A stretch of DNA of 64,000 bases from Aliiglaciecola sp. CAU 1673 (lineage in GTDB: Bacteria; Pseudomonadota; Gammaproteobacteria; Enterobacterales; Alteromonadaceae). The stretch is taken from contig NZ_JARHUG010000011.1 of the NCBI RefSeq assembly GCF_029223185.1, forward strand, positions 62,001 through 126,000, in the 5' to 3' direction. The notes beneath the pieces are model-generated. The model was given only the letters and a program-made list of their open reading frames with translations, was not told the origin of the DNA and ran no database searches. Below are positions 1-64,000 of the stretch, piece by piece (the first letter of the stretch is position 1; the number at the start of each line of letters is the position of its first letter). Both the position numbers and the translations under genes were made by a program.

Positions 1-146
1 GTAAGTGATTGTGCCAGGTACAAAAACATCAATGCTACAAGTGTGTTAGGTTGAATTGCCATTGTGAACAAAAATGCTTGGTTAAGCCAGTCCGCTCAGC
101 CTGGTTTTAGCAAACACAAAGCGTTGAATTGGACTTGTGTTTTACC

Positions 147-175
147 TTATCAGCGACCGCATTTTCCACTATAAT
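147..175 (+). promoter_or_regulatory. Predicted sigma-70 promoter of purL
   Basis: A perfect -10 hexamer TATAAT lies at 170-175. It is preceded at exactly 17 bp by TTATCA at 147-152, which matches the -35 consensus at four of six positions. Transcription would start near 182, giving purL a leader of about 80 nt. That leader contains a 10-bp direct repeat, CAGTCCCTGT, at 214-223 and 228-237. I saw no PurR-type operator. This is motif reading only, with no expression evidence. Confidence 0.6.
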
Positions 176-264
176 GCGCCGCTGCACAGATAACCTGGGA
201 ACAGCAGCTGTCACAGTCCCTGTCAGGCAGTCCCTGTTTCCCCAACTCAGGTAAAAAGAAGCCT

Positions 265-3200
265 ATGCTAGTTCTTCGTGGTGCCCCTGCCCTGTCAGAT
301 TTTAAGATTCAGAAGTTATTGGACCGTTTGCGCGCGCAGGATCTGCCCGTTACCGGCCTGTATGCAGAGTTTATGCACTTCGCCCATTTACAGGCGGATT
401 TGCAAGATAGCGAGCTGCAAGTACTCAAGAGTTTGTTGGTCTATGGCCCTAAGGTGCAGGAACACGAGGGTGCCGGGATGATGGTGTTGGTCGTGCCAAG
501 GCCCGGTACGATTTCGCCCTGGTCATCTAAAGCCACCGATATCGCCAGAAACTGTGGTTTAGGTAAAGTGCAACGCCTCGAGCGCGGCATTGCTTACTAT
601 GTGCAGGGTGTGGATGAAAGTCAGCGCCAAGCTGTCGCGGCATTGTTGCATGATCGTATGACCGAAGCGGTGCTTAGCGAGCTTCAGCAGGCCGATCAGT
701 TGTTTGCCAAAGCCTCCCCAAGCCCGATGAACAGCGTGGATATTCTCGGTAAGGGGCGAGCTGCCTTAGAGCAGGCTAACGTGAAGATGGGCCTGGCCCT
801 GGCTGAAGATGAAATCGATTACCTGTTTGATAATTTCACCCGCTTAGGCCGCAACCCTAACGATGTCGAACTCTATATGTTCGCGCAGGCCAATTCCGAG
901 CATTGCCGTCACAAGATCTTCAACGCTGATTGGACTATCGACGGTCAAAAGCAGCCCAAGTCGCTGTTTAAGATGATTAAAAATACCTTCGAGCATTGCC
1001 CTGACTATGTGCATTCTGCTTACAAAGATAACGCCGCCGTGATGGAAGGCTCTGTGGCCGGTCGTTTCTTCCCGGTAGGGGAGCAGCGTGAATATCAATA
1101 CCATCAGGAAAACATCGATATTCTGATGAAGGTGGAAACCCACAACCATCCTACGGCGATTTCGCCTTTCCCGGGGGCGGCAACCGGCTCTGGTGGCGAA
1201 ATTCGTGATGAAGGCGCCACCGGCCGCGGCTCCAAGCCTAAAGCCGGGTTGGCAGGTTTTTCGGTCTCCAACTTGCGTATTCCTGGTTTCGAGCAACCCT
1301 GGGAAAATCAGTACGGTAAGCCTGAGCATATCGTTACTGCTCTGGATATTATGATCGAGGGGCCACTGGGCGCAGCGGCTTTTAATAATGAATTTGGCCG
1401 TCCTAATATCCTTGGCTACTTCCGCAGTTTCGAACAGCAGGTGGAGAGCCACAACGGCCTCGAAGTGCGTGGCTACCACAAGCCCATTATGCTCGCTGGT
1501 GGCCTGGGCAATATCCGTAGCCAGCATATTCAGAAGAACGAGATCCCGGTCGGTGCCAAGCTTATCGTACTCGGTGGCCCCGCCATGAATATAGGTTTAG
1601 GAGGCGGCGCTGCATCGTCCATGGCATCCGGGCAGTCAAACCAGGAGCTGGATTTTGCCTCGGTGCAGCGCGATAACCCTGAAATCGAACGTCGCTGTCA
1701 GGAAGTTATTGATAAGTGCTGGCAGTTGGGCGACAACAACCCCATTCAGTTTATCCACGATGTGGGCGCTGGCGGTTTGTCTAACGCTTTCCCTGAGTTG
1801 GTCAACGATGCTGAGCGTGGCGGTCGTTTCGAATTGCGCAATGTACCGAACGACGAGCCGGGCATGTCACCCTTGCAAATCTGGTGTAACGAATCCCAGG
1901 AACGCTATGTATTGGCGGTAGCCAGTGAAGATCTGGATACCTTTGCCGCCATTTGCGAGCGCGAGCGGGCACCTTTTGCGGTGGTGGGTGAAGCCACCGA
2001 AGAGCGTCACCTGACCTTAAGCGACAAGCATTTCGACAATAAGCCTGTGGACTTACCGTTGGATGTGTTGCTGGGCAAGCCGCCAAAGATGCACCGCGAT
2101 GTTAAAAGTGCCAAGGTGCAAGGTAAGGCCCTGAATACCTTGGGTATTTCCGTCAGTGAAGCGGCCGAGCGCATTTTGCAGCTGCCCACCGTGGCAGAGA
2201 AGACCTTCCTTATTACCATTGGCGATCGCTCGGTAACCGGTTTGGTTAGCCGCGATCAAATGGTCGGCCCCTGGCAGGTGCCCGTGGCCGATGTGGCGGT
2301 AACCGCAGCAGCTTATGACAGTTACCATGGTGAAGCCATGGCCATGGGCGAGCGTACCCCGACTGCGCTGTTGGATTTCGGCGCCTCTGCCCGTATGGCA
2401 GTGGCCGAAGCCATTACCAACATTGCTGCTGCCGATATCGGCGAGCTGAAACGGGTGAAATTGTCGGCTAACTGGATGGCCGCTGCCGGTCATCCCGGTG
2501 AGGACGCCGGTTTGTATGAGGCGGTTAAGGCCGTGGGCGAAGAGCTTTGCCCGGCACTGGGGCTGACCATTCCTGTGGGTAAGGACTCTATGTCCATGAA
2601 AACCCGCTGGCAGGACCAGGGCGAAGATAAGTCGGTGACGGCACCGCTGTCATTGGTGATCTCTGCCTTTGCCAGGGTCGAAGATGTACGTAAGACAATG
2701 ACACCGCAGCTACGCCTGGAAAAAGGTGACTCCAAATTAGTGCTTATCGATTTAGGCGCTAAACAAAACCGTTTAGGCGCGTCCTGTTTGGCACAGGTCT
2801 ATCAGCAACTGGGTGACAAACCTGCGGATCTGGATAAGCCGGAGCTGCTGAGTGGTTTCTTCAATGCCATTCAGGCATTGAATCGTCAGGGCTTGCTGTG
2901 GGCTTACCACGACCGCTCTGATGGTGGCCTGTTTACCACCTTGTCTGAAATGGCTTTTGCCGGCAATTGTGGTGTGGATATCCAATTAGATGGCTTGGGT
3001 CAGGATGCGCTATCTATCCTCTTCAACGAGGAGTTAGGCGCGGTGATCCAAGTAGCTAGCGAGCAACTGAACAAGGTATTGACCACTCTTGAACAGCATG
3101 GTTTGGCAACCAATAGCCATGTGATTGGCGAGCCTGTATCGGCCGACAATCTGCGTTTCTCGATGGCGGGTGAGACAGTGCTGGAAAACAGCCGTACTCA

Positions 3201-4146
3201 TTACCGTTTGCTGTGGGCTCAGGTTACGCACAAGATCCAGTCCATGCGTGACAACCCAGAGTGCGTTAAGCAAGAGCTGCAGATCAAATCCGATGCAGCC
3301 AATCCGGGCTTACACGCCAAACTCAGCTTTGATCCTCAGCAAGATGTAGCGGCGCCCCTTATTGTTAAAGGCATCAGACCCAAAGTGGCAATCTTGCGTG
3401 AGCAGGGGGTGAACTCTCACGTTGAGATGGCGGCGGCATTCAGTCGTGCAGGGTTTAGCGCTATCGACGTGCATATGAGTGATGTGCTGTCTGGCCGGGT
3501 GAGTTTAGAAGACTTCCAGGGACTGGTGGCATGTGGTGGTTTCTCTTACGGTGACGTGCTGGGTGCCGGGGAAGGTTGGGCTAAGTCCATCCTTTTCAAC
3601 GATAAGGCACGAGCCCAGTTTGAGAGTTTCTTCCACCGTGACAACACCTTCTCCTTAGGTGTGTGTAACGGCTGTCAGATGATGTCCAATCTGAAAAGTT
3701 TGATCCCAGGTGCAGAGATGTGGCCGCACTTCGTCACCAACAAGAGTGAGCGCTTCGAAGCGCGCTTCTCCCTGGTGGAAGTCATGGAATCCAAATCCGT
3801 GCTGTTGCAGGGCATGGCGGGCTCACGTATTCCGGTTGCCGTTTCTCACGGCGAAGGGCGTGCTGAGTTTAGCAGTGCTGAAGTCTTGCAGGCGGCACAG
3901 GCCTCTGCCATGGCTATGCGCTTTGTGGACAATTATGGCCAGGTGACCGAACAGTATCCTGCTAACCCCAATGGTTCGCCGTTGGGGATCACCGGTCTCA
4001 CCAGCAAGGATGGCCGCGCTACCATTATGATGCCCCATCCGGAGCGGGTGTTCAGGACAGTAGCCAACTCCTGGCGTCCGGATGAGTGGCAGGAAGATGG
4101 TCCATGGATGCGGATGTTCAGAAATGCCCGGGTATTTGTAGGATAA
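265..4146 (+). CDS. purL: Phosphoribosylformylglycinamidine synthase (FGAM synthetase)
   Basis: PurL converts formylglycinamide ribonucleotide, ATP and glutamine to FGAM, the fourth step of de novo purine synthesis, in the cytoplasm. At 1293 residues it is the large single-chain proteobacterial type: an N-terminal PurS-like region (it opens [11 protein letters not shown], close to E. coli), two AIR-synthase-like ATP-binding halves (motif [16 protein letters not shown] near residue 290), and a C-terminal class I glutaminase. The glutaminase nucleophile is the first Cys of GVCNGCQ (about C1134), and the His and Glu partners sit in PHPERV near the C-terminus. The ATG at 265 gives a full-length N-terminus. 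The gene stands alone between its own promoter and terminator. An antisense open frame at 844-1527 lies inside it and is not credible as a gene. Confidence 0.98.
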
Positions 4147-4190
4147 GTTGATTTTCGACAAATGCTGGTGTCCCTCGGGGCGCGGGTTAC

Positions 4191-4223
4191 GCAAAAACGC
4201 CGGTCATTTACCGGCGTTTTTGC
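4191..4223 (+). terminator. Rho-independent terminator after purL
   Basis: A perfect 14-bp inverted repeat, GCAAAAACGCCGGT (4191-4204) and ACCGGCGTTTTTGC (4210-4223), with a 5-nt loop, starts 45 nt after the purL stop. The stem ends in T5 on the plus strand and in A5 on its 5' side, so it could work in both directions. Confidence 0.85.
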
Positions 4224-4474
4224 ATATTTCTACTACTTTTTACCGATTTTTTTCATTTTCTTTGCTTAAGCTGTTGTTAAATAAAGGGTCTATGATTAGA
4301 CTTTGTACAGTTCCATGTGGTTTCGATTGGCATAGGGAAGTGTTTGCCATTAGATGCGACTGTTTATCTCTGTTAACGCAGAAGATTCAAGACAAGCATC
4401 CCCAGAGGTGGTCATCGAATGGAACGCAGCAGAGCAGGGATTTGTAGACACAAAAATAATAACAGAGACAGTTT

Positions 4475-4609
4475 ATGAACCGCTCTTCGAAAGGATTTGG
4501 CTTGGCCGGCGTTTTGTTCGCCGTGATCGTCATGATGCTGACCGCGTTTTTTGGGGCCAGAGCTGATGCCAGTCAAATCAACGAGCCAACAAGCCAGCTT
4601 CAGCGTTAA
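4475..4609 (+). CDS. Small single-pass membrane protein (44 aa), unknown
   Basis: I do not recognise this protein. It is a 44-codon frame opening MNRSSKGFGLAG, followed by one hydrophobic helix (about residues 8-27, GVLFAVIVMMLTAFFGA), then the possible signal-peptidase site ARADA and a short polar tail ending QLQR. That is the shape of a small membrane protein or of a cleaved exported peptide. The ribosome site is only a weak purine stretch (AACAGAGACAG). It lies downstream of the purL terminator in an otherwise empty 450-bp gap. Its stop overlaps the stop of the convergent smrA by 4 bp. The positive-then-hydrophobic-then-polar order is what makes it more than a chance frame, but expression is unproven. 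Confidence 0.45.
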   Translation: MNRSSKGFGLAGVLFAVIVMMLTAFFGARADASQINEPTSQLQR

Positions 4610-5190
4610 CGCTTTCGGTGCATTTCACGGTTAGCCAATTTCTGTTGCGGGTTCTTACGCAGTAACACATAGGTGGCGCCCAAGCCGCCATGGTATTTTT
4701 GCGCCGTGTGAAAAGCCAGAATCTCCGGTATTTGACGCAACCACTGGTTTACGTAACTTTTTATCAGTGCTGGAAAAGGTTTGCTGTGCTTGCCAATGCC
4801 ATGCTGAATCAATAGTACTCTCAAGCCACGTTTATAGGCAGACACAATAGTGTCAAACAGCTGGTTTCGGGCCATTTCCGGCCCCATAGCCTGCAAATGT
4901 AGTACCTCATCGATCTGGTATTGCCCGAGTCGCAATTTCTTAAATACACCTTCCTGAACCCCATCTTTCTTGAACACCAGGAAATCTTCAGGATCCACAG
5001 GATCGACTTTTTCTATACTCAGGTAATTGCCGTCTTCCAGCAAGTGACGCTCTAACGCTTGGCGTTTAAGTTGCTGCGCCAAGGTCGGTGCAAAATCCCC
5101 TTGGAGGACTACTTTTTCATCCTGCTTAAGAGGCCTCACATCTTGCATGGCTTCCAGAAACAGGCTTTCGGTATCTTCTCTGTCTGACAT
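4606..5190 (-). CDS. smrA: Smr-domain protein, SmrA/YdaL type
   Basis: This 194-residue protein has a conserved N-terminal box (SLFLEAMQDVRPLK, residues 9-22) shared with E. coli SmrA (YdaL), and a C-terminal Smr domain (about 95-180) with the nucleic-acid-binding HGIGKH motif. The other Smr hallmark, LDLHG, is degenerate here (LHLQAM), as in SmrA and unlike the ribosome-rescue nuclease SmrB. Catalytic activity should therefore not be assumed. The start is well set by the strong Shine-Dalgarno GGGAGGT eight bases upstream of ATG at 5190. The gene follows pqiC by 45 nt on the same strand and may be the last gene of that operon. No function in lipid transport is implied. Confidence 0.85.
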   Translation of the reverse strand: MSDREDTESLFLEAMQDVRPLKQDEKVVLQGDFAPTLAQQLKRQALERHLLEDGNYLSIEKVDPVDPEDFLVFKKDGVQEGVFKKLRLGQYQIDEVLHLQAMGPEMARNQLFDTIVSAYKRGLRVLLIQHGIGKHSKPFPALIKSYVNQWLRQIPEILAFHTAQKYHGGLGATYVLLRKNPQQKLANREMHRKR

Positions 5191-5235
5191 CTTTACCTCC
5201 CTTAAGCATTATACGCCCAAGGCAAGCCCAGTGGT

Positions 5236-5808
5236 TCAGCGAGACTCAATTTTCTGGGCTATCTGATTACCCAGTTGGCTAACCAAGGCACGCATTTGTG
5301 CGACGGCATGACGATAGCCATCTTCCTGCAGAGGCAAGCTATAAAGACCTTTGCCGCTGTCCACATTGTTACCATCGCTGCCGGTCAGCCAATAGTTGGC
5401 CTCAAGATGTACTTTGCCGTCATGGCCAATAAGGAAATGCACCACTTCAACCCGCAGGCGCAATTTTGCTTGCTCTGCCGTTGGTGCATGGGCTGCTACC
5501 ACTTGGTACTTACTCAAATTGTGGTTTAGTTCCCGGCGCAGCGCTGCTTCAATGCCTTCAGACGGATTCTGCGCCCAAAGATGTTGTCGGGAGACTCTGA
5601 GTTCATGGGGAGCCACTTCCATGACCAAGCCATCTTGCTGCAGGTAACCAGGCAGCAATGGCAGCTCTAATACAATGGGCTTGGTTTGCGCTTTTGGGGA
5701 AGGCACAGTTTCGGTGCCCTGATCAAGCAAGTAATAGTGCAGCGCAACCGGCTCGCTGGCACAACCGGCTATTGCCAGCAGTAAGCTCAGCATCATGGTT
5801 TTATTCAT
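5236..5808 (-). CDS. pqiC: PqiC-type outer-membrane lipoprotein of the Pqi lipid transport system
   Basis: PqiC is the outer-membrane lipoprotein partner of PqiB (ABC-type transport auxiliary lipoprotein family, formerly DUF330). The start is ATG at 5808, preceded by AAGGGGG and overlapping the end of pqiB by 8 bp. A longer frame upstream adds only pqiB-overlapping sequence. The 190-residue product opens MNKTMMLSLLLAIAGC, a clear lipobox with C16 as the lipidated residue. The mature part contains the family's YYLLDQG start and the PLLPGYLQQDGLV strand region. It is the third gene of the pqiA-pqiB-pqiC operon and is translationally coupled to pqiB. Confidence 0.9.
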   Translation of the reverse strand: MNKTMMLSLLLAIAGCASEPVALHYYLLDQGTETVPSPKAQTKPIVLELPLLPGYLQQDGLVMEVAPHELRVSRQHLWAQNPSEGIEAALRRELNHNLSKYQVVAAHAPTAEQAKLRLRVEVVHFLIGHDGKVHLEANYWLTGSDGNNVDSGKGLYSLPLQEDGYRHAVAQMRALVSQLGNQIAQKIESR

Positions 5809-7567
5809 TGCGACCCCCTTTGCGCAGCGCGGCTTTAGGTTGTGGTTCACCTGCTTCCCCTTCACTGAAAATTAAGCTGTTAGGCTGACTGTTTAACTGT
5901 TGCAGCAGCGGCTGTAACTGGCCCATGGTTTCTTCAAATTGTCGAATGGCCCGACGAAGCTCTTCATGACTGGAGGAACCACCTTTAAATGAACGACTGA
6001 GCTCTTCGATACTGACCAAGGTTTGATTTATCTGGCTGATCAAACCTTCGTTACTAACATTCGCCAATAGGCTATCTACCCCGGATAAGGTTTTTTGTAT
6101 GCCTAAGAGCGTTGTGTCAGCAGTTTGCAGCATGTCTCTGGTATCAGAGGCCAGTGCCTCCAGAGGGAAGGCATGCAACTTATCTAACAGGGCGTCTACT
6201 TTCTGGGCAAGTTGTGATATTTCTCCGGAGATGGCCGGGATCACCCTGAGTCCCTGATATTGGGTCAACTCATCAACCGCCAGTTCAGGATAATGTTGCA
6301 AGTCCACAAACTGTCTGCCGGTCAGTAAGTTGCCGGTTTCCAACCTGGCTTTGAGCCCCAAATGGATCCAGCTATCTATTTGCTGGCCAAGCTTTTTCAA
6401 TCCCTGCTCGTCATCGGTCAGGCCTACCAGACCGGGTTTAATCGAAATCAACACTGGAATACGGTATTCCGCATTCATCAGTTCTTGCGGTTTGTCGGTT
6501 TTTGGATTGATGGCAATTACCCGACCAACCACCAGTCCCCGGTATTCCACGGGAGCACCGGCCACTAAGCCTCGTACCGATTCACTCATCATCAGCATAA
6601 AGCTTTGCTCTTTGTCATAATCCATGGCCAGTGCGGCTTCCTGATCATGGTGGATATGAAAGAACACACGATCTGTTATCTGTTTGCCTAAGGGCAATCC
6701 CTCTGGCACGCCGAAGGTGACGCCATTAGTCAGCAAAGTCTGCAGATTCCCGGTTTGCATGCTCAGTCCTTCAGTGCCCAGTTCCACCTTAATACCACTG
6801 GCATTCCAGAAACGGGTATTCTCTGTAATCAGCTGATGATAAGGGGCTTCGATAAAGGCGTTGTAATACACCTGGCGTTCTTGATAATTGAAATAAACGT
6901 TCTCGAATTTGCCGACAGTCAGACCTTTATAAATGATGGGATCCCCCTCTGAGAAAGCAAACTCATCATTGCTGCCTAATGTCAGATGTAAGCCGGGGGC
7001 CCCCATGGGGGTTAAGGGCGGCTCATCTAAGCCTCTAAACTTGGTGGCGGTATGATTGCTTTTCCCGGGAGAGACCTCAATATAGGCACCGGAAAACAGT
7101 GTGGACAGCCCGGTGACGCCACTTAAGCTGATTTTCGGCGTGACCACCCAAATTGCAGCATCTTCGGTTAACAGAGGGGCGGCTTCTGCCGTCATCCTGG
7201 CCTTCACTAAGACGCCCTCAGAACCAGGGGCTAGGGTAATGGTTTTGACCAAACCGATATCCACATTGCGGGCTTTAAGTTTGGTCTTGCCTGCTTCCAG
7301 GCCTTCAGCGGAGTGAAACTCTATGGTGACGAGCGGACCCTGCTGGCTGAGCTCCAGATAAATCATCCACAGGCCAACCCCAAGGGCAACCAAAGGGATC
7401 AGCCACACTTTTGACCAGGATGAAGCCGTTTCGATACGGGCTTCTGTGGTAACGCGTCCCTTAGCGCGGGGTGTATCGGATGGTGCCGCTTCAGGCTGAG
7501 TCCCTTCGGACCGTGTCTCTTCAGACAGAGTCTCTTCAGAAGGGCTCGGCGTATTATCTGTTGTCAT
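5801..7567 (-). CDS. pqiB: PqiB, MCE-domain intermembrane lipid transport protein
   Basis: PqiB is a periplasm-spanning protein anchored in the inner membrane that forms a stacked MCE tunnel for lipids. I take ATG at 7567 as the start: it lies within the 14-bp overlap with the pqiA stop, while the upstream ATG at 7597 has no ribosome site. The 588-residue product has a cytoplasmic tail rich in Ser, Glu and Thr, one transmembrane helix (about 53-70, VWLIPLVALGVGLWMIYLEL), three MCE repeats and a long C-terminal helical region (about 440-570), as in E. coli PqiB. The cytoplasmic tail contains a short repetitive stretch (SEETLSEETRSEGTQPE). Confidence 0.95.
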   Translation of the reverse strand: MTTDNTPSPSEETLSEETRSEGTQPEAAPSDTPRAKGRVTTEARIETASSWSKVWLIPLVALGVGLWMIYLELSQQGPLVTIEFHSAEGLEAGKTKLKARNVDIGLVKTITLAPGSEGVLVKARMTAEAAPLLTEDAAIWVVTPKISLSGVTGLSTLFSGAYIEVSPGKSNHTATKFRGLDEPPLTPMGAPGLHLTLGSNDEFAFSEGDPIIYKGLTVGKFENVYFNYQERQVYYNAFIEAPYHQLITENTRFWNASGIKVELGTEGLSMQTGNLQTLLTNGVTFGVPEGLPLGKQITDRVFFHIHHDQEAALAMDYDKEQSFMLMMSESVRGLVAGAPVEYRGLVVGRVIAINPKTDKPQELMNAEYRIPVLISIKPGLVGLTDDEQGLKKLGQQIDSWIHLGLKARLETGNLLTGRQFVDLQHYPELAVDELTQYQGLRVIPAISGEISQLAQKVDALLDKLHAFPLEALASDTRDMLQTADTTLLGIQKTLSGVDSLLANVSNEGLISQINQTLVSIEELSRSFKGGSSSHEELRRAIRQFEETMGQLQPLLQQLNSQPNSLIFSEGEAGEPQPKAALRKGGRNE

Positions 7568-8762
7568 TATCAATTTCCCAGATGAGTCTTGCATCAAAGC
7601 TGTTGGCGGCCAACATGGTCAGAATGACCACGATGGAAAAGGAGACGGCAGCTGGCCCAGGGTAAACGGCCATGCTATTTCCCAGTTGGATCAGGCTGAC
7701 TAAGATAGCCACCACGAATACGTCAATCATTGACCAGCGCCCGACGAAATCGGTCACTCTGAATATTTGTGTGCGCCACTTGCGCACAAAGGGGCTTTTG
7801 GTCTGAATGCTGTAGTTCAGCCAGGCCATGGCCACAAGTTTGCCCACGGGCACCAAAACACTGGCAACGAAGATGATAATGGCAATAGGATAGGAGCCTC
7901 CCTGCCATAAACTGATCACACCTCCCAAAATGGTGTTGGCTGTTTCCTGTCCCAGCAACCTTGTATACATGATCGGGAAAAGGTTGGCCGGGACGTAGAG
8001 AATGGTAGAGGCTAACAGCAGAGCCCAGGTGCGCTGAATAGTTTGTTTGGCAGGAGCTCGTTCAGTTCTTAATTGATGCCACTGCAATTCGCCCAAACGG
8101 CGTAGTTGGGCACTTAGCTGATGGTCATCAAGATAGAGAAAAGCGCCAATCAGAGACAAGGTAAACATGACATAGGCATAAAAAGACATGCCCAGTTCGA
8201 TATCCGCCATATCTCCCACTTTGATCAAGCTGATCAGAGCACCCATCATAAAAATCTCGGCCATGCTCCAGGGCAGTAAGGCGAATATCAGTTTCTTAAC
8301 CCAGGCACCGCGCGGGGGGTAGTGTTCCTGGCGCAAGAAAAAACTGAGATAGATCAGGCTGCAGAGGATAACCAAGGGGATAATGTAGATGGCCGCCAGT
8401 TGGATCCCCGCCAACATCACATAGCCTTGCTCTGCCAACAGACTGATGCTCATGGGTATGCTCATGTGCTGGACCTGTCCGCGCACCCCAAACACCATAA
8501 AGTCAAAGGGCAGGGAAGCCACCAGAAAGAAAAGGCCTGATAAGGAAAAAGCCAGAATTTTATCAATGGCCTGCTGATGATAAAGGGTCAGCAGGCTGCC
8601 GCAGCGCGGACACACGGCTTTTTGTTTGTGGCCAAGACGAGGCAGATTGACTACCAAGCCACATTCATGGCAGGAGATTTCCTGAGAGTGACTGGCACTG
8701 ACGCTGCGGGTCAAAGGGGCATGCTGACTCAAAATGAAGTTCTCCAGTCTATCTGGACCCAA
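7554..8762 (-). CDS. pqiA: PqiA, integral membrane partner of PqiB, lacking the second zinc ribbon
   Basis: PqiA is the polytopic inner-membrane subunit of the Pqi lipid transport system. About 402 residues are present. A zinc-ribbon-like CHECG...CPRCG (C31, C34, C51, C54) opens the first PqiA domain, followed by four helices, a linker and four more helices (VPANLFPIMYT and GGVISLWQGGSYP are family signatures). The E. coli-type protein has a second four-Cys ribbon before the second domain; here that linker has no cysteine. The start is uncertain. The longest frame begins with TTG at 8762, and a second TTG at 8732 has a GGAG nine bases upstream. No ATG fits. It is the first gene of the operon. 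Confidence 0.92.
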   Translation of the reverse strand: MGPDRLENFILSQHAPLTRSVSASHSQEISCHECGLVVNLPRLGHKQKAVCPRCGSLLTLYHQQAIDKILAFSLSGLFFLVASLPFDFMVFGVRGQVQHMSIPMSISLLAEQGYVMLAGIQLAAIYIIPLVILCSLIYLSFFLRQEHYPPRGAWVKKLIFALLPWSMAEIFMMGALISLIKVGDMADIELGMSFYAYVMFTLSLIGAFLYLDDHQLSAQLRRLGELQWHQLRTERAPAKQTIQRTWALLLASTILYVPANLFPIMYTRLLGQETANTILGGVISLWQGGSYPIAIIIFVASVLVPVGKLVAMAWLNYSIQTKSPFVRKWRTQIFRVTDFVGRWSMIDVFVVAILVSLIQLGNSMAVYPGPAAVSFSIVVILTMLAANSFDARLIWEIDNDNR

Positions 8763-8785
8763 GTGAATGAAGCAAGTGCCCGCTA

Positions 8786-9232
8786 TTACTCGGAAGGGGC
8801 TGTTTTACAGGCTGCCTGACCTTTATCGAAGACAATCCGCCACTGGCCATCTTTCTCTTTGCGCCAGATCGAGTTGAACTGAGCAAATTCCTCGCCTTTG
8901 CTATTAAAGACCGGGCCACTGCTGTGAGCCAATTCACCGGAGTTAAGTACTTCGACTTGTATTGGCTGCCAGGAGAAAGGTGCTTCTGCCTCTTCAAAGA
9001 AGCGTTTCCAGTGCTCGGCAACAGCCTGTTTGCCGCGCAATACGCCATTTCCGGAAAAGAATATTGCCTCTTCAGAAAGGAAAGCCTCAAAGGCAGGAAA
9101 ATCACGATTCGCCATGCTGTCTGCAAAGGCCTGTTCGGTGGCCTTCACTTCATCCGCGACGGGAGTTGCTTGGGTAGCGAAGCTGACAAGCACCAGTAAA
9201 CACCGTGCAGATAGTAAAAGCCTAAGTCCCAT
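8786..9232 (-). CDS. Exported SnoaL/DUF4440-like (NTF2-fold) protein
   Basis: The 148-residue product has a signal peptide (MGLRLLLSARCLLVLVSFA, cleavage near ATQA) and an NTF2-like cone-fold domain: the ATEQAFADSMANRDFPAFEAF helix pair, the FFSGNGVLRG turn, and an end WRKEKDGQWRIVFDKG typical of DUF4440/SnoaL proteins. Family members include small enzymes and ligand-binding proteins, so no substrate can be given. ATG at 9232 is preferred because GGGA lies nine bases upstream. A longer form from ATG 9259 would add nine polar residues before the signal peptide. It is transcribed toward pqiA, about 23 nt upstream of it, and could be cotranscribed. It is divergent from the binding-protein gene at 9386. 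Confidence 0.75.
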   Translation of the reverse strand: MGLRLLLSARCLLVLVSFATQATPVADEVKATEQAFADSMANRDFPAFEAFLSEEAIFFSGNGVLRGKQAVAEHWKRFFEEAEAPFSWQPIQVEVLNSGELAHSSGPVFNSKGEEFAQFNSIWRKEKDGQWRIVFDKGQAACKTAPSE

Positions 9233-9385
9233 GGTCGTCCCAATATGTTTGTTTTTCATCAATTTACATGCTCTGACTGGTAACTGCCAGCGCATGACAT
9301 TGTGTTTAGGAATATTTCCTCTGTTGCACCGCATCAGATTCAGTACTGGCTATACTGCTAAATACGCCCCTTGCAAGCTGATCCG

Positions 9386-10354
9386 ATGTACCTGCTGAAG
9401 TATTCAATATTACTAATACTAGCAATCCTCTATCTGCCACGTCCTGCTTTTGCAGATGACAGCGAAGTGGTCATTCCCCTTAACTTCTGGAGTAGCCAGC
9501 GGGTATTGTCCAAAGCGGTCGGGACAATACTTGAAGAGCACGGCATGGCAGTGGAGTACAAGGAGATCAGTGCCTCCGATCAATGGGGTGCCATGCAACG
9601 AGGCGTTGTGCACTTTCAGGTGGAGGTGTGGCAGTCGTCCATGGAAGGCATATTCAATAGCATGCTGGAAAAGGGACATGTCGTTGATCTTGGCAATCAT
9701 CAAAGTACCACTCGGGAGGAATGGTGGTATCCCCTTTATGTAGAAGAACAATGCCCGGGTTTACCGGATTGGCAGGCCCTAAAGAGTTGTGCCGCTATCT
9801 TTACTAATGGCAGCCACAAGGGGATCTATATCAACGGTCCCTGGGAATATGATGATGCCAACCTTATCCGTGCCCTCGACCTTGAATTTACTCTGGTAAG
9901 GGTAGCCAGCGAAGCCGAGCTATGGCGGGCACTTAATCAGGCACAGCAGCATAAGAAGCCGATTCTGATGCTGAATTGGACGCCAAATTGGACAGATAAG
10001 TACATCCCCGGACGATTTGTCGAATTTCCAGCGTATCACCCGCAATGCGATATTGAGCCAAGATGGGGGATTAGCCCTGATTTTGTGCGTGATTGCGGCA
10101 ATCCCAAGCAGGGTTGGTTGAAAAAGGTGGCCTGGCCAGGTCTACAAGGTCACCACCCTTGCGTGGTGGCCTTATTAAAAGCCATGGATTTCAGCACCGA
10201 GATGATAGCTGAAGCCTCTTCAATGGTGGCGGTTGAGGGGCAGGACCAGCATGTGGCGGCTAAGCATTGGTTGGATAAGTTTGCCGAAGAGGTGCTTCCC
10301 TGGAAAGCCGCTTTGGCTCAATGCCTGGCCGAGCAATCATCTTCAGAGCGCTAA
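9386..10354 (+). CDS. Periplasmic betaine/choline-type ABC substrate-binding protein (OpuAC-like)
   Basis: The 322-residue product has a signal peptide (MYLLKYSILLILAILYLPRP, cleavage at AFA-DD) and an OpuAC/ProX-type fold. The start VVIPLNFWSSQRVLSKAVG, then VHFQVEVWQSS, EQCPGLPDWQALKSC and a Trp-rich stretch (LNWTPNWTDKYIPGRF) could supply the aromatic cage that binds quaternary amines. The ATG at 9386 is chosen because it starts the signal peptide directly; a TTG 15 bases upstream is also open. No ATPase or permease gene is adjacent, so it is an orphan binding protein in this window. The ligand is inferred from the family only. Confidence 0.85.
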   Translation: MYLLKYSILLILAILYLPRPAFADDSEVVIPLNFWSSQRVLSKAVGTILEEHGMAVEYKEISASDQWGAMQRGVVHFQVEVWQSSMEGIFNSMLEKGHVVDLGNHQSTTREEWWYPLYVEEQCPGLPDWQALKSCAAIFTNGSHKGIYINGPWEYDDANLIRALDLEFTLVRVASEAELWRALNQAQQHKKPILMLNWTPNWTDKYIPGRFVEFPAYHPQCDIEPRWGISPDFVRDCGNPKQGWLKKVAWPGLQGHHPCVVALLKAMDFSTEMIAEASSMVAVEGQDQHVAAKHWLDKFAEEVLPWKAALAQCLAEQSSSER

Positions 10355-10370
10355 TACCAAATCCCATAAA

Positions 10371-10395
10371 AAAGGCCCGCAAATAGCGGGCCTTT
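10371..10395. terminator. Bidirectional terminator between binding-protein gene and rpoS
   Basis: A 10-bp perfect stem AAAGGCCCGC (10371-10380) and GCGGGCCTTT (10386-10395) with a 5-nt loop separates two convergent genes. The minus strand continues into a T-rich run (TTTTTTAT), giving rpoS the stronger terminator. The plus strand has only TTTGT. Confidence 0.85.
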
Positions 10396-10420
10396 GTACT
10401 AGATGACAGACGGGTTGCGA

Positions 10421-11404
10421 CTAGAGCTGCTCTCTACTAAACAGAGATTCCAGATTAAGTCCCTGATGGCCCAGCATATCGCGAAGACGACGTAAGGCTT
10501 CTACCTGAATCTGTCTGACTCGCTCACGGGTGAGACCAATTTCAGCACCAACATCTTCAAGGGTAGAGGGCTCGTAGCCCATCAGTCCAAAACGTCTGGC
10601 CAGCACTTCTCTTTGCTTGGCATTAAGCTCGTTGAGCCAATGGATAATGCTACTGCGCATATCTTTGTCTTGCAGCTCATCTTCAGGACCATTGCCCTTT
10701 TCATCGGCGATGATATCCAACAGGGCTTTATCATTGTCGTTGCCAATGGGCGTATCTACCGAGCTGATGCGCTCATTAAGACGCAGCATCTTGGTCACGT
10801 CTTCGACCGGTTTATCCAAGGCCTTGGCAATTTCCTCCGCAGTGGGCTCATGATCTAATTTTTGCGCCAACTCTCTGGCCGCGCGCAGATAAACATTGAG
10901 CTCCTTGACCACATGGATGGGCAGGCGGATAGTGCGGGTTTGATTCATAATGGCCCGCTCGATAGTTTGTCGGATCCACCATGTGGCGTAGGTTGAAAAT
11001 CTGAAGCCCCGTTCCGGATCGAATTTTTCGACCGCACGGATGAGACCCAAATTACCTTCTTCGATTAAGTCCAATAACGCCAGACCACGGTTGTTATAGC
11101 GGCGTGCAATTTTCACCACCAGACGAAGGTTACTGACGATCATGCGTTTTCGTGAAGCTTCGCAACCTTTCAGGGCGCGACGAGCGAAATAAACTTCTTC
11201 TTCAGCGGTTAATAAGGGGGAAAAGCCGATCTCGCCAAGGTAAAGCTGAGTGGCATCAAGATTCTTGTGCAGGTCGTCCCGGTTAGCCAGGATTTCCTCC
11301 ATGGGGTCGACTTCGGCATCTTCTTCTTCCAATTCAGATTCGATAACATCATCCAAGTCATCATTCAGGTCGTTTTCCGCGACTGTGGCTTTCTCTTGAC
11401 CCAT
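10421..11404 (-). CDS. rpoS: RNA polymerase sigma factor RpoS
   Basis: RpoS is the general stress and stationary-phase sigma factor. At 327 residues it has the usual length. An acidic N-terminus precedes region 1.2 ([16 protein letters not shown]), region 2 ([39 protein letters not shown], with the -10-binding [17 protein letters not shown]), region 3 and region 4 ([29 protein letters not shown], the -35-binding helix-turn-helix). GGAG lies eight bases before ATG 11404. The gene follows nlpD by 70 nt. As in related bacteria, a major rpoS promoter probably lies inside nlpD, but I could not locate it by eye. Confidence 0.98.
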
Positions 11405-11474
11405 GACTGCATCTCCAACATGTTGTAAGGTTTAAATTCTCTGTAGTTTTCTCTCTCTATGTTATTGTTTATTG

Positions 11475-12290
11475 TTATATTTTTGGGAGAAAGCGCTGCG
11501 GATCGACAGACTTCCCCTGATAGCGCACTTCGAAATGCAGCATCACCTGCTTGGCGTCACTATCTCCCATCAAAGCGATCTGTTGTCCGCCTTTCACCCA
11601 ATCCTGCTCTTTAACCAGAATTTTATCATTGTGGGCATAGGCACTGAGGTAATCGTCGCTGTGTTTGATAATAACCAGTTGGCCAAATCCACGAAGCGCA
11701 CTACCTGTGTAAACAACTTTACCAGCCGCTGACGCCAAAATGGGCGTCCCACGGGCATTGGCAATGTCGATCCCTTTGTTTCCTTCTTCCGCCAATGAGA
11801 ACCGACCAACTATTTTGCCTTTGGCAGGCCAGATCCATGTATCGACGTCTGCCGGCATCACCACACTGGCATTTTCTGATGTGGTTTTTTTAACCAGCTT
11901 AGAATTACCATACGCCTGCTTAGTGGGTGGGTCAACTGGCTGATTTGCTTTTGTTTTTGAGGTCTGACCAGTGTCTTTTGAAGAGGATTTTGTGTTCTTT
12001 TTAGAGGCTGAGCCGAGCTGAATTTGCTGGCCTGGGTAGATGCGATAGGGGGCTTTTATACCATTAATACGGGCCACTTCCTGGTAGTCTTTACCGGCAT
12101 ACCAGGCGATAGAGAAGAGTGTATCGCCTTTCTTGACCGTATAGGTGGCATGGCCGCCTTGCTGGCGAAATTGCTTAAAAGACTTCGGGTTGCTTAATTC
12201 AACCACGGGGGCGGGCGCATTGGGACTACTACAGCTGGCCAATACCAGTGGCGTAATCATCAGGACGAGCTTTCTTTCCCGCCGCAACAT
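11475..12290 (-). CDS. nlpD: NlpD, LysM/degenerate-M23 lipoprotein, amidase activator
   Basis: NlpD is an envelope lipoprotein that activates the septal amidase AmiC during cell separation. The 271-residue product has a lipobox LVLASC (C20), a LysM peptidoglycan-binding domain (about 47-95, YTVKKGDTLFSIAWYAG), a low-complexity Ser/Thr/Lys linker, and a C-terminal LytM domain. The metal-binding residues of an active M23 peptidase are not intact: NKGIDIA stands where HxGxD would be. This is the normal state for NlpD, an activator rather than a hydrolase. It lies between yqaA (7 nt upstream) and rpoS, the conserved order. Confidence 0.96.
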   Translation of the reverse strand: MLRRERKLVLMITPLVLASCSSPNAPAPVVELSNPKSFKQFRQQGGHATYTVKKGDTLFSIAWYAGKDYQEVARINGIKAPYRIYPGQQIQLGSASKKNTKSSSKDTGQTSKTKANQPVDPPTKQAYGNSKLVKKTTSENASVVMPADVDTWIWPAKGKIVGRFSLAEEGNKGIDIANARGTPILASAAGKVVYTGSALRGFGQLVIIKHSDDYLSAYAHNDKILVKEQDWVKGGQQIALMGDSDAKQVMLHFEVRYQGKSVDPQRFLPKI

Positions 12291-12297
12291 GGGTGCT

Positions 12298-12876
12298 TTA
12301 CCTCAATATCAGGTATGCAGCAATGGCGAGGATCACCGTTCCCCAGCCCAAAATTTCAACGTATTCCCGCATTTTGGCTTCCATCCTCGCGCCCCCCCAG
12401 CGCATTAACGCGGCCACCAGGAAAAAGCGCATGCCACGGCCAATGGCAGAAGCCAGTAGAAATGGCAAAAACGCCATCTGCAGAACGCCGGCGCTGATGG
12501 TAAAGACTTTATAGGGAATAGGGGAAAAACCGGCTACAAACACCACCCAGACACCATAATGTTCGAACCAACTGATGGCTTGTTCCAGCTTGGCCTGATA
12601 CCCCATGTTTTCAATAATGGGTTGCAGCATGGATTCGAAGGCGAGCAAGCCTAACAAAAAGCCGGCAATACCGCCTAAGACCGAGCATAGCGTGGTCAAT
12701 AAAGCATAGTGCCAGGCCCGGTCAGGCTTGGCTAAGGCCATAGGGGCCAGCATCACATCCGGTGGCACTGGAAAAAATACCGACTCAGCAAAGCTCATGC
12801 CGCCAAGATAGTACTGGGCATGTTTGTGCCTGGCCCATAGCATGGCTCTGTCATAACAGTATTGGAAAATTCTCAA
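12298..12876 (-). CDS. yqaA: YqaA-family membrane protein (DedA/VTT superfamily)
   Basis: This 192-residue integral membrane protein has four to five hydrophobic segments and the SNARE-associated/VTT core signatures ([16 protein letters not shown] near the N-terminus and [18 protein letters not shown] in the middle), as in E. coli YqaA. DedA-superfamily relatives include lipid flippases and transporters; the role of YqaA itself is not established. The start is TTG at 12876, which overlaps the pcm stop codon as TTGA, implying translational coupling. No in-frame ATG gives a complete N-terminus. Its place between pcm and nlpD is unusual in E. coli but common in alteromonads, from memory. Confidence 0.88.
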
Positions 12877-13523
12877 ATGATGGCTCCAGGGACTAAGGGG
12901 ACAAAGCGAACCGCTTCCACGACTTTCTGTTGGTATTGGTCGCCCTCTTTGGTGACACAGAGAAGCTCTTGATTAGCGTCTCCCACGGGAATGATCAGAC
13001 GGCCACCTTCATTCAGTTGCTCTAAGAGCATCTGCGGCATATGGCTGGCCGCTGCGGTAACGATAATGGCATCGAAGGGGCCCTTGCTGGCCCAACCTTG
13101 CCAACCATCGCCATGCTTCATGCTGACGTTATGCAGGTCCAGCGCCTGCATGCGGCGTTTAGCCTGGTATTGCAGGGATTTAATACGCTCAACGCTGTAT
13201 ACCTTGCCAAATAACTGCGCCAGTATAGCGGTTTGATAGCCGGAGCCGGTGCCAATCTCAAGCACCGACTGTGCTTGATTTGGTGCGTCCAGCAATAGCT
13301 CGGTCATTCTGGCAACAATGTAGGGCTGAGAAATGGTTTGTCCCAACCCGATAGGCAAGGCCGTATTCTGATAGGCTTGATGCTTCAGGGCATCAGGCAG
13401 GAACATTTCCCTTGGCGTGGCGGCCAGGGCATTGAGCACCTGGGTATTTCTGATCCCTTCCTTGTGAAGGAGTTTCGCCAGGCTCTCGCCTTTACGCGAA
13501 ATGGGTCTGCTTAATTGGCTCAT
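12873..13523 (-). CDS. pcm: Protein-L-isoaspartate O-methyltransferase
   Basis: Pcm methylates L-isoaspartyl residues formed by ageing of proteins, using S-adenosylmethionine, so that they can revert to aspartate. The 216-residue sequence has the family N-terminus ([16 protein letters not shown]), the substrate loop ([20 protein letters not shown]), the SAM-binding motif [18 protein letters not shown], and the C-terminal FVPLVPGA. It sits 25 nt downstream of surE, the standard arrangement of these two stress-survival genes, and is coupled to yqaA by a 4-bp overlap. Confidence 0.97.
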
Positions 13524-13548
13524 TCAGTCGAATTCTTGTTGTAGTCGT

Positions 13549-14295
13549 TCAGAGTTTTTCAATCCAGGTCTGCATACCTTCAAGACTTTGGTAAGCAGTC
13601 ATATCCACGCTAAGTGGAGTGACAGAGCAGTAGCCGTTGGCAATGGCATGAAAATCCGTGCCGGGCCCTGCATCCTGTTCTTGTCCCACTTTGCCATACC
13701 AATAAATTTCCCGCCCCCAGGGATCCTGGCTTCTGACCATGGATTCGGCTCGGTGGCGACGTCCCTGACGGGTAACTTGCAGGCCTTTGAGCTGGTCATA
13801 GGGAAGGTCGGGGACATTGATGTTTAATATCTGGTCAGCCGGCAAAGGGTGCTGACCCAGGTGGCGAATAATATCCAGTACTACCTTGGCGGCGGTATCG
13901 AAATGTCCACCATGGTAATTGCACAAAGAAACAGCGATGGCCGGTAAACCCATATACCGCCCTTCGGTAGCGGCCGCGACAGTGCCAGAGTAAATCACAT
14001 CGTCACCCAGGTTTGCGCCATGGTTGATGCCGGATACGACTAGCTGTGGATCTTCCTGCATAAAGCTGTTTATGCCCAAATGCACGCAATCGGAGGGGGT
14101 GCCACTGACGGCGTAAAAGCCGCTTTTCATCTGTGAAATGCGCAAAGGTTGCTGCAGCGACAAGGAGTTGCTCGATCCGCTGCAGTTTCTGTCAGGTGCT
14201 ATCACAACGACGTCGTGCTCGGTAGCCAAAGCTTGATGAAGACTGGCCAAACCCTCTGCATGCACACCATCGTCATTACTGAGCAAAATTCTCAT
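13549..14295 (-). CDS. surE: 5'/3'-nucleotidase SurE
   Basis: SurE is a metal-dependent nucleoside monophosphatase (also exopolyphosphatase) active in stationary phase. The N-terminus [15 protein letters not shown] places the metal ligands at D8 and D9. [11 protein letters not shown] and [26 protein letters not shown] are the other family blocks. The length of 248 residues is standard. It starts 4 nt after the truD stop and precedes pcm. Confidence 0.97.
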
Positions 14296-14299
14296 GGCT

Positions 14300-15352
14300 T
14301 TAGGCCTTATTCTCTGTTGCGGCGTTGTTCATCTGGTTTTCCTGGGGCACTTGTAGCAATTCGCGGACAACGGCGGTCGCAAATGCGCCGGCTGGCAGCG
14401 TAAAGCGAATATGCAGATGGTTATCTTCAAAACGCCATTCAAGATTTTCCGGGTAAAGTGCAAGTGCCCGCCGTTCTTGCTTCAATCCCAGCGCCGCTAA
14501 GCCATCTGCCAGTTTCTGATTACGCTTGGCGATACGTTGTTCAAAGTCCTTCGCCAGTCCCTGATTGGGCAGTTCGCCCTCGCCCCACAATGGGGCCGAT
14601 AATACAATATCTCGTTGCTGTAAACGTTTTTCGATATCTTCATCAACTTCGGTGGCGCAAAAAAAACTATGGGTGCCAGCCAGGATCATAATATCGCCTT
14701 GCAAGGGACGATGGAAATGGCCGGCGGTAATTCGTTCACTGATTGTTTCGTTAAACAACCAGGCGCGCAGGGCCGAAATAGCCATGCTGCGCTTTTGCCT
14801 GTCACGGATTTGCTCGCCGTCCAACATCCGTTGGCCCAAATGCAAATTACCGTTATTGCGGCCAAAGCGCTGTTCACCAAAATAATTGGGCACGCCTTGG
14901 CTAAGTAGCGCAATGCGCTTTTCTACATCCTGAGGATCGCTGATATCCCTTATCACTAACTCGAAGTCATTGGCTTTGTGAATACCGGTGCGCAACTTTT
15001 TGTTGTGACGCACCGCTTTAAGGATTTGCACGCCTTCGATACTGGCCTGTTGCCAGTCTGGTTCAGATTTGCCCGGCAGATGCACCCCGATCCACTGTTC
15101 GGTGATGGCAAACTTGTCTTTGCGCCCGGAAAAACTCACCTGACGTGGATGTACCTTGGCAAAACGCGCCAGTTGCTCCGCTACCCAAGCAGTATTGGCA
15201 CCGTCTTTGCGGATCCATAAAAACACATGCTCGCCATCACCGCTGGGCTCAAAACCCAGCCGTTCGCGTACAATAAAGTCAGTGTTTTGTGCCTTCAGGC
15301 GGCCCGTGCTAAGCGGACGGCCTTGTACATAGTGCCAATGCTCTGTGTTCAA
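14300..15352 (-). CDS. truD: tRNA pseudouridine(13) synthase TruD
   Basis: TruD makes pseudouridine 13 in tRNA-Glu. The 350-residue sequence aligns in outline with E. coli TruD from the first residues ([17 protein letters not shown]). The catalytic aspartate is D79 in [10 protein letters not shown]. Other family blocks are [18 protein letters not shown] and the C-terminal [15 protein letters not shown]. The start codon is TTG, overlapping the ispF stop as TTGA (15349-15352), and the N-terminal match to the family supports it. Confidence 0.96.
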
Positions 15353-15831
15353 CGGACTGCCTCAAGTAATACCACGGCATGGCATCCAATGCCTTCCTTG
15401 CGACCGGTAAAGCCGAGCTTCTCGGTGGTGGTGGCCTTAACGTTGACCTGATCCATTTTGGCATCCAGATCTTGAGCAATCTTTTCTCGCATCGCGTCTA
15501 TATGCGGCGCCATGCGCGGCGACTCGGCCACAACGGTGACATCCAGGTTACCCAGTCGATAGCCTTTTTCTCTCACCAGTGAGAACACATGCCGCAATAA
15601 CACTCGGCTATCCGCATTGGCATAGGCTTCATCCGTATCAGGGAAGTGTTTGCCGATATCGCCCATGGCCAGAGCGCCCAGCAAGGCATCACAGATGGCA
15701 TGCAAGGCCACATCGCCGTCTGAATGGGCAAGCAGGCCTTGCACATAGTCAATTTCGACACCACCGATATAAATCGGACCCGGACCGCCAAAGCGATGCA
15801 CGTCGAAACCATGACCTATACGAATTTTCAT
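15349..15831 (-). CDS. ispF: 2-C-methyl-D-erythritol 2,4-cyclodiphosphate synthase
   Basis: IspF catalyses the fifth step of the MEP isoprenoid pathway. The 160-residue trimer subunit has the zinc ligands in GHGFDVHRF (D10, H12), the [21 protein letters not shown] block with the third ligand histidine, [11 protein letters not shown], and the C-terminal [20 protein letters not shown]. It overlaps ispD by ATGA at 15828-15831 and truD by TTGA, so the three genes are tightly coupled. Confidence 0.98.
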
Positions 15832-16532
15832 GATGCCTCCCTGAATTTTTGCTTAAGATAAAACTCGGCTAAGGCCAGATCTTCCGGCCGCGTCACTTTG
15901 ATATTACTGGAACAGCCCTCAACCAAATGCACCGGATGGTTGGCCCATTCCATCGCGGAGGCTTCATCGGTGATATTCACCCCTTGGGTTAATGCATTTT
16001 GTAGTGCGTCTGTTAAGGCTTTAGCTGGGAAAAACTGAGGGGTCAGCGCATGCCACAGATTGCTGCGGTCTTCGGTTCTGGCCACCATCCGATAGGCATC
16101 AGCACGTTTCATGGTGTCGCGCACCGGGGTGGCTAAAATGCCACCGACAGCCCCTTCACTCAGCAACAGCAACTTGTCCAGATCCCCATGAGAAAGACAG
16201 GGTCTTGCCGCGTCATGCACCAGCACCCAGTCCTGATCTGAAAGGGCTTGCAAACCAGCGAGCACTGAGTCGGCGCGCTCCTTGCCGCCTTGTACCCTTG
16301 TGATCCAGGGCGCATCCGCAACCGGAAGTTCGTCGAAGTAGGGGTCTTGCGGGTGCAACGCCAGTACAATGCGTTCAATACGCGGGTGGCTTATCAGGTT
16401 TTCCAGGGTATGCTCCAGCAGGGTTTTACCTGCCAGTGCCAAATATTGTTTGGGTTTACCAGCGCCCATGCGTTTCCCAACGCCCGCCGCGGGCACGATG
16501 ACAGTAAAACAGGACATCTGCATGGCGGTCAT
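15828..16532 (-). CDS. ispD: 2-C-methyl-D-erythritol 4-phosphate cytidylyltransferase
   Basis: IspD transfers CMP from CTP to methylerythritol phosphate, the third MEP pathway step. The 234-residue sequence has the nucleotide-binding glycine-rich loop [45 protein letters not shown] and the C-terminal [19 protein letters not shown] block. The start at 16532 overlaps the ftsB stop as ATGA. An internal ATG five codons later ([12 protein letters not shown]) would also give a complete enzyme. Confidence 0.97.
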
Positions 16533-16804
16533 TGAGAAGGGAGAATACGATAAAAGGTTTCGCCGTCTTTAATCAGGCCTAATTCGTTTCGGGCCCGTTC
16601 TTCGATAGCCTCCAGACCAATTTTCAGGTCTTCTATATCGGCTTTAAGCAGACTGTTGCGCTGAGTCAGGTTGGCATTTTGCTCGCGTTGAAGTTCCACT
16701 TCATGCTTCATTTGCCAATAATCCGGAATACTGTGTTTACCAAACCAGAGACGATATTGCAGCAGGCACAGCAGCGTCAGCAGCACCAGGCTAATCCATC
16801 TCAT
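16529..16804 (-). CDS. ftsB: Cell division protein FtsB
   Basis: FtsB is a bitopic divisome protein that pairs with FtsL and FtsQ. The 91 residues comprise an N-terminal transmembrane helix ([20 protein letters not shown]), then a coiled coil (about 30-68, [19 protein letters not shown] onward) and a short C-terminal tail with the [19 protein letters not shown] block typical of the family. It is the first gene of the leftward operon running through ispD, ispF, truD, surE, pcm, yqaA, nlpD and rpoS. The eno gene often found upstream is absent here. Confidence 0.96.
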
Positions 16805-16883
16805 GCAAATATACCGGTTTGGTTACGAATGCCCTTTATTATGCCGCCTGCAGGAATTGCCGCAATGCTTTTATCAGAAGCAC

Positions 16884-16909
16884 AAAGAAAAGGGCCGGCA
16901 AAGCGGCCC
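16884..16909 (-). terminator. Terminator of the subtilase gene
   Basis: Read on the minus strand, GGGCCG and CGGCCC (16904-16909 and 16892-16897) form a GC-rich stem with a 6-nt loop, followed by TTTTCTTT (16884-16891). It lies 34 nt after the stop of the peptidase gene and upstream of ftsB, so it also insulates ftsB. Confidence 0.8.
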
Positions 16910-16942
16910 AGGAGTTATTTCAAGCTGACCAATGATGGGCGA

Positions 16943-18256
16943 TTAGTAACCGCTGTGGGCAACACCATGACCGTAGTAATCGTCTTTACCAGGTTTGCCC
17001 ATATCGATAGCGCGCTTACGCATTTCCCGCTTCACATGCGCCGGGTCCATATCACCGCCGTTTTCACTGATGATTAGGGCTGCCACGCCAGCTGCATGGG
17101 GAGAAGCCATACTGGTGCCTGCGCTCCAGTACCAACCGTTATTACCAACGCTGAATACTAGGTCGAAGACCCAGCATGGAAGGGTTCTGCCATTAACGGT
17201 GCAAATCTCATTTCCCGGATAGTCTGCGCTGCCACCTGGCGCACCAAAATCGACACCACTGGTACCATAGTTGGTGTAGGAAGCCGGAACCAGAGTGGCA
17301 TTTTCAGGATTGCCAGCCCAATTCAGGGTTGTCAGGGCGCTGATTGGAATGCCTTTTTCCGCGGTATCCATAAAGCGCACGATATTGCCGTCACCATCCT
17401 GATTTTGCCCATCGTTTCCGGCCGAGTAGATTACCGTGGTGCCTTGTTTCTCGGTAAAAGCCACCGCTTTTCTGACTGCATTGGCTAACTGGGTAATACT
17501 TTCTTCAGAGCGTGGCACCATAGCGCCCAGGCTCATATTGATTACATCGGCATCGACCATCGCTGCATGGTAAATACCGGCAATCACATTGGCGAAACTG
17601 CCGCTACCGGCGTCACCCAATACTTTGACGGCGACCAATTCGGCTTCAGGGGCTACGCCGATAACGCCAAAACCGTTGTCAGCCGCCAAAATAGTACCCG
17701 CAACGTGAGAGCCGTGGCTGAAAGTGTCGGGCAGAGTGTACTGCAAACCTTCACCAGTAAAATCGGCGCTCAGCGCCAGATTGAGGTTAGGGGCGAGATC
17801 GGGGTGATCAATATCAAAACCGCCATCCAGGACCGCTACGCGAACGCCTTGACCGCGCACGCCGGCGGCCCATGCTTGTTGTGCGCCAACAAAGTTATGT
17901 CCCCACTGGCGGTCAAAGAAGAAATCGTCGTCACCACTGTTAGGCGGAAAACCGGCTTCAACCTCTACGTGGTTGTAGACAGGGTTTGCGGTGTCGAAGC
18001 CTACATCAGCCACCACGGCTTGCACGCCACGAATTTTCTTACTGAACTGTGCAGAATTCGATTCAGCTACCGCCAACCCAAAAGGGTAGTTGGCTTTCAT
18101 GGTGCCACCGGCATCACTGATCTGTTGGGCTATATCGTTTGGTAGACCACCGTTTTTGCCAATAATCAGATAGCTTTCTGCACTAACATGGACTGATACG
18201 CCAAGAGCAAGTAGGGAAAGGGATGCAATAAAAGACGAGGTTTTTTCATTCTTCAA
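16943..18256 (-). CDS. Secreted subtilisin-like serine protease (S8), start codon frame anomaly
   Basis: This S8 peptidase is predicted to be exported by a signal peptide (SSFIASLSLLALGVSVHVSA). The catalytic triad is complete: D144 (VAVLDGGFD), H181 (SHGSHVAGT) and S382 (GTSMASPHAAG), with oxyanion Asn at N281 (YSAGND). A pro-region of about 90 residues precedes it. The insertion NEICTVNGRTLPCW carries two cysteines that may form a disulfide. In the frame that encodes this protein the only start is TTG at 18256, directly abutting the Shine-Dalgarno AAGGA. The well-spaced ATG (18249, ATGAAAAAACC) is one base out of frame at an A6 run. The gene may therefore depend on slippage, carry a 1-nt deletion, or truly use TTG. 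Confidence 0.9.
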   Translation of the reverse strand: MKNEKTSSFIASLSLLALGVSVHVSAESYLIIGKNGGLPNDIAQQISDAGGTMKANYPFGLAVAESNSAQFSKKIRGVQAVVADVGFDTANPVYNHVEVEAGFPPNSGDDDFFFDRQWGHNFVGAQQAWAAGVRGQGVRVAVLDGGFDIDHPDLAPNLNLALSADFTGEGLQYTLPDTFSHGSHVAGTILAADNGFGVIGVAPEAELVAVKVLGDAGSGSFANVIAGIYHAAMVDADVINMSLGAMVPRSEESITQLANAVRKAVAFTEKQGTTVIYSAGNDGQNQDGDGNIVRFMDTAEKGIPISALTTLNWAGNPENATLVPASYTNYGTSGVDFGAPGGSADYPGNEICTVNGRTLPCWVFDLVFSVGNNGWYWSAGTSMASPHAAGVAALIISENGGDMDPAHVKREMRKRAIDMGKPGKDDYYGHGVAHSGY

Positions 18257-18392
18257 TCCTTGTTGTTTTTAGAATATTCGCAGGACTGCTCATTAACTGC
18301 ACAGTCAGTATAGGAATAAGCTAATGAAGAACTGCTCAGATCAGTGAGCCTGGCGGTCTGAAGTTTAAGTCTATGAAAGCATTAGGGAAAAG

Positions 18393-19346
18393 CTAGAGCC
18401 AGCCTTTGTACTTAAAAAACAGGTAGGGTGTCACGCCCGATAACACCATTAATCCCAAAGCCCAGGGATAGCCAAGCAGCCATTGTAATTCGGGCATGTG
18501 GGCGAAATTCATACCATAGATACTGGCCACCAGGGTAGGCGGCAGGAAGACTACCGCGGCGATAGAGAAAATTTTGATGATCTGGTTTTGCTCTATGTTG
18601 ATAAAGCCCTGTGTGGAGTCCATCAAGAAGTTGATTTTGTCGAACAAAAACGTGGTGTGTGACATCAGGGTTTCAATGTCGCGCATGATTTCGCGACAGG
18701 ATTCCTGCAACTCCGGCGCCTCGCGCAGGTGCCGCAACAAAAAGGAGATAGCCCGTTGGGTGTCCATCAAACACAGACGGATTTTACCGTTGCTGTCTTC
18801 TGACTTAGCGAGCTGGGCAATAGCCTCTTCAAGATCTGACCCTTCCTCTTCCAGCACCAGAAAACTGGTTTTTTCCAGGCGCCGGTGGATATCTTCCAAA
18901 TTGTCGGCCAGATTCTCGACTTTCTGTTCCAGCAAGGTGACCAGTAGCTCAGCGGCGCTGTTGCTTTCTACCTGACCTCTGCGCGCCCGCATACGCAGTA
19001 GGCGAAAGTCTGCCAGCTCGCAGTCACGGATGGTTATCAGTCGGTTGGGCTGCAAAATGCAGGCTACCGAGCTGGTCAGGTGCCGACCCTCACTTTGGGT
19101 GAGAAACAGAGAGTGTACATGGATGCCGGCCTGATCCACGAAATAGCGGGCCGAGGCTTCGATTTCCTCCATCTCGTCCAACTCGGGCAGATCCACGCGG
19201 CTGAATCGTTGCAGCAGAAGCCGCTCCTCCTCTTCAGGCTCCTGGGCATCCAGCCAATGGGCATCGACCATGGCCTGCTCCAGACCCAAGCCATCACTGT
19301 CCATTTCCAGAATGGCGCCATTGTCGAAGGTGAAGAGTTTGAACAT
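18393..19346 (-). CDS. corA: CorA-family magnesium/cobalt transporter
   Basis: CorA is a homopentameric Mg2+ channel of the inner membrane. The 317-residue product has a large cytoplasmic N-terminal domain rich in acidic residues, a long helix, and two C-terminal transmembrane segments. The selectivity motif YGMNF is at 277-281, followed by AHMPEL, which matches classical CorA more than ZntB. It starts nine bases after the stop of the CaCA antiporter gene, so the two cation transporters are probably cotranscribed. The paralogue name corA is by family resemblance. Confidence 0.9.
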   Translation of the reverse strand: MFKLFTFDNGAILEMDSDGLGLEQAMVDAHWLDAQEPEEEERLLLQRFSRVDLPELDEMEEIEASARYFVDQAGIHVHSLFLTQSEGRHLTSSVACILQPNRLITIRDCELADFRLLRMRARRGQVESNSAAELLVTLLEQKVENLADNLEDIHRRLEKTSFLVLEEEGSDLEEAIAQLAKSEDSNGKIRLCLMDTQRAISFLLRHLREAPELQESCREIMRDIETLMSHTTFLFDKINFLMDSTQGFINIEQNQIIKIFSIAAVVFLPPTLVASIYGMNFAHMPELQWLLGYPWALGLMVLSGVTPYLFFKYKGWL

Positions 19347-19355
19347 GGAGTGTCC

Positions 19356-20327
19356 TTATTCGCCGATGATTTGATAGCCCAGATAACCGGTGTAACCAAT
19401 ATAGGCCATAAGCAATAACCCTCCTTCCAGGCGGTTAATGCGTCTGGGGCCTTTGAAACCAATGCCCATTACCAGCAGCATGACAGTGAGTCCGAGCATC
19501 ACCATCCAATCTCGGCTCAATACTTCCGGGGCAACATCGAGGGGATGGATGCCGGCCGCAATCCCCACCACCGCCAGGGTATTGAAGAGGTTGGAACCAA
19601 GCACATTACCCAGAGCAAGATCATGTTCGCCTTTTTTGGCTGCCATAATGGATGAGGCCAGCTCCGGCAAAGAGGTGCCGATAGCGACGATGGTCAGACC
19701 GATAACCAAGTCGCTTACCCCCAGATCCTGGGCAATGGTAACCGCCCCCCAGACTAAGATGCGGGAACTGAGAACCAACACCAACAATCCCAGCAACAAC
19801 CAGAATATGGCTTTGTTGAATGGCAGAGGATGGCTGGCGAGTTCAGCATCTACATCGGCACTTAAATGGTCTGAGCGTTGGCGTATACCTTGAACGATGG
19901 ACCAACCCATCAGCAGTACCAGCAATCCAATTAACACCAATGCATCCAATCGGCCAAGATTGCCATCCATTAACTGCCACCCTGCCAGCAGGGTAACCCC
20001 TAATAGAATCGGGAATTCCTTGCGGATAATCTGTGATTGCACAGCAATAGGTGCCAACACTGCTGTCATGCCCAAAATAAGGGCAATATTGGTGATATTG
20101 GAACCATACGCATTGCCCAGCGCCAGCCCTGGATTGCCGTCGGAGGCGGCCAATGCGGAAACCACCATTTCAGGGGCAGAGGTGCCAAAACCGATGATCA
20201 CAATACCAATCAGCAGTGCCGGCATGCCCAAATGGCGAGCGGTGGCAGAAGCACCCTCGACAAATTTATCTGCACTCCAAACCAACAATCCCAGACCTAC
20301 CAGTATTGCCAAAATCGCTGCGGTCAC
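19356..20327 (-). CDS. Sodium/calcium exchanger family antiporter (YrbG-like)
   Basis: This is a CaCA-superfamily cation antiporter of 323 residues with about ten transmembrane helices. It contains the two inverted alpha-repeats that bind Ca2+ and Na+: GFGTSAPEMVVSALAA with GNAYGSNITNIALILG, and AIGTSLPELASSIMAA with GNVLGSNLFNTLAVVG. The central loop is hydrophilic and cytoplasmic. The start is GTG at 20327, seven bases after GAGG; the ATG just upstream is out of frame and stops at once. It is paired with corA downstream. Confidence 0.93.
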   Translation of the reverse strand: MTAAILAILVGLGLLVWSADKFVEGASATARHLGMPALLIGIVIIGFGTSAPEMVVSALAASDGNPGLALGNAYGSNITNIALILGMTAVLAPIAVQSQIIRKEFPILLGVTLLAGWQLMDGNLGRLDALVLIGLLVLLMGWSIVQGIRQRSDHLSADVDAELASHPLPFNKAIFWLLLGLLVLVLSSRILVWGAVTIAQDLGVSDLVIGLTIVAIGTSLPELASSIMAAKKGEHDLALGNVLGSNLFNTLAVVGIAAGIHPLDVAPEVLSRDWMVMLGLTVMLLVMGIGFKGPRRINRLEGGLLLMAYIGYTGYLGYQIIGE

Positions 20328-20363
20328 GTCATCCTCACCTGCTGTTATTATTGGGCGCCTGTT

Positions 20364-21260
20364 TTAACGCGTACGGGGCCCGGATGTAAATGGTTTTATT
20401 AACTTTAAAAACGCGTCGACCATTTGCTGAGGGGCTTCAAGCTGAGGGTAGTGGCCAGTGGCTAAGGAAATCGTTTTATGCCCGGGGAGGAGTTCAACAA
20501 AGCGCTCACGCATATGTTCTCCCGAAATAGGATCTTCCCGTCCGTTAATAAAGGCCAAGGGGGTGTGGCATTGCTGCATGGCTTCAACCCATAGATCTCG
20601 ATATTGGAAACGCTCATTCAGGTAACCCAGCAAAGCCGGGACCACTCTTTTTCCCTTATTCTCGTTAAGTAGCGCCCAGATAGCATCAATATCGGTTGAT
20701 GCAGGCGGCGTAGCCTTGGCAAAGATTTTGTTGAAGCCTTTGCGCAAGTTGGACTTTGACAACAGTTTGGCCACCAGCGGGCCAAGCGCCCCTCTTAATA
20801 ATGTCTGTGTGAAAAGTGGTCGATGTGCTTCGGCAAACAGACCGCCGTTCAAAAAGGTGATGCTGTCGAGGCGACATTCAAGCCGCCCCTGCTGCTGTCT
20901 GAGCAAGAGTTCCTGTGCCACTGATACCCCGTAGTCGTGGGCAAGCACATGACAATCTTCGATGTTTTTGCTTTTTAGCAAGGCGTCAACAATATCTGCC
21001 TGCGCCAGCAGACTGTAGCGATGCGGGTGGGGTTTGTCGGAGAGGCCAAAGCCGAGGAAATCCAGGGCCAGCAACTGAAAATGTTCGGACAGGGGTTGCC
21101 AGATGTCATGCCAATCCCAGGATGCGCTGGGAAACCCATGCAACAGCAGCAGCGTGGGTTTATGGTCATTGCCTGATTGCCACGTTGCAATCTGATAACC
21201 GCACAACTGGCTCATGTGAGCCAGTTGACGGTACTGCTCCAGGTCGGCAAAAACGGGCAT
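20364..21260 (-). CDS. Alpha/beta hydrolase with Asp nucleophile (MEST/haloalkane dehalogenase-like)
   Basis: The 298-residue hydrolase has the oxyanion HGFPSASWDW (residues 41-50) and a nucleophile elbow HDYGVSVAQELL. The nucleophile position there is Asp109, not Ser, as in epoxide hydrolases, haloalkane dehalogenases and the MEST group. The catalytic His is in the C-terminal TGHYPQLEAP, and a likely acid is in NGREDPISGE. No signal peptide is seen, so it is cytoplasmic. The Asp nucleophile and the AQELL continuation favour the MEST-like branch; the substrate is unknown. Its ATG overlaps the preceding stop by one base (TGATG), implying coupling to the TIGR03545-like gene. Confidence 0.85.
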   Translation of the reverse strand: MPVFADLEQYRQLAHMSQLCGYQIATWQSGNDHKPTLLLLHGFPSASWDWHDIWQPLSEHFQLLALDFLGFGLSDKPHPHRYSLLAQADIVDALLKSKNIEDCHVLAHDYGVSVAQELLLRQQQGRLECRLDSITFLNGGLFAEAHRPLFTQTLLRGALGPLVAKLLSKSNLRKGFNKIFAKATPPASTDIDAIWALLNENKGKRVVPALLGYLNERFQYRDLWVEAMQQCHTPLAFINGREDPISGEHMRERFVELLPGHKTISLATGHYPQLEAPQQMVDAFLKLIKPFTSGPRTR

Positions 21261-23014
21261 CAGTTGCCGAATAACTTGCCTTTGAGCTTATCTTTAAGCT
21301 TGTCTTTTTCTTTGTCTATGGCGCCTTTAAGCTGGGCATTGAGCATGTCTTCAACACTGCCAAGGTTACCGGCGGCCAGCTCATCCCATTTAAGCCATTG
21401 CTCCAAATTGGCATTCTGCTCTCCTAAGGTGCCGGAGATTTTGTCGTTCAAACGGCTCTTAAGTTCATCCAGCTTGCCCTTGGCTTCGCCACCTAATCCG
21501 GCCAATAAGGCCCCGCCTAACTGCTTGTCCAGATCTGAGCGAATAGAGAAATCTGGCGCTTCCAGACTACCGCCTATACCGGTTTTCAGATTCAAACTGG
21601 TGAGCTGATTCAAAGAGTCGGCCAGAATGCGGGTTAGCTTGTTCTGTCCCTCTGCCAGAATTTTCAAGTCGGCCATCTGAATTTGCCCCTGGCCATCCAG
21701 CTGATTGGCAGCGATTTTCAGCTGTCCGCTTGAGCCCAGAACGGCCTGCTGCAACTGACCTTTGAGTTTTTCACTGTTCATCAGCGGCATATCGGCTAAC
21801 TTAATCCCTGCGAGGTTCCAGCGTTGTCCGCCTTTAAAGCCATCTTCTGCCAGCCACAAGTCACCATCCACCTTTAAGGACTGCCAAAGCGGATTTTGCG
21901 GGGCATCGAGCACGAAGGTGGTGGCCTTGCCTATGCGCTCGTGTTCGGTGGTGATATTCTGCCACAGGCTATTGAGGGCATATTCCTGCCAGGACAGGGA
22001 GATCTCGGCTTCACGCACCAGCAGCATGGGTAGTGGTTGGGTGTCGGTAAACTCGATATAGCGACCCGGGCCGCTATTCTCTACGACTTCTTCTTGTGTG
22101 GCTTCTAAGGCCGGTGCCAGCATGTCATAGGCGGCAAATAAGCGGTCGGCCCAGGCGTTGATTTTGGGGCCAAACATGGCCTGGCTGACAGATTTGATGC
22201 TTTCTACATCGCCGCCCACCAGAGATTTAAGCAGGTCATAGTCTTGGCCGGGCGCGGCTTTAAGCTCGGCAAGTCCCTCGCCAAGTTCCTGCTTGGCACT
22301 GGTCACGGCTTCTTTGAAGCTGACAATCTTGGCCTTTTCCTGTTTCAGCTCTTCTTTGAGGGCGTCGAAACGTTCCTTGGCCTTAGCCAGATCGGCAGGG
22401 TTCTGGAAGTCTGTATTTTTCAACTCTTCGATTTTAGCCTTATAAGCCTCGATGCTTTCCTTATTGGGAAGTGCTTCATATTGCTGCTTTAAGTTGGCTT
22501 GATGCTTTTGATAGGCGCTTTTCACTTGCTCTACCGCTTTGTCGGTTTTCAGCGGAGAACTGGCCAGCATTTCATCAACGCTGGGTAAGGCCGACAAATC
22601 TGGCAACAAGGTGGATAAATCTGGCAAATTGCTGGGCGCTGGCTCACGTAGTACCTTGCCTGGACGCGCCCGGGGCTGGTCAAACTTAAGGCCGGTGGCC
22701 ACCAGCTTGTCGACAATGAGTTTTTTATTAAATAGCGGCCTTAGCTCCACATCGGCGCTGACCACTTCTGCGGTTAGCTTGTTATGCGTGGGCTTGGCCG
22801 GATCGGTGATTTGTACTCCATGCAGTTTTACATGGAAGGGGGACAGGGTAGAAGTGACCGAGTCCACATTGACTTCGGCGCCATGGGCAATAGCCCCCCC
22901 TTCTTCAACCGCCATCTTGATCCATTGATCACGAAAAATCAGGGTAGCTGCAACCAGCAAACCAACAATAATTACAAAGGCAATCAGGCCCTTTACTCTT
23001 ATCCAACGATTCAT
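21260..23014 (-). CDS. TIGR03545-like membrane-anchored AsmA-type protein
   Basis: This is a protein of unknown function. The 584 residues comprise a short cytoplasmic start (MNRWIRVKG), one transmembrane helix (about 8-27) and a long periplasmic part. The part near the membrane resembles AsmA-type proteins (GGAIAHGAEVNVDSVTSTLSP, FHVKLHGVQITDP). A charged coiled-coil region (about 150-260) and a C-terminal helical segment rich in Lys, Leu and Asp (KDKLKDKLKGKLFGN) follow. From memory it fits family TIGR03545, which occurs in outer-membrane bacteria next to TIGR03546, as it does here. The start at 23014 has a perfect AAGGAGG site; an upstream in-frame ATG at 23071 would overlap the neighbour. 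Confidence 0.75.
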   Translation of the reverse strand: MNRWIRVKGLIAFVIIVGLLVAATLIFRDQWIKMAVEEGGAIAHGAEVNVDSVTSTLSPFHVKLHGVQITDPAKPTHNKLTAEVVSADVELRPLFNKKLIVDKLVATGLKFDQPRARPGKVLREPAPSNLPDLSTLLPDLSALPSVDEMLASSPLKTDKAVEQVKSAYQKHQANLKQQYEALPNKESIEAYKAKIEELKNTDFQNPADLAKAKERFDALKEELKQEKAKIVSFKEAVTSAKQELGEGLAELKAAPGQDYDLLKSLVGGDVESIKSVSQAMFGPKINAWADRLFAAYDMLAPALEATQEEVVENSGPGRYIEFTDTQPLPMLLVREAEISLSWQEYALNSLWQNITTEHERIGKATTFVLDAPQNPLWQSLKVDGDLWLAEDGFKGGQRWNLAGIKLADMPLMNSEKLKGQLQQAVLGSSGQLKIAANQLDGQGQIQMADLKILAEGQNKLTRILADSLNQLTSLNLKTGIGGSLEAPDFSIRSDLDKQLGGALLAGLGGEAKGKLDELKSRLNDKISGTLGEQNANLEQWLKWDELAAGNLGSVEDMLNAQLKGAIDKEKDKLKDKLKGKLFGN

Positions 23015-23015
23015 C

Positions 23016-23450
23016 TCAGGCCTCCTTTGCTTTGTGGTTACCGACCATGCGTTTGGCCGCATAGGCGCCAAGCACCAATACCACCGGGAAAAGCATCAAT
23101 GACAGTACCAGGCTGCCAAAGGTCAGGGTGTGGTTAAACTGACTGATAGGACCCAAGGCGCTGTTATAAAAAGCGGTCCACAAATCCTGGTAGCCTGGAT
23201 TGGTCAGCAGGCTTTCCCCCAGGGATGCCATGGTCTGTGCAAAAAGTGGTGATAAAAGTGAAAACAGCAAAAAGCCGAACAGGGCGCTGAGTAAATGCAC
23301 CCTGAAAAAGAGCACGATAAACAGCACAATCAGATTATGCAGACTGAGTAAGGGGGTCAGTCCGATAATCATGCCCAGCGCCAAACCCAGTCCCATAGAC
23401 CAGGGGTTGGCCTTGAGATTAAGCAGGCTTGTCATGGTGTTTGAAGTCAT
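23016..23450 (-). CDS. TIGR03546-like (DUF2062-type) small membrane protein
   Basis: This 144-residue integral membrane protein has three to four hydrophobic segments and the start block NPWSMGLGLALGMIIGLTPL, typical of DUF2062/TIGR03546 proteins. The ATG at 23450 is preferred because AAGGA lies ten bases upstream; TTG 23456 and ATG 23435 are alternatives. Its stop is one base before the start of the TIGR03545-like gene, so the two are made together. A joint role at the inner membrane or envelope is likely, but its nature is unknown. Confidence 0.75.
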   Translation of the reverse strand: MTSNTMTSLLNLKANPWSMGLGLALGMIIGLTPLLSLHNLIVLFIVLFFRVHLLSALFGFLLFSLLSPLFAQTMASLGESLLTNPGYQDLWTAFYNSALGPISQFNHTLTFGSLVLSLMLFPVVLVLGAYAAKRMVGNHKAKEA

Positions 23451-23514
23451 CTGCAAAACATCCTTGAGTGATTGGAAACCAAAATTGATAAAATTCTAGC
23501 AGGCGATCAATAGC

Positions 23515-24165
23515 TTAGGAGGTTTGTGAGGTATTTTGTAGCTCTTCACCCACAATAAAAGCTGCCAGTGCCAGCAGGATCCCGCCAGATAGCTTGTCCT
23601 GCCAATAGGCAAAACTACTGTGGCCCGCCAGCCATTTGCCAAGTTTATGGGATAGCATGGCCACCAAGAGATCGCAGCAAAGCGCGATAAGGGCATAGAC
23701 CAAGCCCAATACCAGCAATTGACTGGTCACTGAGCCGGCGTCATCCCGAACAAATTGCGGCAAAAAAGCCAGGAAAAACAGTGCGGTTTTTGGGTTGGTC
23801 AGTTCTACCACCAGGCTTTGCCTGAATATGGTCGGCACCGATAAATGGCGCAGTGGCTTTGGTGTGTCGATATCAGCGGGTTTGGCGCGAAGGTACTGAA
23901 ACCCCAGGTACACCAGATAAGCTGCCCCGGCGAGTTTTAAACCGATGTATGCAAGGGGAGAGTATTTGAATACGGCTGCTAAACCCAATGCGGTGGCCAC
24001 AACATAGGTCAGCGAGCCAATGGCTAATCCTCCCGCAGCGGCAATGCCGGCCTGATGACCTTGCGACAGGCTGCGGGCCATAATGTACAAATTGGACGGG
24101 CCAGGCGAGAGACTAAGCAGTATGCAAGCCAGGGAAAAGGTCAGTAGCAGTTCAATAGAAGGCAT
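23515..24165 (-). CDS. LysE/RhtB-family amino-acid exporter
   Basis: The 216-residue inner-membrane protein has six hydrophobic helices and LysE-family signatures: LSLSPGPSNLYIMARSLSQG near residues 17-36 and NPKTALFFLAFLPQFV at about 121-136. Family members export amino acids or homoserine lactones; the substrate cannot be told from sequence. It lies downstream of putA but behind the putA terminator, so it is probably a separate unit. The physical link to proline catabolism is suggestive only. Confidence 0.9.
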   Translation of the reverse strand: MPSIELLLTFSLACILLSLSPGPSNLYIMARSLSQGHQAGIAAAGGLAIGSLTYVVATALGLAAVFKYSPLAYIGLKLAGAAYLVYLGFQYLRAKPADIDTPKPLRHLSVPTIFRQSLVVELTNPKTALFFLAFLPQFVRDDAGSVTSQLLVLGLVYALIALCCDLLVAMLSHKLGKWLAGHSSFAYWQDKLSGGILLALAAFIVGEELQNTSQTS

Positions 24166-24229
24166 GGTATTCGAAAATCCTCTGCTGTTGTTTATTTCTA
24201 ACCTCTGGCGTTTAGAGCTGCAAATAAAA

Positions 24230-24259
24230 AACGCCCATCGCCTAGAGGCAACGGGCGTT
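24230..24259 (-). terminator. Rho-independent terminator of putA
   Basis: On the minus strand AACGCCC and GGGCGTT (24253-24259 and 24230-24236) enclose a small inner stem (GCCT/AGGC), followed by a T-rich run TTTTTTATTTG. It starts 17 nt past the putA stop. Confidence 0.85.
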
Positions 24260-24275
24260 CTAACGTTGAGCTTTA

Positions 24276-27200
24276 TTACTCGCCTAAGCTTAGCAGCGTG
24301 GTATTGCCGCCTATGGCGGTCACGTTGTTGGTACGGGTTTTCTCCGTTACAAAACGGGCCAGGTAGTGCGGACCACCTGCTTTTGGACCTGTACCGGACA
24401 ACCCTTGTCCACCGAAAGGTTGCACGCCAACCACTGCACCAATCTGGTTACGGTTGATGTAAACGTTGCCCACATTGACCATATCGGCGATGTAGGCGGC
24501 ACGGGATTCATTGCGGGTATGAATGCCCAGGGTTAACCCAAAGCTGGTGGCATTGATCTCGTTAATAACCTTGTTGAGCTCTTTGGCCTGATAGCGCACG
24601 ACGTGCAAGATGGGACCAAAATGCTCTTTGCTCAAACGACGGATGCTGTCTATTTCAACGGCCGTTGGGCAAATAAAGCTGCCATCGCTGCTTTGTGCGG
24701 ACATCGGGGCTTTGGCAATCAACTTGCCTTCACGGCTGATGGTGTCGATATGGTCCTGCAAATTGGCCTGTGCTTTGGCATCGATGACCGGACCCACATC
24801 CGTTTTGTAGTGCATCGGATCGCCCACATGCAATTCCTGCATAGCGCCTTTTAATAGTTCAATCACACGCTCTGCTACATCTTCCTGCACGTATAGCACG
24901 CGAAGGGCGGAACAGCGCTGACCGGCGCTCATAAAGGCAGAAGTTACCGCATCTTTGACCACCTGCTCGGGCAGTGCAGTGCTGTCTACGATCATGGCGT
25001 TCTGACCGCCGGTTTCGGCAATCAGTGTGGCAATGGCGCCGTCACGCTCTGCCAAGGAGCGGTTAATGGCTTTTGCGGTATCGGTGCTGCCGGTAAAACA
25101 GACGCCGGTGATACGGTTGTCTGAGGTCAGCAAAGGACCAATCTCACTGCCTTTGCCGGGCAGCAATTGAATGACATCGGCCGGGATCCCGGCTTGCAGC
25201 ATCAACTGCACAGCGCGATGGGCAATAAGACTGGTTTGCTCCGCCGGTTTGGCAATCACAGTATTACCCGTTACCAGAGCGGCCACGATCTGGCCGGCAA
25301 AAATGGCCAGCGGGAAATTCCAGGGGCTGATACAGACGAATACACCACGGCCTTGTACGAAGAGTTCGTTGAGCTCGCCGGTAGGACCAACCAAAGGACC
25401 ATGGTAAGCAAACAGCTTGCGGGCTTCCTGGGCGTAGTAACGGCAGAAATCCACTGCTTCACGCACTTCGTCAATACCATCTTGCAACAGTTTGCCGGCT
25501 TCCAGGGTGCACAAGGCGATCAGCTCATGCTTGTGCTCTTCCATCAGATCAGCCAATTTCTCCAAGGCGGTCGCGCGCATTTCTACGGAGCTGCGGCTCC
25601 AGTTGGGGAATGCGTCTACGGCGGCATCGATGGCTTGCTTAATGGCAGCCTCATCAGCCCAGTGAATAGAGCCCACTTGCTGCTGATGGATTTGCGGTGA
25701 CACGACCGGCTGTACATTGCTGGTTTGCAGGGACTTGCCGCGCACGATGGGACCTGCCTGCCATTGATGCCCTTCAAAGGCTTTTACTTTGTCCATGAAG
25801 GGGTCGTACATGGACTGGATATGCAGGTTAGTCCCCATGGAATTTTTACGATTAACATAAATATTGCCAGGCAATGGGATCTTGTCATTGGCCAGGCTTG
25901 GCAAGTGTTGCAGGCTTTCCAGCGGATGGCTGACCAGGCTCTCTACTGGAGTATCGGGATCCACCAGTTTATGCACAAAAGAGCTGTTAGCACCGTTTTC
26001 CAACAGGCGACGCACCAGATAGGGCAGCAAGTCACGGTGGGCGCCCACAGGCGCATATATACGCACGTTCATACCGGGATTGTCGGCTAACAGACAATCA
26101 TAGAGTTCTTCACCCATGCCGTGCAGACGCTGGAACTCAAAGTCACGGCTACTGGCCAAGCGGCGAATGGCGGTCACAGTGTGCGCGTTGTGGGTGGCAA
26201 ACATGGGGTAAATGTGGCCGGCCGTGTGTTCGCTGAGCAGGTATCTGGCGCAGGCCAGATAGCTGACATCGGTGCTGGCCTTGCGGGTAAATACCGGGTA
26301 GCCCTCGATGCCCATCTGTTGGCACAGCTTGACCTCAGAATCCCAATAAGCCCCTTTGACCAAACGTACCGGAATGGTGTCGCCTTGATCTTTGGCCAAC
26401 TGGGTGATCCACATCAGCACCGGCAAGGCGCGCTTGGAGTAGGCCTGGACCACAATACCCAGCATGCCCCAGCCTTTGATCTGCTCGCTGCGATAAACCT
26501 TTTCAATCAGTTTTAAAGAAAGCTCCAGTCGATCGGCTTCCTCGGCGTCAATATTCACGCCCACATTATGTTGACGGGCCAGGGCCACCAGTTTGATCAC
26601 CGAATCGGCCATCTCGGTCATGACGCGATCTTCATTGGCCACTTCATAGCGTGGATGCAGGGCTGACAACTTAATGGAAATAGTGGGGCGTGAAGGATAT
26701 TCGCCTTCAAAGCTCTCTTTGCCAATGGCCTCGATGGCGTTGGCATAGGCATCGAAATACTTCTGCGCATCATCGGCGGTCAATGCCGCTTCACCAAGCA
26801 TATCGTAAGAATGGGTGTAGCCAGTTTTACGTTGTTTGCGACTGGCTTTGAGCGCCTCTTCGATAGTGCGACCAAGCACGAACTGCTGACCCATGATCTT
26901 CATGGCCGCATACATGGCCTTACGCACCACGGGTTCGCCAAGACGAGACACCAGTTTATCCAGCACATTCTCACTGTCAGCATTGGCCGGTTTGTCCAGA
27001 TGGAACAATTTGCCGGTCAGCATCAAACCCCAGGTGGACGCATTCACCAACAGCGAATCGCTTTGTTTGAGGTGGCTACGCCAGTCAGCACCGGATAACT
27101 TGTCTTTGATCAGTGCATCGGCGGTGCCGGCATCAGGGATACGCAGCAGGGCTTCGGCCAGACACATGAGGATCACGCCCTCATTGGTATCCAGGCTGTA

Positions 27201-27440
27201 TTGCTGCAGGAAGGCATCGATGCCATCTCCGCCCTTGGCTTCCTTACGCACGGCCTGCACCAGACGCGTGGCCTCCAGGCGTAGGCTTTCCATGGTGTCC
27301 TGCTCTTGGGGAATAAGACTAATCAGCTCATTCAGATAGGCATTTTCGTCGACGATATAGTTATTGCTGATGATGGCCGGCAATTCGGACAGCGACGGCA
27401 ACTGGTACTGATTGTTCAGAAGAACACTGGCTTTAAACAT
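24276..27440 (-). CDS. putA: Bifunctional proline dehydrogenase / L-glutamate-gamma-semialdehyde dehydrogenase, without DNA-binding domain
   Basis: PutA oxidises proline to glutamate in two steps. From ATG 27440 (GGAG ten bases upstream) it is 1054 residues. An alpha domain holds EGVILMCLAEALLRIPDAGTADALI. A FAD-dependent PRODH barrel (about 190-500) includes ISIKLSALHPRYE, RLVKGAYWDSE and YAPVGAHRDLLPYLVRRLLENGAN. An NAD-dependent aldehyde dehydrogenase (about 560-1030) includes ISPWNFPLAIF and the catalytic Cys in GQRCSAL. The N-terminal ribbon-helix-helix that makes E. coli PutA a repressor is absent, as is the extra C-terminal domain of long PutAs. It is therefore a minimal bifunctional enzyme whose transcription must be controlled by something else. 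No putP lies nearby. Confidence 0.96.
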   Translation of the reverse strand: MFKASVLLNNQYQLPSLSELPAIISNNYIVDENAYLNELISLIPQEQDTMESLRLEATRLVQAVRKEAKGGDGIDAFLQQYSLDTNEGVILMCLAEALLRIPDAGTADALIKDKLSGADWRSHLKQSDSLLVNASTWGLMLTGKLFHLDKPANADSENVLDKLVSRLGEPVVRKAMYAAMKIMGQQFVLGRTIEEALKASRKQRKTGYTHSYDMLGEAALTADDAQKYFDAYANAIEAIGKESFEGEYPSRPTISIKLSALHPRYEVANEDRVMTEMADSVIKLVALARQHNVGVNIDAEEADRLELSLKLIEKVYRSEQIKGWGMLGIVVQAYSKRALPVLMWITQLAKDQGDTIPVRLVKGAYWDSEVKLCQQMGIEGYPVFTRKASTDVSYLACARYLLSEHTAGHIYPMFATHNAHTVTAIRRLASSRDFEFQRLHGMGEELYDCLLADNPGMNVRIYAPVGAHRDLLPYLVRRLLENGANSSFVHKLVDPDTPVESLVSHPLESLQHLPSLANDKIPLPGNIYVNRKNSMGTNLHIQSMYDPFMDKVKAFEGHQWQAGPIVRGKSLQTSNVQPVVSPQIHQQQVGSIHWADEAAIKQAIDAAVDAFPNWSRSSVEMRATALEKLADLMEEHKHELIALCTLEAGKLLQDGIDEVREAVDFCRYYAQEARKLFAYHGPLVGPTGELNELFVQGRGVFVCISPWNFPLAIFAGQIVAALVTGNTVIAKPAEQTSLIAHRAVQLMLQAGIPADVIQLLPGKGSEIGPLLTSDNRITGVCFTGSTDTAKAINRSLAERDGAIATLIAETGGQNAMIVDSTALPEQVVKDAVTSAFMSAGQRCSALRVLYVQEDVAERVIELLKGAMQELHVGDPMHYKTDVGPVIDAKAQANLQDHIDTISREGKLIAKAPMSAQSSDGSFICPTAVEIDSIRRLSKEHFGPILHVVRYQAKELNKVINEINATSFGLTLGIHTRNESRAAYIADMVNVGNVYINRNQIGAVVGVQPFGGQGLSGTGPKAGGPHYLARFVTEKTRTNNVTAIGGNTTLLSLGE

Positions 27441-27600
27441 GGCAAACCCACTCCACATTCGAGATCACGGCCAAAAGCAACGCCCGCCTGACGGGAGGGG
27501 CTTGGCCAGCATTGTTGCGTTTTCTGCGGTCTTTTGACCGCGTTCATCGGGAAATTTTCGCGGAGTATAATCGCAATAATGGTAGATTGTATACAAAATA
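27441..27600 (-). promoter_or_regulatory. putA upstream region: putative -10, palindromic operator and leader hairpins
   Basis: Reading leftward, the perfect palindrome TTGTATACAA (27587-27596) is followed by a -10-like TATACT (27569-27564). No convincing -35 at 17 bp was found. The expected leader of about 120 nt then contains a perfect hairpin GCGGTC/GACCGC with a 4-nt loop (27526-27541) and a second one, CCCG/CGGG (27484-27494). Neither is followed by a T-run, so they are not simple terminators. The palindrome resembles GntR-type operator cores. This is a candidate control region only. Confidence 0.4.
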
Positions 27601-27639
27601 CAGTCCGCATTTATCCTGCTATAAATCACCCTGTGAATA

Positions 27640-27657
27640 GGCCCCGAATACGGGGCC
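27640..27657. other. Strong isolated hairpin in the putA-ygiM gap
   Basis: GGCCCCG and CGGGGCC are separated by AATA, giving a 7-bp all-GC stem. No T-run follows on either strand, so it is not a typical terminator. It lies in about 180 bp (27600-27778) for which I see no coding frame worth calling. Confidence 0.5.
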
Positions 27658-27778
27658 CAGCCTGCTCTCTGGTCGGTCCTGTTTCGGCCGTTCTTATGGC
27701 CGCTAAACCACCGTTGCAGAGCAAGATGCTTCTTTGACACTAGCAAAGAATGCTGGACCTAGCATGGTGAAACAAAAA

Positions 27779-27798
27779 AGCCCGGTAAAGACCGGGCT
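27779..27798 (-). terminator. Rho-independent terminator of ygiM
   Basis: The stem AGCCCGGT/ACCGGGCT with a 4-nt loop is followed on the minus strand by TTTTTTGTTT. It lies 55 nt past the ygiM stop. Confidence 0.85.
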
Positions 27799-27852
27799 GG
27801 GGAAGTAGGGAAGGCGATGCTGTTAACCGAGCTTTACACTATTTAAGCGCAG

Positions 27853-28461
27853 CTACATCCAGGCATCGTTACGCTTTCGCTTACGCGGGATAAGCATAAT
27901 GATGACGCCCAAAATGATACCGGCCAGGCCAATAATGCCGCCGCGGGTCAACCACTCAATTTGCACCTTACCTTCTTTATGATCCAACTGGCGCTCAAGC
28001 TCAATTTGTTCTTGTTGCATCTGCTGTATCCTGGACAATAACTGCTGATTGGAGGACTGCAAATTGGCAATTTGTTGTTTCAACGGTTCGGTCTGCGCTC
28101 TTTCAGCGTTGAGATCCTGATTGGCTTTCTGCAGGGCCTGACGCAATTCAGGTACGCTTTCCCTGACCGAAGGTTCGTCGCTGACAAAGCGCCCATCGAC
28201 CCATCCGGAGCGCTGCTTATCATCAATAATCTCGACAAAGCCTTCCTGCTCATCCCGTTGCAATTGTGTCACTTTGCTACCAGCGACCACCGAACCCAAA
28301 ATCCGGTAATTTCGGCCTGGACCGGCATGCAGGAAGGTATAAAGGTCATCGGTAATATACATAGTCTTGCCTTCTGTAGCAGGCTCCTGGGCAGAAACAC
28401 TGCCGGCAGCTAACACAGCACTAAGTGACAACAACAAGACGATGAACAGATTTTTCAACAT
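27853..28461 (-). CDS. ygiM: YgiM-like SH3-domain membrane protein (TIGR04211 type)
   Basis: The 202-residue product has a signal peptide (MLKNLFIVLLLSLSAVLAAG, cleavage near VSA-Q), a bacterial SH3 domain (about 33-95, YITDDLYTFLHAGPGRNYRILG ... GWVDGRFVS), a coiled coil (about 105-165), and a C-terminal transmembrane helix (about 173-190) ending in the basic tail PRKRKRNDAWM. The architecture and size match E. coli YgiM (about 206 aa), which is likewise divergent from a CYTH-domain gene. It is probably a periplasmic protein tethered to the inner membrane; its role is unknown. ATG 28461 is used; a TTG nine bases upstream is possible. Confidence 0.88.
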   Translation of the reverse strand: MLKNLFIVLLLSLSAVLAAGSVSAQEPATEGKTMYITDDLYTFLHAGPGRNYRILGSVVAGSKVTQLQRDEQEGFVEIIDDKQRSGWVDGRFVSDEPSVRESVPELRQALQKANQDLNAERAQTEPLKQQIANLQSSNQQLLSRIQQMQQEQIELERQLDHKEGKVQIEWLTRGGIIGLAGIILGVIIMLIPRKRKRNDAWM

Positions 28462-28628
28462 GTTAGACAAGACATGGCTGGCAATTCACTAGATGGTAGG
28501 GCGAGCCAAGTTCAAAGGCAAGTGCTTGTGAAATAGGCGGTTTCTGAAGCTTAAGGCGGCAACGCCAATTGCCAACCAGGGGCCATGGGGGTAATGTGGC
28601 GTTTTTATCCCATAAGCATCTTGTAGAG

Positions 28629-30140
28629 ATGGCAACCGAAACCGAATTAAAACTACTGGTTTGCGCAGATATTGACGCTGCGGCACAAGTGGAAGCACAG
28701 CTGCTACCGCAACTCTCTCAGCAGGTTGAACCCAGGCAAATGGCCTTGATTAACCGCTATTTCGACACCCCGGATAAGAAGCTCAGAGCGATGGATATGG
28801 GGTTTCGTGTGCGCGGCCGCGACGGCCATTTCCAGCAGACCTTAAAAACCGCGGGTGTAGAAGCGGGCGGCCTGCATAGTCGGCCAGAGTACAATATTGA
28901 GTTAGCGGACCAACACCCGGATTTAACCTTATTCGATGCACAAATTTGGCCTGCCGGGGTGTCGGTGGGACAGCTGCAGGAAGAGATTAAACCGCTTTTC
29001 ACCACGCACTTTTTGCGCCGCGCCTACGATTTGAAGCTGTCTGAAAATGAGCAGGTTGAGCTGGTTATCGACAAGGGCCAGGTGGCGACCGAAGATCATC
29101 AGCAGCCGCTGTATGAGGTGGAACTGGAACTGCAAGCCGGAGAGCCGCGCATTCTTTACGAGTTGGGACTCAAACTCATTGATGTGCTGCCCGTGCGACT
29201 GGGTATTTTAAGTAAAGCGGCCCGTGGCTATATGTTACTTGGTGGCGATCAGCTTCAACCCAGGGGGTTGCCTGATTTTCTGCCACTGGATGAGTCTGGC
29301 ACAGTGGAAGATGCCTTTTGTAAAGCCATGCATTATGGCCTTTCCCATTGGCAGTATCATGAACAATGTTATTTTGATACCCAGAAGCCCAAAGCCTTAG
29401 GTGGGGTAAGAACTGGCATTCAGATGGTGTGTCAGGCTATCAGCCTGTATTTACCGCTACTGCAGTGTGACCAATTGCTGAATCTACAGACCCGCTTGAT
29501 TGCTCTGCTCAATGATTGGTATTGGGTGGAAACCCTGCTTGGCATCAAAGAGTTGCGCTCTCGCAAGGGGCCCTTCAGAAAGCGCCTTGGTAAGAGTGAG
29601 GATTTACTCAGCTATTTGCGGGGGCGTCATGAAGGTTTGGTGCTGCAAAATAAGCCAGATGAGTTGATCCTGAATAAACAAAATGTCCGCCTGCAACTGG
29701 AATTGGCGTTGATGACCCTGGATAAGCCTTGGCGTAACGTTGGGCAAGGCTGGCAGTCCCCCGTGATGGAGCATGCCAGGGGATGGTTGGCGCAAGGCTG
29801 GTTTAACATCAGTCAAAGTATGCCCAGGCGCAAAAAACTTAACGCTCAGAATTATCTGGCCAACGAGCCGCTGTTAAAGCAGACCTTGTTTAACGGCTTG
29901 TTTTTGGCCGGGCTCTTCAGTCAGGATCATCGTGACCAGTTCAGGGCTCCGTGGCTGGATATTCTCGATGGTATAGAAGAACTGAGGATTCTGTCATTGT
30001 TAAAAGCCGAGCTGGAAGTGGCCGATGTGGAGGATAAACAGGAGTTGCATGGGTGGATAAAAGATAAGTTTTCCCACCTGTTGGCGGTCATGGAGCAAAG
30101 TCGCAAAGTCGCGTTAAAACTCGAACCTTATTGGAAATAA
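28629..30140 (+). CDS. ygiF: YgiF-like CYTH-CHAD inorganic triphosphatase
   Basis: The 503-residue protein joins an N-terminal CYTH domain (about 1-200, with the signature ETELK of the ExExK metal/triphosphate site at residues 4-8) and a C-terminal CHAD domain (about 215-500), which binds polyphosphate in other proteins. E. coli YgiF has this layout and hydrolyses inorganic triphosphate. The start is ATG 28629 (GTAGAG upstream); the frame is open further upstream but without family sequence. It is followed closely by the membrane regulator gene. Confidence 0.92.
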   Translation: MATETELKLLVCADIDAAAQVEAQLLPQLSQQVEPRQMALINRYFDTPDKKLRAMDMGFRVRGRDGHFQQTLKTAGVEAGGLHSRPEYNIELADQHPDLTLFDAQIWPAGVSVGQLQEEIKPLFTTHFLRRAYDLKLSENEQVELVIDKGQVATEDHQQPLYEVELELQAGEPRILYELGLKLIDVLPVRLGILSKAARGYMLLGGDQLQPRGLPDFLPLDESGTVEDAFCKAMHYGLSHWQYHEQCYFDTQKPKALGGVRTGIQMVCQAISLYLPLLQCDQLLNLQTRLIALLNDWYWVETLLGIKELRSRKGPFRKRLGKSEDLLSYLRGRHEGLVLQNKPDELILNKQNVRLQLELALMTLDKPWRNVGQGWQSPVMEHARGWLAQGWFNISQSMPRRKKLNAQNYLANEPLLKQTLFNGLFLAGLFSQDHRDQFRAPWLDILDGIEELRILSLLKAELEVADVEDKQELHGWIKDKFSHLLAVMEQSRKVALKLEPYWK

Positions 30141-30153
30141 CAGCGGGCGATTG

Positions 30154-31281
30154 ATGGCGTCCTTTACTCCTTACCAAACATTGCTAGTGGCATCGCTGGC
30201 ATTGTGGTTGGCACCACTGATGCTGATGTGGGCACGTTATGACCTGATGCCCCATGCCAAGGAGTTGTTCCTGGCCTTATTGTTCACCCCAATCTTGCTG
30301 GTGGATGAACTGTTGCTGGCCTTTGATGCCTCTCCCCAATGGTATTTTCTGGTGGGGACCTTTAGCTGCATGCCGGTGGTGATTGCCACCTTGCTATCCA
30401 TTGCCATTGCCCGCCTGATGCTGGAGCGACAGCGTTTTAATCCCTTGCTGATCTGGCTGCCTGCCATCATTGCCATGGCCGCTCAAATACCCATGCTGTT
30501 GTTTAGCACGGAGCTAAAATCCACCTTGTTGCATGGTCCGGTGCTGGGACAACTGGGGCAGTGGTGGCCAGTCTATGCGCTGGCGGCGCTGGTGCATTTT
30601 ATGGTGCTGTATGTCGCCATCGTTGTTGAGCAACGGATTGCTGACTATGACACACACCTGTCGGAGCAGGTGGTGGATGTGCAGTTTTACCGGATGTCAG
30701 CGGCCATGAAAGCCTTTGGAGGCCTGATCACTCTGGCGTTCGTTGGGCTGGTACTCACCCTGCTGGTAGCCTTTAACCTGTTGCCTCTGGCCAGTTGGCG
30801 TAGTCTGAGTAATGTCAGTTACTACCTTTTATTTACCTTATTGTGCTGGGTGATGACCGAACGTCGCAGCTATTCACCATCACCCATTAACTATGCCTTG
30901 CTAAAGAAAAATAACTTTAGCGACAGCCTGCTGCGTGACACCCTGGCACGGGCGGAAAAGGCCCTGATTGAGCACAAAGCCTACAAGCATATTGGCCTGC
31001 GCATTCGCGAATTTTCCACTGTGGCGGGGGTGGATCCTAATGTTCTCGCGGTAGCCACTCATAAGTTACTCAACCGCAACTTTCGGGCTTTCGTTTTCCA
31101 TTACCGCTTGGAGTACGCCAAGAACGTGCTGATGCATAGTGATGTGAAAGTGTCAGCCGTGGCCAGACGATTGGGGTTTGATTCGGAGAAGTTCCTCTCC
31201 AATATGTTTGTTAAGTACATTCAGCAAATGGCCAAAGATGAAAAGGCCCAGGATCCGCAAGACGACCTGAAACTACCCTAG
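30154..31281 (+). CDS. Membrane-anchored AraC-type transcriptional regulator
   Basis: The 375-residue product has six or seven hydrophobic helices (about residues 8-255, ending SYYLLFTLLCWVM), then a cytoplasmic linker and an AraC/XylS-type C-terminal domain (about 275-365). The helix-turn-helix elements are IREFSTVAGVDPNVLAVATHKL and VKVSAVARRLGFDSEKFLSNMF. This is the layout of membrane-bound one-component regulators that sense an envelope or membrane signal. The start is ATG 30154; a TTG one codon upstream is also in frame. It follows ygiF by 13 nt. Targets and signal are unknown. Its 3' end overlaps the convergent gene by 4 bp. Confidence 0.75.
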   Translation: MASFTPYQTLLVASLALWLAPLMLMWARYDLMPHAKELFLALLFTPILLVDELLLAFDASPQWYFLVGTFSCMPVVIATLLSIAIARLMLERQRFNPLLIWLPAIIAMAAQIPMLLFSTELKSTLLHGPVLGQLGQWWPVYALAALVHFMVLYVAIVVEQRIADYDTHLSEQVVDVQFYRMSAAMKAFGGLITLAFVGLVLTLLVAFNLLPLASWRSLSNVSYYLLFTLLCWVMTERRSYSPSPINYALLKKNNFSDSLLRDTLARAEKALIEHKAYKHIGLRIREFSTVAGVDPNVLAVATHKLLNRNFRAFVFHYRLEYAKNVLMHSDVKVSAVARRLGFDSEKFLSNMFVKYIQQMAKDEKAQDPQDDLKLP

Positions 31282-31817
31282 GTTTCTATTAACGTAATCA
31301 GCAGGCTGAGTACCAGTGCAATCAGCACAACGCCAATCCCCTGACTGGTAATAATATTTTGGGTCTTCTTATACCCCTGGCCGCGACCTATAGGGGCACT
31401 GGGACTGATATGCTTCGCTGCAATCTCTGTTTCCCCGACCTTCACTTTCTGATGCAGCCCCAGGATCAGGCAGAAGCGGGTGTACTCTTCGCCGAAATTG
31501 GCATACACCTGATGGTCGGCCTCAATCTTGTCATTGGCGTTGCTGACTGTACTGTAAGTGACTAACGCCACCATCAACAGCATGCCCCAAGCCAGCCATT
31601 GGGCATATTGAATGTTGAATTCCGGCGTAAAGAACGAGCCGATAATGACCCCGTATACTCCCGCACTGACAGTCAGCACAGAACGCAGAAAGTTGAGTGC
31701 ATCCCGCTTATGCTGATGCTCTGAATGATGGTATGCACGCATACCATCAAACATCTCGCGCTTGTTTAATTCGTAACTGCTGCGGTTTTTATCGTCTAGG
31801 CTGGCGGTAGGATCCAT
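31278..31817 (-). CDS. Membrane protein of unknown function (179 aa)
   Basis: I do not recognise this family. A polar, charged N-terminus with a His-rich patch (YHHSEHQHKRD, about 29-39) precedes two adjacent transmembrane segments (about 46-63 and 72-92), a cytoplasmic loop, and a third C-terminal transmembrane helix (GIGVVLIALVLSLLITLI). Two-helix hairpins with soluble flanks are found in SLATT-type proteins, but I see nothing that establishes that link. It starts 11 nt downstream of the stop of the small membrane gene at 31829 and was probably cotranscribed with it. Confidence 0.7.
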   Translation of the reverse strand: MDPTASLDDKNRSSYELNKREMFDGMRAYHHSEHQHKRDALNFLRSVLTVSAGVYGVIIGSFFTPEFNIQYAQWLAWGMLLMVALVTYSTVSNANDKIEADHQVYANFGEEYTRFCLILGLHQKVKVGETEIAAKHISPSAPIGRGQGYKKTQNIITSQGIGVVLIALVLSLLITLIET

Positions 31818-31828
31818 GGTTTTTCCAT

Positions 31829-32074
31829 TTAGCTAATCATGTGCCGTAAGACCAAGTAGGGCACCAAGTTGAAAAACAGCCAAAAGAGTTTGTAAAGCGC
31901 CAGAAACTGCAGGTAAACCAATGGCAGTTGTGACTTATCCAAATTGAACAGTCGGCTATGATAGTCAGCAACCCAATTTTTACACAGGGTCAACATCAGG
32001 GCACTGAATACCAGCAATCCCAGATGAATGGCCGTGCACCAGCCTAAAAATTGTGTGAATTCTGAAAGGGTCAC
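31829..32074 (-). CDS. Small two-helix membrane protein, DUF6868-like
   Basis: The 81 residues have two hydrophobic helices (about 14-32 and 57-76) and conserved-looking motifs GWCTAIHLGLL and LFNLDKSQL. From memory these fit family DUF6868, whose function is unknown. It precedes the 179-residue membrane protein by 11 nt on the same strand, so the pair may form one membrane complex. Confidence 0.65.
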   Translation of the reverse strand: MTLSEFTQFLGWCTAIHLGLLVFSALMLTLCKNWVADYHSRLFNLDKSQLPLVYLQFLALYKLFWLFFNLVPYLVLRHMIS

Positions 32075-32148
32075 AGATATTTTCGATTTTTTATGGATAA
32101 CAAGGATTTAGCACATACTGACGGCCTTGCAAGCCGGAAGTTACAAGA

Positions 32149-32832
32149 TCAGCAAAACGCCTGATTCAACAGGGATTGGGTGAAGGGCTTTTTCAGGTAG
32201 AAGCCTCGTGGTCGGGTCATAATGAATTGGCCGTCAGTGCCTACCGCTTGGGTCAGGGCGCTACCATCGGCGGCTTTGGGGCGAAGTTGCAACACTTGCC
32301 CATGGCGGGCACTGATGTTTTCTATCTGGCCCAGGGCAATCAAATCCATTAGTTCCTCCCAATCCTGACGCAGCAGACGCTCTTCTTGCGCACAGGGAGA
32401 CCATAGAAATGCCGTTGCCACTCTGCGCTGAGCGGGTGGAATATGACGACTGGCTTCGATAGGGATCCAACACACCTGAGATAACTTATTGCGCACGTTC
32501 GAGGTTTCCCAAGTCAGTCCGGCAATCCCGGTTAGCGGGGCATAACAGACGTAGGTGGTTTCCAGCGGTCTTCCCTGTTCGTCGATAGGCAGGGTTTTAA
32601 GCTCCACACCCAGTTGCGGAAAATCTTGTTGAGGTTTCGAACCGGCCTGGGCTCCGAGCCACAATTCCAGAAGCTGTCCACTCCAGCCTTTGTGGCGACG
32701 CAGATCCTGTGGGGTAGCAATGCTGGCAAGGTCAGCCAGCTCGCCCAGGCTTAAGCCGGCCAGCGCATGGGCGCGTGCAAGCAGTTCATCGACGCTGGCG
32801 GGTGGGCAGTTGGCTGGCTGTATAGGTTTCAT
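32149..32832 (-). CDS. mutH: DNA mismatch repair endonuclease MutH
   Basis: MutH nicks the unmethylated strand at hemimethylated GATC sites when activated by MutS and MutL. The 227-residue protein has the catalytic D-E-K set at D70, E77 and K79 (QDFP ... VELK), the same numbering as in E. coli. The following [14 protein letters not shown] block and the C-terminal [11 protein letters not shown] are also conserved. Its presence implies a Dam methyltransferase elsewhere in the genome. It overlaps the upstream YhhN-family gene by 4 bp (ATGA). Confidence 0.97.
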
Positions 32833-33455
32833 GCTCGTAAACGCAAAGCACCGTTTACCAGACCGAATTGTGCCAGATAGTAGGTCAGCATGACGGCATG
32901 ATCGGCAGCGTCGAAGGGCTGAATAAAATAATTCCAGGCCAGCAGTGCATCAGAGAGCAGGAAGCTGGCAGCACCGAGTAGCAGCCAGGGGTTGGATTTA
33001 TAGGCAAGGATGGCGCCGCTGGCCATGGCGCAAATTACCAACATATAAATCAATACGGGTAAGCGCATGCTGTCCAATTGGGGTAACAGCTGGCTTAGCA
33101 TCAACAGGGCGAATACAGCCACTGCCGTCAGGGGAGCTATCTTCCAGCCTTGCCAATGGCGAAAACGCATAAAGTTGATGAAATAGGTGAGCTGGGCCAA
33201 CAGGAATGCGCCCAACCCTAAGAGAAATCCCTGCGCCAGCGGTAAGGCCAACAAAATGTCACCACAGGCAGAAAAACCCAGGGCCAACAGAAGCAGGTGC
33301 TTGTTGTTTTGCGCGTTGCGGGCGACCAACAGCATCAACCAAAGGATGGGCAGGGCCTTAAACAGAAAATCGAGTGGGTAGGGGCGATAAGTCAGACTGA
33401 TTAAATAAAACAGACTGGTTCCGGCAAAAATCAGATTCCAATGGGGACTTTTCAT
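32829..33455 (-). CDS. YhhN-family membrane protein (lysoplasmalogenase-like)
   Basis: This 208-residue protein with about eight hydrophobic helices fits the YhhN/TMEM86 family: [27 protein letters not shown] and [18 protein letters not shown] with conserved Asp residues. Some members hydrolyse lysoplasmalogens. Bacteria of this group generally lack plasmalogens, so the substrate is open. The start is ATG 33455 with a weak GGAAAC site; a GTG at 33473 is an alternative. The overlap with mutH suggests cotranscription. Confidence 0.8.
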
Positions 33456-33757
33456 TGCTTGTTTCCGTGACACCTTTTAGTAACGACCGAAATCCATGGC
33501 CAAACACCCCAAACATTTTTATGACATGGCCGTAGATTGCGCGCCATAGGCTTGGGACTGACAAATTATTAGCTGGTTTAATGCTTTGAAAGCACAATAG
33601 TTTATGGAAGAATGCAAAGCTATAAAAGAACTAAAGGGCACCCACGACCAGCGTTAACTTAATTTGGCTAAAAATCTCAACAACGCCGGACAACCTTTGT
33701 TCCAGCGGCCAAATAAGAAGGCGGTCAGGTGGGGGTGCTATATGCCCGGGGGTCTAC
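33456..33757. other. Intergenic region between the YhhN gene and rppH
   Basis: About 300 bp separate these divergent genes, so promoters for both should lie here. I found no convincing -35/-10 pair, no terminator and no coding frame. The GGGGGT just before the rppH GTG serves as its ribosome site. Confidence 0.5.
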
Positions 33758-34288
33758 GTGATTGATGCCGAAGGATTCCGAGCGAATGTCGGCATAGTGA
33801 TTTGCAACAGGATAGGGCAGGTATTTTGGGCAAGACGCTATGGCCAACATTCCTGGCAGTTTCCGCAAGGTGGAATAGACCAAGGTGAAACTGCCGAACA
33901 GGCAATGTATAGAGAACTTCACGAGGAAGTGGGACTCAAACCTCACGACGTGGAGATTCTTGGGGTAACCAAGAATTGGGTGCGGTATAAGCTACCCAAG
34001 CGCCTGATCAGGCAGGGCAGTGACCCTGTTTGTATCGGTCAGAAGCAAAAGTGGTTTCTGCTGCAACTCACGTGCGATGAGCAAGATGTGAATTTGCTCC
34101 ATTCCGGTCATCCGGAGTTTGATGACTGGCGTTGGGTGAGCTACTGGTATCCGGTACGCAATGTGGTGTCTTTCAAGCGCGACGTTTATCGTCGGGTTAT
34201 GAAAGAGTTTATGCCATTGGCTATGCCGACCCATGTCCAGCAGCAGCCTATGCTTAACCAAAAACCCAGACGTCGTCGCAGGAACTGA
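33758..34288 (+). CDS. rppH: RNA pyrophosphohydrolase RppH
   Basis: RppH removes pyrophosphate from the 5' end of mRNAs and so starts 5'-dependent decay. The 176-residue protein has the full Nudix box ([22 protein letters not shown], residues 36-57) and the family blocks [34 protein letters not shown]-like and [26 protein letters not shown]. It ends in a basic tail (RRRRRN). The start codon is GTG, with GGGGG six bases before. It is followed after 13 nt by ptsP, the usual order. Confidence 0.97.
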
Positions 34289-34301
34289 GGCGCCATAGAC
34301 C

Positions 34302-36581
34302 ATGCTTACCCAACTCAAGCGCATCGTCCAGGAAGTCAACCAGATACAAAATCTGGATGAGGCCCTTGCGGTGTTGGCTAAGCGTTTGCAGGAAGCGATG
34401 AAGGTAGATTGTTGTACTATCTACCTGGCCAATTACGAAAAACAACACTTTTTGCTGATGGCCACTGAGGGGCTTTCCAAGGACGCCATTGGCAAGGTTT
34501 CTATCGGTTTTTCAGAAGGCCTTATCGGTTGGATAGGGCAGCGTGAAGAGCCCATCAATATTCAGGATGCTCAGTCTCATCCCAGATTCAAGCATTACCC
34601 GGAAGTAAAAGAAGAAAACTATCACGCCTTTATGGGCAGCCCCATTATTCACCAGAGAAAGGTGTTGGGGGTGCTAACGGTTCAGCAGAAGCGTAAACGC
34701 CGTTTCAGTGAAGATGAAGAAGCCTTCCTGGTGACCCTGGCGGCGCAAATCGCCCTGGAAATTGCGCATGCCGAGGCCAGGGGAGCGCTAAACCTTACCG
34801 ATGATCTCACCAAACGGCTCTGGCAAAAATCCTTGCGGGGCGTGCCCGGTGCTAACGGTCTGGCCATCGGTGAAGGTTTTGTACCGCACCTTAAATTCAA
34901 TTTACGCAACCAGATCTTAAAGCGCAGCACACAAAGTGCCAAAGAGGTGACGCTCTACCGCGAGGCAGTGAAGAAAACCCGTGCAGAAGTGGATCTCCTC
35001 TCTGACCGTATGCAGGGTGAAGTCCCCGAGGACGTCTTGGCCATATTTCAGCTGTATCAGCATCTGTTAGATGCCAACAGTTTGGGTCATGAAGTGGAAG
35101 AAAAGATCCACAGTGGCTGGGATGCGGCATCTTCCCTGAAAATGGTGGTGGAACATTACGCCAATCAGTTTCGCTCCATGGAAGACCCATATATGCAGGA
35201 GCGCGCAGTGGATGTGGAGGACCTGGGCAACCGGGTGCTTGGTCATCTTATGCCGCCGACTGCTGCCAAAGCATCGATCCCGGAGCAGGCTATTTTGGTT
35301 GCCGAAGAGGTGAGTGCCTCGATGCTGGCAGAGTTCCCAGCAGAGCGCCTCAAGGGCATTATTTCCATGCGCGGCTCGAATAACTCTCATGCCGCTATCC
35401 TGGCTCGCGCTATAGGCCTGCCGGCGGTGATGGGACTGACCGATGTGCCGTTGTCGCTGCTGGGCGGCAAAGACATCTTACTGGATGGCTATTCCGGTGA
35501 AGTGATTGTTTCCCCTAATCCCAATATAAAACACGAATTCCAGCAGCTTATCGATGAAGAGCGGGAACTCTTTGGTTTACTGCAAGAGCAGGCGGCACTG
35601 CCTGCCCAAACCCAGGATGGGGTAGCGGTGGAGCTGCTTATCAATGCCGGTCTGTCAGCAGAGTTAGAGGGCTGCAACAGCGGTTTGGGTGATGGGGTCG
35701 GTCTGTATCGTACCGAAGTGCCCTTTATGATGCGTGAGCGTTTTCCCTCCGAGCAGGAGCAGTGCAAAATGTATCGCGCCATGCTGGAGACTAATCCCGG
35801 CAAATCTATCACGATGCGCACCTTGGATGTGGGGGGCGATAAACCGTTGCCGTACTTCCCGGTGACGGAAGAAAACCCGTTTCTTGGCTGGCGCGGTATT
35901 CGCCTGACCCTGGATCACCCTGAAATATTTCTGGTGCAGGTGCGCGCGATGCTGCGCGCCAGCCTGGGGCTGGACAACCTTAAAATCATGTTACCCATGA
36001 TCACCTCAGTGAATGAGGTAAGTGAGGCAAAACGCCTTATTCGCCAGGCTTACTATGAGGTGGCAGAGGAAGCCATGCAGCAGGGACAAAGCCTGGCCAT
36101 GCCTGAAGTGGGGGTGATGCTGGAAGTGCCCGCCGTGCTTTACCAAATGCCACAACTGGCAGCTAAGGTGGACTTTTTCTCCATTGGTAGTAATGACCTG
36201 ACCCAATATCTGCTGGCGGTGGATCGTAACAACGCCCGGGTGTCGGGCTTATATGACAGTTACCATCCTGCGGTGCTCAGGGCGCTTAAGCAAATCTGTG
36301 ATGATTGCCTGCGCTTGGGCAAACCGGTCACCCTCTGTGGTGAATTAGCGAGTGAACCGGGTGGGGTGATCCTGCTTTTGGCCATGGGTTATCGCAAACT
36401 GAGCATGAATAGTTTCAGCCTGGCCAAAGTGAAATGGGTGATCCGCAGCCTGAGCCTGGTCGATGCCAGGGTATTACTTGATGAAGTGCTGGAGATGGAG
36501 CAACCCCAGCAAGTACGAAACCGTATTAATCGCCATCTGGAAGCCCTGGGTTTGGGTGGCTTGGTCAGGGCAGGAAAATAG
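34302..36581 (+). CDS. ptsP: Phosphoenolpyruvate-protein phosphotransferase PtsP (enzyme I-Ntr)
   Basis: PtsP is the first enzyme of the nitrogen phosphotransferase system; it passes phosphate from PEP to NPr. The 759 residues comprise a GAF domain (about 5-150, CTIYLANYEKQHFLLMATEG), an enzyme I N-terminal part with the phospho-histidine in SNNSHAAILARAIGLPAVMG (about residue 366), and a PEP-binding barrel with GSNDLTQYLLAVDRNNA and the cysteine loop VTLCGELASEP. The other Ntr components are not in the window. Confidence 0.97.
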   Translation: MLTQLKRIVQEVNQIQNLDEALAVLAKRLQEAMKVDCCTIYLANYEKQHFLLMATEGLSKDAIGKVSIGFSEGLIGWIGQREEPINIQDAQSHPRFKHYPEVKEENYHAFMGSPIIHQRKVLGVLTVQQKRKRRFSEDEEAFLVTLAAQIALEIAHAEARGALNLTDDLTKRLWQKSLRGVPGANGLAIGEGFVPHLKFNLRNQILKRSTQSAKEVTLYREAVKKTRAEVDLLSDRMQGEVPEDVLAIFQLYQHLLDANSLGHEVEEKIHSGWDAASSLKMVVEHYANQFRSMEDPYMQERAVDVEDLGNRVLGHLMPPTAAKASIPEQAILVAEEVSASMLAEFPAERLKGIISMRGSNNSHAAILARAIGLPAVMGLTDVPLSLLGGKDILLDGYSGEVIVSPNPNIKHEFQQLIDEERELFGLLQEQAALPAQTQDGVAVELLINAGLSAELEGCNSGLGDGVGLYRTEVPFMMRERFPSEQEQCKMYRAMLETNPGKSITMRTLDVGGDKPLPYFPVTEENPFLGWRGIRLTLDHPEIFLVQVRAMLRASLGLDNLKIMLPMITSVNEVSEAKRLIRQAYYEVAEEAMQQGQSLAMPEVGVMLEVPAVLYQMPQLAAKVDFFSIGSNDLTQYLLAVDRNNARVSGLYDSYHPAVLRALKQICDDCLRLGKPVTLCGELASEPGGVILLLAMGYRKLSMNSFSLAKVKWVIRSLSLVDARVLLDEVLEMEQPQQVRNRINRHLEALGLGGLVRAGK

Positions 36582-36615
36582 CCCTGATCGTGGCCAACCA
36601 GAAAGAGGCTTGTTG

Positions 36616-37416
36616 ATGGAACCATTCACTATCCTGATTTTCTGCTGCATAGTGCTCGGTGCAATAGCGGGCTATATGGCGGGATTATTGGGTATTGGCG
36701 GTGGCCTGATTATCGTGCCGGCGCTTATGTATCTGTTGCAAACCGTATTGCACTTACCTTTGGATCTGGTGATGCCGATGTCAGTGGCCACCTCCTTATC
36801 CACCATTATCTTTACCGGCTTGTCTTCCTTTTTAGCCCATTGGCGCCTGGGTAATCTGGATTGGCAGATTTTCCTGGTGTGTGCCATCGGCATTGCCATT
36901 GGTGCCATCAGTGGTGCACAGGTGGCGGTTTTGCTTCCCGGAGAGACCCTTAAAAATATCTTCGCCGCATTGGTGATGTTCCTGGCGCTGCGTATGGCAT
37001 TTGGTCGTAACCGGGTCTCTGATGCCCGCCTGGGGAATGGCAAATTGGTAATCGTTGGATTGATCACCGGCAATCTCTCCGCTCTCCTGGGGATTGGGGG
37101 CGGTGCTTTACTGGTGCCTGCCCTGGTCTGGTTTCGTGTTTGTATGAAGATTGCCATTGGCTGTGCCGCCGCCTGTGGTATGGTAATCGCCCTGTTTGGC
37201 ACGGCCAGTTTTGTGCTGGCTGGTTGGCACAATGACCATTTGCCCCCCTGGAGCCTGGGATATGTGTTTTTGCCGGCAACCCTGGCCATTGTCAGTACCT
37301 CTATGCTGGCGGCGAATAAGGGCGCCAAAATGAGCCAGAGGCTGCCCACCCAAACCCTGAAAAAGATATTCGCCAGCTTTTTAGTGCTGGTGAGCTTACG
37401 CATGTTTTTAAGCTAG
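36616..37416 (+). CDS. TauE/SafE-family membrane transporter
   Basis: The 266-residue protein has about eight transmembrane helices and the TauE/SafE (former DUF81) repeat: GYMAGLLGIGGGLIIVPAL near the N-terminus and GNLSALLGIGGGALLVPALVW in the middle. Family members move organosulfonates or sulfite-related anions; the substrate is unassigned. ATG 36616 is preferred because AGAGG precedes it; the frame is open upstream only by overlap with ptsP. It sits between ptsP and lgt on the same strand. Confidence 0.9.
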   Translation: MEPFTILIFCCIVLGAIAGYMAGLLGIGGGLIIVPALMYLLQTVLHLPLDLVMPMSVATSLSTIIFTGLSSFLAHWRLGNLDWQIFLVCAIGIAIGAISGAQVAVLLPGETLKNIFAALVMFLALRMAFGRNRVSDARLGNGKLVIVGLITGNLSALLGIGGGALLVPALVWFRVCMKIAIGCAAACGMVIALFGTASFVLAGWHNDHLPPWSLGYVFLPATLAIVSTSMLAANKGAKMSQRLPTQTLKKIFASFLVLVSLRMFLS

Positions 37417-37449
37417 CCGTGTTGTCGGCGATGTTAGGAATAGGATTGA

Positions 37450-38241
37450 ATGACAGAGTATTTGCAGTTTCCCCAGATTGACCCGGTGATTTTCAGTGTC
37501 GGACCAGTCAGTTTGCGCTGGTACGGTCTGATGTATCTGGTCGGTTTTGTGGCCGCCTGGTGGCTGGCCAGCACCAGATTAAGTCGCACTTCCTGGAATA
37601 AAGAACAGCTTAGCGATTTGATGTTCTATGCCTTTTTGGGTGTGATTGTAGGGGGGCGTTTAGGCTATGTCTTTTTCTACCAGTTTGAATATTTCCTTAG
37701 CGATCCCTTGTACTTATTTAAGATTTGGACTGGTGGCATGTCGTTCCACGGTGGACTGCTTGGGGTGATCGCCGCCTTATGGTGGTTTGCACGCAAAACC
37801 AATACCACCTTGTTACAGGTGGGGGATTTTGTGGCGCCATTGGTACCCATTGGCTTAGGTGCTGGTCGCATCGGTAACTTTATCAATGCCGAGTTGTGGG
37901 GACGCACCACCGATGTACCCTGGGCAGTGCTTTTCCCTGGTGCCGGTCCGCTGCCGCGTCATCCTTCCCAGTTATATGAATTCTTCCTGGAAGGCTTGGT
38001 GCTGTTTCTTATTCTGTGGGTATTTTCAGCCAAAAGCAGACCGGTTGGCGCAATCTCAGGATTGTTCCTGCTGGGATACGGAAGCTTCAGATTTATCGTT
38101 GAATTTTTCCGTGAACCCGACGCCCACATTGGTCTTTACAGTGGTTTGATGTCGCAGGGGCAGCTTTTATGCTTGCCGATGATTTTGATAGGCTTCATAT
38201 TGATAATCAGAGCTTACCGCAAGCAACAAGTAAAAAAATAA
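37450..38241 (+). CDS. lgt: Prolipoprotein diacylglyceryl transferase
   Basis: Lgt attaches diacylglycerol from phosphatidylglycerol to the lipobox cysteine of prolipoproteins. It is an inner-membrane enzyme. The 263-residue sequence has the family blocks [30 protein letters not shown] and the signature [16 protein letters not shown], then HPSQLYEF. It ends one base before the thyA start. It would process the lipoproteins encoded here (NlpD, PqiC, CreA). Confidence 0.97.
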
Positions 38242-38242
38242 C

Positions 38243-39076
38243 ATGCAGCAATATCTCAGTTTAATGCGTCAGGTGCTGGAGCACGGCACCCGCAAAGAAG
38301 ACAGAACCGGTACCGGTACCTTGAGCCTGTTTGGTCATCAAATGCGTTTTGATTTGTCACAGGGCTTCCCGTTAGTGACCACCAAAAAATGCCATCTTCG
38401 CTCCATTATTCACGAGCTGTTATGGTTTTTGCAGGGCGAAACCAATATCGCCTATCTGAAGGAAAACGGCGTCAGTATCTGGGATGAGTGGGCCACTGAA
38501 GAGGGTGAGCTCGGCCCGGTGTACGGCAAGCAATGGCGCAGTTGGGAAGGTCCCAATGGCGAAGTGATTGACCAAATCAGTGATGTGATTGCGCAAATTA
38601 AAGCCAATCCGGATTCACGTCGGCTTTTGGTCAGCGCCTGGAATCCAGCGGTACTTCCTGATTCCCGTCTCTCTCCCAAAGACAATGCCGCCGCCGGACG
38701 CCAGGCCTTGCCGCCTTGCCATACCCTGTTCCAATTCTATGTGCTTGACGGGAAGCTCTCCTGCCAGCTTTATCAGCGCAGCGCCGATGTGTTTTTAGGG
38801 GTACCTTTTAACATTGCCAGCTATGCTTTGCTGACCATGATGGTGGCCCAAGTTTGTGATTTGCAGCCAGGAGATTTTGTACATACCTTTGGCGATGTGC
38901 ATTTGTATCTGAATCATCTGGACCAGGCAAAATTGCAACTGAGTCGTGAGCCGTTTCCGGCGCCGCAGATGAAGATCAATCCACAGGTAAAAGATATTTT
39001 CGGTTTCAAATTCGAAGACTTTGAGTTAGTGGGTTACCAAGCCCATCCCCATATCAAGGCGCCGGTGGCGGTTTAA
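38243..39076 (+). CDS. thyA: Thymidylate synthase ThyA
   Basis: ThyA methylates dUMP to dTMP with methylene-tetrahydrofolate. The sequence is 277 residues against 264 in E. coli. The difference is a 13-residue insertion ([13 protein letters not shown] region, about 141-153) just before the nucleophile, which becomes C159 in [11 protein letters not shown]. Dihydrofolate and dUMP sites are otherwise intact ([37 protein letters not shown]). lgt-thyA is a conserved gene pair. Confidence 0.98.
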
Positions 39077-39092
39077 GGTGTAAGAGGTCAAG

Positions 39093-40103
39093 ATGAGCCT
39101 GAACGTTCTGATCTGTGACGACTCAAGTTTTGCCAGGCGGCAAATGGCCAGATCGATTCCCAAGGATTGGGATGTGAATCTGCATTATGCGGAAAACGGT
39201 GAGCAGGCCCTTGCTCTTATTCGTCAGGGCACAGTTGACCTGACCTTCCTCGATTTGAATATGCCGGTGCTCGATGGCTACCAGACCATGGAACAGATCC
39301 GTGCACAGGATTTGCCGACCATGGTGATTGTGGTCTCCGGTGATGTTCAAGCTGAAGCTCGTAACCGTATGAAGGCCATGGGCGCGCTGGATTTTATTGC
39401 CAAGCCGGTCGATTCAGAAAAGCTCAACGAACTGCTGGTGCAGTTTGGTATTCATGCGGGGGGCGGTGGCGGCCGTGAGGTTGATGAACAGCAACCTTTA
39501 ACCAATCTGGATGCCATGGACGCCTACCGGGAAATGGCCAACGTGGCCATGGGGCAAGCCGGCGAACGTTTGGCTCAGCTGCTCGGCGAATTTATTAATT
39601 TGCCGATCCCTAATGTGAATCTGATTGAAAGCAGTGAACTGCGTATGGCCATTGCTGAGATCCAGCATAAGACCTATGTGTCAGCGGTCTCCCAGGGCTT
39701 TATCAGTGCCGGCATCAATGGTGAGGCGCTGGTTATTTTCAACGAAACCAACTTCGCCAGCCTGGTGAAATTACTCAAATACAACAACAGCGGCTTGAGT
39801 GAACAGCAGGAAATAGAGGCGTTGATGGATGTCTCCAATATCCTGATTGGTGCCTGTTTGAATGCGCTGGCAGACCAACTCAACGTCAGGTTCAGTCAGA
39901 ATCACCCCATCATTCTCGGACGCCACTGTGATTTAGACCAGCTGATTAAAAACAGCGTATCAAAATGGCGGCAGATCGTGGCCATTGAGATCGGCTATAG
40001 CATCGAGAATCACGATATTAACTTCGATCTGTTGTTACTCTTCCCCAAAGACTCGATGGACGTGATGTTTGAAAAGTTGGTCAGCCTGAGTGAGGGAGCC
40101 TGA
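39093..40103 (+). CDS. Response regulator with CheC-type phosphatase domain
   Basis: The 336-residue protein has an N-terminal receiver domain (1-120, phospho-acceptor D54 in TFLDLNMP, Lys K104 in FIAKP) and a C-terminal CheC/CheX-like domain (about 140-330). The first CheC helix carries the exact phosphatase motif D-x3-E-x2-N (D143, E147, N150). The second has the degenerate E-x3-D-x2-N in ALMDVSN. The protein may dephosphorylate CheY-like partners or itself. Its stop overlaps the start of the diguanylate cyclase gene by one base (TGATG), linking it to c-di-GMP signalling. No chemotaxis kinase is nearby. Confidence 0.88.
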   Translation: MSLNVLICDDSSFARRQMARSIPKDWDVNLHYAENGEQALALIRQGTVDLTFLDLNMPVLDGYQTMEQIRAQDLPTMVIVVSGDVQAEARNRMKAMGALDFIAKPVDSEKLNELLVQFGIHAGGGGGREVDEQQPLTNLDAMDAYREMANVAMGQAGERLAQLLGEFINLPIPNVNLIESSELRMAIAEIQHKTYVSAVSQGFISAGINGEALVIFNETNFASLVKLLKYNNSGLSEQQEIEALMDVSNILIGACLNALADQLNVRFSQNHPIILGRHCDLDQLIKNSVSKWRQIVAIEIGYSIENHDINFDLLLLFPKDSMDVMFEKLVSLSEGA

Positions 40104-41059
40104 TGGATAATTTACAAAAAGCCGATTTGGAAGATTTCCATTGGCAGATGGAATTAATGGGCTCCATCGAAGTAGGCATTGTGGTGCTGAATCGTCAGTT
40201 CGAAGTTAAGCTGTGGAATGAGTTTATGCATAACCACAGTGGCATTCTACCCAGCCAAATCCGTGGCAAGAGTGTGTTTGAATTCTTTCCTGAAATTGAC
40301 CAGGAATGGTTCCGGCAAAAGACCGATCCGGTATTTAAACTCAAAAGTCCGGCCTTCGTGATTTGGGAACAACGACCTTTTCTGTTCCGTTTTGCCAGCT
40401 ATCGTCCGGTGACCAGTGCCACCGAGTTTATGTACCAGAACGTCACGCTGTTTCCTCTGCCCTCCCTTTCCGGCGAGATCGAGCACCTTTGTGTGGTGGT
40501 TTATGACGTTACCGACGAGGTGATCAGCAAACAGCGTCTGGCTGCCGTCAATCAGCAATTGCAAAAAATCAGCCGGGTAGACGGCCTCACCGGACTCTAT
40601 AACAGACGTTACTGGGAAGAGTGCAGCGCGATGGAATATAAGCGTTGTTTGCGCAGTCAGGGAAAGTCTTCATTGGTGATCCTGGATATCGATCACTTCA
40701 AAAAGATCAATGATACCTATGGCCATCCCACTGGCGATCAGGTTATCCGTACCTTGGCTAAAGTAGTCAAAGACTTAATCCGCGAAACGGATCTGGCCGG
40801 GCGTTATGGTGGCGAGGAATTTACCCTTTTGCTGCCGGATACCGATATCAAAGCAGCCGAGTTGGTTGCCGAACGGATCCGTAAAGCAGTGGAAGAGACT
40901 ATCGCTGAGCATGAAGGCGAACAGATCCGCTTTACCATCAGTGTTGGCGTTTGTGAGTTTAATGCGTCCTTTAAGGACCACCGAGCCTGGCTGGAGCAAG
41001 CCGACAAAGGCCTGTATAAAGCCAAAGAAGGCGGGCGAAACCGGGTGGTGGTGACCTGA
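40103..41059 (+). CDS. PAS-GGDEF diguanylate cyclase
   Basis: The 318-residue protein has an N-terminal PAS-like sensor (about 15-135) and a GGDEF domain (about 155-318) that should make cyclic-di-GMP from two GTP. The active-site motif is GGEEF (236-240), and a product-inhibition I-site RETD lies at 227-230, five residues before it. It therefore looks active and feedback-regulated. No transmembrane helix is seen. It is translationally coupled to the REC-CheC protein, the likely input. Confidence 0.95.
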   Translation: MDNLQKADLEDFHWQMELMGSIEVGIVVLNRQFEVKLWNEFMHNHSGILPSQIRGKSVFEFFPEIDQEWFRQKTDPVFKLKSPAFVIWEQRPFLFRFASYRPVTSATEFMYQNVTLFPLPSLSGEIEHLCVVVYDVTDEVISKQRLAAVNQQLQKISRVDGLTGLYNRRYWEECSAMEYKRCLRSQGKSSLVILDIDHFKKINDTYGHPTGDQVIRTLAKVVKDLIRETDLAGRYGGEEFTLLLPDTDIKAAELVAERIRKAVEETIAEHEGEQIRFTISVGVCEFNASFKDHRAWLEQADKGLYKAKEGGRNRVVVT

Positions 41060-41086
41060 GCCATTTTGGGGCTTGGACGGGAGGGG

Positions 41087-42631
41087 CTATGCCCGCTCCC
41101 CGGCAATAGCACGGATTTTGTCACGCATCAGGTAAAGCAGCCCTAAACTGGGTAGCACCATCAGGGCAGTCAGCGTGAAGAACCACTGCCAATTCCCCCC
41201 CAAACCATCCACCAACACCCCGCTGTAGGCGCCCAAGGTAGTGCGACCAAATGTCGCAACACTGGCCAGTAACGCATACTGACTCGCGGTAAAGGCGCGG
41301 TTGCACAGCACCGAAATAAACGCCATAAAGGCAACGGTACCCCAGGCAGCGGTAAACCCGTCCACCACGATGGTCACAAAAAGGAGCGGCTTACTGGGCC
41401 CGACACTGGCCATCAAGGCAAACAGCAAGTTGCTGGCTGCCATTACCAGCCCGCCTAAGAACAAACCTTTGATAATACCAATACGCAGGGTGATCAGACC
41501 GCTTATCGCTGAGGCAACCACCGTAACGCCCCAGGTTAGCAGCTTGGAGTAAGTACCGATATCGGCGTTGCTAAAGCCAATTTCTTTATAAAAAACAATG
41601 CTCATCCTGCCTAAGATGGCTTCGCCAAGCTTAAACAGCAACACGAAAGTCAGCAGCCCCAGCGCCAGGCGCATGCCGTTACGGGAAAAGAAATCGCGAA
41701 GCGGCTCACCCAGTGATACCAGCAGCCAGGTGATAATCCGATGGGCAGGACGGATGTTTATCTCCTCTGCCGGTGTCGCCCGCAATAGCTTGCCCATACT
41801 ATGCAGAGTGAAGCCCAGCAATAACAGCACCACAGCGGCTATTACATAAAGCTGTTGGGTAAATAACTGAGGACCAAAGACCTGGAAAAAGCACAGGGCG
41901 ATAGCTAAGGAAAGTGCCAGCAACAATAAGGCTGCGCGATGTCCTTGTCCGGCAATGGCCTTTAAGTAATGGGCCTGCGCCTGACCATATTGCTGTTCGC
42001 GGTACGACGGCGGCTCTGTGGCGATCCACACACCCAGGCTTATCAATAGCATCATCGCCGCCAGCACCTGATAAATGTCCGGCCAGGCCCAGCCTGAGAT
42101 ATCGGCCACAAAAAAGGGAATGGCACCAAGGCCGGCGTAGCCCGTCCACCAACCGGAAGTGGCCATCGCTGCTGCGGTGGACTGACGCTCGCTATGCTCG
42201 GGATCCACACTTTCGATACGGTAGGCATCGATCGCCATATCCTGAGTGGCAGACGATAAAGCGATACCAAGAGCAAGCAAACCGGCCAGGGTCAGGGTTT
42301 GGGTGGGGTCCACCACCGACAAGCCGAAGCAACCCAGGCAAATCAGCATTTGCATGCTGAAGATCCAACTGCGTCTTTGTCCTAGGCCCTTTCCTATAAA
42401 CGGCAGTCGCACCCTATCCAGTAAGGGAGACCATAGAAAATTCACCGAATACACCGCAAAGACCGCGCTGAAATAGCCAATCGCAGAGCGGGTAAGACCG
42501 GCGTCTTTGAGCCAGGCCGACATTACCGAGCCAATCATGACCCAGGGAAAGCCAGAGGCAATGCCAAACAAAAAGATGCTGAGCATGGTGCGATTGCCAA
42601 AATGGCGAAGCTGCTGGACTAAAGACTGCAA
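41087..42631 (-). CDS. ampG: AmpG-family muropeptide permease
   Basis: AmpG imports anhydro-muropeptides across the inner membrane for cell-wall recycling and for induction of AmpC-type beta-lactamases. The 514-residue MFS protein has about 12-14 helices and the AmpG-like start FLFGIASGFPWVMIGSVMSAWL with FLWSPLLDR. The longest start is a TTG at 42631 with no clear ribosome site; it keeps a short cytoplasmic lead similar to E. coli AmpG. No ampD or beta-lactamase gene is adjacent. Confidence 0.9.
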   Translation of the reverse strand: MQSLVQQLRHFGNRTMLSIFLFGIASGFPWVMIGSVMSAWLKDAGLTRSAIGYFSAVFAVYSVNFLWSPLLDRVRLPFIGKGLGQRRSWIFSMQMLICLGCFGLSVVDPTQTLTLAGLLALGIALSSATQDMAIDAYRIESVDPEHSERQSTAAAMATSGWWTGYAGLGAIPFFVADISGWAWPDIYQVLAAMMLLISLGVWIATEPPSYREQQYGQAQAHYLKAIAGQGHRAALLLLALSLAIALCFFQVFGPQLFTQQLYVIAAVVLLLLGFTLHSMGKLLRATPAEEINIRPAHRIITWLLVSLGEPLRDFFSRNGMRLALGLLTFVLLFKLGEAILGRMSIVFYKEIGFSNADIGTYSKLLTWGVTVVASAISGLITLRIGIIKGLFLGGLVMAASNLLFALMASVGPSKPLLFVTIVVDGFTAAWGTVAFMAFISVLCNRAFTASQYALLASVATFGRTTLGAYSGVLVDGLGGNWQWFFTLTALMVLPSLGLLYLMRDKIRAIAGERA

Positions 42632-42938
42632 GGCGGTACTTTTATGATGAAATTCAGGCTATTGGGCCATGGATAGCTAGTGCAATCAAGGGGCAAAAGC
42701 ATACCAAGGCGAGAGCGTAGGTATTTGTCTGGTGGGGCTCAACGCCAAAGGAAGTTGCAGCATCAGAGGACAACAGGGCAGGCTCAACACCTGACACAAC
42801 CTTAAATCCCTACGTATAAATCTGGCAATGGTGTTTTAACTTATTCATTTACAGTTGGTGCCGCCGGCTGATTTGCCCTAGCCCTGTTGAAAAAGCCCTT
42901 TGAGTCAACAACAAGGCTATTTCAAACGGGTTCTTTCG
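42632..42938. other. Intergenic region between ampG and a secreted-protein gene
   Basis: This is about 300 bp without a credible coding frame. It should hold the ampG promoter and the terminator listed next. I see nothing else recognisable. Confidence 0.5.
42894..42918 (-). terminator. Possible terminator of the secreted coiled-coil protein gene
   Basis: On the minus strand AGCC-TTG and CAA-GGCT form an imperfect stem with a 2-nt bulge, followed by a T5 run and CAAC. It lies about 20 nt past the stop at 42939. The stem is weak. Confidence 0.4.
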
Positions 42939-43724
42939 TCACTTTTTGTAAGCGATTTCAATCCTGGTGTTGGCACCAGGAGCACCGACGATGCTGCCAT
43001 CGATTTTGCTGATGGCGATATGCTGAGTTGACACATATTGCTCCATATCTTTGAGTAAATCGAAGCCGGGTGACATGGACTCCATCAGCAGCACAGTGTC
43101 GTCAGTAGATTGTTTGAATTGATAATTGCTTAGTTTGCGTTGGTAAAATGCAAGCACTTCCTCTGGCGAATCGGCCGTGGCAAATGTTGCGCTTGGCAGG
43201 GTGTTAACAGTGACGCCATCCCCTTCATAATCGAAAGTGCCACCCTGGGTCAGGTGAACCATAATTTTGCTATTCGGATACACAGGTAGCGTGATCTGAT
43301 CTTCAGTACCTTGTGCGCTTTGAGACAGTAAGTTGAGGTTGCCTTGCATTTGCTGACGCATTTCCGATTTGGCTTTTTCCGCGAGCATATCGAGCTTTTT
43401 TTGTTGTTCTGGCGTAATGTCGGGTCCCAATTGGATTGCGTATTCATGAAAAGCGCGTTGTGCTGGCCCCCTATTTTCCATATCTTGCTGTTGTTCCAGA
43501 TTGTTTAGCTTGTCATTAAGCGCTTCAGAATCGAGTTCTAATTGGTCCAACAAGGTGTACTCTGCATCAGTGAGATCATCTTTGTCATACAGGCTATCAA
43601 TTTGTTGTTGGACCTTGGCTTGCTGATTTAGCAGCATCTCTATTTGTGCTTCAACCTTGCTTGCAAAAGCGTTGAGGCTGATCGACAGCGCCGTTGCCGT
43701 TACAAAGCTGGTGACTAATTTCAT
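42939..43724 (-). CDS. Secreted protein with coiled coil, unknown function
   Basis: I do not recognise this 261-residue protein. A signal peptide (MKLVTSFVTATALSISLNAFA) is followed by a long helical region (about 23-135, Gln- and Leu-rich, e.g. LLNQQAKVQQQIDSL) that should form a coiled coil. A compact C-terminal domain (about 145-261) follows, with LPVYPNSKIMVHL, the ATADSPEEVLAFYQRKL helix and a strand-rich end. The pattern of a YP.S start and a helix aligned to fY...L occurs in small secreted beta-sheet domains of unknown role. AAGGAG lies eight bases before ATG 43724. Confidence 0.75.
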   Translation of the reverse strand: MKLVTSFVTATALSISLNAFASKVEAQIEMLLNQQAKVQQQIDSLYDKDDLTDAEYTLLDQLELDSEALNDKLNNLEQQQDMENRGPAQRAFHEYAIQLGPDITPEQQKKLDMLAEKAKSEMRQQMQGNLNLLSQSAQGTEDQITLPVYPNSKIMVHLTQGGTFDYEGDGVTVNTLPSATFATADSPEEVLAFYQRKLSNYQFKQSTDDTVLLMESMSPGFDLLKDMEQYVSTQHIAISKIDGSIVGAPGANTRIEIAYKK

Positions 43725-44168
43725 GGTATTACTCCTTTTCCATTATTTATTCCAATTAAAACAAAGATTATTGGAAGCAATATTTCCTTCGTTGCACTAA
43801 GTTCGCACACCGAACTACGTTGCCATTAAAGCCTCAGTTCTAAAAGACAACAGCCTTAATAACAGCTTATTAGGTTTAATTTGCGATAATGTCCGCTGTG
43901 GGTTGAGCAGGGTTTCCTTATTGCTTTCACTTAAATCCTTTTATTTCAACCTGTTAGCCAGGGCTGGATGGCTTATTCAGCCGTGTTTTTGCGGGGAAAG
44001 TGAGAACGGAGTGTAGACGAGGTCTCGATAAAAATGCAATGCTTAAACATTTTTCAATAATAACAATGTGTTAGGGGGGGCGAAGAAAACGAGAATTAAT
44101 TCTCGATAATGCTGGAGCAAAACAGCAAAAAATGGCAGCTCTTTTTTAGCGGCAGATCATCCTCACGC
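43725..44168. promoter_or_regulatory. Intergenic region with a 16-bp perfect palindrome
   Basis: This is about 440 bp with no credible gene. At 44090-44105 it contains the perfect palindrome CGAGAATTAATTCTCG. The run GGGGGGG lies at about 44074-44080. The palindrome could be an operator for a dimeric regulator; its distance from the secreted-protein start (about 370 bp) is long for a promoter site. Nothing else was recognised. Confidence 0.35.
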
Positions 44169-44549
44169 CTAAGGTCTTACGCCCACACAATCCAGCGGAT
44201 ACTGGCCGTCACCTTCAAGGTACTCCAGGCAGGTCGTCAACTCTGTACGAAGATAAGGATCTTCCCGCAGATGGCTTTCCGGCCAGAAGTGAACCTGATG
44301 CAACAGATGCCAAAACACCCGTTCTTTTTGTGAAAAGGGCTCATCGTGCCTGGCGGCAAGCTGGTTCCATTCCTCCATGGTGTCCCAAAAGTAAAGATCC
44401 ATCTCGCGATAGGGAATCTTCTGTTCCCAGAAAGCCCTGACAAAAAATGCCAACTGCTTGGCTTTGCGATTGATAAAACTTTGCACCGTCACCTTGATTT
44501 GCACGCATTTATAGTGATTTTCGTGGCAATGAAAAGGTCCTGATTTCAT
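44169..44549 (-). CDS. Conserved-looking hypothetical protein (126 aa)
   Basis: I do not recognise a named family. The product is hydrophilic with many aromatic residues. Its centre (FVRAFWEQKIPYREMDLYFWDTMEEW, split over about 48-73) and C-terminal part (ERVFWHLLHQVHFWPESHL, then CLEYLEGDGQYPLDCVGVRP) read like a real soluble domain; the even spacing of Trp, Phe and Cys is unlike a chance frame. ATG 44549 is my choice; the frame extends to 44636 but that part is low-complexity. It stands alone. Confidence 0.55.
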   Translation of the reverse strand: MKSGPFHCHENHYKCVQIKVTVQSFINRKAKQLAFFVRAFWEQKIPYREMDLYFWDTMEEWNQLAARHDEPFSQKERVFWHLLHQVHFWPESHLREDPYLRTELTTCLEYLEGDGQYPLDCVGVRP

Positions 44550-44780
44550 TGTCTGGCTGATTGAGGTTGCCCTTGTCAGCGCCTGCGGCTGATGCCGTGT
44601 GGGTTTTCCTGCCCCATTTCGCCGGCTGCTGGTCATCCGACTTTCAAAAAGTATAGACGGCTTTTAATAAAAGGCGCGCAAGCCCAATGATTGTGGGGGC
44701 TGAGGCTGAATTTATTTATTCAAATTCGGTGAGTTGATGAACATTCAGGTTGAATATCAGGGACCGCGGCGCAAGTTTCC
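44550..44780. other. Intergenic region
   Basis: This is about 230 bp without a recognised site. A 24-codon plus-strand frame beginning at 44737 runs into the end of the DUF3530 gene; I do not call it. Confidence 0.4.
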
Positions 44781-45647
44781 CTACCAACCCATTGCAGTCA
44801 GCCATCCATAAATTTCTTTGGCCAGATAATGATGTTGTTGGGCGGGCAGTCCCTGGCCGATTATCTCCCGCTGCCGGTAGTGCAGCTTGAGGGACTTCTT
44901 GACCGCCAATTGGCGTTGTAAACGATGGGATTTAGACCAGTCATTGTCCCAGGCACTGAAAATATCCAACAGTGGCGCTGGCAAGCGAGCCATATAAGTT
45001 GCCATCTTGGCGTTTTCTTCCAGCAACGGCCAGAATGGGCTTACTGTCACCATGGCATCGGGGGCATTGGTTTTTCCCTCGGCATAGAGCTTTACCAACC
45101 AGGCGGCACTGGTACCTTGGGCAACCACCAGGAAAAATCCCGGATACCCCGAGGTGATTTCCTGCAACGCCAGTAAGCGCTGCAATATAGCCATTTCATG
45201 TTGCTCAAATTGCGCCTTGGTCATTGGTTTGGAAGGCTCAAATGCCTTGGGCATGGATGAATTTTCTTGCGTGTCTGGTGTGCCGTTAGTCGCACTGGAA
45301 GCAGACGGCTCCTCATAGGAGAACACCGTGTCCGGTGGCGCCATCAACACCGTTACCCAGCCGACTTTATTGAGTTCCGCTGCAAGGGGGGCCAAAGAGC
45401 TTTTACCAAGAGGTGGGCCCAATTCCCCTATCAACAGCGCCACTCCCTTGGTAATGGGGGTGGTATTTTCTTTTAGCAGGATGGCAAATTCGTCTTCGCC
45501 GGCCATCAGCATGCGGTAGTCGCTACTGGGCAGGGCATTTTTCAAATCTTCACTGAGTTTGAGATTGTCTTGCAGGTGCCCGTCAGACGCCGCCGCCGTG
45601 ACGCCGAATAATAGAAAAAGCAGCAAGGACAAAAAAGATAACTTCAT
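44781..45647 (-). CDS. DUF3530-family exported protein (alpha/beta-hydrolase-like)
   Basis: The 288-residue product has a signal peptide (MKLSFLSLLLFLLFGVTAAA) and the DUF3530 outline: a GVALLIGELGPPLGKSSLAPLAAELNKVGW segment comparable to a hydrolase strand-loop, a low-complexity Ser/Thr/Pro insertion (about 110-145), and FFLVVAQGTSAAWLVKLYAEG, where GTSAA stands at the nucleophile elbow. The family is placed with alpha/beta hydrolases but enzymatic activity is not shown. It is a separate gene about 75 bp downstream of rluA on the same strand. Confidence 0.8.
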   Translation of the reverse strand: MKLSFLSLLLFLLFGVTAAASDGHLQDNLKLSEDLKNALPSSDYRMLMAGEDEFAILLKENTTPITKGVALLIGELGPPLGKSSLAPLAAELNKVGWVTVLMAPPDTVFSYEEPSASSATNGTPDTQENSSMPKAFEPSKPMTKAQFEQHEMAILQRLLALQEITSGYPGFFLVVAQGTSAAWLVKLYAEGKTNAPDAMVTVSPFWPLLEENAKMATYMARLPAPLLDIFSAWDNDWSKSHRLQRQLAVKKSLKLHYRQREIIGQGLPAQQHHYLAKEIYGWLTAMGW

Positions 45648-45722
45648 AGCGCACCAAACAGGTTTTAATGCTTATCGGAAAATTATCTATTTACTTTATA
45701 TCAATCAAACACTTGGTATTGG

Positions 45723-46427
45723 TTAATCTTCTAAGCTGGCGCCGCTGTCTGGTAAGCCTGCATCGCCCAGGGAGAAAGGGGCAGGGCTATGAAAATCCAT
45801 CCAAATACCGCTGGTTGGGTGGGTGATCCCCAGATAGCAGGCGTGTAGCTGCAGGCGCGGCGCCATCGTCAGGGCACGCTCATGGGCATAGAGCCTGTCA
45901 CCTAAGATAGGATGACCCAGACTGAGCATATGCACACGAAGTTGATGGGAGCGGCCGGTGACAGGCACCAGCTCTACCAGGGATTCCGCGTCGTTTTGTG
46001 CGATGCTGCGCCAATGGGTCAGTGCGGGCTTACCGCGCTCATGATCCACCATTTGCTTGGGCCGGTTTGGCCAGTCGCAGATAAGGGGCAGATTGACCTC
46101 TCCTTGTTCCTGCTCAGGGGTGCCCCAAATCCTTGCCTGATAACGCTTCTTGGTCTGCCGTGTTTCAAATTGCCGCGATAAATGACGGTGACTGTGCGCA
46201 TTGAGTGCCATCAGCATAATGCCGGAGGTGGCCATATCCAGACGATGCACCACCGTGGCTGTGGGGAATACCAGCTGTGCGCGCCATTGCAAGCTGTCCC
46301 GGTGTTCAGTTGCCTTACCGGGAACGGACAGCAGGCCGCTGGGCTTATCTAAAACCAGCAGATCCTCATCCTGATAGAGGATCCGCAGATAAGGTGACAA
46401 CGGCGGTCGGTAGTCAATCAGCGCCAT
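45723..46427 (-). CDS. rluA: Dual-specificity pseudouridine synthase RluA
   Basis: RluA makes pseudouridine 746 in 23S rRNA and 32 in certain tRNAs. The 234-residue enzyme has the catalytic aspartate D64 in VVHRLDMATSG, the same position as in E. coli. It also has GLLSVPGK, and the C-terminal GRSHQLRVHMLSLGHPILGDRLY. The start overlaps the rapA stop by one base (TGATG). The rapA-rluA pair is conserved in gammaproteobacteria. Confidence 0.97.
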   Translation of the reverse strand: MALIDYRPPLSPYLRILYQDEDLLVLDKPSGLLSVPGKATEHRDSLQWRAQLVFPTATVVHRLDMATSGIMLMALNAHSHRHLSRQFETRQTKKRYQARIWGTPEQEQGEVNLPLICDWPNRPKQMVDHERGKPALTHWRSIAQNDAESLVELVPVTGRSHQLRVHMLSLGHPILGDRLYAHERALTMAPRLQLHACYLGITHPTSGIWMDFHSPAPFSLGDAGLPDSGASLED

Positions 46428-49249
46428 CAGTGACTGTTCACCACCAGACGCAGGGCTTCCAAGGTGACGGCCGATTGATTAATCAGCTGCCCCAGGGTTT
46501 CCAGTTGCCTGGCCTGATGCTGAATTTCTTCGTCACGAATACTGGGATTCAGTTTTTTCAGTGTAAGTAGCCGATCCAGCTCTTCACCGCACTGCTGCTG
46601 CATCTTGGTCATGGCCTCGTGGCGCAGCACTGCGGCCTGTTTATTGGCGGCCCCTGTGGCTTTGCCGAGTGCGGCCTCAATGGGTTTGCCCAGGGCCTGG
46701 ATCAGTTGTTGGCCCATCTTGGCATTTACGCTTTGCAAGGCACCGAAGGCAATGTCTTGCACCTTGCCTTGGGCATCCAGGCAAATGCGAATTGGGGTGG
46801 GTGGCAAGAAGCGCTGCAATTGCAGACTTTTCTCGGCCCTGGCGCTTAATACAAACAAGCATTCAATAAAGTAACTGCCATTGGCCAGAGCCTTATTTTG
46901 TGAAAGGGCAATACTGCTTTTGCCCAGTACATCGGTCAACAGCATATCCAGGGCGTGTTGGATCATCGGGTGATCGGCGCTAAAGAAATGCACATCTTCT
47001 CTGGCAAGCGCGGTGGCACGTTCATAAGTGATGGTCAGGCCTTCTTCATCCAGGCCCGGCAGCTGATTAACCATGGATTCACCGGGGCGCAGGAAATAGC
47101 TGGATTCATCATTTTCCTCCTGCAATATGCCAAGACCATCAAAAAGCTGCGTCATAAAGCGTTCAAGGCGAGGCGATTGATCCATATCAGCAATGGCCTC
47201 TACCAAGGGGCCTACCTTATTGCGTCCGGAGGAATTCAGCTCTAAAAGCTTGTCACGGCCCGCTTCCAGCTTGCTCTTCAAGGCCTGATGCAGGCTCTGA
47301 GTTTGCGCCAGCAGAGCAGGGAAATCGGCTTCGGGGCTTTGTAACAGGCAGGCCAGCAAAGCGTCTTTGACCTCATCAAAAACCACGGTACCGGTGGGGC
47401 AGGTCTGCTCGAAGGCATTGAGTCCCTGATGATACCAATTAAGCAAAGATTCCTGCGCGCTGTCTTGAAAATAGGGAACATGAATCAGCACATCTTGTTT
47501 CTGGCCGATGCGATCCAAACGGCCGATGCGCTGTTCAAGCAGATCAGGTACCAATGGCAAATCAAACAACGCCAGATGATGGGCAAACTGGAAGTTACGA
47601 CCTTCGCTGCCGATTTCACTGCAAATCAGCACCTGCGCGCCTTCTTCATTCTGGGCGAAGAAATTGGCCACCCGGTCACGCTCTACAATGCTTTGCCCTT
47701 CATGGAATACCCCGGCACGTATACCGGATTTTACCCGCAGGGCTTCTGCCAATTGCAATGCGGTGGCGGCACTGGCGCAGATAGTTAAGACTTTTTCGCC
47801 CTTAAGACGCTGAAGCAGTTGAATAAACCAATCAACCCGTGGATCGTCGTTGGTCCAATTCTCCTGAACACTGGGATGGCGTTCCGGGGTCAACTGATAA
47901 ATCAGGGCCTTGTCGCCTTCCTTGGGCAACGCTGCATACAGCGCTGGTAATGGCAGTTCATGGCTTTGCAACTTGCGCTTGGGGAAGCCTTTAATACCGG
48001 CACGGCTGTTACGAAACAGAATGCGACCGGTACCGTGGCGATCGATAAGATGGCCAATCAGACGCTGTTTATCTTCTTCACTGGCCTGATTAATGCGCTT
48101 GAGTAGTGCCTGCTCTTCAGGGGCAAACACGCTGATGGCGGCAATCTGCCCGTTATCCAGCGCCTGGCCCTCAAGTAACGGGCCGATGGCGTTGGCCAAA
48201 GACGCATATTGTTGCTCTTCGGCCAAAAAGGCTTGGTAGTCATGAAAACGCGCCGGGTCGAGCAAACGCAGGCGGGCAAAATGGCTCTCATGGCCCAGTT
48301 GATCCGGGGTCGCTGTCAACAGCAGCACTCCCTTGGTGATAGCGGACAATCCTTCCACCACCTGATATTCCCTGGATGGCGCTTCAGAGGACCATTTCAG
48401 ATGGTGGGCTTCATCCACAATCAGCAGATCCCAGTCGGCGGCCAGCGCCTGCTGGTAGGCTTTGTCGTTATTGGTCAGAAAATCCAGGCTGCACAATACC
48501 AATTGTTCGGTATCGAAAGGGTTGCCTCCTTCTTCGAGCAAGGACTCCAGGCGCTCCTCGTCGAAGATAGCAAAGGCCAGGTTGACCCGGCGGCGCATTT
48601 CCACCAACCACTGATGCACTAAGCTGGAAGGTACCAGGATAAGAACGCGGGAAGCGCGACCGGTCAGAATTTGACGATGCAGAATCAAAGCCGCTTCAAT
48701 GGTTTTACCCAGACCCACTTCATCGGCAAGCAATACACGAGGGGCGAAACGGGAAGCCACTTCATTGGCAATATGTAATTGGTGGGGGATCAGATCCACC
48801 CGAGCGCCGGTCATGCCCAGCAAGGGCGAGCTTTGATGCTGATGTTGATGCTCAAGGCAGCCCAGGCGCAGATCGAACCATTTGGGGTCGTCAAATTGGC
48901 CGCTGAAAAGCCGCTGTTCGGGCTGGTCCAACTGGAAATGATGGTCCAGCATGGTCTCACGCAGCGCCACCTCTTTATGATTATCCAGGCGCTTACCATG
49001 ATAGGTGAGTAGCTCATCCAGCTCTTCCACCCGCTCTACCAACATTTGCCAACCTTCATGGCTACGCACTTTATCGTCCACCTCAAAGGTGACTCGGGTC
49101 AGTGGCGCAGTGGCCAGGGTGTAAGTGCGGCTCTCGCCAGTGGCAGGGAACAGCAGGGTGACGGTTCTGGACTGACAGTCCACAACGGTACCCAAACCCA
49201 GTTCAGATTCGGTATTGCTGATCCAGCGTTGGCCCAGGGCGAAAGACAT
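46427..49249 (-). CDS. rapA: RNA polymerase-associated ATPase RapA
   Basis: RapA is a SWI2/SNF2-family ATPase that recycles stalled RNA polymerase. The 940-residue protein has an N-terminal tandem Tudor-like region (FALGQRWISNTESELGLGTV), helicase lobe 1 with LLADEVGLGKTIEAALI and DEAH in LLIVDEAHHLKW, helicase lobe 2 with VLICSEIGSEGRNFQFAHHL and LEQRIGRLDRIGQ, and a C-terminal RapA-specific region (about 620-940) with coiled coil. Length and order match E. coli (968 aa). It is the first gene of the unit with rluA. Confidence 0.98.
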   Translation of the reverse strand: MSFALGQRWISNTESELGLGTVVDCQSRTVTLLFPATGESRTYTLATAPLTRVTFEVDDKVRSHEGWQMLVERVEELDELLTYHGKRLDNHKEVALRETMLDHHFQLDQPEQRLFSGQFDDPKWFDLRLGCLEHQHQHQSSPLLGMTGARVDLIPHQLHIANEVASRFAPRVLLADEVGLGKTIEAALILHRQILTGRASRVLILVPSSLVHQWLVEMRRRVNLAFAIFDEERLESLLEEGGNPFDTEQLVLCSLDFLTNNDKAYQQALAADWDLLIVDEAHHLKWSSEAPSREYQVVEGLSAITKGVLLLTATPDQLGHESHFARLRLLDPARFHDYQAFLAEEQQYASLANAIGPLLEGQALDNGQIAAISVFAPEEQALLKRINQASEEDKQRLIGHLIDRHGTGRILFRNSRAGIKGFPKRKLQSHELPLPALYAALPKEGDKALIYQLTPERHPSVQENWTNDDPRVDWFIQLLQRLKGEKVLTICASAATALQLAEALRVKSGIRAGVFHEGQSIVERDRVANFFAQNEEGAQVLICSEIGSEGRNFQFAHHLALFDLPLVPDLLEQRIGRLDRIGQKQDVLIHVPYFQDSAQESLLNWYHQGLNAFEQTCPTGTVVFDEVKDALLACLLQSPEADFPALLAQTQSLHQALKSKLEAGRDKLLELNSSGRNKVGPLVEAIADMDQSPRLERFMTQLFDGLGILQEENDESSYFLRPGESMVNQLPGLDEEGLTITYERATALAREDVHFFSADHPMIQHALDMLLTDVLGKSSIALSQNKALANGSYFIECLFVLSARAEKSLQLQRFLPPTPIRICLDAQGKVQDIAFGALQSVNAKMGQQLIQALGKPIEAALGKATGAANKQAAVLRHEAMTKMQQQCGEELDRLLTLKKLNPSIRDEEIQHQARQLETLGQLINQSAVTLEALRLVVNSH

Positions 49250-49642
49250 GATGGCTCCTATGCGATTTTGGGGCGCGCAATGTTAAGGGAGTTTTGGGGC
49301 TTGGGCAATTTTCACGGTGCCTTTTTTCATCCTTATACCATCGAAGCATAGGCCAATTTGCTGCGCTTTTGCGCTTGCTAAAATGCCCTCATTAATTAAT
49401 AGCAATGGTAGGTAAAGTGTTTTATTGTGGAACTGTCAGGCTGTCCCATTCGGGTTTCTCCATTCGGGTTTCTCCATTGGATAACCTATGAGGATGCCAG
49501 CGGGGCTCGTACTTCTGCTGTAAAAGACGCAGAAAAGGCGAGAACCTACAGGACTGCCGGGACTGAGGGAACCTAGCAAAGGCGCAGGATTGGCGTGCCA
49601 TCAGACGCCTCTCATCAGCGCTCTACACAGCCGGAGATGCGA
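49250..49642. other. rapA-phoH intergenic region with a short tandem repeat
   Basis: This is about 390 bp holding the divergent upstream regions of rapA and phoH. At 49446-49478 the 14-bp unit CCATTCGGGTTTCT occurs twice in tandem plus a 5-bp partial third copy. Further downstream GGCGT/ACGCC (about 49592-49609) may form a small hairpin in the phoH leader. The phoH frame is open through part of it, but the coding start is at 49643. Confidence 0.5.
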
Positions 49643-51037
49643 ATGGCTAGAAAAAAAGACCATACCAAGATCTACGTCCTCGATACCAATATTCTGCTTC
49701 ACGAACCTTTCGCCTTCCTTTCCTTTAAAGAACATGATGTCGTCGTTCCGATGACAGTGCTCGAAGAACTCGATTACATCAAAGACAGCAAAAAAGATGT
49801 GTCACGGGATGCCAGAATCTCCATTCGCGCTATGGAAGATGTGCTGCACGAAGCCACCCCGGAAGAGCTTACTGCTGGGGTGAATCTGAAGGGACTAGGC
49901 TCCGGTGCGGCAGCGCCGACAGGACGCTTCTCGATCTTTTCCGACCATGGCATGCCCATGTCACAACAGGTATTTACCAGCAACGAGAACGATAACCGCA
50001 TTATTAATGCGGCTTTGCACCTGCAACAGCGCAATGCGCCGCGCCAAGTGGTGCTGGTGACCAAAGATATCAATATGCGGCTTAAGGCCAAAGGCGCTGG
50101 CCTGGCCCATGTAGAGGATTACCGTACTGACCAGTTAATCAGTGATATCAAATACTTAAGTCGTGGTTATCACCGATTCGAAGGCAGTTTCTGGGATAAG
50201 GTCAAGTCGGTGGAAAGCCATACCGAAGGACGTGATGTGGTGCATTCCATCGATCGCAAGGTCTTCCCCGATGCCTATATTAATGAGTTTCTGATTGATG
50301 ACAGCAAGCAGTTTGCCGCCATCGTCGAGGATATGACCTCTGAAACTCTGGAGATCCTCGACTTAGGCTATGAGCGACTGATGTCCAGAAAAGCCTGGGG
50401 GGTACACCCTAAAAATATCGGTCAGGGCATGGCACTGCATGCGTTGCTTGACCCCCACATCGACCTGGTGATCATGACCGGTCCGGCCGGCTGCGGTAAG
50501 ACGCTGCTGGCCTTGGCCGCTGCCCTGGAGATGGTGGTAGAGCGTAAGATGTATGACAAGATCATCGTCACCCGTAACACCCCGGAGATCGCCGAGTCCA
50601 TTGGCTTCTTGCCCGGTACCGAAGAAGAGAAGATGGCCCCCTGGCTTGCCGCCATCACGGACTCCTTGGAAGTGCTGCATAAAAACGATGAGAACGTCAA
50701 AGGCTCCATGAGTTACATCATGGAAAAAGCCAATATCCAGTTTAAATCGGTTAACTTTATGCGTGGGCGATCCATCCAAAATGCCATCGTCATTTTGGAT
50801 GAAAGCCAGAACCTCACCGCCTCGCAGCTTAAAACCATTATCACCCGCTGTGGTGAGGGCACTAAGCTGATTTGTAGCGGCAACCTGGCACAAATAGACT
50901 CCAACTATTTGTCGCCGGTGACCTCAGGTTTGACCTATCTGGTAGAGAAATTCAAAAACTTCTCCGGCAGCGCGGCCATTAACCTTGATGGTGTGGTTCG
51001 AAGCCGACTGGCTGAATTTGCCGAAGAACATCTGTAG
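49643..51037 (+). CDS. PhoH2-type protein: PIN domain fused to PhoH ATPase
   Basis: The 464-residue protein joins an N-terminal PIN RNase domain (about 1-150, acidic residues in YVLDTNILL, LEELDYIKD and TKDINMRLKAK) and a C-terminal PhoH domain (about 235-455) with Walker A GPAGCGKTLLALAA and Walker B AIVILDESQNL. In PhoH2 proteins this pairing gives an ATP-dependent RNA helicase and RNase. The start at 49643 has GGAG six bases before; an ATG two codons earlier is too close to that site. It is followed by its own terminator. Confidence 0.93.
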   Translation: MARKKDHTKIYVLDTNILLHEPFAFLSFKEHDVVVPMTVLEELDYIKDSKKDVSRDARISIRAMEDVLHEATPEELTAGVNLKGLGSGAAAPTGRFSIFSDHGMPMSQQVFTSNENDNRIINAALHLQQRNAPRQVVLVTKDINMRLKAKGAGLAHVEDYRTDQLISDIKYLSRGYHRFEGSFWDKVKSVESHTEGRDVVHSIDRKVFPDAYINEFLIDDSKQFAAIVEDMTSETLEILDLGYERLMSRKAWGVHPKNIGQGMALHALLDPHIDLVIMTGPAGCGKTLLALAAALEMVVERKMYDKIIVTRNTPEIAESIGFLPGTEEEKMAPWLAAITDSLEVLHKNDENVKGSMSYIMEKANIQFKSVNFMRGRSIQNAIVILDESQNLTASQLKTIITRCGEGTKLICSGNLAQIDSNYLSPVTSGLTYLVEKFKNFSGSAAINLDGVVRSRLAEFAEEHL

Positions 51038-51043
51038 AATAGT

Positions 51044-51068
51044 GGCCGGCCTGTGTGCCGGCCTTTTT
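51044..51068 (+). terminator. Rho-independent terminator of the phoH2 gene
   Basis: The stem GGCCGGC/GCCGGCC (51044-51050 and 51057-51063) with a 6-nt loop is followed by a T5 run. It starts 6 nt after the stop. Confidence 0.9.
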
Positions 51069-51100
51069 CTACCACCGCATAAACGAGTCTAAAGCCCATC

Positions 51101-52429
51101 ATGCTTGCGCGTCTGTTCACTCAGTCTTTGTTGTTACTTTGTCTGTCTTTTACCTCCGTGGCTAGCGCCGGGGATATCCTTGAACAGGCCCTGGGGTTGT
51201 TTGATTTGTCTTTGGCCCAATTCAGCCAGGATCCGCAAAGCGGTTTGCTGCACGCCAAGACCCCCTATGCGTCTTACTACTTATCAGAGGATAAACGCTA
51301 TTTATTAAAAGGCTATATGCGGCAACTGGAAGACAGGCCCCGCAACGAGGTGGAAATCACCGACAGGCAAGCTTTTAAGGCCGTCGAGGCAGAGATGATC
51401 ACTGCTGCCGATGGTGGTGCCGATGAGGCCATTTATGTATTTATCGATCTGGACTGCATTCATTGTCGTTATCTGCATTCCCAGCGTGAACAGATAAAAG
51501 CCCTGGGCCTGACCGTAAAATACCTGGCTTACCCCCTGGAGGGACCCGGGAGTCGCGGTTTCGATAAGTTAAAAGCCGCCTGGTGCGCCGATGATCCGCT
51601 GGCGGCAGTGACCACACTGATGGCCGATGGCAACGTGCAAAGCCCCGACTGCAAGCTGGATTTAGCCTCTCATCAGAGATTGGGCGACAATATTGGTATC
51701 GGTGGTTTACCGACCATGGTATTGCCCGACGGGCAGATCTTACGCGGTCGGCGCACCGCATTGGATCTGCAAAAATCTATGCTCAGCAATGCCCTGCTAA
51801 AAGCCCATGATCTTGCTCACCTTATTCCGCTGCGTAATTGGCATCTAAGCTCGCTGACGCCTTCGGTGGTACCGGGTTGGTTGCAAGCCGAGGGCGGCTA
51901 TCATTTTTTCTACCTTAAACAGGATGGTAATGCCCTGTTTATGGGCGAGATCCTGGATCTGCAGCAAGGCAGAGAAAACCTCACGGAAAGAAGTCGCCAA
52001 GCGCTTCGCGCCCAAGGGATAGCGCAGTTTAACGACAGCATGCTGACCTACCAAGCAAAGACCCAGAAGCAACATCTCTATGCCTTTACTGACCTGGACT
52101 GTGAACGTTGTCAGGCGCTACATCAGGCTATCCCAAAACTCAATGCAGCTGGCATAACGGTCAGCCTGTTAGCCTTACCGGCTGAGATCACTAGTTTGTA
52201 CGAGCCGCCCTATGCCAAGGCCTGGTGTCAGGGTTTGCCGGATGTGGTTATTGGTGAGGATACGCAACTGATACCCGCTGCAAGTTGCGACATTGCGGAA
52301 GTGTTGCGCGAACACAGCTATTTTGCTTATCGCATGGCTGTGGGACTGGCACCGGTATTGATGTTGCCTGATGGGCAGCTTTTGCCCTTTTCCAATGAAG
52401 CTGATTTAGCCCTGTTACTGAGCCGCTGA
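51101..52429 (+). CDS. Exported tandem DsbC-like thiol-disulfide protein (two DsbC units in one chain)
   Basis: The 442-residue product has a signal peptide (MLARLFTQSLLLLCLSFTSV, cleavage near ASA-G) and two consecutive DsbC-like units. Unit 1 (about 24-235) has a dimerisation-like domain, then a thioredoxin fold with the CxxC C119-IH-C122 (FIDLDCIHC), a cis-Pro loop GGLPTMVLPDG and a second cysteine pair C162/C184. Unit 2 (about 245-442) repeats the order: C334-ER-C337 (FTDLDCERC), GLAPVLMLPDG, and C376/C396. All eight cysteines correspond to those of two DsbC subunits. DsbC is normally a homodimer, so this may be a covalent pseudodimer. No dsbD is nearby. The two CxxC dipeptides differ from DsbC (GY). 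Confidence 0.82.
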   Translation: MLARLFTQSLLLLCLSFTSVASAGDILEQALGLFDLSLAQFSQDPQSGLLHAKTPYASYYLSEDKRYLLKGYMRQLEDRPRNEVEITDRQAFKAVEAEMITAADGGADEAIYVFIDLDCIHCRYLHSQREQIKALGLTVKYLAYPLEGPGSRGFDKLKAAWCADDPLAAVTTLMADGNVQSPDCKLDLASHQRLGDNIGIGGLPTMVLPDGQILRGRRTALDLQKSMLSNALLKAHDLAHLIPLRNWHLSSLTPSVVPGWLQAEGGYHFFYLKQDGNALFMGEILDLQQGRENLTERSRQALRAQGIAQFNDSMLTYQAKTQKQHLYAFTDLDCERCQALHQAIPKLNAAGITVSLLALPAEITSLYEPPYAKAWCQGLPDVVIGEDTQLIPAASCDIAEVLREHSYFAYRMAVGLAPVLMLPDGQLLPFSNEADLALLLSR

Positions 52430-53422
52430 TACCCGTTCATAACTGAACATATTGCCCTGTATAGCCGCTTTGCTGGTGGCGGCGATTTCACCGATGGGCA
52501 TCAACGCAGGTCCCGTGGGCTCGGCAAGCAGGTAGCGCATGCCTTCAATCTCAATGGTGGCATCCTGCTCACGATAAGGCAGTTGCAGACCAAGTAAGGC
52601 GTGATCCGGCAAGTAGATAAACACCAGCGGCATATTCGGTAGCATGGAGCGCAGCAAGGTCACCGCCAGGGTGGTTTTACTGTCACAGTCCCCCATATTG
52701 TTCAGCAGCACGCCTGAGGGCGGTAAAAAGCCGGCGCCGTTAGAGTCGATGCGGTTTTCCAATGGGCTGTAAGGGATGGTCTGCAGCCACCCCATTAACA
52801 GGTTCACATAGGCCCGCGGCTGGCTGTTGTCCAGCAGCAGTTCATACAGCGCCTGTGCGGCGGGCAGCAGGGGCTCGGCACTTTCGGCGGAATAGCGGGC
52901 GTGATCCGGCTTGATCCCTTCCTGACCTAAATAACTTTGAAAGCGGGCATAGTAGTTCGTTGCCAGGTAATCGTCGAAGGCAGTGTGGCGCAGCGTTCTG
53001 AAGGTCTCTTCCCATTTTTGCTGTAACAACGGCGAGGCGCCTTTGATCTCCACGCGCACATCCTGGCCGACTTTACGCACTTGTACTCTGGCCTGGCGCG
53101 GATCCACCTGCTGAGCCGCCTTTTGCATGGCCACCATAATGTAGCGCTGGGCTATTTGCGGCTGATACGACTTCAGATTGCGAAACTGATTGAAGATCTT
53201 GCTTTTGTCGAGGTTAAAGGCAATTTGGTGTTCGACTTTGTCGGCATCGCGCCAGCGGTAGGAAAGGGCCAGGCTGTTGTCGGTCTGTTCTTTGTTAAAG
53301 CTTAATTGCTGGGCATTGGCATCATTGACAAAGAATGAAAGTGCCAACAAAAAGGGCGCACAACAATGGGCCCAGCCATTGCGGCAGTATCCAGGTATGT
53401 AAGCTGTTAGTGCATTCGCCAA
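52415..53422 (-). CDS. Exported transglutaminase-like cysteine-protein (unknown function)
   Basis: The 335-residue product has a hydrophobic leader (about 16-38, ending DANA-QQ). A mostly helical middle contains ASPLLQQKWEETFRTLRHTAF. The C-terminal domain shows Cys in NNMGDCDSKTTLAV, His in YLPDHALLGLQ and an acidic residue in LLAEPTG, the order of the transglutaminase/papain-like catalytic triad. That points to a protease or protein-modifying fold, but no substrate is known. The start is TTG 53422 with a poor ribosome site and may be wrong by a few codons. Its 3' end overlaps the convergent DsbC-like gene by 15 bp. Confidence 0.65.
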   Translation of the reverse strand: MANALTAYIPGYCRNGWAHCCAPFLLALSFFVNDANAQQLSFNKEQTDNSLALSYRWRDADKVEHQIAFNLDKSKIFNQFRNLKSYQPQIAQRYIMVAMQKAAQQVDPRQARVQVRKVGQDVRVEIKGASPLLQQKWEETFRTLRHTAFDDYLATNYYARFQSYLGQEGIKPDHARYSAESAEPLLPAAQALYELLLDNSQPRAYVNLLMGWLQTIPYSPLENRIDSNGAGFLPPSGVLLNNMGDCDSKTTLAVTLLRSMLPNMPLVFIYLPDHALLGLQLPYREQDATIEIEGMRYLLAEPTGPALMPIGEIAATSKAAIQGNMFSYERVSAAQ

Positions 53423-53474
53423 GTGCTATCACTTTGCAAATCAAGTCTTTAGCTAGTATGGCGCAGGAAAGAGA

Positions 53475-53502
53475 GGCGGACAACCTATGGAGGATGTCCG
53501 CC
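53475..53502 (-). terminator. Likely terminator of the TonB-dependent receptor gene
   Basis: The 8-bp stem GGCGGACA/TGTCCGCC, with a 12-nt loop, lies just past the receptor stop. On the minus strand it is followed by TCTCTTTCC, a poor T-run. Confidence 0.5.
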
Positions 53503-53508
53503 TTGAGA

Positions 53509-56061
53509 TCAGAAGCTCTGACTGAACTCCACGCCCCACATACGCGGTAAGCCAGGGCTTAAGTTGGCAGATCCGGTGTTTTCCCCCTGACCGCCGTAGC
53601 CGCTTAGCAGATACTCTTCATCCAGCAGGTTGCGGGCAAACAGCGCCACCTGCCAGTCATCGTTACTGCGATAGGCAATACGGGCATTGACCAAGCTGTA
53701 ACCTTCCACTTTGTTATCGCCGGTCAGTCCGGGTACCAGGGCCGGATTGACCGGCAATCTGGCAATGCTGTCGGCATCCCCTGCGGTGGAGCGTTCATCC
53801 ACTGTGGTCACATCCAGATGCAACAGATATTCGCCATTGGCTGCCTCAATAAAATAATCGGCGCCCACAAACCAGCGGTTTTTAGGCACGCCGGCCAGTG
53901 GTTTGCCGGTCAGATCATCTTCTGCGGTTTCACCCACAAACAACGAGTACTTGGTGTATTCACTGTCCAGATAGGCGTAGTTGAAATTCAGCAGGAAGTT
54001 ATCGGTAACCGCCCACTCTGATTCTATTTCCACACCCTTACCGGCGGCGTCAACGTTACGCACGTTATACACCGGAATGTTACCGGTGGAGCCGGTCAGA
54101 CGCAGGATCTGTAAGTTGGTATAGTCATAGTCAAAGGCAGCAATATTGAGTTTCAGCTTGTTATCCAACAGGGTGGATTTCATGCCGATTTCCATATTGT
54201 CCACCTCTTCCTGATCAAAAGGTGGCGCCGCACCCAGGCTGTTAAAGCCGCCCGCCTTAAAGCCACTGGCAAAACTGGCATAGGTCATCAGGTTATTGGT
54301 CCACTGATAATCTAACACCACCCTTGGGGTCAGCTTGGTCCAGGTATTGTCCTGCTCGAAGGGTTGTACATTACCATTGCCGTCAAGGACCGGATTACCT
54401 TGGTCATCACGCAACACATACTCTGTGGCAAAGGCCAGGCCAAAATCCTGTGAGGGGACACCGGGGAAGGGGAAATCTATCTGGTTCTGGTACTGGGATA
54501 AAATGCCAAAGTCTTTTTCATCCCGCGTATAGCGCACGCCAAGAGTCAGATCCAGTTTGTCGGTAACCGGATAGGTCACATCAGCAAAGAGGGCATAGGA
54601 GGTGTAATCACCAAAGTTTTCGGTGACTTCAGTCCAGGGTTTGCCCAGGTTATGACGGGTGATACGCCAGGCTAAATCGTTGACTGGTACGCCGGTAACA
54701 CCAGACAGAAAGGCCAATTCATTGGGGATCAATTGCAATAAGAAGTTGGTTAAACCAGTGCCCACCGGCAGATCCATAATACCAGGAACACCTAGCGATG
54801 GTGCGCCTGTGGGAGGTAGTCCGGCCGCGGCCAGGCTCTCATTGATGGCGAAGCTGTCCAGCGACTCCATCATAAATTCAGCGATGGTCTCCTGATGGAT
54901 ATCTTCATTGGCGTAAGTGGTGCCAACGGTCCAGCGCATGCCGCCATCGGTAACACCGGCTAAACGGAACTCCTGGCTGAAGAATTTTTGGTGTTCCAGG
55001 TTATTGGAGGAAAAGAATCCTCGGGCTTCGCCACTGCCATCATCTTCGGTATGGTTTTCCGTATCGAAACGACGATAAGCTGTAATAGAAGTCAGGGTAC
55101 CAATATCCAACTCTTTATTGATCTCAAGAGAGGTACCAAACAGATGACGTGATTCCATGGCATCCATATCTGTCTCATAGACACCAAAGGGATGTAACCC
55201 GCCGCCACCTTGACGGTAGTAGCTGGGGTTGGCCGAATACACCGGACGGGCATCATTATCCATCTCTTCAAATTCGGCGCGCCAGATCATCTCCAGGCTG
55301 TCGCTTGGCACATAACGCAATGCGGTGCGAATGCCCTGGCTGCTTTCATCGCCCAATTTGACCCGCATTGGCTTGAAATCTTCATCGGTGCGCGGATTGG
55401 GATAACGAATGGCATCCACATAACCGCCACGGTCGCTGAAGTTAACACTGGTTCGCCAGAACAAATCGTCACTGATGGCGGTATTGTAAAGGCCTTCGAA
55501 CTGACGTTTGTTCAGATTGCCCAGTGTGATGCGATAGTTGCCTTCGGTATCGTCGGTGGGCTTTTTATTGATGATTCGCACAGCACCGGCGGCGGTATTG
55601 CGGCCAAACAAGGTGCCTTGAGGTCCCTTGAGCACTTCCACCCGCTCAACATCATTAAAATTCATCAGTGCAGAGCCGCTGCGACCTACATAGACATCAT
55701 CCACATAGATGCCGACGGCCGGGTCGGCACCAATCCCGAAGTCGTTGGTACGAATACCACGGATATCGTATTTGGGCTGGGTTGGCGAGGTGACATTGGT
55801 TTCAAACCCCGGGGTAATATTGCCCAGGTCATTGATGCTTTGCGCGCCAATTTTGCGCAGGCTTTGCTCCGAAAACGCACTGATGGCAATAGGAACCTGC
55901 TGAATATTCTCGACCCGCTTCTGAGCGGTCACTTCCAATACTTCAATGCCTACACTTTCCTTGTCTGGGCTCTCTTGTGCTGATGCGCTAAAACCAAGCA
56001 GGGCGGTGGCGACGCTGGCGGCAACCCATGTCTGGCGAAATGCCTTATGACTGTGCTCCAT
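53509..56061 (-). CDS. TonB-dependent outer-membrane receptor (catabolic type)
   Basis: The 850-residue receptor has a signal peptide (MEHSHKAFRQTWVAASVATA, cleavage at SAQ-E) and a TonB-box-like GIEVLEVTAQK just after. The plug domain (about 55-170) carries IGAQSINDLGNITPG, IRGIRTNDFG and VERVEVLKGPQGTLFGRNTAAGAVRII. The 22-strand barrel ends in the terminal aromatic F of VEFSQSF. The plug type is common in receptors for hydrophobic or aromatic nutrients rather than siderophores, but that is family inference. The start is set by GGGGAA six bases before ATG 56061. It is divergent from the cytochrome operon at 56292. The closest partners are exported redox proteins. Confidence 0.93.
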   Translation of the reverse strand: MEHSHKAFRQTWVAASVATALLGFSASAQESPDKESVGIEVLEVTAQKRVENIQQVPIAISAFSEQSLRKIGAQSINDLGNITPGFETNVTSPTQPKYDIRGIRTNDFGIGADPAVGIYVDDVYVGRSGSALMNFNDVERVEVLKGPQGTLFGRNTAAGAVRIINKKPTDDTEGNYRITLGNLNKRQFEGLYNTAISDDLFWRTSVNFSDRGGYVDAIRYPNPRTDEDFKPMRVKLGDESSQGIRTALRYVPSDSLEMIWRAEFEEMDNDARPVYSANPSYYRQGGGGLHPFGVYETDMDAMESRHLFGTSLEINKELDIGTLTSITAYRRFDTENHTEDDGSGEARGFFSSNNLEHQKFFSQEFRLAGVTDGGMRWTVGTTYANEDIHQETIAEFMMESLDSFAINESLAAAGLPPTGAPSLGVPGIMDLPVGTGLTNFLLQLIPNELAFLSGVTGVPVNDLAWRITRHNLGKPWTEVTENFGDYTSYALFADVTYPVTDKLDLTLGVRYTRDEKDFGILSQYQNQIDFPFPGVPSQDFGLAFATEYVLRDDQGNPVLDGNGNVQPFEQDNTWTKLTPRVVLDYQWTNNLMTYASFASGFKAGGFNSLGAAPPFDQEEVDNMEIGMKSTLLDNKLKLNIAAFDYDYTNLQILRLTGSTGNIPVYNVRNVDAAGKGVEIESEWAVTDNFLLNFNYAYLDSEYTKYSLFVGETAEDDLTGKPLAGVPKNRWFVGADYFIEAANGEYLLHLDVTTVDERSTAGDADSIARLPVNPALVPGLTGDNKVEGYSLVNARIAYRSNDDWQVALFARNLLDEEYLLSGYGGQGENTGSANLSPGLPRMWGVEFSQSF

Positions 56062-56291
56062 TAACTTCCCCAAGTCTTTGTTGTTTATTGTTTTTTTGCA
56101 GGATGCATTAGGACATTGGAAGCCCCGGAGGTCCATCCTGATTTTTTACTGAAAAGAGTGATCCGATGACCAAACCAGTTTCAGCATAATGAATCTCTAA
56201 ATTAGCCGCAATGTAAAAAAAACGTTTTAATTGGTACTATGGTTCCACTAATATGGGCGAAGATCAAGTTTCCTGATAACGAGGTGGGCAG
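56062..56291. promoter_or_regulatory. Divergent control region of the receptor and cytochrome operon, with candidate operator
   Basis: The 230-bp gap must hold both promoters. It contains AAAACGTTTT (56219-56228) and, next to it, the imperfect palindrome TGGTACTATGGTTCCA (56232-56247; six of eight positions match between half-sites). The second lies 45-60 bp before the cytochrome start, a plausible operator for the TetR protein at 60298. No clear -35/-10 pair was found. Confidence 0.4.
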
Positions 56292-56948
56292 GTGCCAAAA
56301 ATCAGCTGTATAAAGATGCAATACATAAAGGGCCGCGCATTGTCAGCAATGTTGTTGATGATAAGTGGATTATCCACCTTTCCCTTTAGCGCCGCTGCCA
56401 TGGAGGCACCCAAGGAATTCGCCACTTGCGCCGCCTGCCATGGCACCAGCGGTGAAGGTAATGTGGCATCGCAGGCACCGGTGCTGGCGGGATTATCAAA
56501 AGACTATCTATTGCGACAAATGGCCCATTTCCTATCCGGGATCCGCGGTGGTGAGCTCGACAGCCTGAGTGCCCAGCAGATGAAACAAGTCAGCCAAAGT
56601 CTGCTCGCCGAAGATAAGACGAGAAACGCCATTGCAGAGTACTTGGCTGCGTTGCCCGCTCCCAAATTGGATTACTCGCAATTGGGAGATATCAAAAAGG
56701 GTAATAGTTATTATCAAAACAATTGCGGCGCCTGCCATGGTGGCAACGCCCAGGGCAACGAAGCTATGAAGGCGCCAAGACTCGCCAATCAGCACCCGGA
56801 CTACCTGCGCCGTCAGTTTATGGCGTTCAGAGAAGGCGTCAGAGGTAGCCACGTTGAGGACAAGCCGGGGCGACAAATGGCGATGATGGCCAAAGTGCTT
56901 CCCCAAGATGTGCTCGACGACGTACTTAGCTTTATTGCGAGTCAGTAG
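56292..56948 (+). CDS. Periplasmic diheme cytochrome c4-like protein
   Basis: The 218-residue product has a signal peptide (hydrophobic core LSAMLLMISGLSTFPFSAAA) and two class I cytochrome domains: heme 1 C46-AA-C49-H50 and heme 2 C145-GA-C148-H149. Between and after them lie helices with likely Met ligands, including HFLSGIRGG and FMAFREGVRGS. This duplicated layout is cytochrome c4, an electron carrier. The start is GTG 56292, seven bases after GAGG; ATG 56316 would still leave a signal peptide. It is 2 nt from the next gene, so it is the probable electron partner of the diheme enzyme. Confidence 0.9.
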   Translation: MPKISCIKMQYIKGRALSAMLLMISGLSTFPFSAAAMEAPKEFATCAACHGTSGEGNVASQAPVLAGLSKDYLLRQMAHFLSGIRGGELDSLSAQQMKQVSQSLLAEDKTRNAIAEYLAALPAPKLDYSQLGDIKKGNSYYQNNCGACHGGNAQGNEAMKAPRLANQHPDYLRRQFMAFREGVRGSHVEDKPGRQMAMMAKVLPQDVLDDVLSFIASQ

Positions 56949-56950
56949 CT

Positions 56951-58129
56951 ATGTATCGCTTGCTGGTTTTACTGTTGTTAATAGCGGCCAATGCGCAAGC
57001 CATTGAGCTAAAGCAAAGCTGCCCTCCTAGTTTTGAGGAGCGGGAGGGGCGCTGTTATCTGGTCAGTCGTTATCAGTTTTTTGATTCCATGCAGGGTAAA
57101 GGCGTGGGCGGTACCCACACTGGCCTGCCGCCGATTCGTGATGGTTTTAGTCCTGCGCAAATCGATTTGGGGCGCTATCTTTTTTTCGATCCGATTTTAT
57201 CCCGCGATCACAACCTGTCTTGTGCCAATTGTCATCAGCCGCAGCGGGGATTTAGCGATGGTATGGGACGCAGTGTTGGTGCTACCGGTGAGCCGGTAAA
57301 ACGCGGCGCCCCCGGTCTTTGGAATGTGGGCTTTTTACGCCGCCTGTTCTGGGATGCCAGGGCGACGTCCCTGGAAGAACAGGCCAGAGGCCCCTTATTT
57401 GATCCCAAAGAAATGGCCAATACCCCCAAGCAGTTACTTGAAGATCTCAGCAATAGTCCTGAGTACGAACAACTTTTTGCCACCGCTTTTCCTGAACAGG
57501 ACAGGGCTATTTCCATCAGCAACGTCACGCTTGCCCTGGCGGCATTTCAAAGCAGTTTGATTTCGCTGAACAGCCGCTATGACCAGTATGCCCTTGGTTA
57601 TCATCAGGCCCTGTCAGAGCAGGAAATAAAGGGCATGAATGTGTATCGCTCTTTTGTGGCCCGCTGTGCGGAATGTCATACGCCGCCGCTTTTTACCAAT
57701 CAGCAGATTGCGGTGATTGGCACCCCGGAGCCCGAAGGGTTGCCGCTTGATATTGGCGCTGAGGCGACTTTCGATGCGCCAAAACTAAAAGGCGGTTTTA
57801 AGGTGCCAAGCCTGCGCAATATTGTTAACAGCGGGCCTTATATGCACTCAGGTCGTTTTGATAACCTCGAAGATGCCGTGCGCTTTTATACACAGGGTCG
57901 CGGCCATGCGGTACCAGAAGGTGTCGATATGCAGATCCATTGGCATATCTGGGAGCCTAATCTCAGCGACCAGGAAATTACTGATATTGTTGCCTTTTTG
58001 GGGGCGCTGACCGACGAAAGCCTGCTGCCCGAGATCCCAACAATATTACCCTCGGGCCTGATGTCTCTGGCATCGACCAATCAATCACTCTCCCCAAATG
58101 CAAACCACAAGGAATCTGAACATGAATAA
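56951..58129 (+). CDS. Diheme cytochrome c peroxidase/MauG-family enzyme
   Basis: The 392-residue product has a signal peptide (MYRLLVLLLLIAANAQA) and two heme sites: C91-AN-C94-H95 (peroxidatic side, followed by GFSDG) and C239-AE-C242-H243. It also has family blocks LGRYLFFDPILS, FWDARATSLEEQARGPL, EM, VPSLRNI and GPYMHSGRF. An N-terminal extension has two cysteines (C24, C35) that could pair. Members reduce H2O2 or, as in MauG, oxidise a protein partner. Which applies here is not decidable from sequence. It lies between the c4 gene and the beta-helix gene and overlaps the latter by 8 bp. Confidence 0.92.
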   Translation: MYRLLVLLLLIAANAQAIELKQSCPPSFEEREGRCYLVSRYQFFDSMQGKGVGGTHTGLPPIRDGFSPAQIDLGRYLFFDPILSRDHNLSCANCHQPQRGFSDGMGRSVGATGEPVKRGAPGLWNVGFLRRLFWDARATSLEEQARGPLFDPKEMANTPKQLLEDLSNSPEYEQLFATAFPEQDRAISISNVTLALAAFQSSLISLNSRYDQYALGYHQALSEQEIKGMNVYRSFVARCAECHTPPLFTNQQIAVIGTPEPEGLPLDIGAEATFDAPKLKGGFKVPSLRNIVNSGPYMHSGRFDNLEDAVRFYTQGRGHAVPEGVDMQIHWHIWEPNLSDQEITDIVAFLGALTDESLLPEIPTILPSGLMSLASTNQSLSPNANHKESEHE

Positions 58130-59627
58130 AGCGGTGATGCTTAGCGTGCTGCTGATAATTGCAGCCTTTTTCGCCGGCCGTTTTTGGTCCGGTCCGTCTT
58201 CGGTCACCATTACCGACAGTCGCGGTGGCGCCAGCTATGCCGGTGGTGTATCGGCCGATGAAGGCAGTAAGACAGAAGGTACCCGTCAGGTGGTGCCGGC
58301 AGGCTCTGGCAAGGTTCTGGAAGTGCGTGAAGGAGAGCGCATTATGGATATGGTTAAGGCCGCAGAGCCAGGCGACACCATCAGGGTGTATCCGGGCACC
58401 TATTCTGAAACCGTATATATCGACAAAGATGGCATTCGCCTGGTGGGCGTGATTGAAGCCGGTAAACGGGCAACCTTGGACGGAGAAGGCCATCTGAACG
58501 ATGCCATTTTGTATTCGGGCAACAATATCGTGGTTGAGAATTTTCTGATCACCAAGTACAAGGGCAACGCTATTATGGGTCAGGCCGGGAATAACTTTGA
58601 GATCCGCAATAACATCATTGTGGATACCGGCGTCTACGGCATTTTTCCGCAACTGGGGAAAAACGGCATCGTTGAGCACAATGTGATTTCCGGTATCGAG
58701 GATGCGGCCATCTATGTGGGCATGAGTGACAACATTCATGTGGCCCATAACCAGGTGTTTGCAAGCGTGGCTGGTATTGAAATTGAAAACAGCCGCCATG
58801 CGATTGTGGAAAACAACTATGTCACTAATAACGCCGGAGGGATCCTGGCCTTTATCACCCCGGGTCTGCCGGTCAAAACCACTTACGATGTGATCATTCG
58901 TAATAACTTTGTGGTGGATAACAACCATGTGAATTTCGGCGCGCCAGGCAGCACTGTAGCCGGGATCCCTTCTGGTACCGGTATGCTGATTATGGCCGCC
59001 GATCAGGTGGTGATTGAGAACAATATTATCTCCGGGAATAAAACCGCCGGGATCCTGATTACCGACCATGATAATGCCCCTAATACCACCATCGATCCGG
59101 AGTCTGATCCTGCGCCTGATAAACTGGCCATCCTCAACAACCTGATGCTTAACAACGGCTATGACACTATCGACGAAGTGAAGGCCCTGATGCTTACTGA
59201 GTTTAAAACCGGCCAGCCGGATATTGTGCGTGTGGGGGTAAGCCGTGATAGCTGCATTATCAACCGCCATCAGTATGTGACGGTGGGCGTTGCCGATTGG
59301 GCAGAGTGTGATTTTACCCACACCAAAGACATTAGCACTTACCTGCTGGCAGAGCCGGTGGCGCCAAGAGAAATCGATCATTCAGAGGTGGGTAAGGTCG
59401 CCTATTTGGGGATCTGTGCCGGTTGCCATACTTATACCGGACGCATGATTGGGCCACCGGTACAGGTGATCCAGGCGCTGTATATGGATAATGCCGAGGG
59501 CTTGGCGGCCTATATTGCCAACCCGGTCAAAAAGCGTGATGACTACCCGGAAATGCCACCTCAGGATTATTTGGATGAAGCCACACGTTTGGCGGTAGCC
59601 AACTACATGTTGTCGGTGAGCAAATAG
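58122..59627 (+). CDS. Right-handed beta-helix protein fused to a C-terminal cytochrome c domain
   Basis: The 501-residue product has an N-terminal membrane anchor or signal (MNKAVMLSVLLIIAAFFAG). A parallel beta-helix (about 65-345) has turns of about 20-24 residues, visible as recurring IRNN, VEHN, VAHN, VENN, IRNN, IENN and ILNN stacks. A short linker follows, then a class I cytochrome domain with C432-AG-C435-H436 and probable axial M478 (YPEMPP). From memory the beta-helix part resembles family TIGR03805, known near c-type cytochromes. ATG 58122 has AAGGA eight bases before. The fold suggests carbohydrate or polymer binding. An antisense frame of 467 codons lies over it and is rejected. 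Confidence 0.88.
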   Translation: MNKAVMLSVLLIIAAFFAGRFWSGPSSVTITDSRGGASYAGGVSADEGSKTEGTRQVVPAGSGKVLEVREGERIMDMVKAAEPGDTIRVYPGTYSETVYIDKDGIRLVGVIEAGKRATLDGEGHLNDAILYSGNNIVVENFLITKYKGNAIMGQAGNNFEIRNNIIVDTGVYGIFPQLGKNGIVEHNVISGIEDAAIYVGMSDNIHVAHNQVFASVAGIEIENSRHAIVENNYVTNNAGGILAFITPGLPVKTTYDVIIRNNFVVDNNHVNFGAPGSTVAGIPSGTGMLIMAADQVVIENNIISGNKTAGILITDHDNAPNTTIDPESDPAPDKLAILNNLMLNNGYDTIDEVKALMLTEFKTGQPDIVRVGVSRDSCIINRHQYVTVGVADWAECDFTHTKDISTYLLAEPVAPREIDHSEVGKVAYLGICAGCHTYTGRMIGPPVQVIQALYMDNAEGLAAYIANPVKKRDDYPEMPPQDYLDEATRLAVANYMLSVSK

Positions 59628-59635
59628 GGGATAAC

Positions 59636-59659
59636 CACAGAGTCACAGAGGGCACAGAG
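59636..59659. repeat. Triple CACAGAG direct repeat after the cytochrome operon
   Basis: CACAGAG occurs at 59636-59642, 59644-59650 and 59653-59659. From memory this type of motif is seen after genes in many bacterial genomes. Its meaning here is unknown. Confidence 0.6.
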
Positions 59660-59739
59660 ATGGAAGGGGATATCTAATGCTCCTCTGTCATCCCCGGATT
59701 GAAGGGCACTGTGTCTCCGAAGGTGCTGGTTGAATTGTC

Positions 59740-59764
59740 ATCCCCGAATGTAGTTATCGGGGAT
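59740..59764. repeat. REP-like palindrome
   Basis: ATCCCCGA (59740-59747) and TCGGGGAT (59757-59764) are a perfect 8-bp inverted repeat with a 9-nt loop, preceded by TGTC. A second half-copy, TGTCATCCCCGGA, lies just upstream around 59687. The form resembles repetitive intergenic palindromes of alteromonads and vibrios. It could also terminate both convergent units, but it has no T-run. Confidence 0.55.
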
Positions 59765-59823
59765 CTGTATCAGCTCTCTCCAAAGATGCCCTTTAACAAC
59801 TTAAGGGCATGACTCTACCCTAT

Positions 59824-60294
59824 CTAATTCGCCGCAGGGACCACAGCCTGATAGGCCTCGGTGCCGTATAGCGGTACTGTCGACAGGCTGTGTTTAAAGC
59901 TGCCGGAGGTCTCCTTGGTGGAGTAAGACACATACATCAGGGTTTGATGCTTGGCATCGAAAATACGCCGTATTTTCATGCTTTTGAAAAAGATACTTTT
60001 GGACTTGCTGAACAGCACTTCGCCGGAATCACTCTTATCTATTTGAGCAATCATCTGGGCGCTGATGGGGCCGGTTTGACGGCAAGCGATGGCGCTATCC
60101 GATGGGTCGGAAAAACTTAAATCAGCCTCAATACTGGAGACATGGCAGGTGACACCGGTGACGATGGGGTCATTAAAGGCATCCAGCTTAATGTCTTTGG
60201 TGGTAAACAAGCCAAGCGAGACGTCACCCACTTCGTTGCCGCCACAGGCAGATAACAGCGCGCACAGGGTGATGATGGCAATTGGTTTTTTCAT
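59824..60294 (-). CDS. creA: CreA-family lipoprotein
   Basis: The 156-residue product has a lipobox LLSAC (C17) and the CreA outline: VGDVSLGLFTTKDIKLDAFNDP, VTCHVSS, SDSAIACRQTGPIS and FKSMKIRRIFDAKHQTLMYVSYS. The two cysteines in VTCHV and IACRQ are conserved in CreA and probably pair. E. coli CreA has no lipobox to my memory, so lipidation here would be a difference. Its function is not known. It follows the TetR gene by 3 nt, so the two form one unit. Confidence 0.85.
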   Translation of the reverse strand: MKKPIAIITLCALLSACGGNEVGDVSLGLFTTKDIKLDAFNDPIVTGVTCHVSSIEADLSFSDPSDSAIACRQTGPISAQMIAQIDKSDSGEVLFSKSKSIFFKSMKIRRIFDAKHQTLMYVSYSTKETSGSFKHSLSTVPLYGTEAYQAVVPAAN

Positions 60295-60297
60295 AAT

Positions 60298-60951
60298 TTA
60301 AAGCTCGAATAAGGTGCTGCTCAACAGCAGTGCGATGGTGGTATCAAGCTCATCCTCGGTCAGCGCGCTGCTTAGCATCTGATATTCCAGTTGCAGCAGG
60401 GTACCTACCAGCACATTGGCCCTGGCACTGGCATGGGGATGAGCAAGACTCTCGAAGAAGTGACTGACCGCCCGTTGTGTCATTTGCTGTGAGGTGGTGA
60501 GTAGCTTACCCAGTTTGGGATCGCGCAATGCTTCCTGTCGGAATGACCATTCCAGTAACCTGTTGTCGCGGTCGGCGACCTGACTTTTGATATGGTTGAC
60601 CAGGAAGTGTTGCAGATTTTGCTTTAGTTTCACCCTATCCTGGTGCCGTTGGTACTCTTCCAAGGCTATCCAGGCGCTACGTTCCAAAAGCTGGATCTGG
60701 GCCAGATTTGATTCGGTAAAATAGACAAAGGCGTCATGAATCAAGCTATCGATGGATTCAAAGTAGTAGGTAGTAGCAGACAATGGCACCTCTGCCTCTT
60801 TAGCCACTGACCGATGTCGTACCTCGCGAATACCATCCCTGACCATTACCCGCAGGGCTGCCTGTAAAATGTTATTGCGTCTCTCCAGACTGTCACGACG
60901 TTTAGTGATACGGCCCTCGTAGGGGAGGGTGAGATTATCCAATATCTGCAA
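60298..60951 (-). CDS. TetR-family transcriptional regulator
   Basis: The 217-residue protein has a TetR N-terminal helix-turn-helix (about 26-75, RRNNILQAALRVMVRDGIREVRHRSVAKEAEVPLSATTYYF, split) and an all-helical ligand-binding C-terminal part. The ligand is unknown. The start is TTG 60951, supported by a strong AGGAG eight bases upstream. A palindrome-like TGGTTTTGAAACCA at 60980-60993, inside the 3' end of cysG, lies 29 bp upstream and could be an autoregulatory site. Proximity suggests it controls creA and perhaps the receptor/cytochrome island, but this is inference. Confidence 0.88.
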   Translation of the reverse strand: MQILDNLTLPYEGRITKRRDSLERRNNILQAALRVMVRDGIREVRHRSVAKEAEVPLSATTYYFESIDSLIHDAFVYFTESNLAQIQLLERSAWIALEEYQRHQDRVKLKQNLQHFLVNHIKSQVADRDNRLLEWSFRQEALRDPKLGKLLTTSQQMTQRAVSHFFESLAHPHASARANVLVGTLLQLEYQMLSSALTEDELDTTIALLLSSTLFEL

Positions 60952-60963
60952 CCCGGATGCTCC

Positions 60964-62352
60964 TTAAGCTGGGCGCTTTTGGTTTTGAAACCAGTTTAGC
61001 TGAGAATGCAGGCTGACCACAGTCCCCACGATAATCAGCGCCGGCGGTTTAATATCCGCAGCCTTGCTCTCAATATCGCTTAAGGTACCGGTAACCACTC
61101 GCTGCTGTTCGGTAGTCGCCTGCTCCACCAGAGCAATCGGCATATCGGCAGGCATACCATGGCTGATTAACTCACGGCAAATCACATTCAATCCGGTCAG
61201 CCCCATGTAAAACACTATGGTCTGACGTTTTTGCACCAGGGCCTGCCAGTCCAAATCGATGCTGTCATCTTTTAAATGGCCGGTAGCAAACACCACTGAC
61301 TGTGCATGGTCACGGTGAGTCAGCGGAATGCCGGCATAGCTGGCCGCGCCTGCGGCGGCAGTGATACCGGGCACCACTTCAAAACCAATGTCATGCTCAA
61401 GCAAGGCTTGGATTTCCTCACCACCGCGACCAAAGATATAAGGGTCGCCGCCCTTAAGGCGCACCACGCGTTTGCCTTCCAGCGCCAGCTTAACCATCAG
61501 GGCGTTAATATTCTCCTGGGGCAGAGCATGATTGCTGGCGGCTTTACCTACGTAGATTTTCTCGGCATCGCGGCGCACCATATCCAAAATGGTCTGTGGC
61601 ACCAAGCGATCGTACAGCACGACTTCAGCCTTTTGCATTAAACGCAGAGCGCGAAAGGTTAACAGCTCAGGATCGCCAGGACCGGCACCTACCAGATAGA
61701 CCTCACCCCTGCTGCTAGGCGCGCTGTGTTCCAACTTGCTGAGCAGCGCCTGTTCGGCCCGCTCTTCATTGCCCCTGAGGACTTTTTCGGCAATATCACC
61801 GTCAAACACCTCTTCCCAGAAGTAGCGGCGCTCGGTGACATCGGTAAAGCGCTGCTTTACTGCATCTCGGAAATACTCTGCAAAAGCGCCCAGACGGGCG
61901 ATGCGTTGTGGCACGAAGGCTTCCAACTTTTGGCGTAAATAACGCAATAACACAGGCGCTACGCCACCACTGGAAAGGGCAATCAGGATAGGAGAGCGAT
62001 CGATGATGGCCGGGGTAATAAAACCGCAGAGTTTGGGAGCATCCACCACATTGACCAGCAGATTGCGGGCCTTGGCTTGCTGGCTTATCTCGGCATTAAG
62101 TGCCTTATCATTGGTGGCCACAAAGACCAGTTGTACCCCTTCCAGATCTTCTGTTTGGTAGGGACGATTATGCAGGCTGATTTTTTTATTATCGGCGAAA
62201 CTTTGCACGGTGGCACTGACCCAAGGGGCAACCACTGTCACTTTGGCCTGGGTACGCAGCAACAACTCGATTTTGCGCGCGGCCACTTCGCCAGCACCTA
62301 CCACCAGGCATCGCAGATCCTGGGTATCAACAAATAACGGGAAATACTGCAT
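60964..62352 (-). CDS. cysG: Siroheme synthase CysG
   Basis: CysG makes siroheme from uroporphyrinogen III for sulfite and nitrite reductases. The 462-residue fusion has an N-terminal dehydrogenase/ferrochelatase (LRCLVVGAGEVAARKIELLL, then VVDAPKLCGFITPAI and LSSGGVAPVLLRYLR). The C-terminal methyltransferase has VYLVGAGPGDPELLT, VRLKGGDPYIFGRGGEE and VVPGITAAAGAASYAGIPLTHR. Length is standard. The TetR gene starts 12 nt after its stop, so regulator and creA may be read through from cysG. No nitrite or sulfite reductase gene is in the window. Confidence 0.97.
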   Translation of the reverse strand: MQYFPLFVDTQDLRCLVVGAGEVAARKIELLLRTQAKVTVVAPWVSATVQSFADNKKISLHNRPYQTEDLEGVQLVFVATNDKALNAEISQQAKARNLLVNVVDAPKLCGFITPAIIDRSPILIALSSGGVAPVLLRYLRQKLEAFVPQRIARLGAFAEYFRDAVKQRFTDVTERRYFWEEVFDGDIAEKVLRGNEERAEQALLSKLEHSAPSSRGEVYLVGAGPGDPELLTFRALRLMQKAEVVLYDRLVPQTILDMVRRDAEKIYVGKAASNHALPQENINALMVKLALEGKRVVRLKGGDPYIFGRGGEEIQALLEHDIGFEVVPGITAAAGAASYAGIPLTHRDHAQSVVFATGHLKDDSIDLDWQALVQKRQTIVFYMGLTGLNVICRELISHGMPADMPIALVEQATTEQQRVVTGTLSDIESKAADIKPPALIIVGTVVSLHSQLNWFQNQKRPA

Positions 62353-62602
62353 GTAATTAGAAAACCGGAAGATTCATGGATGCCATTTTATTCCTTTATT
62401 AATAACCAGATAATATTAATTTCTCAAAACATATTCCTTTTTTCTCTGTATTTTTCTTTTTTTGTTTCATTCACTGGTTAGCCATCTATATTCAGTGTCA
62501 TGTTTTTTTCCTGTGAATAGCCCTGCCAGCGAACTCAGTTAGCTGAAAAGTGAGGTAGTTTGCTAGTCCTTGCTTTGTTGGATGCACATCTTAGGAGCCT
62601 TT

Positions 62603-64000
62603 ATGATTCGTTCGGTTTCCATCGGTAATCGTTTGTATGGGGCATTTACTGTCCTGCTTGCGCTGATAATCATTCTGGGTGTCAGTACCTATTTCAACCT
62701 GCGTGAGATGGATGATTTAACCAATACCATTGAACAGCACCGAGTACCGAGCTTAGCGGCCATTAACGATATCAATATCGAGTTCCAGCGGGGCAGGCTC
62801 AATGCGGTGAATGTATTGACCGCGCGCACAGCGGAGGCTCGTCAGGAATACGAAACCCAGTTGGTCAAGGTTAATAATGAGCTTGAAGATGCCAAGACCC
62901 GTTATGCCAGTCTGATTCGAACACCAGAAACCCGTGCGTTGTATGAAGATTTTCTGGCCATGGAGAAACGTTACTGGTCACTGCAACAAAACATTCAGAC
63001 ACAGGCGCTAAGTGGTGATGAAGATGGTGCCTTTGCCAGGCGAGATCGCGAGTTGACGCCGTTGGCCAGGGAAGTGTCTGCCAAGTTGACGGCTTTGTTG
63101 GAGCGCCAGCGCAATCGTATTCAGGAAACATCGGCACTAGCTACCCAAGCTTATGTGGAAGCCAGCAGCCAGTTGGTGATTACCATTATTGCTTTGGTCG
63201 TGTTGGTTGTTGTCATGGCGCGAGTGATAACCCGTAGCTTGGTCAAGCCCATTTCAGAGGCTGCAAGAGTGGCCGATGCCATTGCCAATAATGATCTTAC
63301 CGCTGAGATTGATATTGATGGCAATGATGAAGCCACGGCCCTTAGTCGATCTCTTAATAATATGCAGAAAAATTTAAGGCAAACAGTGTCTCTTATCGGC
63401 GATTCTTCCCATCAATTGGCTACGGCCTGCGAAGAGCTCAATCTGATAACCAAAGATGCCGAGCAGAATCAATTACAGCAGGCCCGTGAATTGGAGCAGG
63501 CCTCAAGTGCCGTTAACGAATTGACGGTGTCCATCGAAGAAGTTGCTACCAATGCCACAGAAACCGCTAAGGAGTCACAACAGGCCAATGATAAGACTGA
63601 TTATGGCGCGGCACAGGTTAAGCGGACGGTCAGCTCTATTGAATCGCTGGTGGCAACAATTAAGAGCTCATCGGCCAATACTGAAGAATTGTCCAAGCAA
63701 GTGGGCAATGTGCGCTCAGTGCTTGAGGTGATTCGCGGAATTGCTGAACAAACCAATTTGTTGGCCCTAAATGCCGCCATCGAGGCAGCTCGTGCCGGTG
63801 AGGCCGGACGCGGCTTTGCCGTGGTAGCTGATGAGGTTCGAGCCTTGGCCAGTCGCACCAAGGATTCCACAACGGAAATTGAGGAAATCGTTAAAGCAGT
63901 GGAAAGCGGTACCGACGCCACGGTTAAAGCCATGGGCAGCAGTCAAAGTCAGGCGGCCACCACGTTGGAGGCCGGTAATGAAGGAAGTGAGGCTCTGGTG
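62603..64000 (+). CDS. Methyl-accepting chemotaxis protein (3' end outside the window)
   Basis: The frame is open for 466 codons to the last base of the window, so the gene is partial. It has an N-terminal transmembrane helix (about 9-30, [16 protein letters not shown]), a periplasmic helical sensor (about 31-187), a second membrane helix (about 190-208), a HAMP domain ([20 protein letters not shown]), and the cytoplasmic signalling hairpin. The conserved tip is present: [20 protein letters not shown] and [20 protein letters not shown] lies eight bases before ATG 62603. The sensor ligand is unknown. Confidence 0.95.

Follow-up and report, generated by a model that had tools for sequence, protein, structure and literature searches.

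We tentatively read the locus described here, which lies in a 64,000-nt window of the Aliiglaciecola sp. CAU 1673 genome, as an inducible envelope module that imports a compound and oxidises it, with a beta-helix protein as the substrate-facing part; we would give this reading a probability of about 0.4. It builds on observed gene content, co-conservation, a common palindrome, an exchange of redox partners and residue switches. In the scenario we propose, a TetR-family regulator would control both a TonB-dependent receptor gene and a c4-diheme enzyme-beta-helix operon through the palindrome, from which a small organic ligand would release it; molecules of this kind are the usual ligands of TetR proteins. 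Through the receptor, an organic compound, probably of a rather hydrophobic kind, would enter the periplasm, where the invariant Tyr/Asp/Glu face of the beta-helix may bind or convert it, and electrons would exit via the c551-like domain of the beta-helix protein and c4 toward the respiratory chain. The MauG/MbnH-type diheme enzyme would most likely activate or oxidise the beta-helix protein itself, a role we propose because such enzymes are thought to act on a dedicated partner; related modules would rely on an SO2930-family diheme protein for the redox role. A further-reaching version, which we hold to be rather unlikely, makes the beta-helix a new class of periplasmic oxidoreductase without flavin, PQQ or molybdenum. 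Here, the Tyr/Asp/Glu face would oxidise a substrate imported by the receptor clade, possibly via a protein radical or cofactor made by the MauG-type enzyme, and pass electrons directly to c-type hemes, using either of two interchangeable redox partners (MauG-type enzyme, c4 and its own heme, or the SO2930 diheme protein). If tests of the module's function turn out positive, they would bring to light either a further partner of MauG-type enzymes or a periplasmic oxidase of a new kind.

The gene set is as the earlier note described it, on the evidence of ORFs, Pfam/NCBIfam matches and CXXCH sites. On the minus strand lies the receptor gene (53509..56136; 875 aa as the longest ORF), whose product has Plug (PF07715, 63 bits) and barrel (PF00593, 138.8 bits) domains, both above the Pfam cut-offs, and so qualifies as a TonB-dependent receptor. 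Its translation likely starts near 56058 (residue 27), since alignments with the six closest receptors begin no earlier than residues 13-31. Divergent from it, on the plus strand, is a gene for an exported diheme cytochrome c4-like protein (56292..56948) with two Cytochrom_C stretches, CXXCH sites at 56427-56441 and 56724-56738, and cytochrome c4 1etp as its best PDB match. It is followed by genes for the MauG/MbnH-type diheme enzyme (56951..58129; CCP_MauG PF03150; CXXCH at 57221-57235 and 57665-57679; Tyr313 codon at 57887-57889) and for the beta-helix protein with a C-terminal c551-like cytochrome domain (58122..59627; TIGR03805 and Cytochrom_C; CXXCH at 59415-59429). The tight spacing noted before is also real: c4 and diheme genes are 2 nt apart, and diheme and beta-helix genes overlap by 8 nt if the latter begins at the ATG at 58122, inside its longest ORF (58098-59627, plus strand; the ORF caller takes the longest start). 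The same 8-nt overlap occurs in Bowmanella loci L026, L027 and L029. Beyond the trio, on the minus strand, are genes for a CreA-family lipoprotein (59824..60294; PF05981) and the TetR-family regulator (60298..60951), for which TetR_N scores 23.1 bits, just below the cut-off of 24. Downstream of the receptor gene and in the same direction, an exported protein (52415..53422, minus strand), transglutaminase-like by eye and without a match in Pfam or NCBIfam, is a possible member; it adjoins the receptor in L026, L027, L029, L106 and L107 and lies near it in L028, a recurrence that may be shared synteny only.

The beta-helix protein belongs to family TIGR03805 (171.2 bits, cut-off 141.5). Heme-bearing members form a subgroup of their own in this family and score about 172-195 bits, as against about 290-443 for the pair type, which is encoded with an SO2930-family diheme protein (TIGR03806); a fused protein (G405) scores 184. 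TIGR03806 itself had no match among the window proteins scanned and none in this genome at E ≤ 0.001, and the locus is not of the pair type. Both types share the beta-helix core and the receptor clade, and Y172, D194, Y198, E220 and E222 occur without exception in 110 beta-helix sequences. They differ in that the window protein carries a heme, c4 and the MauG-type enzyme replace the SO2930 protein, and positions 152 and 201 are Met, invariant in the heme type, instead of the K and Q of the pair type. The heme-bearing C-terminus has a conserved CXXCH and P-M-P motif and weakly matches c551/c552 structures (best E 0.0033). The window protein has a hydrophobic segment at its N-terminus; most heme-type beta-helices have such a segment and no lipobox with it, which suggests that they are anchored in the inner membrane; by a simple pattern, a lipobox was present in 3/81 of them, 7/80 diheme enzymes, 13/27 pair-type beta-helices and 17/28 SO2930 proteins.

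Two relatives (G034 and G026) have, at the same chromosomal site and beside a receptor (63%) and a similar palindrome, a heme-less beta-helix with an SO2930-family diheme protein. In L109 a beta-helix is fused to an SO2930 domain, both domains scoring above cut-off, and L110 appears to be fused too (two CXXCH and a beta-helix match). Such an exchange of partners at one site, with a common palindrome and two partner-linked residues, makes the function directly testable. Against our reading, no MauG-type gene was found near pair-type modules in the 27 stretches examined, where the SO2930 labels rest on phmmer at 1e-10 with one query; the pair type shares the beta-helix core without this gene, and maturation by such an enzyme is therefore not general. 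Listings of the literature yielded no function for the TIGR03805 and TIGR03806 pair.

The diheme enzyme shares superfamily, fold and a conserved Trp134, which presumably sits between both hemes, with MauG and canonical cytochrome c peroxidases (CCPs). It differs from them in its N-terminal two-Cys extension, its HWHI motif, its score against MauG family TIGR03791 (194.6 bits, cut-off 443.85) and its Tyr313, which stands in the column of the CCP Met. The Met of that column is a heme ligand in CCPs, and we take Tyr313, present in 95% or more of 80 sequences, to be the sixth ligand of the C-terminal heme, so that the enzyme lacks the Met ligand of a canonical CCP. Tyr313 also aligns with the Tyr of MbnH 6e1c, the top Foldseek match of the enzyme model, and the enzyme thus combines an MbnH-type Tyr at this position with the same fold. 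However, it scores 231.3 bits against MbnH family TIGR04039, below the cut-off of 362.85; a c4 is added to it, and the 8 window proteins scanned contain no TIGR04052 match and hence no MbnP partner, the protein whose conserved Trp becomes kynurenine. The Tyr ligand alone is no proof of protein modification, because BthA (a diheme peroxidase with a listed Y463M variant) seems to be of the Tyr type too.

Passages of PMC3621798 and PMC3912023 describe MauG-type diheme enzymes with a dedicated partner, often near a TonB-dependent receptor (MbnT/MbnP/MbnH, MopE/SACCP and CorA/CorB). Our locus resembles MbnT/MbnP/MbnH in having a diheme enzyme and its putative partner near a receptor; unlike MbnP or MopE, this partner combines a beta-helix with a cytochrome domain. 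Another likeness is offered by the mtoX-SCO1/senC-mauG operon, whose mauG-like gene is proposed, in part of PMC5739008, to mature the co-encoded methanethiol oxidase. There a catabolic enzyme is encoded with a mauG-like gene, as would be the case here, but the enzyme is a different one and comes with a copper chaperone, our locus has a c4, and the same part of that source mentions no receptor for mtoX.

These precedents invite the supposition that the module acquires copper, as MbnT-MbnP-MbnH or MopE/SACCP do, through import of a metallophore and a diheme-modified beta-helix holding the metal on Met152/Met201/Met291 and His226. MbnP/MbnH pairs occur near MbnT-type receptors, and MopE and CorA bind copper at an oxidised-Trp site, according to the same passages (PMC3621798, PMC3912023). 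The beta-helix is similar to NosD, and it is in the heme type only that Met152 and Met201 are invariant. In L108, the pair has a PCu(A)C copper-chaperone gene two genes away; in L195, whose cluster recurs in L196, a gene for a heavy-metal ATPase (cbb3-assembly type by eye) is found four genes away from an unlinked orthologue of the receptor. Both finds weigh against our own reading as well. Nevertheless, we hold copper acquisition to be rather unlikely, though still a serious rival. No Trp is strictly conserved in the beta-helix, which sets it apart from the precedents with a modified Trp (a point that also counts against our own reading), and the K and Q of the pair-type proteins do not fit either. 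Regulators next to the modules are mostly of AraC or TetR type, and dehydrogenases are among the neighbours. We scanned 137 of 171 immediate neighbours, from 65/80 heme-type and 27 pair-type loci, after setting aside 34 that were for the most part receptors or repeated entries from near-identical surroundings in related loci; copper families are absent from the 25 commonest of the 104 families found among these 137.

The co-conservation of the trio was assessed in 80 heme-type loci, the best of 118 relatives, with near-duplicates included, so that counts refer to loci and not to independent events. Speaking for our reading, the diheme gene lies directly upstream of the beta-helix gene in 75/76 loci; Microbulbifer L086 alone departs from this, and it possesses a full trio at another place. 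A c4 gene precedes in 69 of 74 loci. Such an arrangement is far beyond chance. It extends from Gammaproteobacteria to the alphaproteobacterium Ruegeria pomeroyi, where a TPR gene is added (SPO_RS20595-20610 in strain DSS-3), and to four Bacteroidota-labelled MAGs (L097, L098, L100 and L102). A description of the trio was not found in the literature listings and parts of papers searched, and the heme system seems to be known by database labels only. A plain periplasmic peroxidase, with c4 feeding the diheme enzyme to remove H2O2 and the beta-helix as an accessory electron donor, would agree with the adjoining c4, the CCP_MauG family, the identity of roughly 27-33% that structural alignments show with CCPs and the filing of Tyr-type BthA as a diheme peroxidase. 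We nonetheless regard it as quite unlikely: the axial position is Tyr and not Met, the enzyme is paired almost strictly with the beta-helix, which stays in the five loci where c4 is missing, and regulators of substrate type and a linked receptor accompany the module.

The import-and-oxidise reading also draws on the region between the receptor and c4 genes. It holds the palindrome TGGTACTATGGTTCCA (56232..56247), a probable operator of the divergent promoters; a simple scan found no sigma-70 promoter near it. This is its single exact copy in the 4.26-Mb genome, and the site is kept in five Bowmanella genomes (including the present one) and, in altered form, in two pair-type relatives. It occurred in 16/1737 control windows, in 5/6 heme-type loci whose fetched stretch includes a TetR like that of the window and in 0/28 AraC-type loci; in the sixth locus, L028, an exact site is hidden by an over-long ORF start. 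The TetR regulator therefore likely reads this palindrome, and receptor and heme proteins are apparently under joint control in this bacterium, as far as such patterns tell. Two observations count against our reading: no module lies near one TetR homologue (G222, 41%), for which reason we rejected the regulator as an exclusive module marker, and pair loci L108 and L170 have a nearby TetR gene and no upstream palindrome. The TetR gene is still a better candidate member than CreA, which is probably a bystander and which we rejected, Bowmanella L026-L028 being the only ones of the 80 loci to have it.

The receptor is not a constant component. Receptors at least 63% identical occur in seven genomes, this one included, and adjoin a beta-helix/cytochrome module in 7/7. 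With the single exact palindrome and the co-conserved exported genes, this bears out the proposal of a single system in this genome. The fixed four-gene set of the earlier note stands for the trio but not for the receptor, which we rejected as an obligatory member: it is nearby in 35/56 heme-type loci with enough flank and absent from the other 21, and the annotation shows none in the 19 kb that surround the trio of R. pomeroyi, both of which weigh against our reading. The earlier note would see its idea refuted if the receptor occurred mostly without the cytochromes, and this is half the case, as 16 genomes have a receptor orthologue (E ≤ 1e-120), seven beside a beta-helix module, four with a TIGR03805 gene elsewhere and five without a TIGR03805 match (E ≤ 0.001).

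One may thus suppose that the trio is self-contained and the receptor a frequent but independent neighbour, as the R. pomeroyi trio, the 35/56 loci and the 9/16 orthologues not beside a beta-helix gene would allow. We think this improbable, given the palindrome shared with c4, the various arrangements that keep receptor and trio together and the linkage of all close orthologues. Moreover, in the receptor tree 46/48 receptors near both module types fall into one clade (39/41 heme-type, the window's counted, and 7/7 pair-type), the background being 29 of the 37 other receptors of one genome and the method a quick one with long branches. We rejected the view that this clustering is a mere search artefact, though the BLAST search was biased, in that it would pick up only 10 of the 29 other receptors of the own genome. 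A profile built from all 86 receptors detected 12 further receptor-like ORFs in the 80 loci; those of L034 and L076 (the latter a fragment), which the tree does not include, come immediately past the trio, and others are further off.

The neighbouring genes also bear on the nature of the substrate. Right-handed beta-helix folds are common among polysaccharide-acting proteins, and a homologue on a Hymenobacter plasmid (33%, covering 49% of the query, with no cytochrome gene listed alongside) lies among glycoside hydrolases, but the earlier idea that the beta-helix captures an imported polysaccharide is left without support and very improbable, given its N-terminal membrane segment and the absence of glycoside-hydrolase and lyase families from the 25 commonest of the 104. 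Import and oxidation of an organic compound agree with AraC-type helix-turn-helix proteins as the commonest neighbour family (18 among the 137 scanned) and with aldehyde dehydrogenase genes that seem to belong to the same unit in 11/72 loci from three lineages (family checked for L047, L065 and L088). On a Novosphingobium plasmid, alcohol and aldehyde dehydrogenases surround a pair-type module, again in line with our reading. Less favourably, the Woeseiaceae aldehyde dehydrogenase gene is followed by a HAD-type hydrolase and may belong elsewhere, and in Steroidobacteraceae the aldehyde dehydrogenase gene follows the receptor. Isocitrate lyase, hydroxyproline and other single-lineage neighbours were taken, by eye, as background.

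In the window, a TonB-dependent receptor gene (53509–56136, minus strand) stands divergent from a plus-strand trio encoding a c4 cytochrome (56292–56948), a diheme enzyme (56951–58129) and a beta-helix protein with a C-terminal heme (likely start at 58122). According to the ORF calls, 2 nt separate the first two genes of the trio and 8 nt are shared by the last two; CreA and then a TetR-family regulator are encoded beyond them, both on the minus strand. ORF positions, spacing and domain assignments all agree with the arrangement described in the earlier note, which regarded receptor and trio as one envelope system. This idea stood in part: the module is real, conserved and, judging from sequence patterns, apparently co-regulated in the window genome, while the four-gene set including the receptor is not universal.

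The conservation of the trio was assessed by scanning contigs, one genome per species, for beta-helix relatives; the closest named ones came from Bowmanella (81–82% identity). Among the best 80 of 118 relatives, the diheme gene lay immediately 5' of the beta-helix gene in 75 of the 76 loci with enough upstream DNA, and in 69 of 74 such loci c4 came before the diheme gene. The sole exception to the diheme/beta-helix order, from Microbulbifer, is an extra copy in a genome carrying the full set elsewhere. No c4 was present in loci L069 and L073, in three Bacteroidota-labelled MAGs (L097, L098 and L100), or in L191, whose genome belongs to the phylum of these MAGs but is more distant. Since c4 is missing from some loci while the other two genes stay, the core of the module is the diheme enzyme plus the beta-helix protein. 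Ruegeria pomeroyi DSS-3 carries genes for a c-type cytochrome, a peroxidase, a TPR protein and a beta-helix protein, with an AraC gene divergent ahead of them; identities to the window proteins are 42% (cytochrome), 51% (diheme enzyme) and 44% (beta-helix). About 4 kb separate this trio from bhcBCD, genes of the beta-hydroxyaspartate cycle (L243, 1–10305). We found no published description of the c4–diheme–beta-helix trio in the literature searched.

The receptor did not prove to be a constant partner of the cytochrome genes. Of the 56 loci with sufficient flanking DNA, 35 had a receptor gene no more than 7.5 kb upstream or 4.5 kb downstream of the module, against a chance expectation of about 0.14, estimated from the 38 receptor genes above cut-off in the 4.26 Mb window genome. 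Its placement varies: it may be divergent, stand in the same direction beyond an intervening AraC gene, or follow 19–53 nt downstream. One group of the receptor tree takes in 39 of 41 receptors near heme-type modules (those of the trio kind), 7 of 7 near pair-type modules (a heme-less TIGR03805 beta-helix plus an SO2930-family diheme protein, TIGR03806), nine unlinked orthologues and none of 29 other receptors of the window genome, a result to be read with detection bias and single-genome background receptors in mind. Of 16 genomes with a receptor orthologue (E ≤ 1e-120), seven had it beside a module, four had a TIGR03805 gene elsewhere, and five had no TIGR03805 match at E ≤ 0.001. In six loci with unlinked orthologues (L194, L197–L201), the adjoining cluster includes a conserved membrane-protein gene, which in L194, the one scanned, is an FA_hydroxylase (PF04116); such a fatty-acid hydroxylase neighbour weakly hints at a lipid-like ligand. 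Upstream of two further unlinked orthologues (L195, L196) are cbb3-assembly-like genes, one of them for a heavy-metal ATPase, a weak hint in the opposite direction.

A gene for an exported protein (52415–53422 in the window), transglutaminase-like by eye and without a Pfam or NCBIfam match, has the same orientation as the receptor gene, both in Bowmanella and in the pair-type relatives. The 442-aa DsbC-like protein encoded at 51101–52429 combines two thioredoxin-type stretches, and its two CXXC motifs differ from each other; it is apparently a tandem DsbC.

The region between receptor and c4 contains the palindrome TGGTACTATGGTTCCA (56232–56247), kept in five Bowmanella genomes, with that of the window counted as one; two pair-type relatives carry the versions TGGTACGATAGTGCCA and TGGTACCATCGTTCTA. 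We scanned for TGGNACNNNNGTNCCA variants with at most one mismatch and found them upstream of 10/69 c4-first modules and 5/27 pair-type modules, compared with 16/1737 control windows, and upstream of 0/7 other heme-type modules. Among heme-type loci, the palindrome occurred in five of the six whose fetched stretch includes a TetR like that of the window, in none of the 28 with an AraC-type gene and in 5 of the 42 others, one of these being a Bowmanella contig ending before TetR. In the sixth TetR-bearing locus, L028, an exact site at 8161 was masked by an over-long ORF start; Bowmanella accounts for two of the six, or three counting L028. Of the four pair-type loci that have a TetR gene close by, two showed no palindrome upstream. 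The window genome holds a single exact site and two more at one mismatch, versus one in a reversed-pattern control. On this evidence the palindrome links receptor and trio in the window genome, and TetR is suggested, not proved, to be its reader.

The diheme enzyme belongs to the CCP/MauG superfamily. Its Tyr313 aligns with the axial-Met position of CCPs, as in MbnH, and at least 95% of 80 sequences keep the FY motif. For its AlphaFold2 model (pLDDT 80, pTM 0.85), the top Foldseek match was MbnH (6e1c), with CCPs close behind. The sequence nevertheless falls below the NCBIfam cut-offs for both MbnH and MauG; it looks like an enzyme of the MauG/MbnH type, though not filed as a member of either family.

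The beta-helix protein belongs to the heme-bearing subgroup of TIGR03805. Each of the 81 heme-type sequences examined carries a single CXXCH close to its C-terminus; a P-M-P motif is present in 74. Since this region aligns, if weakly (best E 0.0033), with c551/c552 structures, the heme is likely of the electron-transfer type. Most heme-type beta-helices are likely anchored in the inner membrane, because 78/81 have a strong hydrophobic stretch within the first 60 residues and only 3/81 a lipobox; by eye, the Ruegeria pomeroyi protein has an apparently cleavable signal in place of the anchor. When 81 heme-type sequences are aligned with 29 of the pair type (numbered from start 58122), Y172, D194, Y198, E220, E222 and N223 are invariant throughout, whereas position 152 is M in 81/81 heme-type and K in 28/29 pair-type proteins, and position 201 is M in 81/81 and Q in 29/29, respectively. 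Ruegeria pomeroyi retains both M152 and M201. From rungs counted by eye, we infer that all of these residues share one outward face.

Genomes G034 and G026 have the same neighbourhood as the window (cysG or PhoH, TetR, a receptor 63% identical and the exported protein lacking a family match), and there the module divergent from the receptor is of the pair type; in G034 the family names were confirmed. In locus L109 the beta-helix and SO2930 domains form one protein, each above its NCBIfam cut-off, and L110 apparently has the same fusion. In a sample of 398 genomes of the phylum, 45 had a TIGR03805 match at E ≤ 1e-20; in 37 of these it scored at least 290 bits, as is typical of the pair type.

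Several neighbours point to a module that would oxidise an organic compound. Of the 137 immediate neighbour genes scanned, 18 carry the AraC-type helix-turn-helix of substrate-type regulators. Aldehyde dehydrogenase genes apparently share the module's unit in 11 of 72 loci, which represent three lineages (family checked for three members), and SDR genes occur in three loci (family checked for L066 and L102). A Novosphingobium pair-type module is surrounded by alcohol and aldehyde dehydrogenase genes and has an arsenite exporter with an ArsR-type gene nearby as well. Against such oxidation speaks a PCu(A)C copper-chaperone gene (9636–10118) two genes from the pair in locus L108, a DUF2333 gene lying between. 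If organic-compound oxidation is correct, the most economical mechanism would be that the TetR-controlled receptor imports the compound, the beta-helix is the substrate-facing part, electrons exit via its c551-like domain and c4, and the diheme enzyme acts on the beta-helix. MauG-type enzymes with a dedicated partner protein, sometimes near a receptor, have published precedents (PMC3621798, PMC3912023, PMC5739008). The function of the module is amenable to testing.

Three pair-type loci deserve a comment. In L106, the N-terminus of an SO2930-family protein (2615–3751) matches cytochrome P460 weakly (E 5.5e-4, below cut-off). One genome shows a tandem duplication (L185, 6818–12922), in which a 1075-aa beta-helix protein contains two TIGR03805 stretches and is accompanied by two SO2930-family genes. 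Finally, on a Novosphingobium plasmid (L244, 4003–7795), two receptor gene pieces, separated by an IS5-family transposase gene, lie beside the pair.
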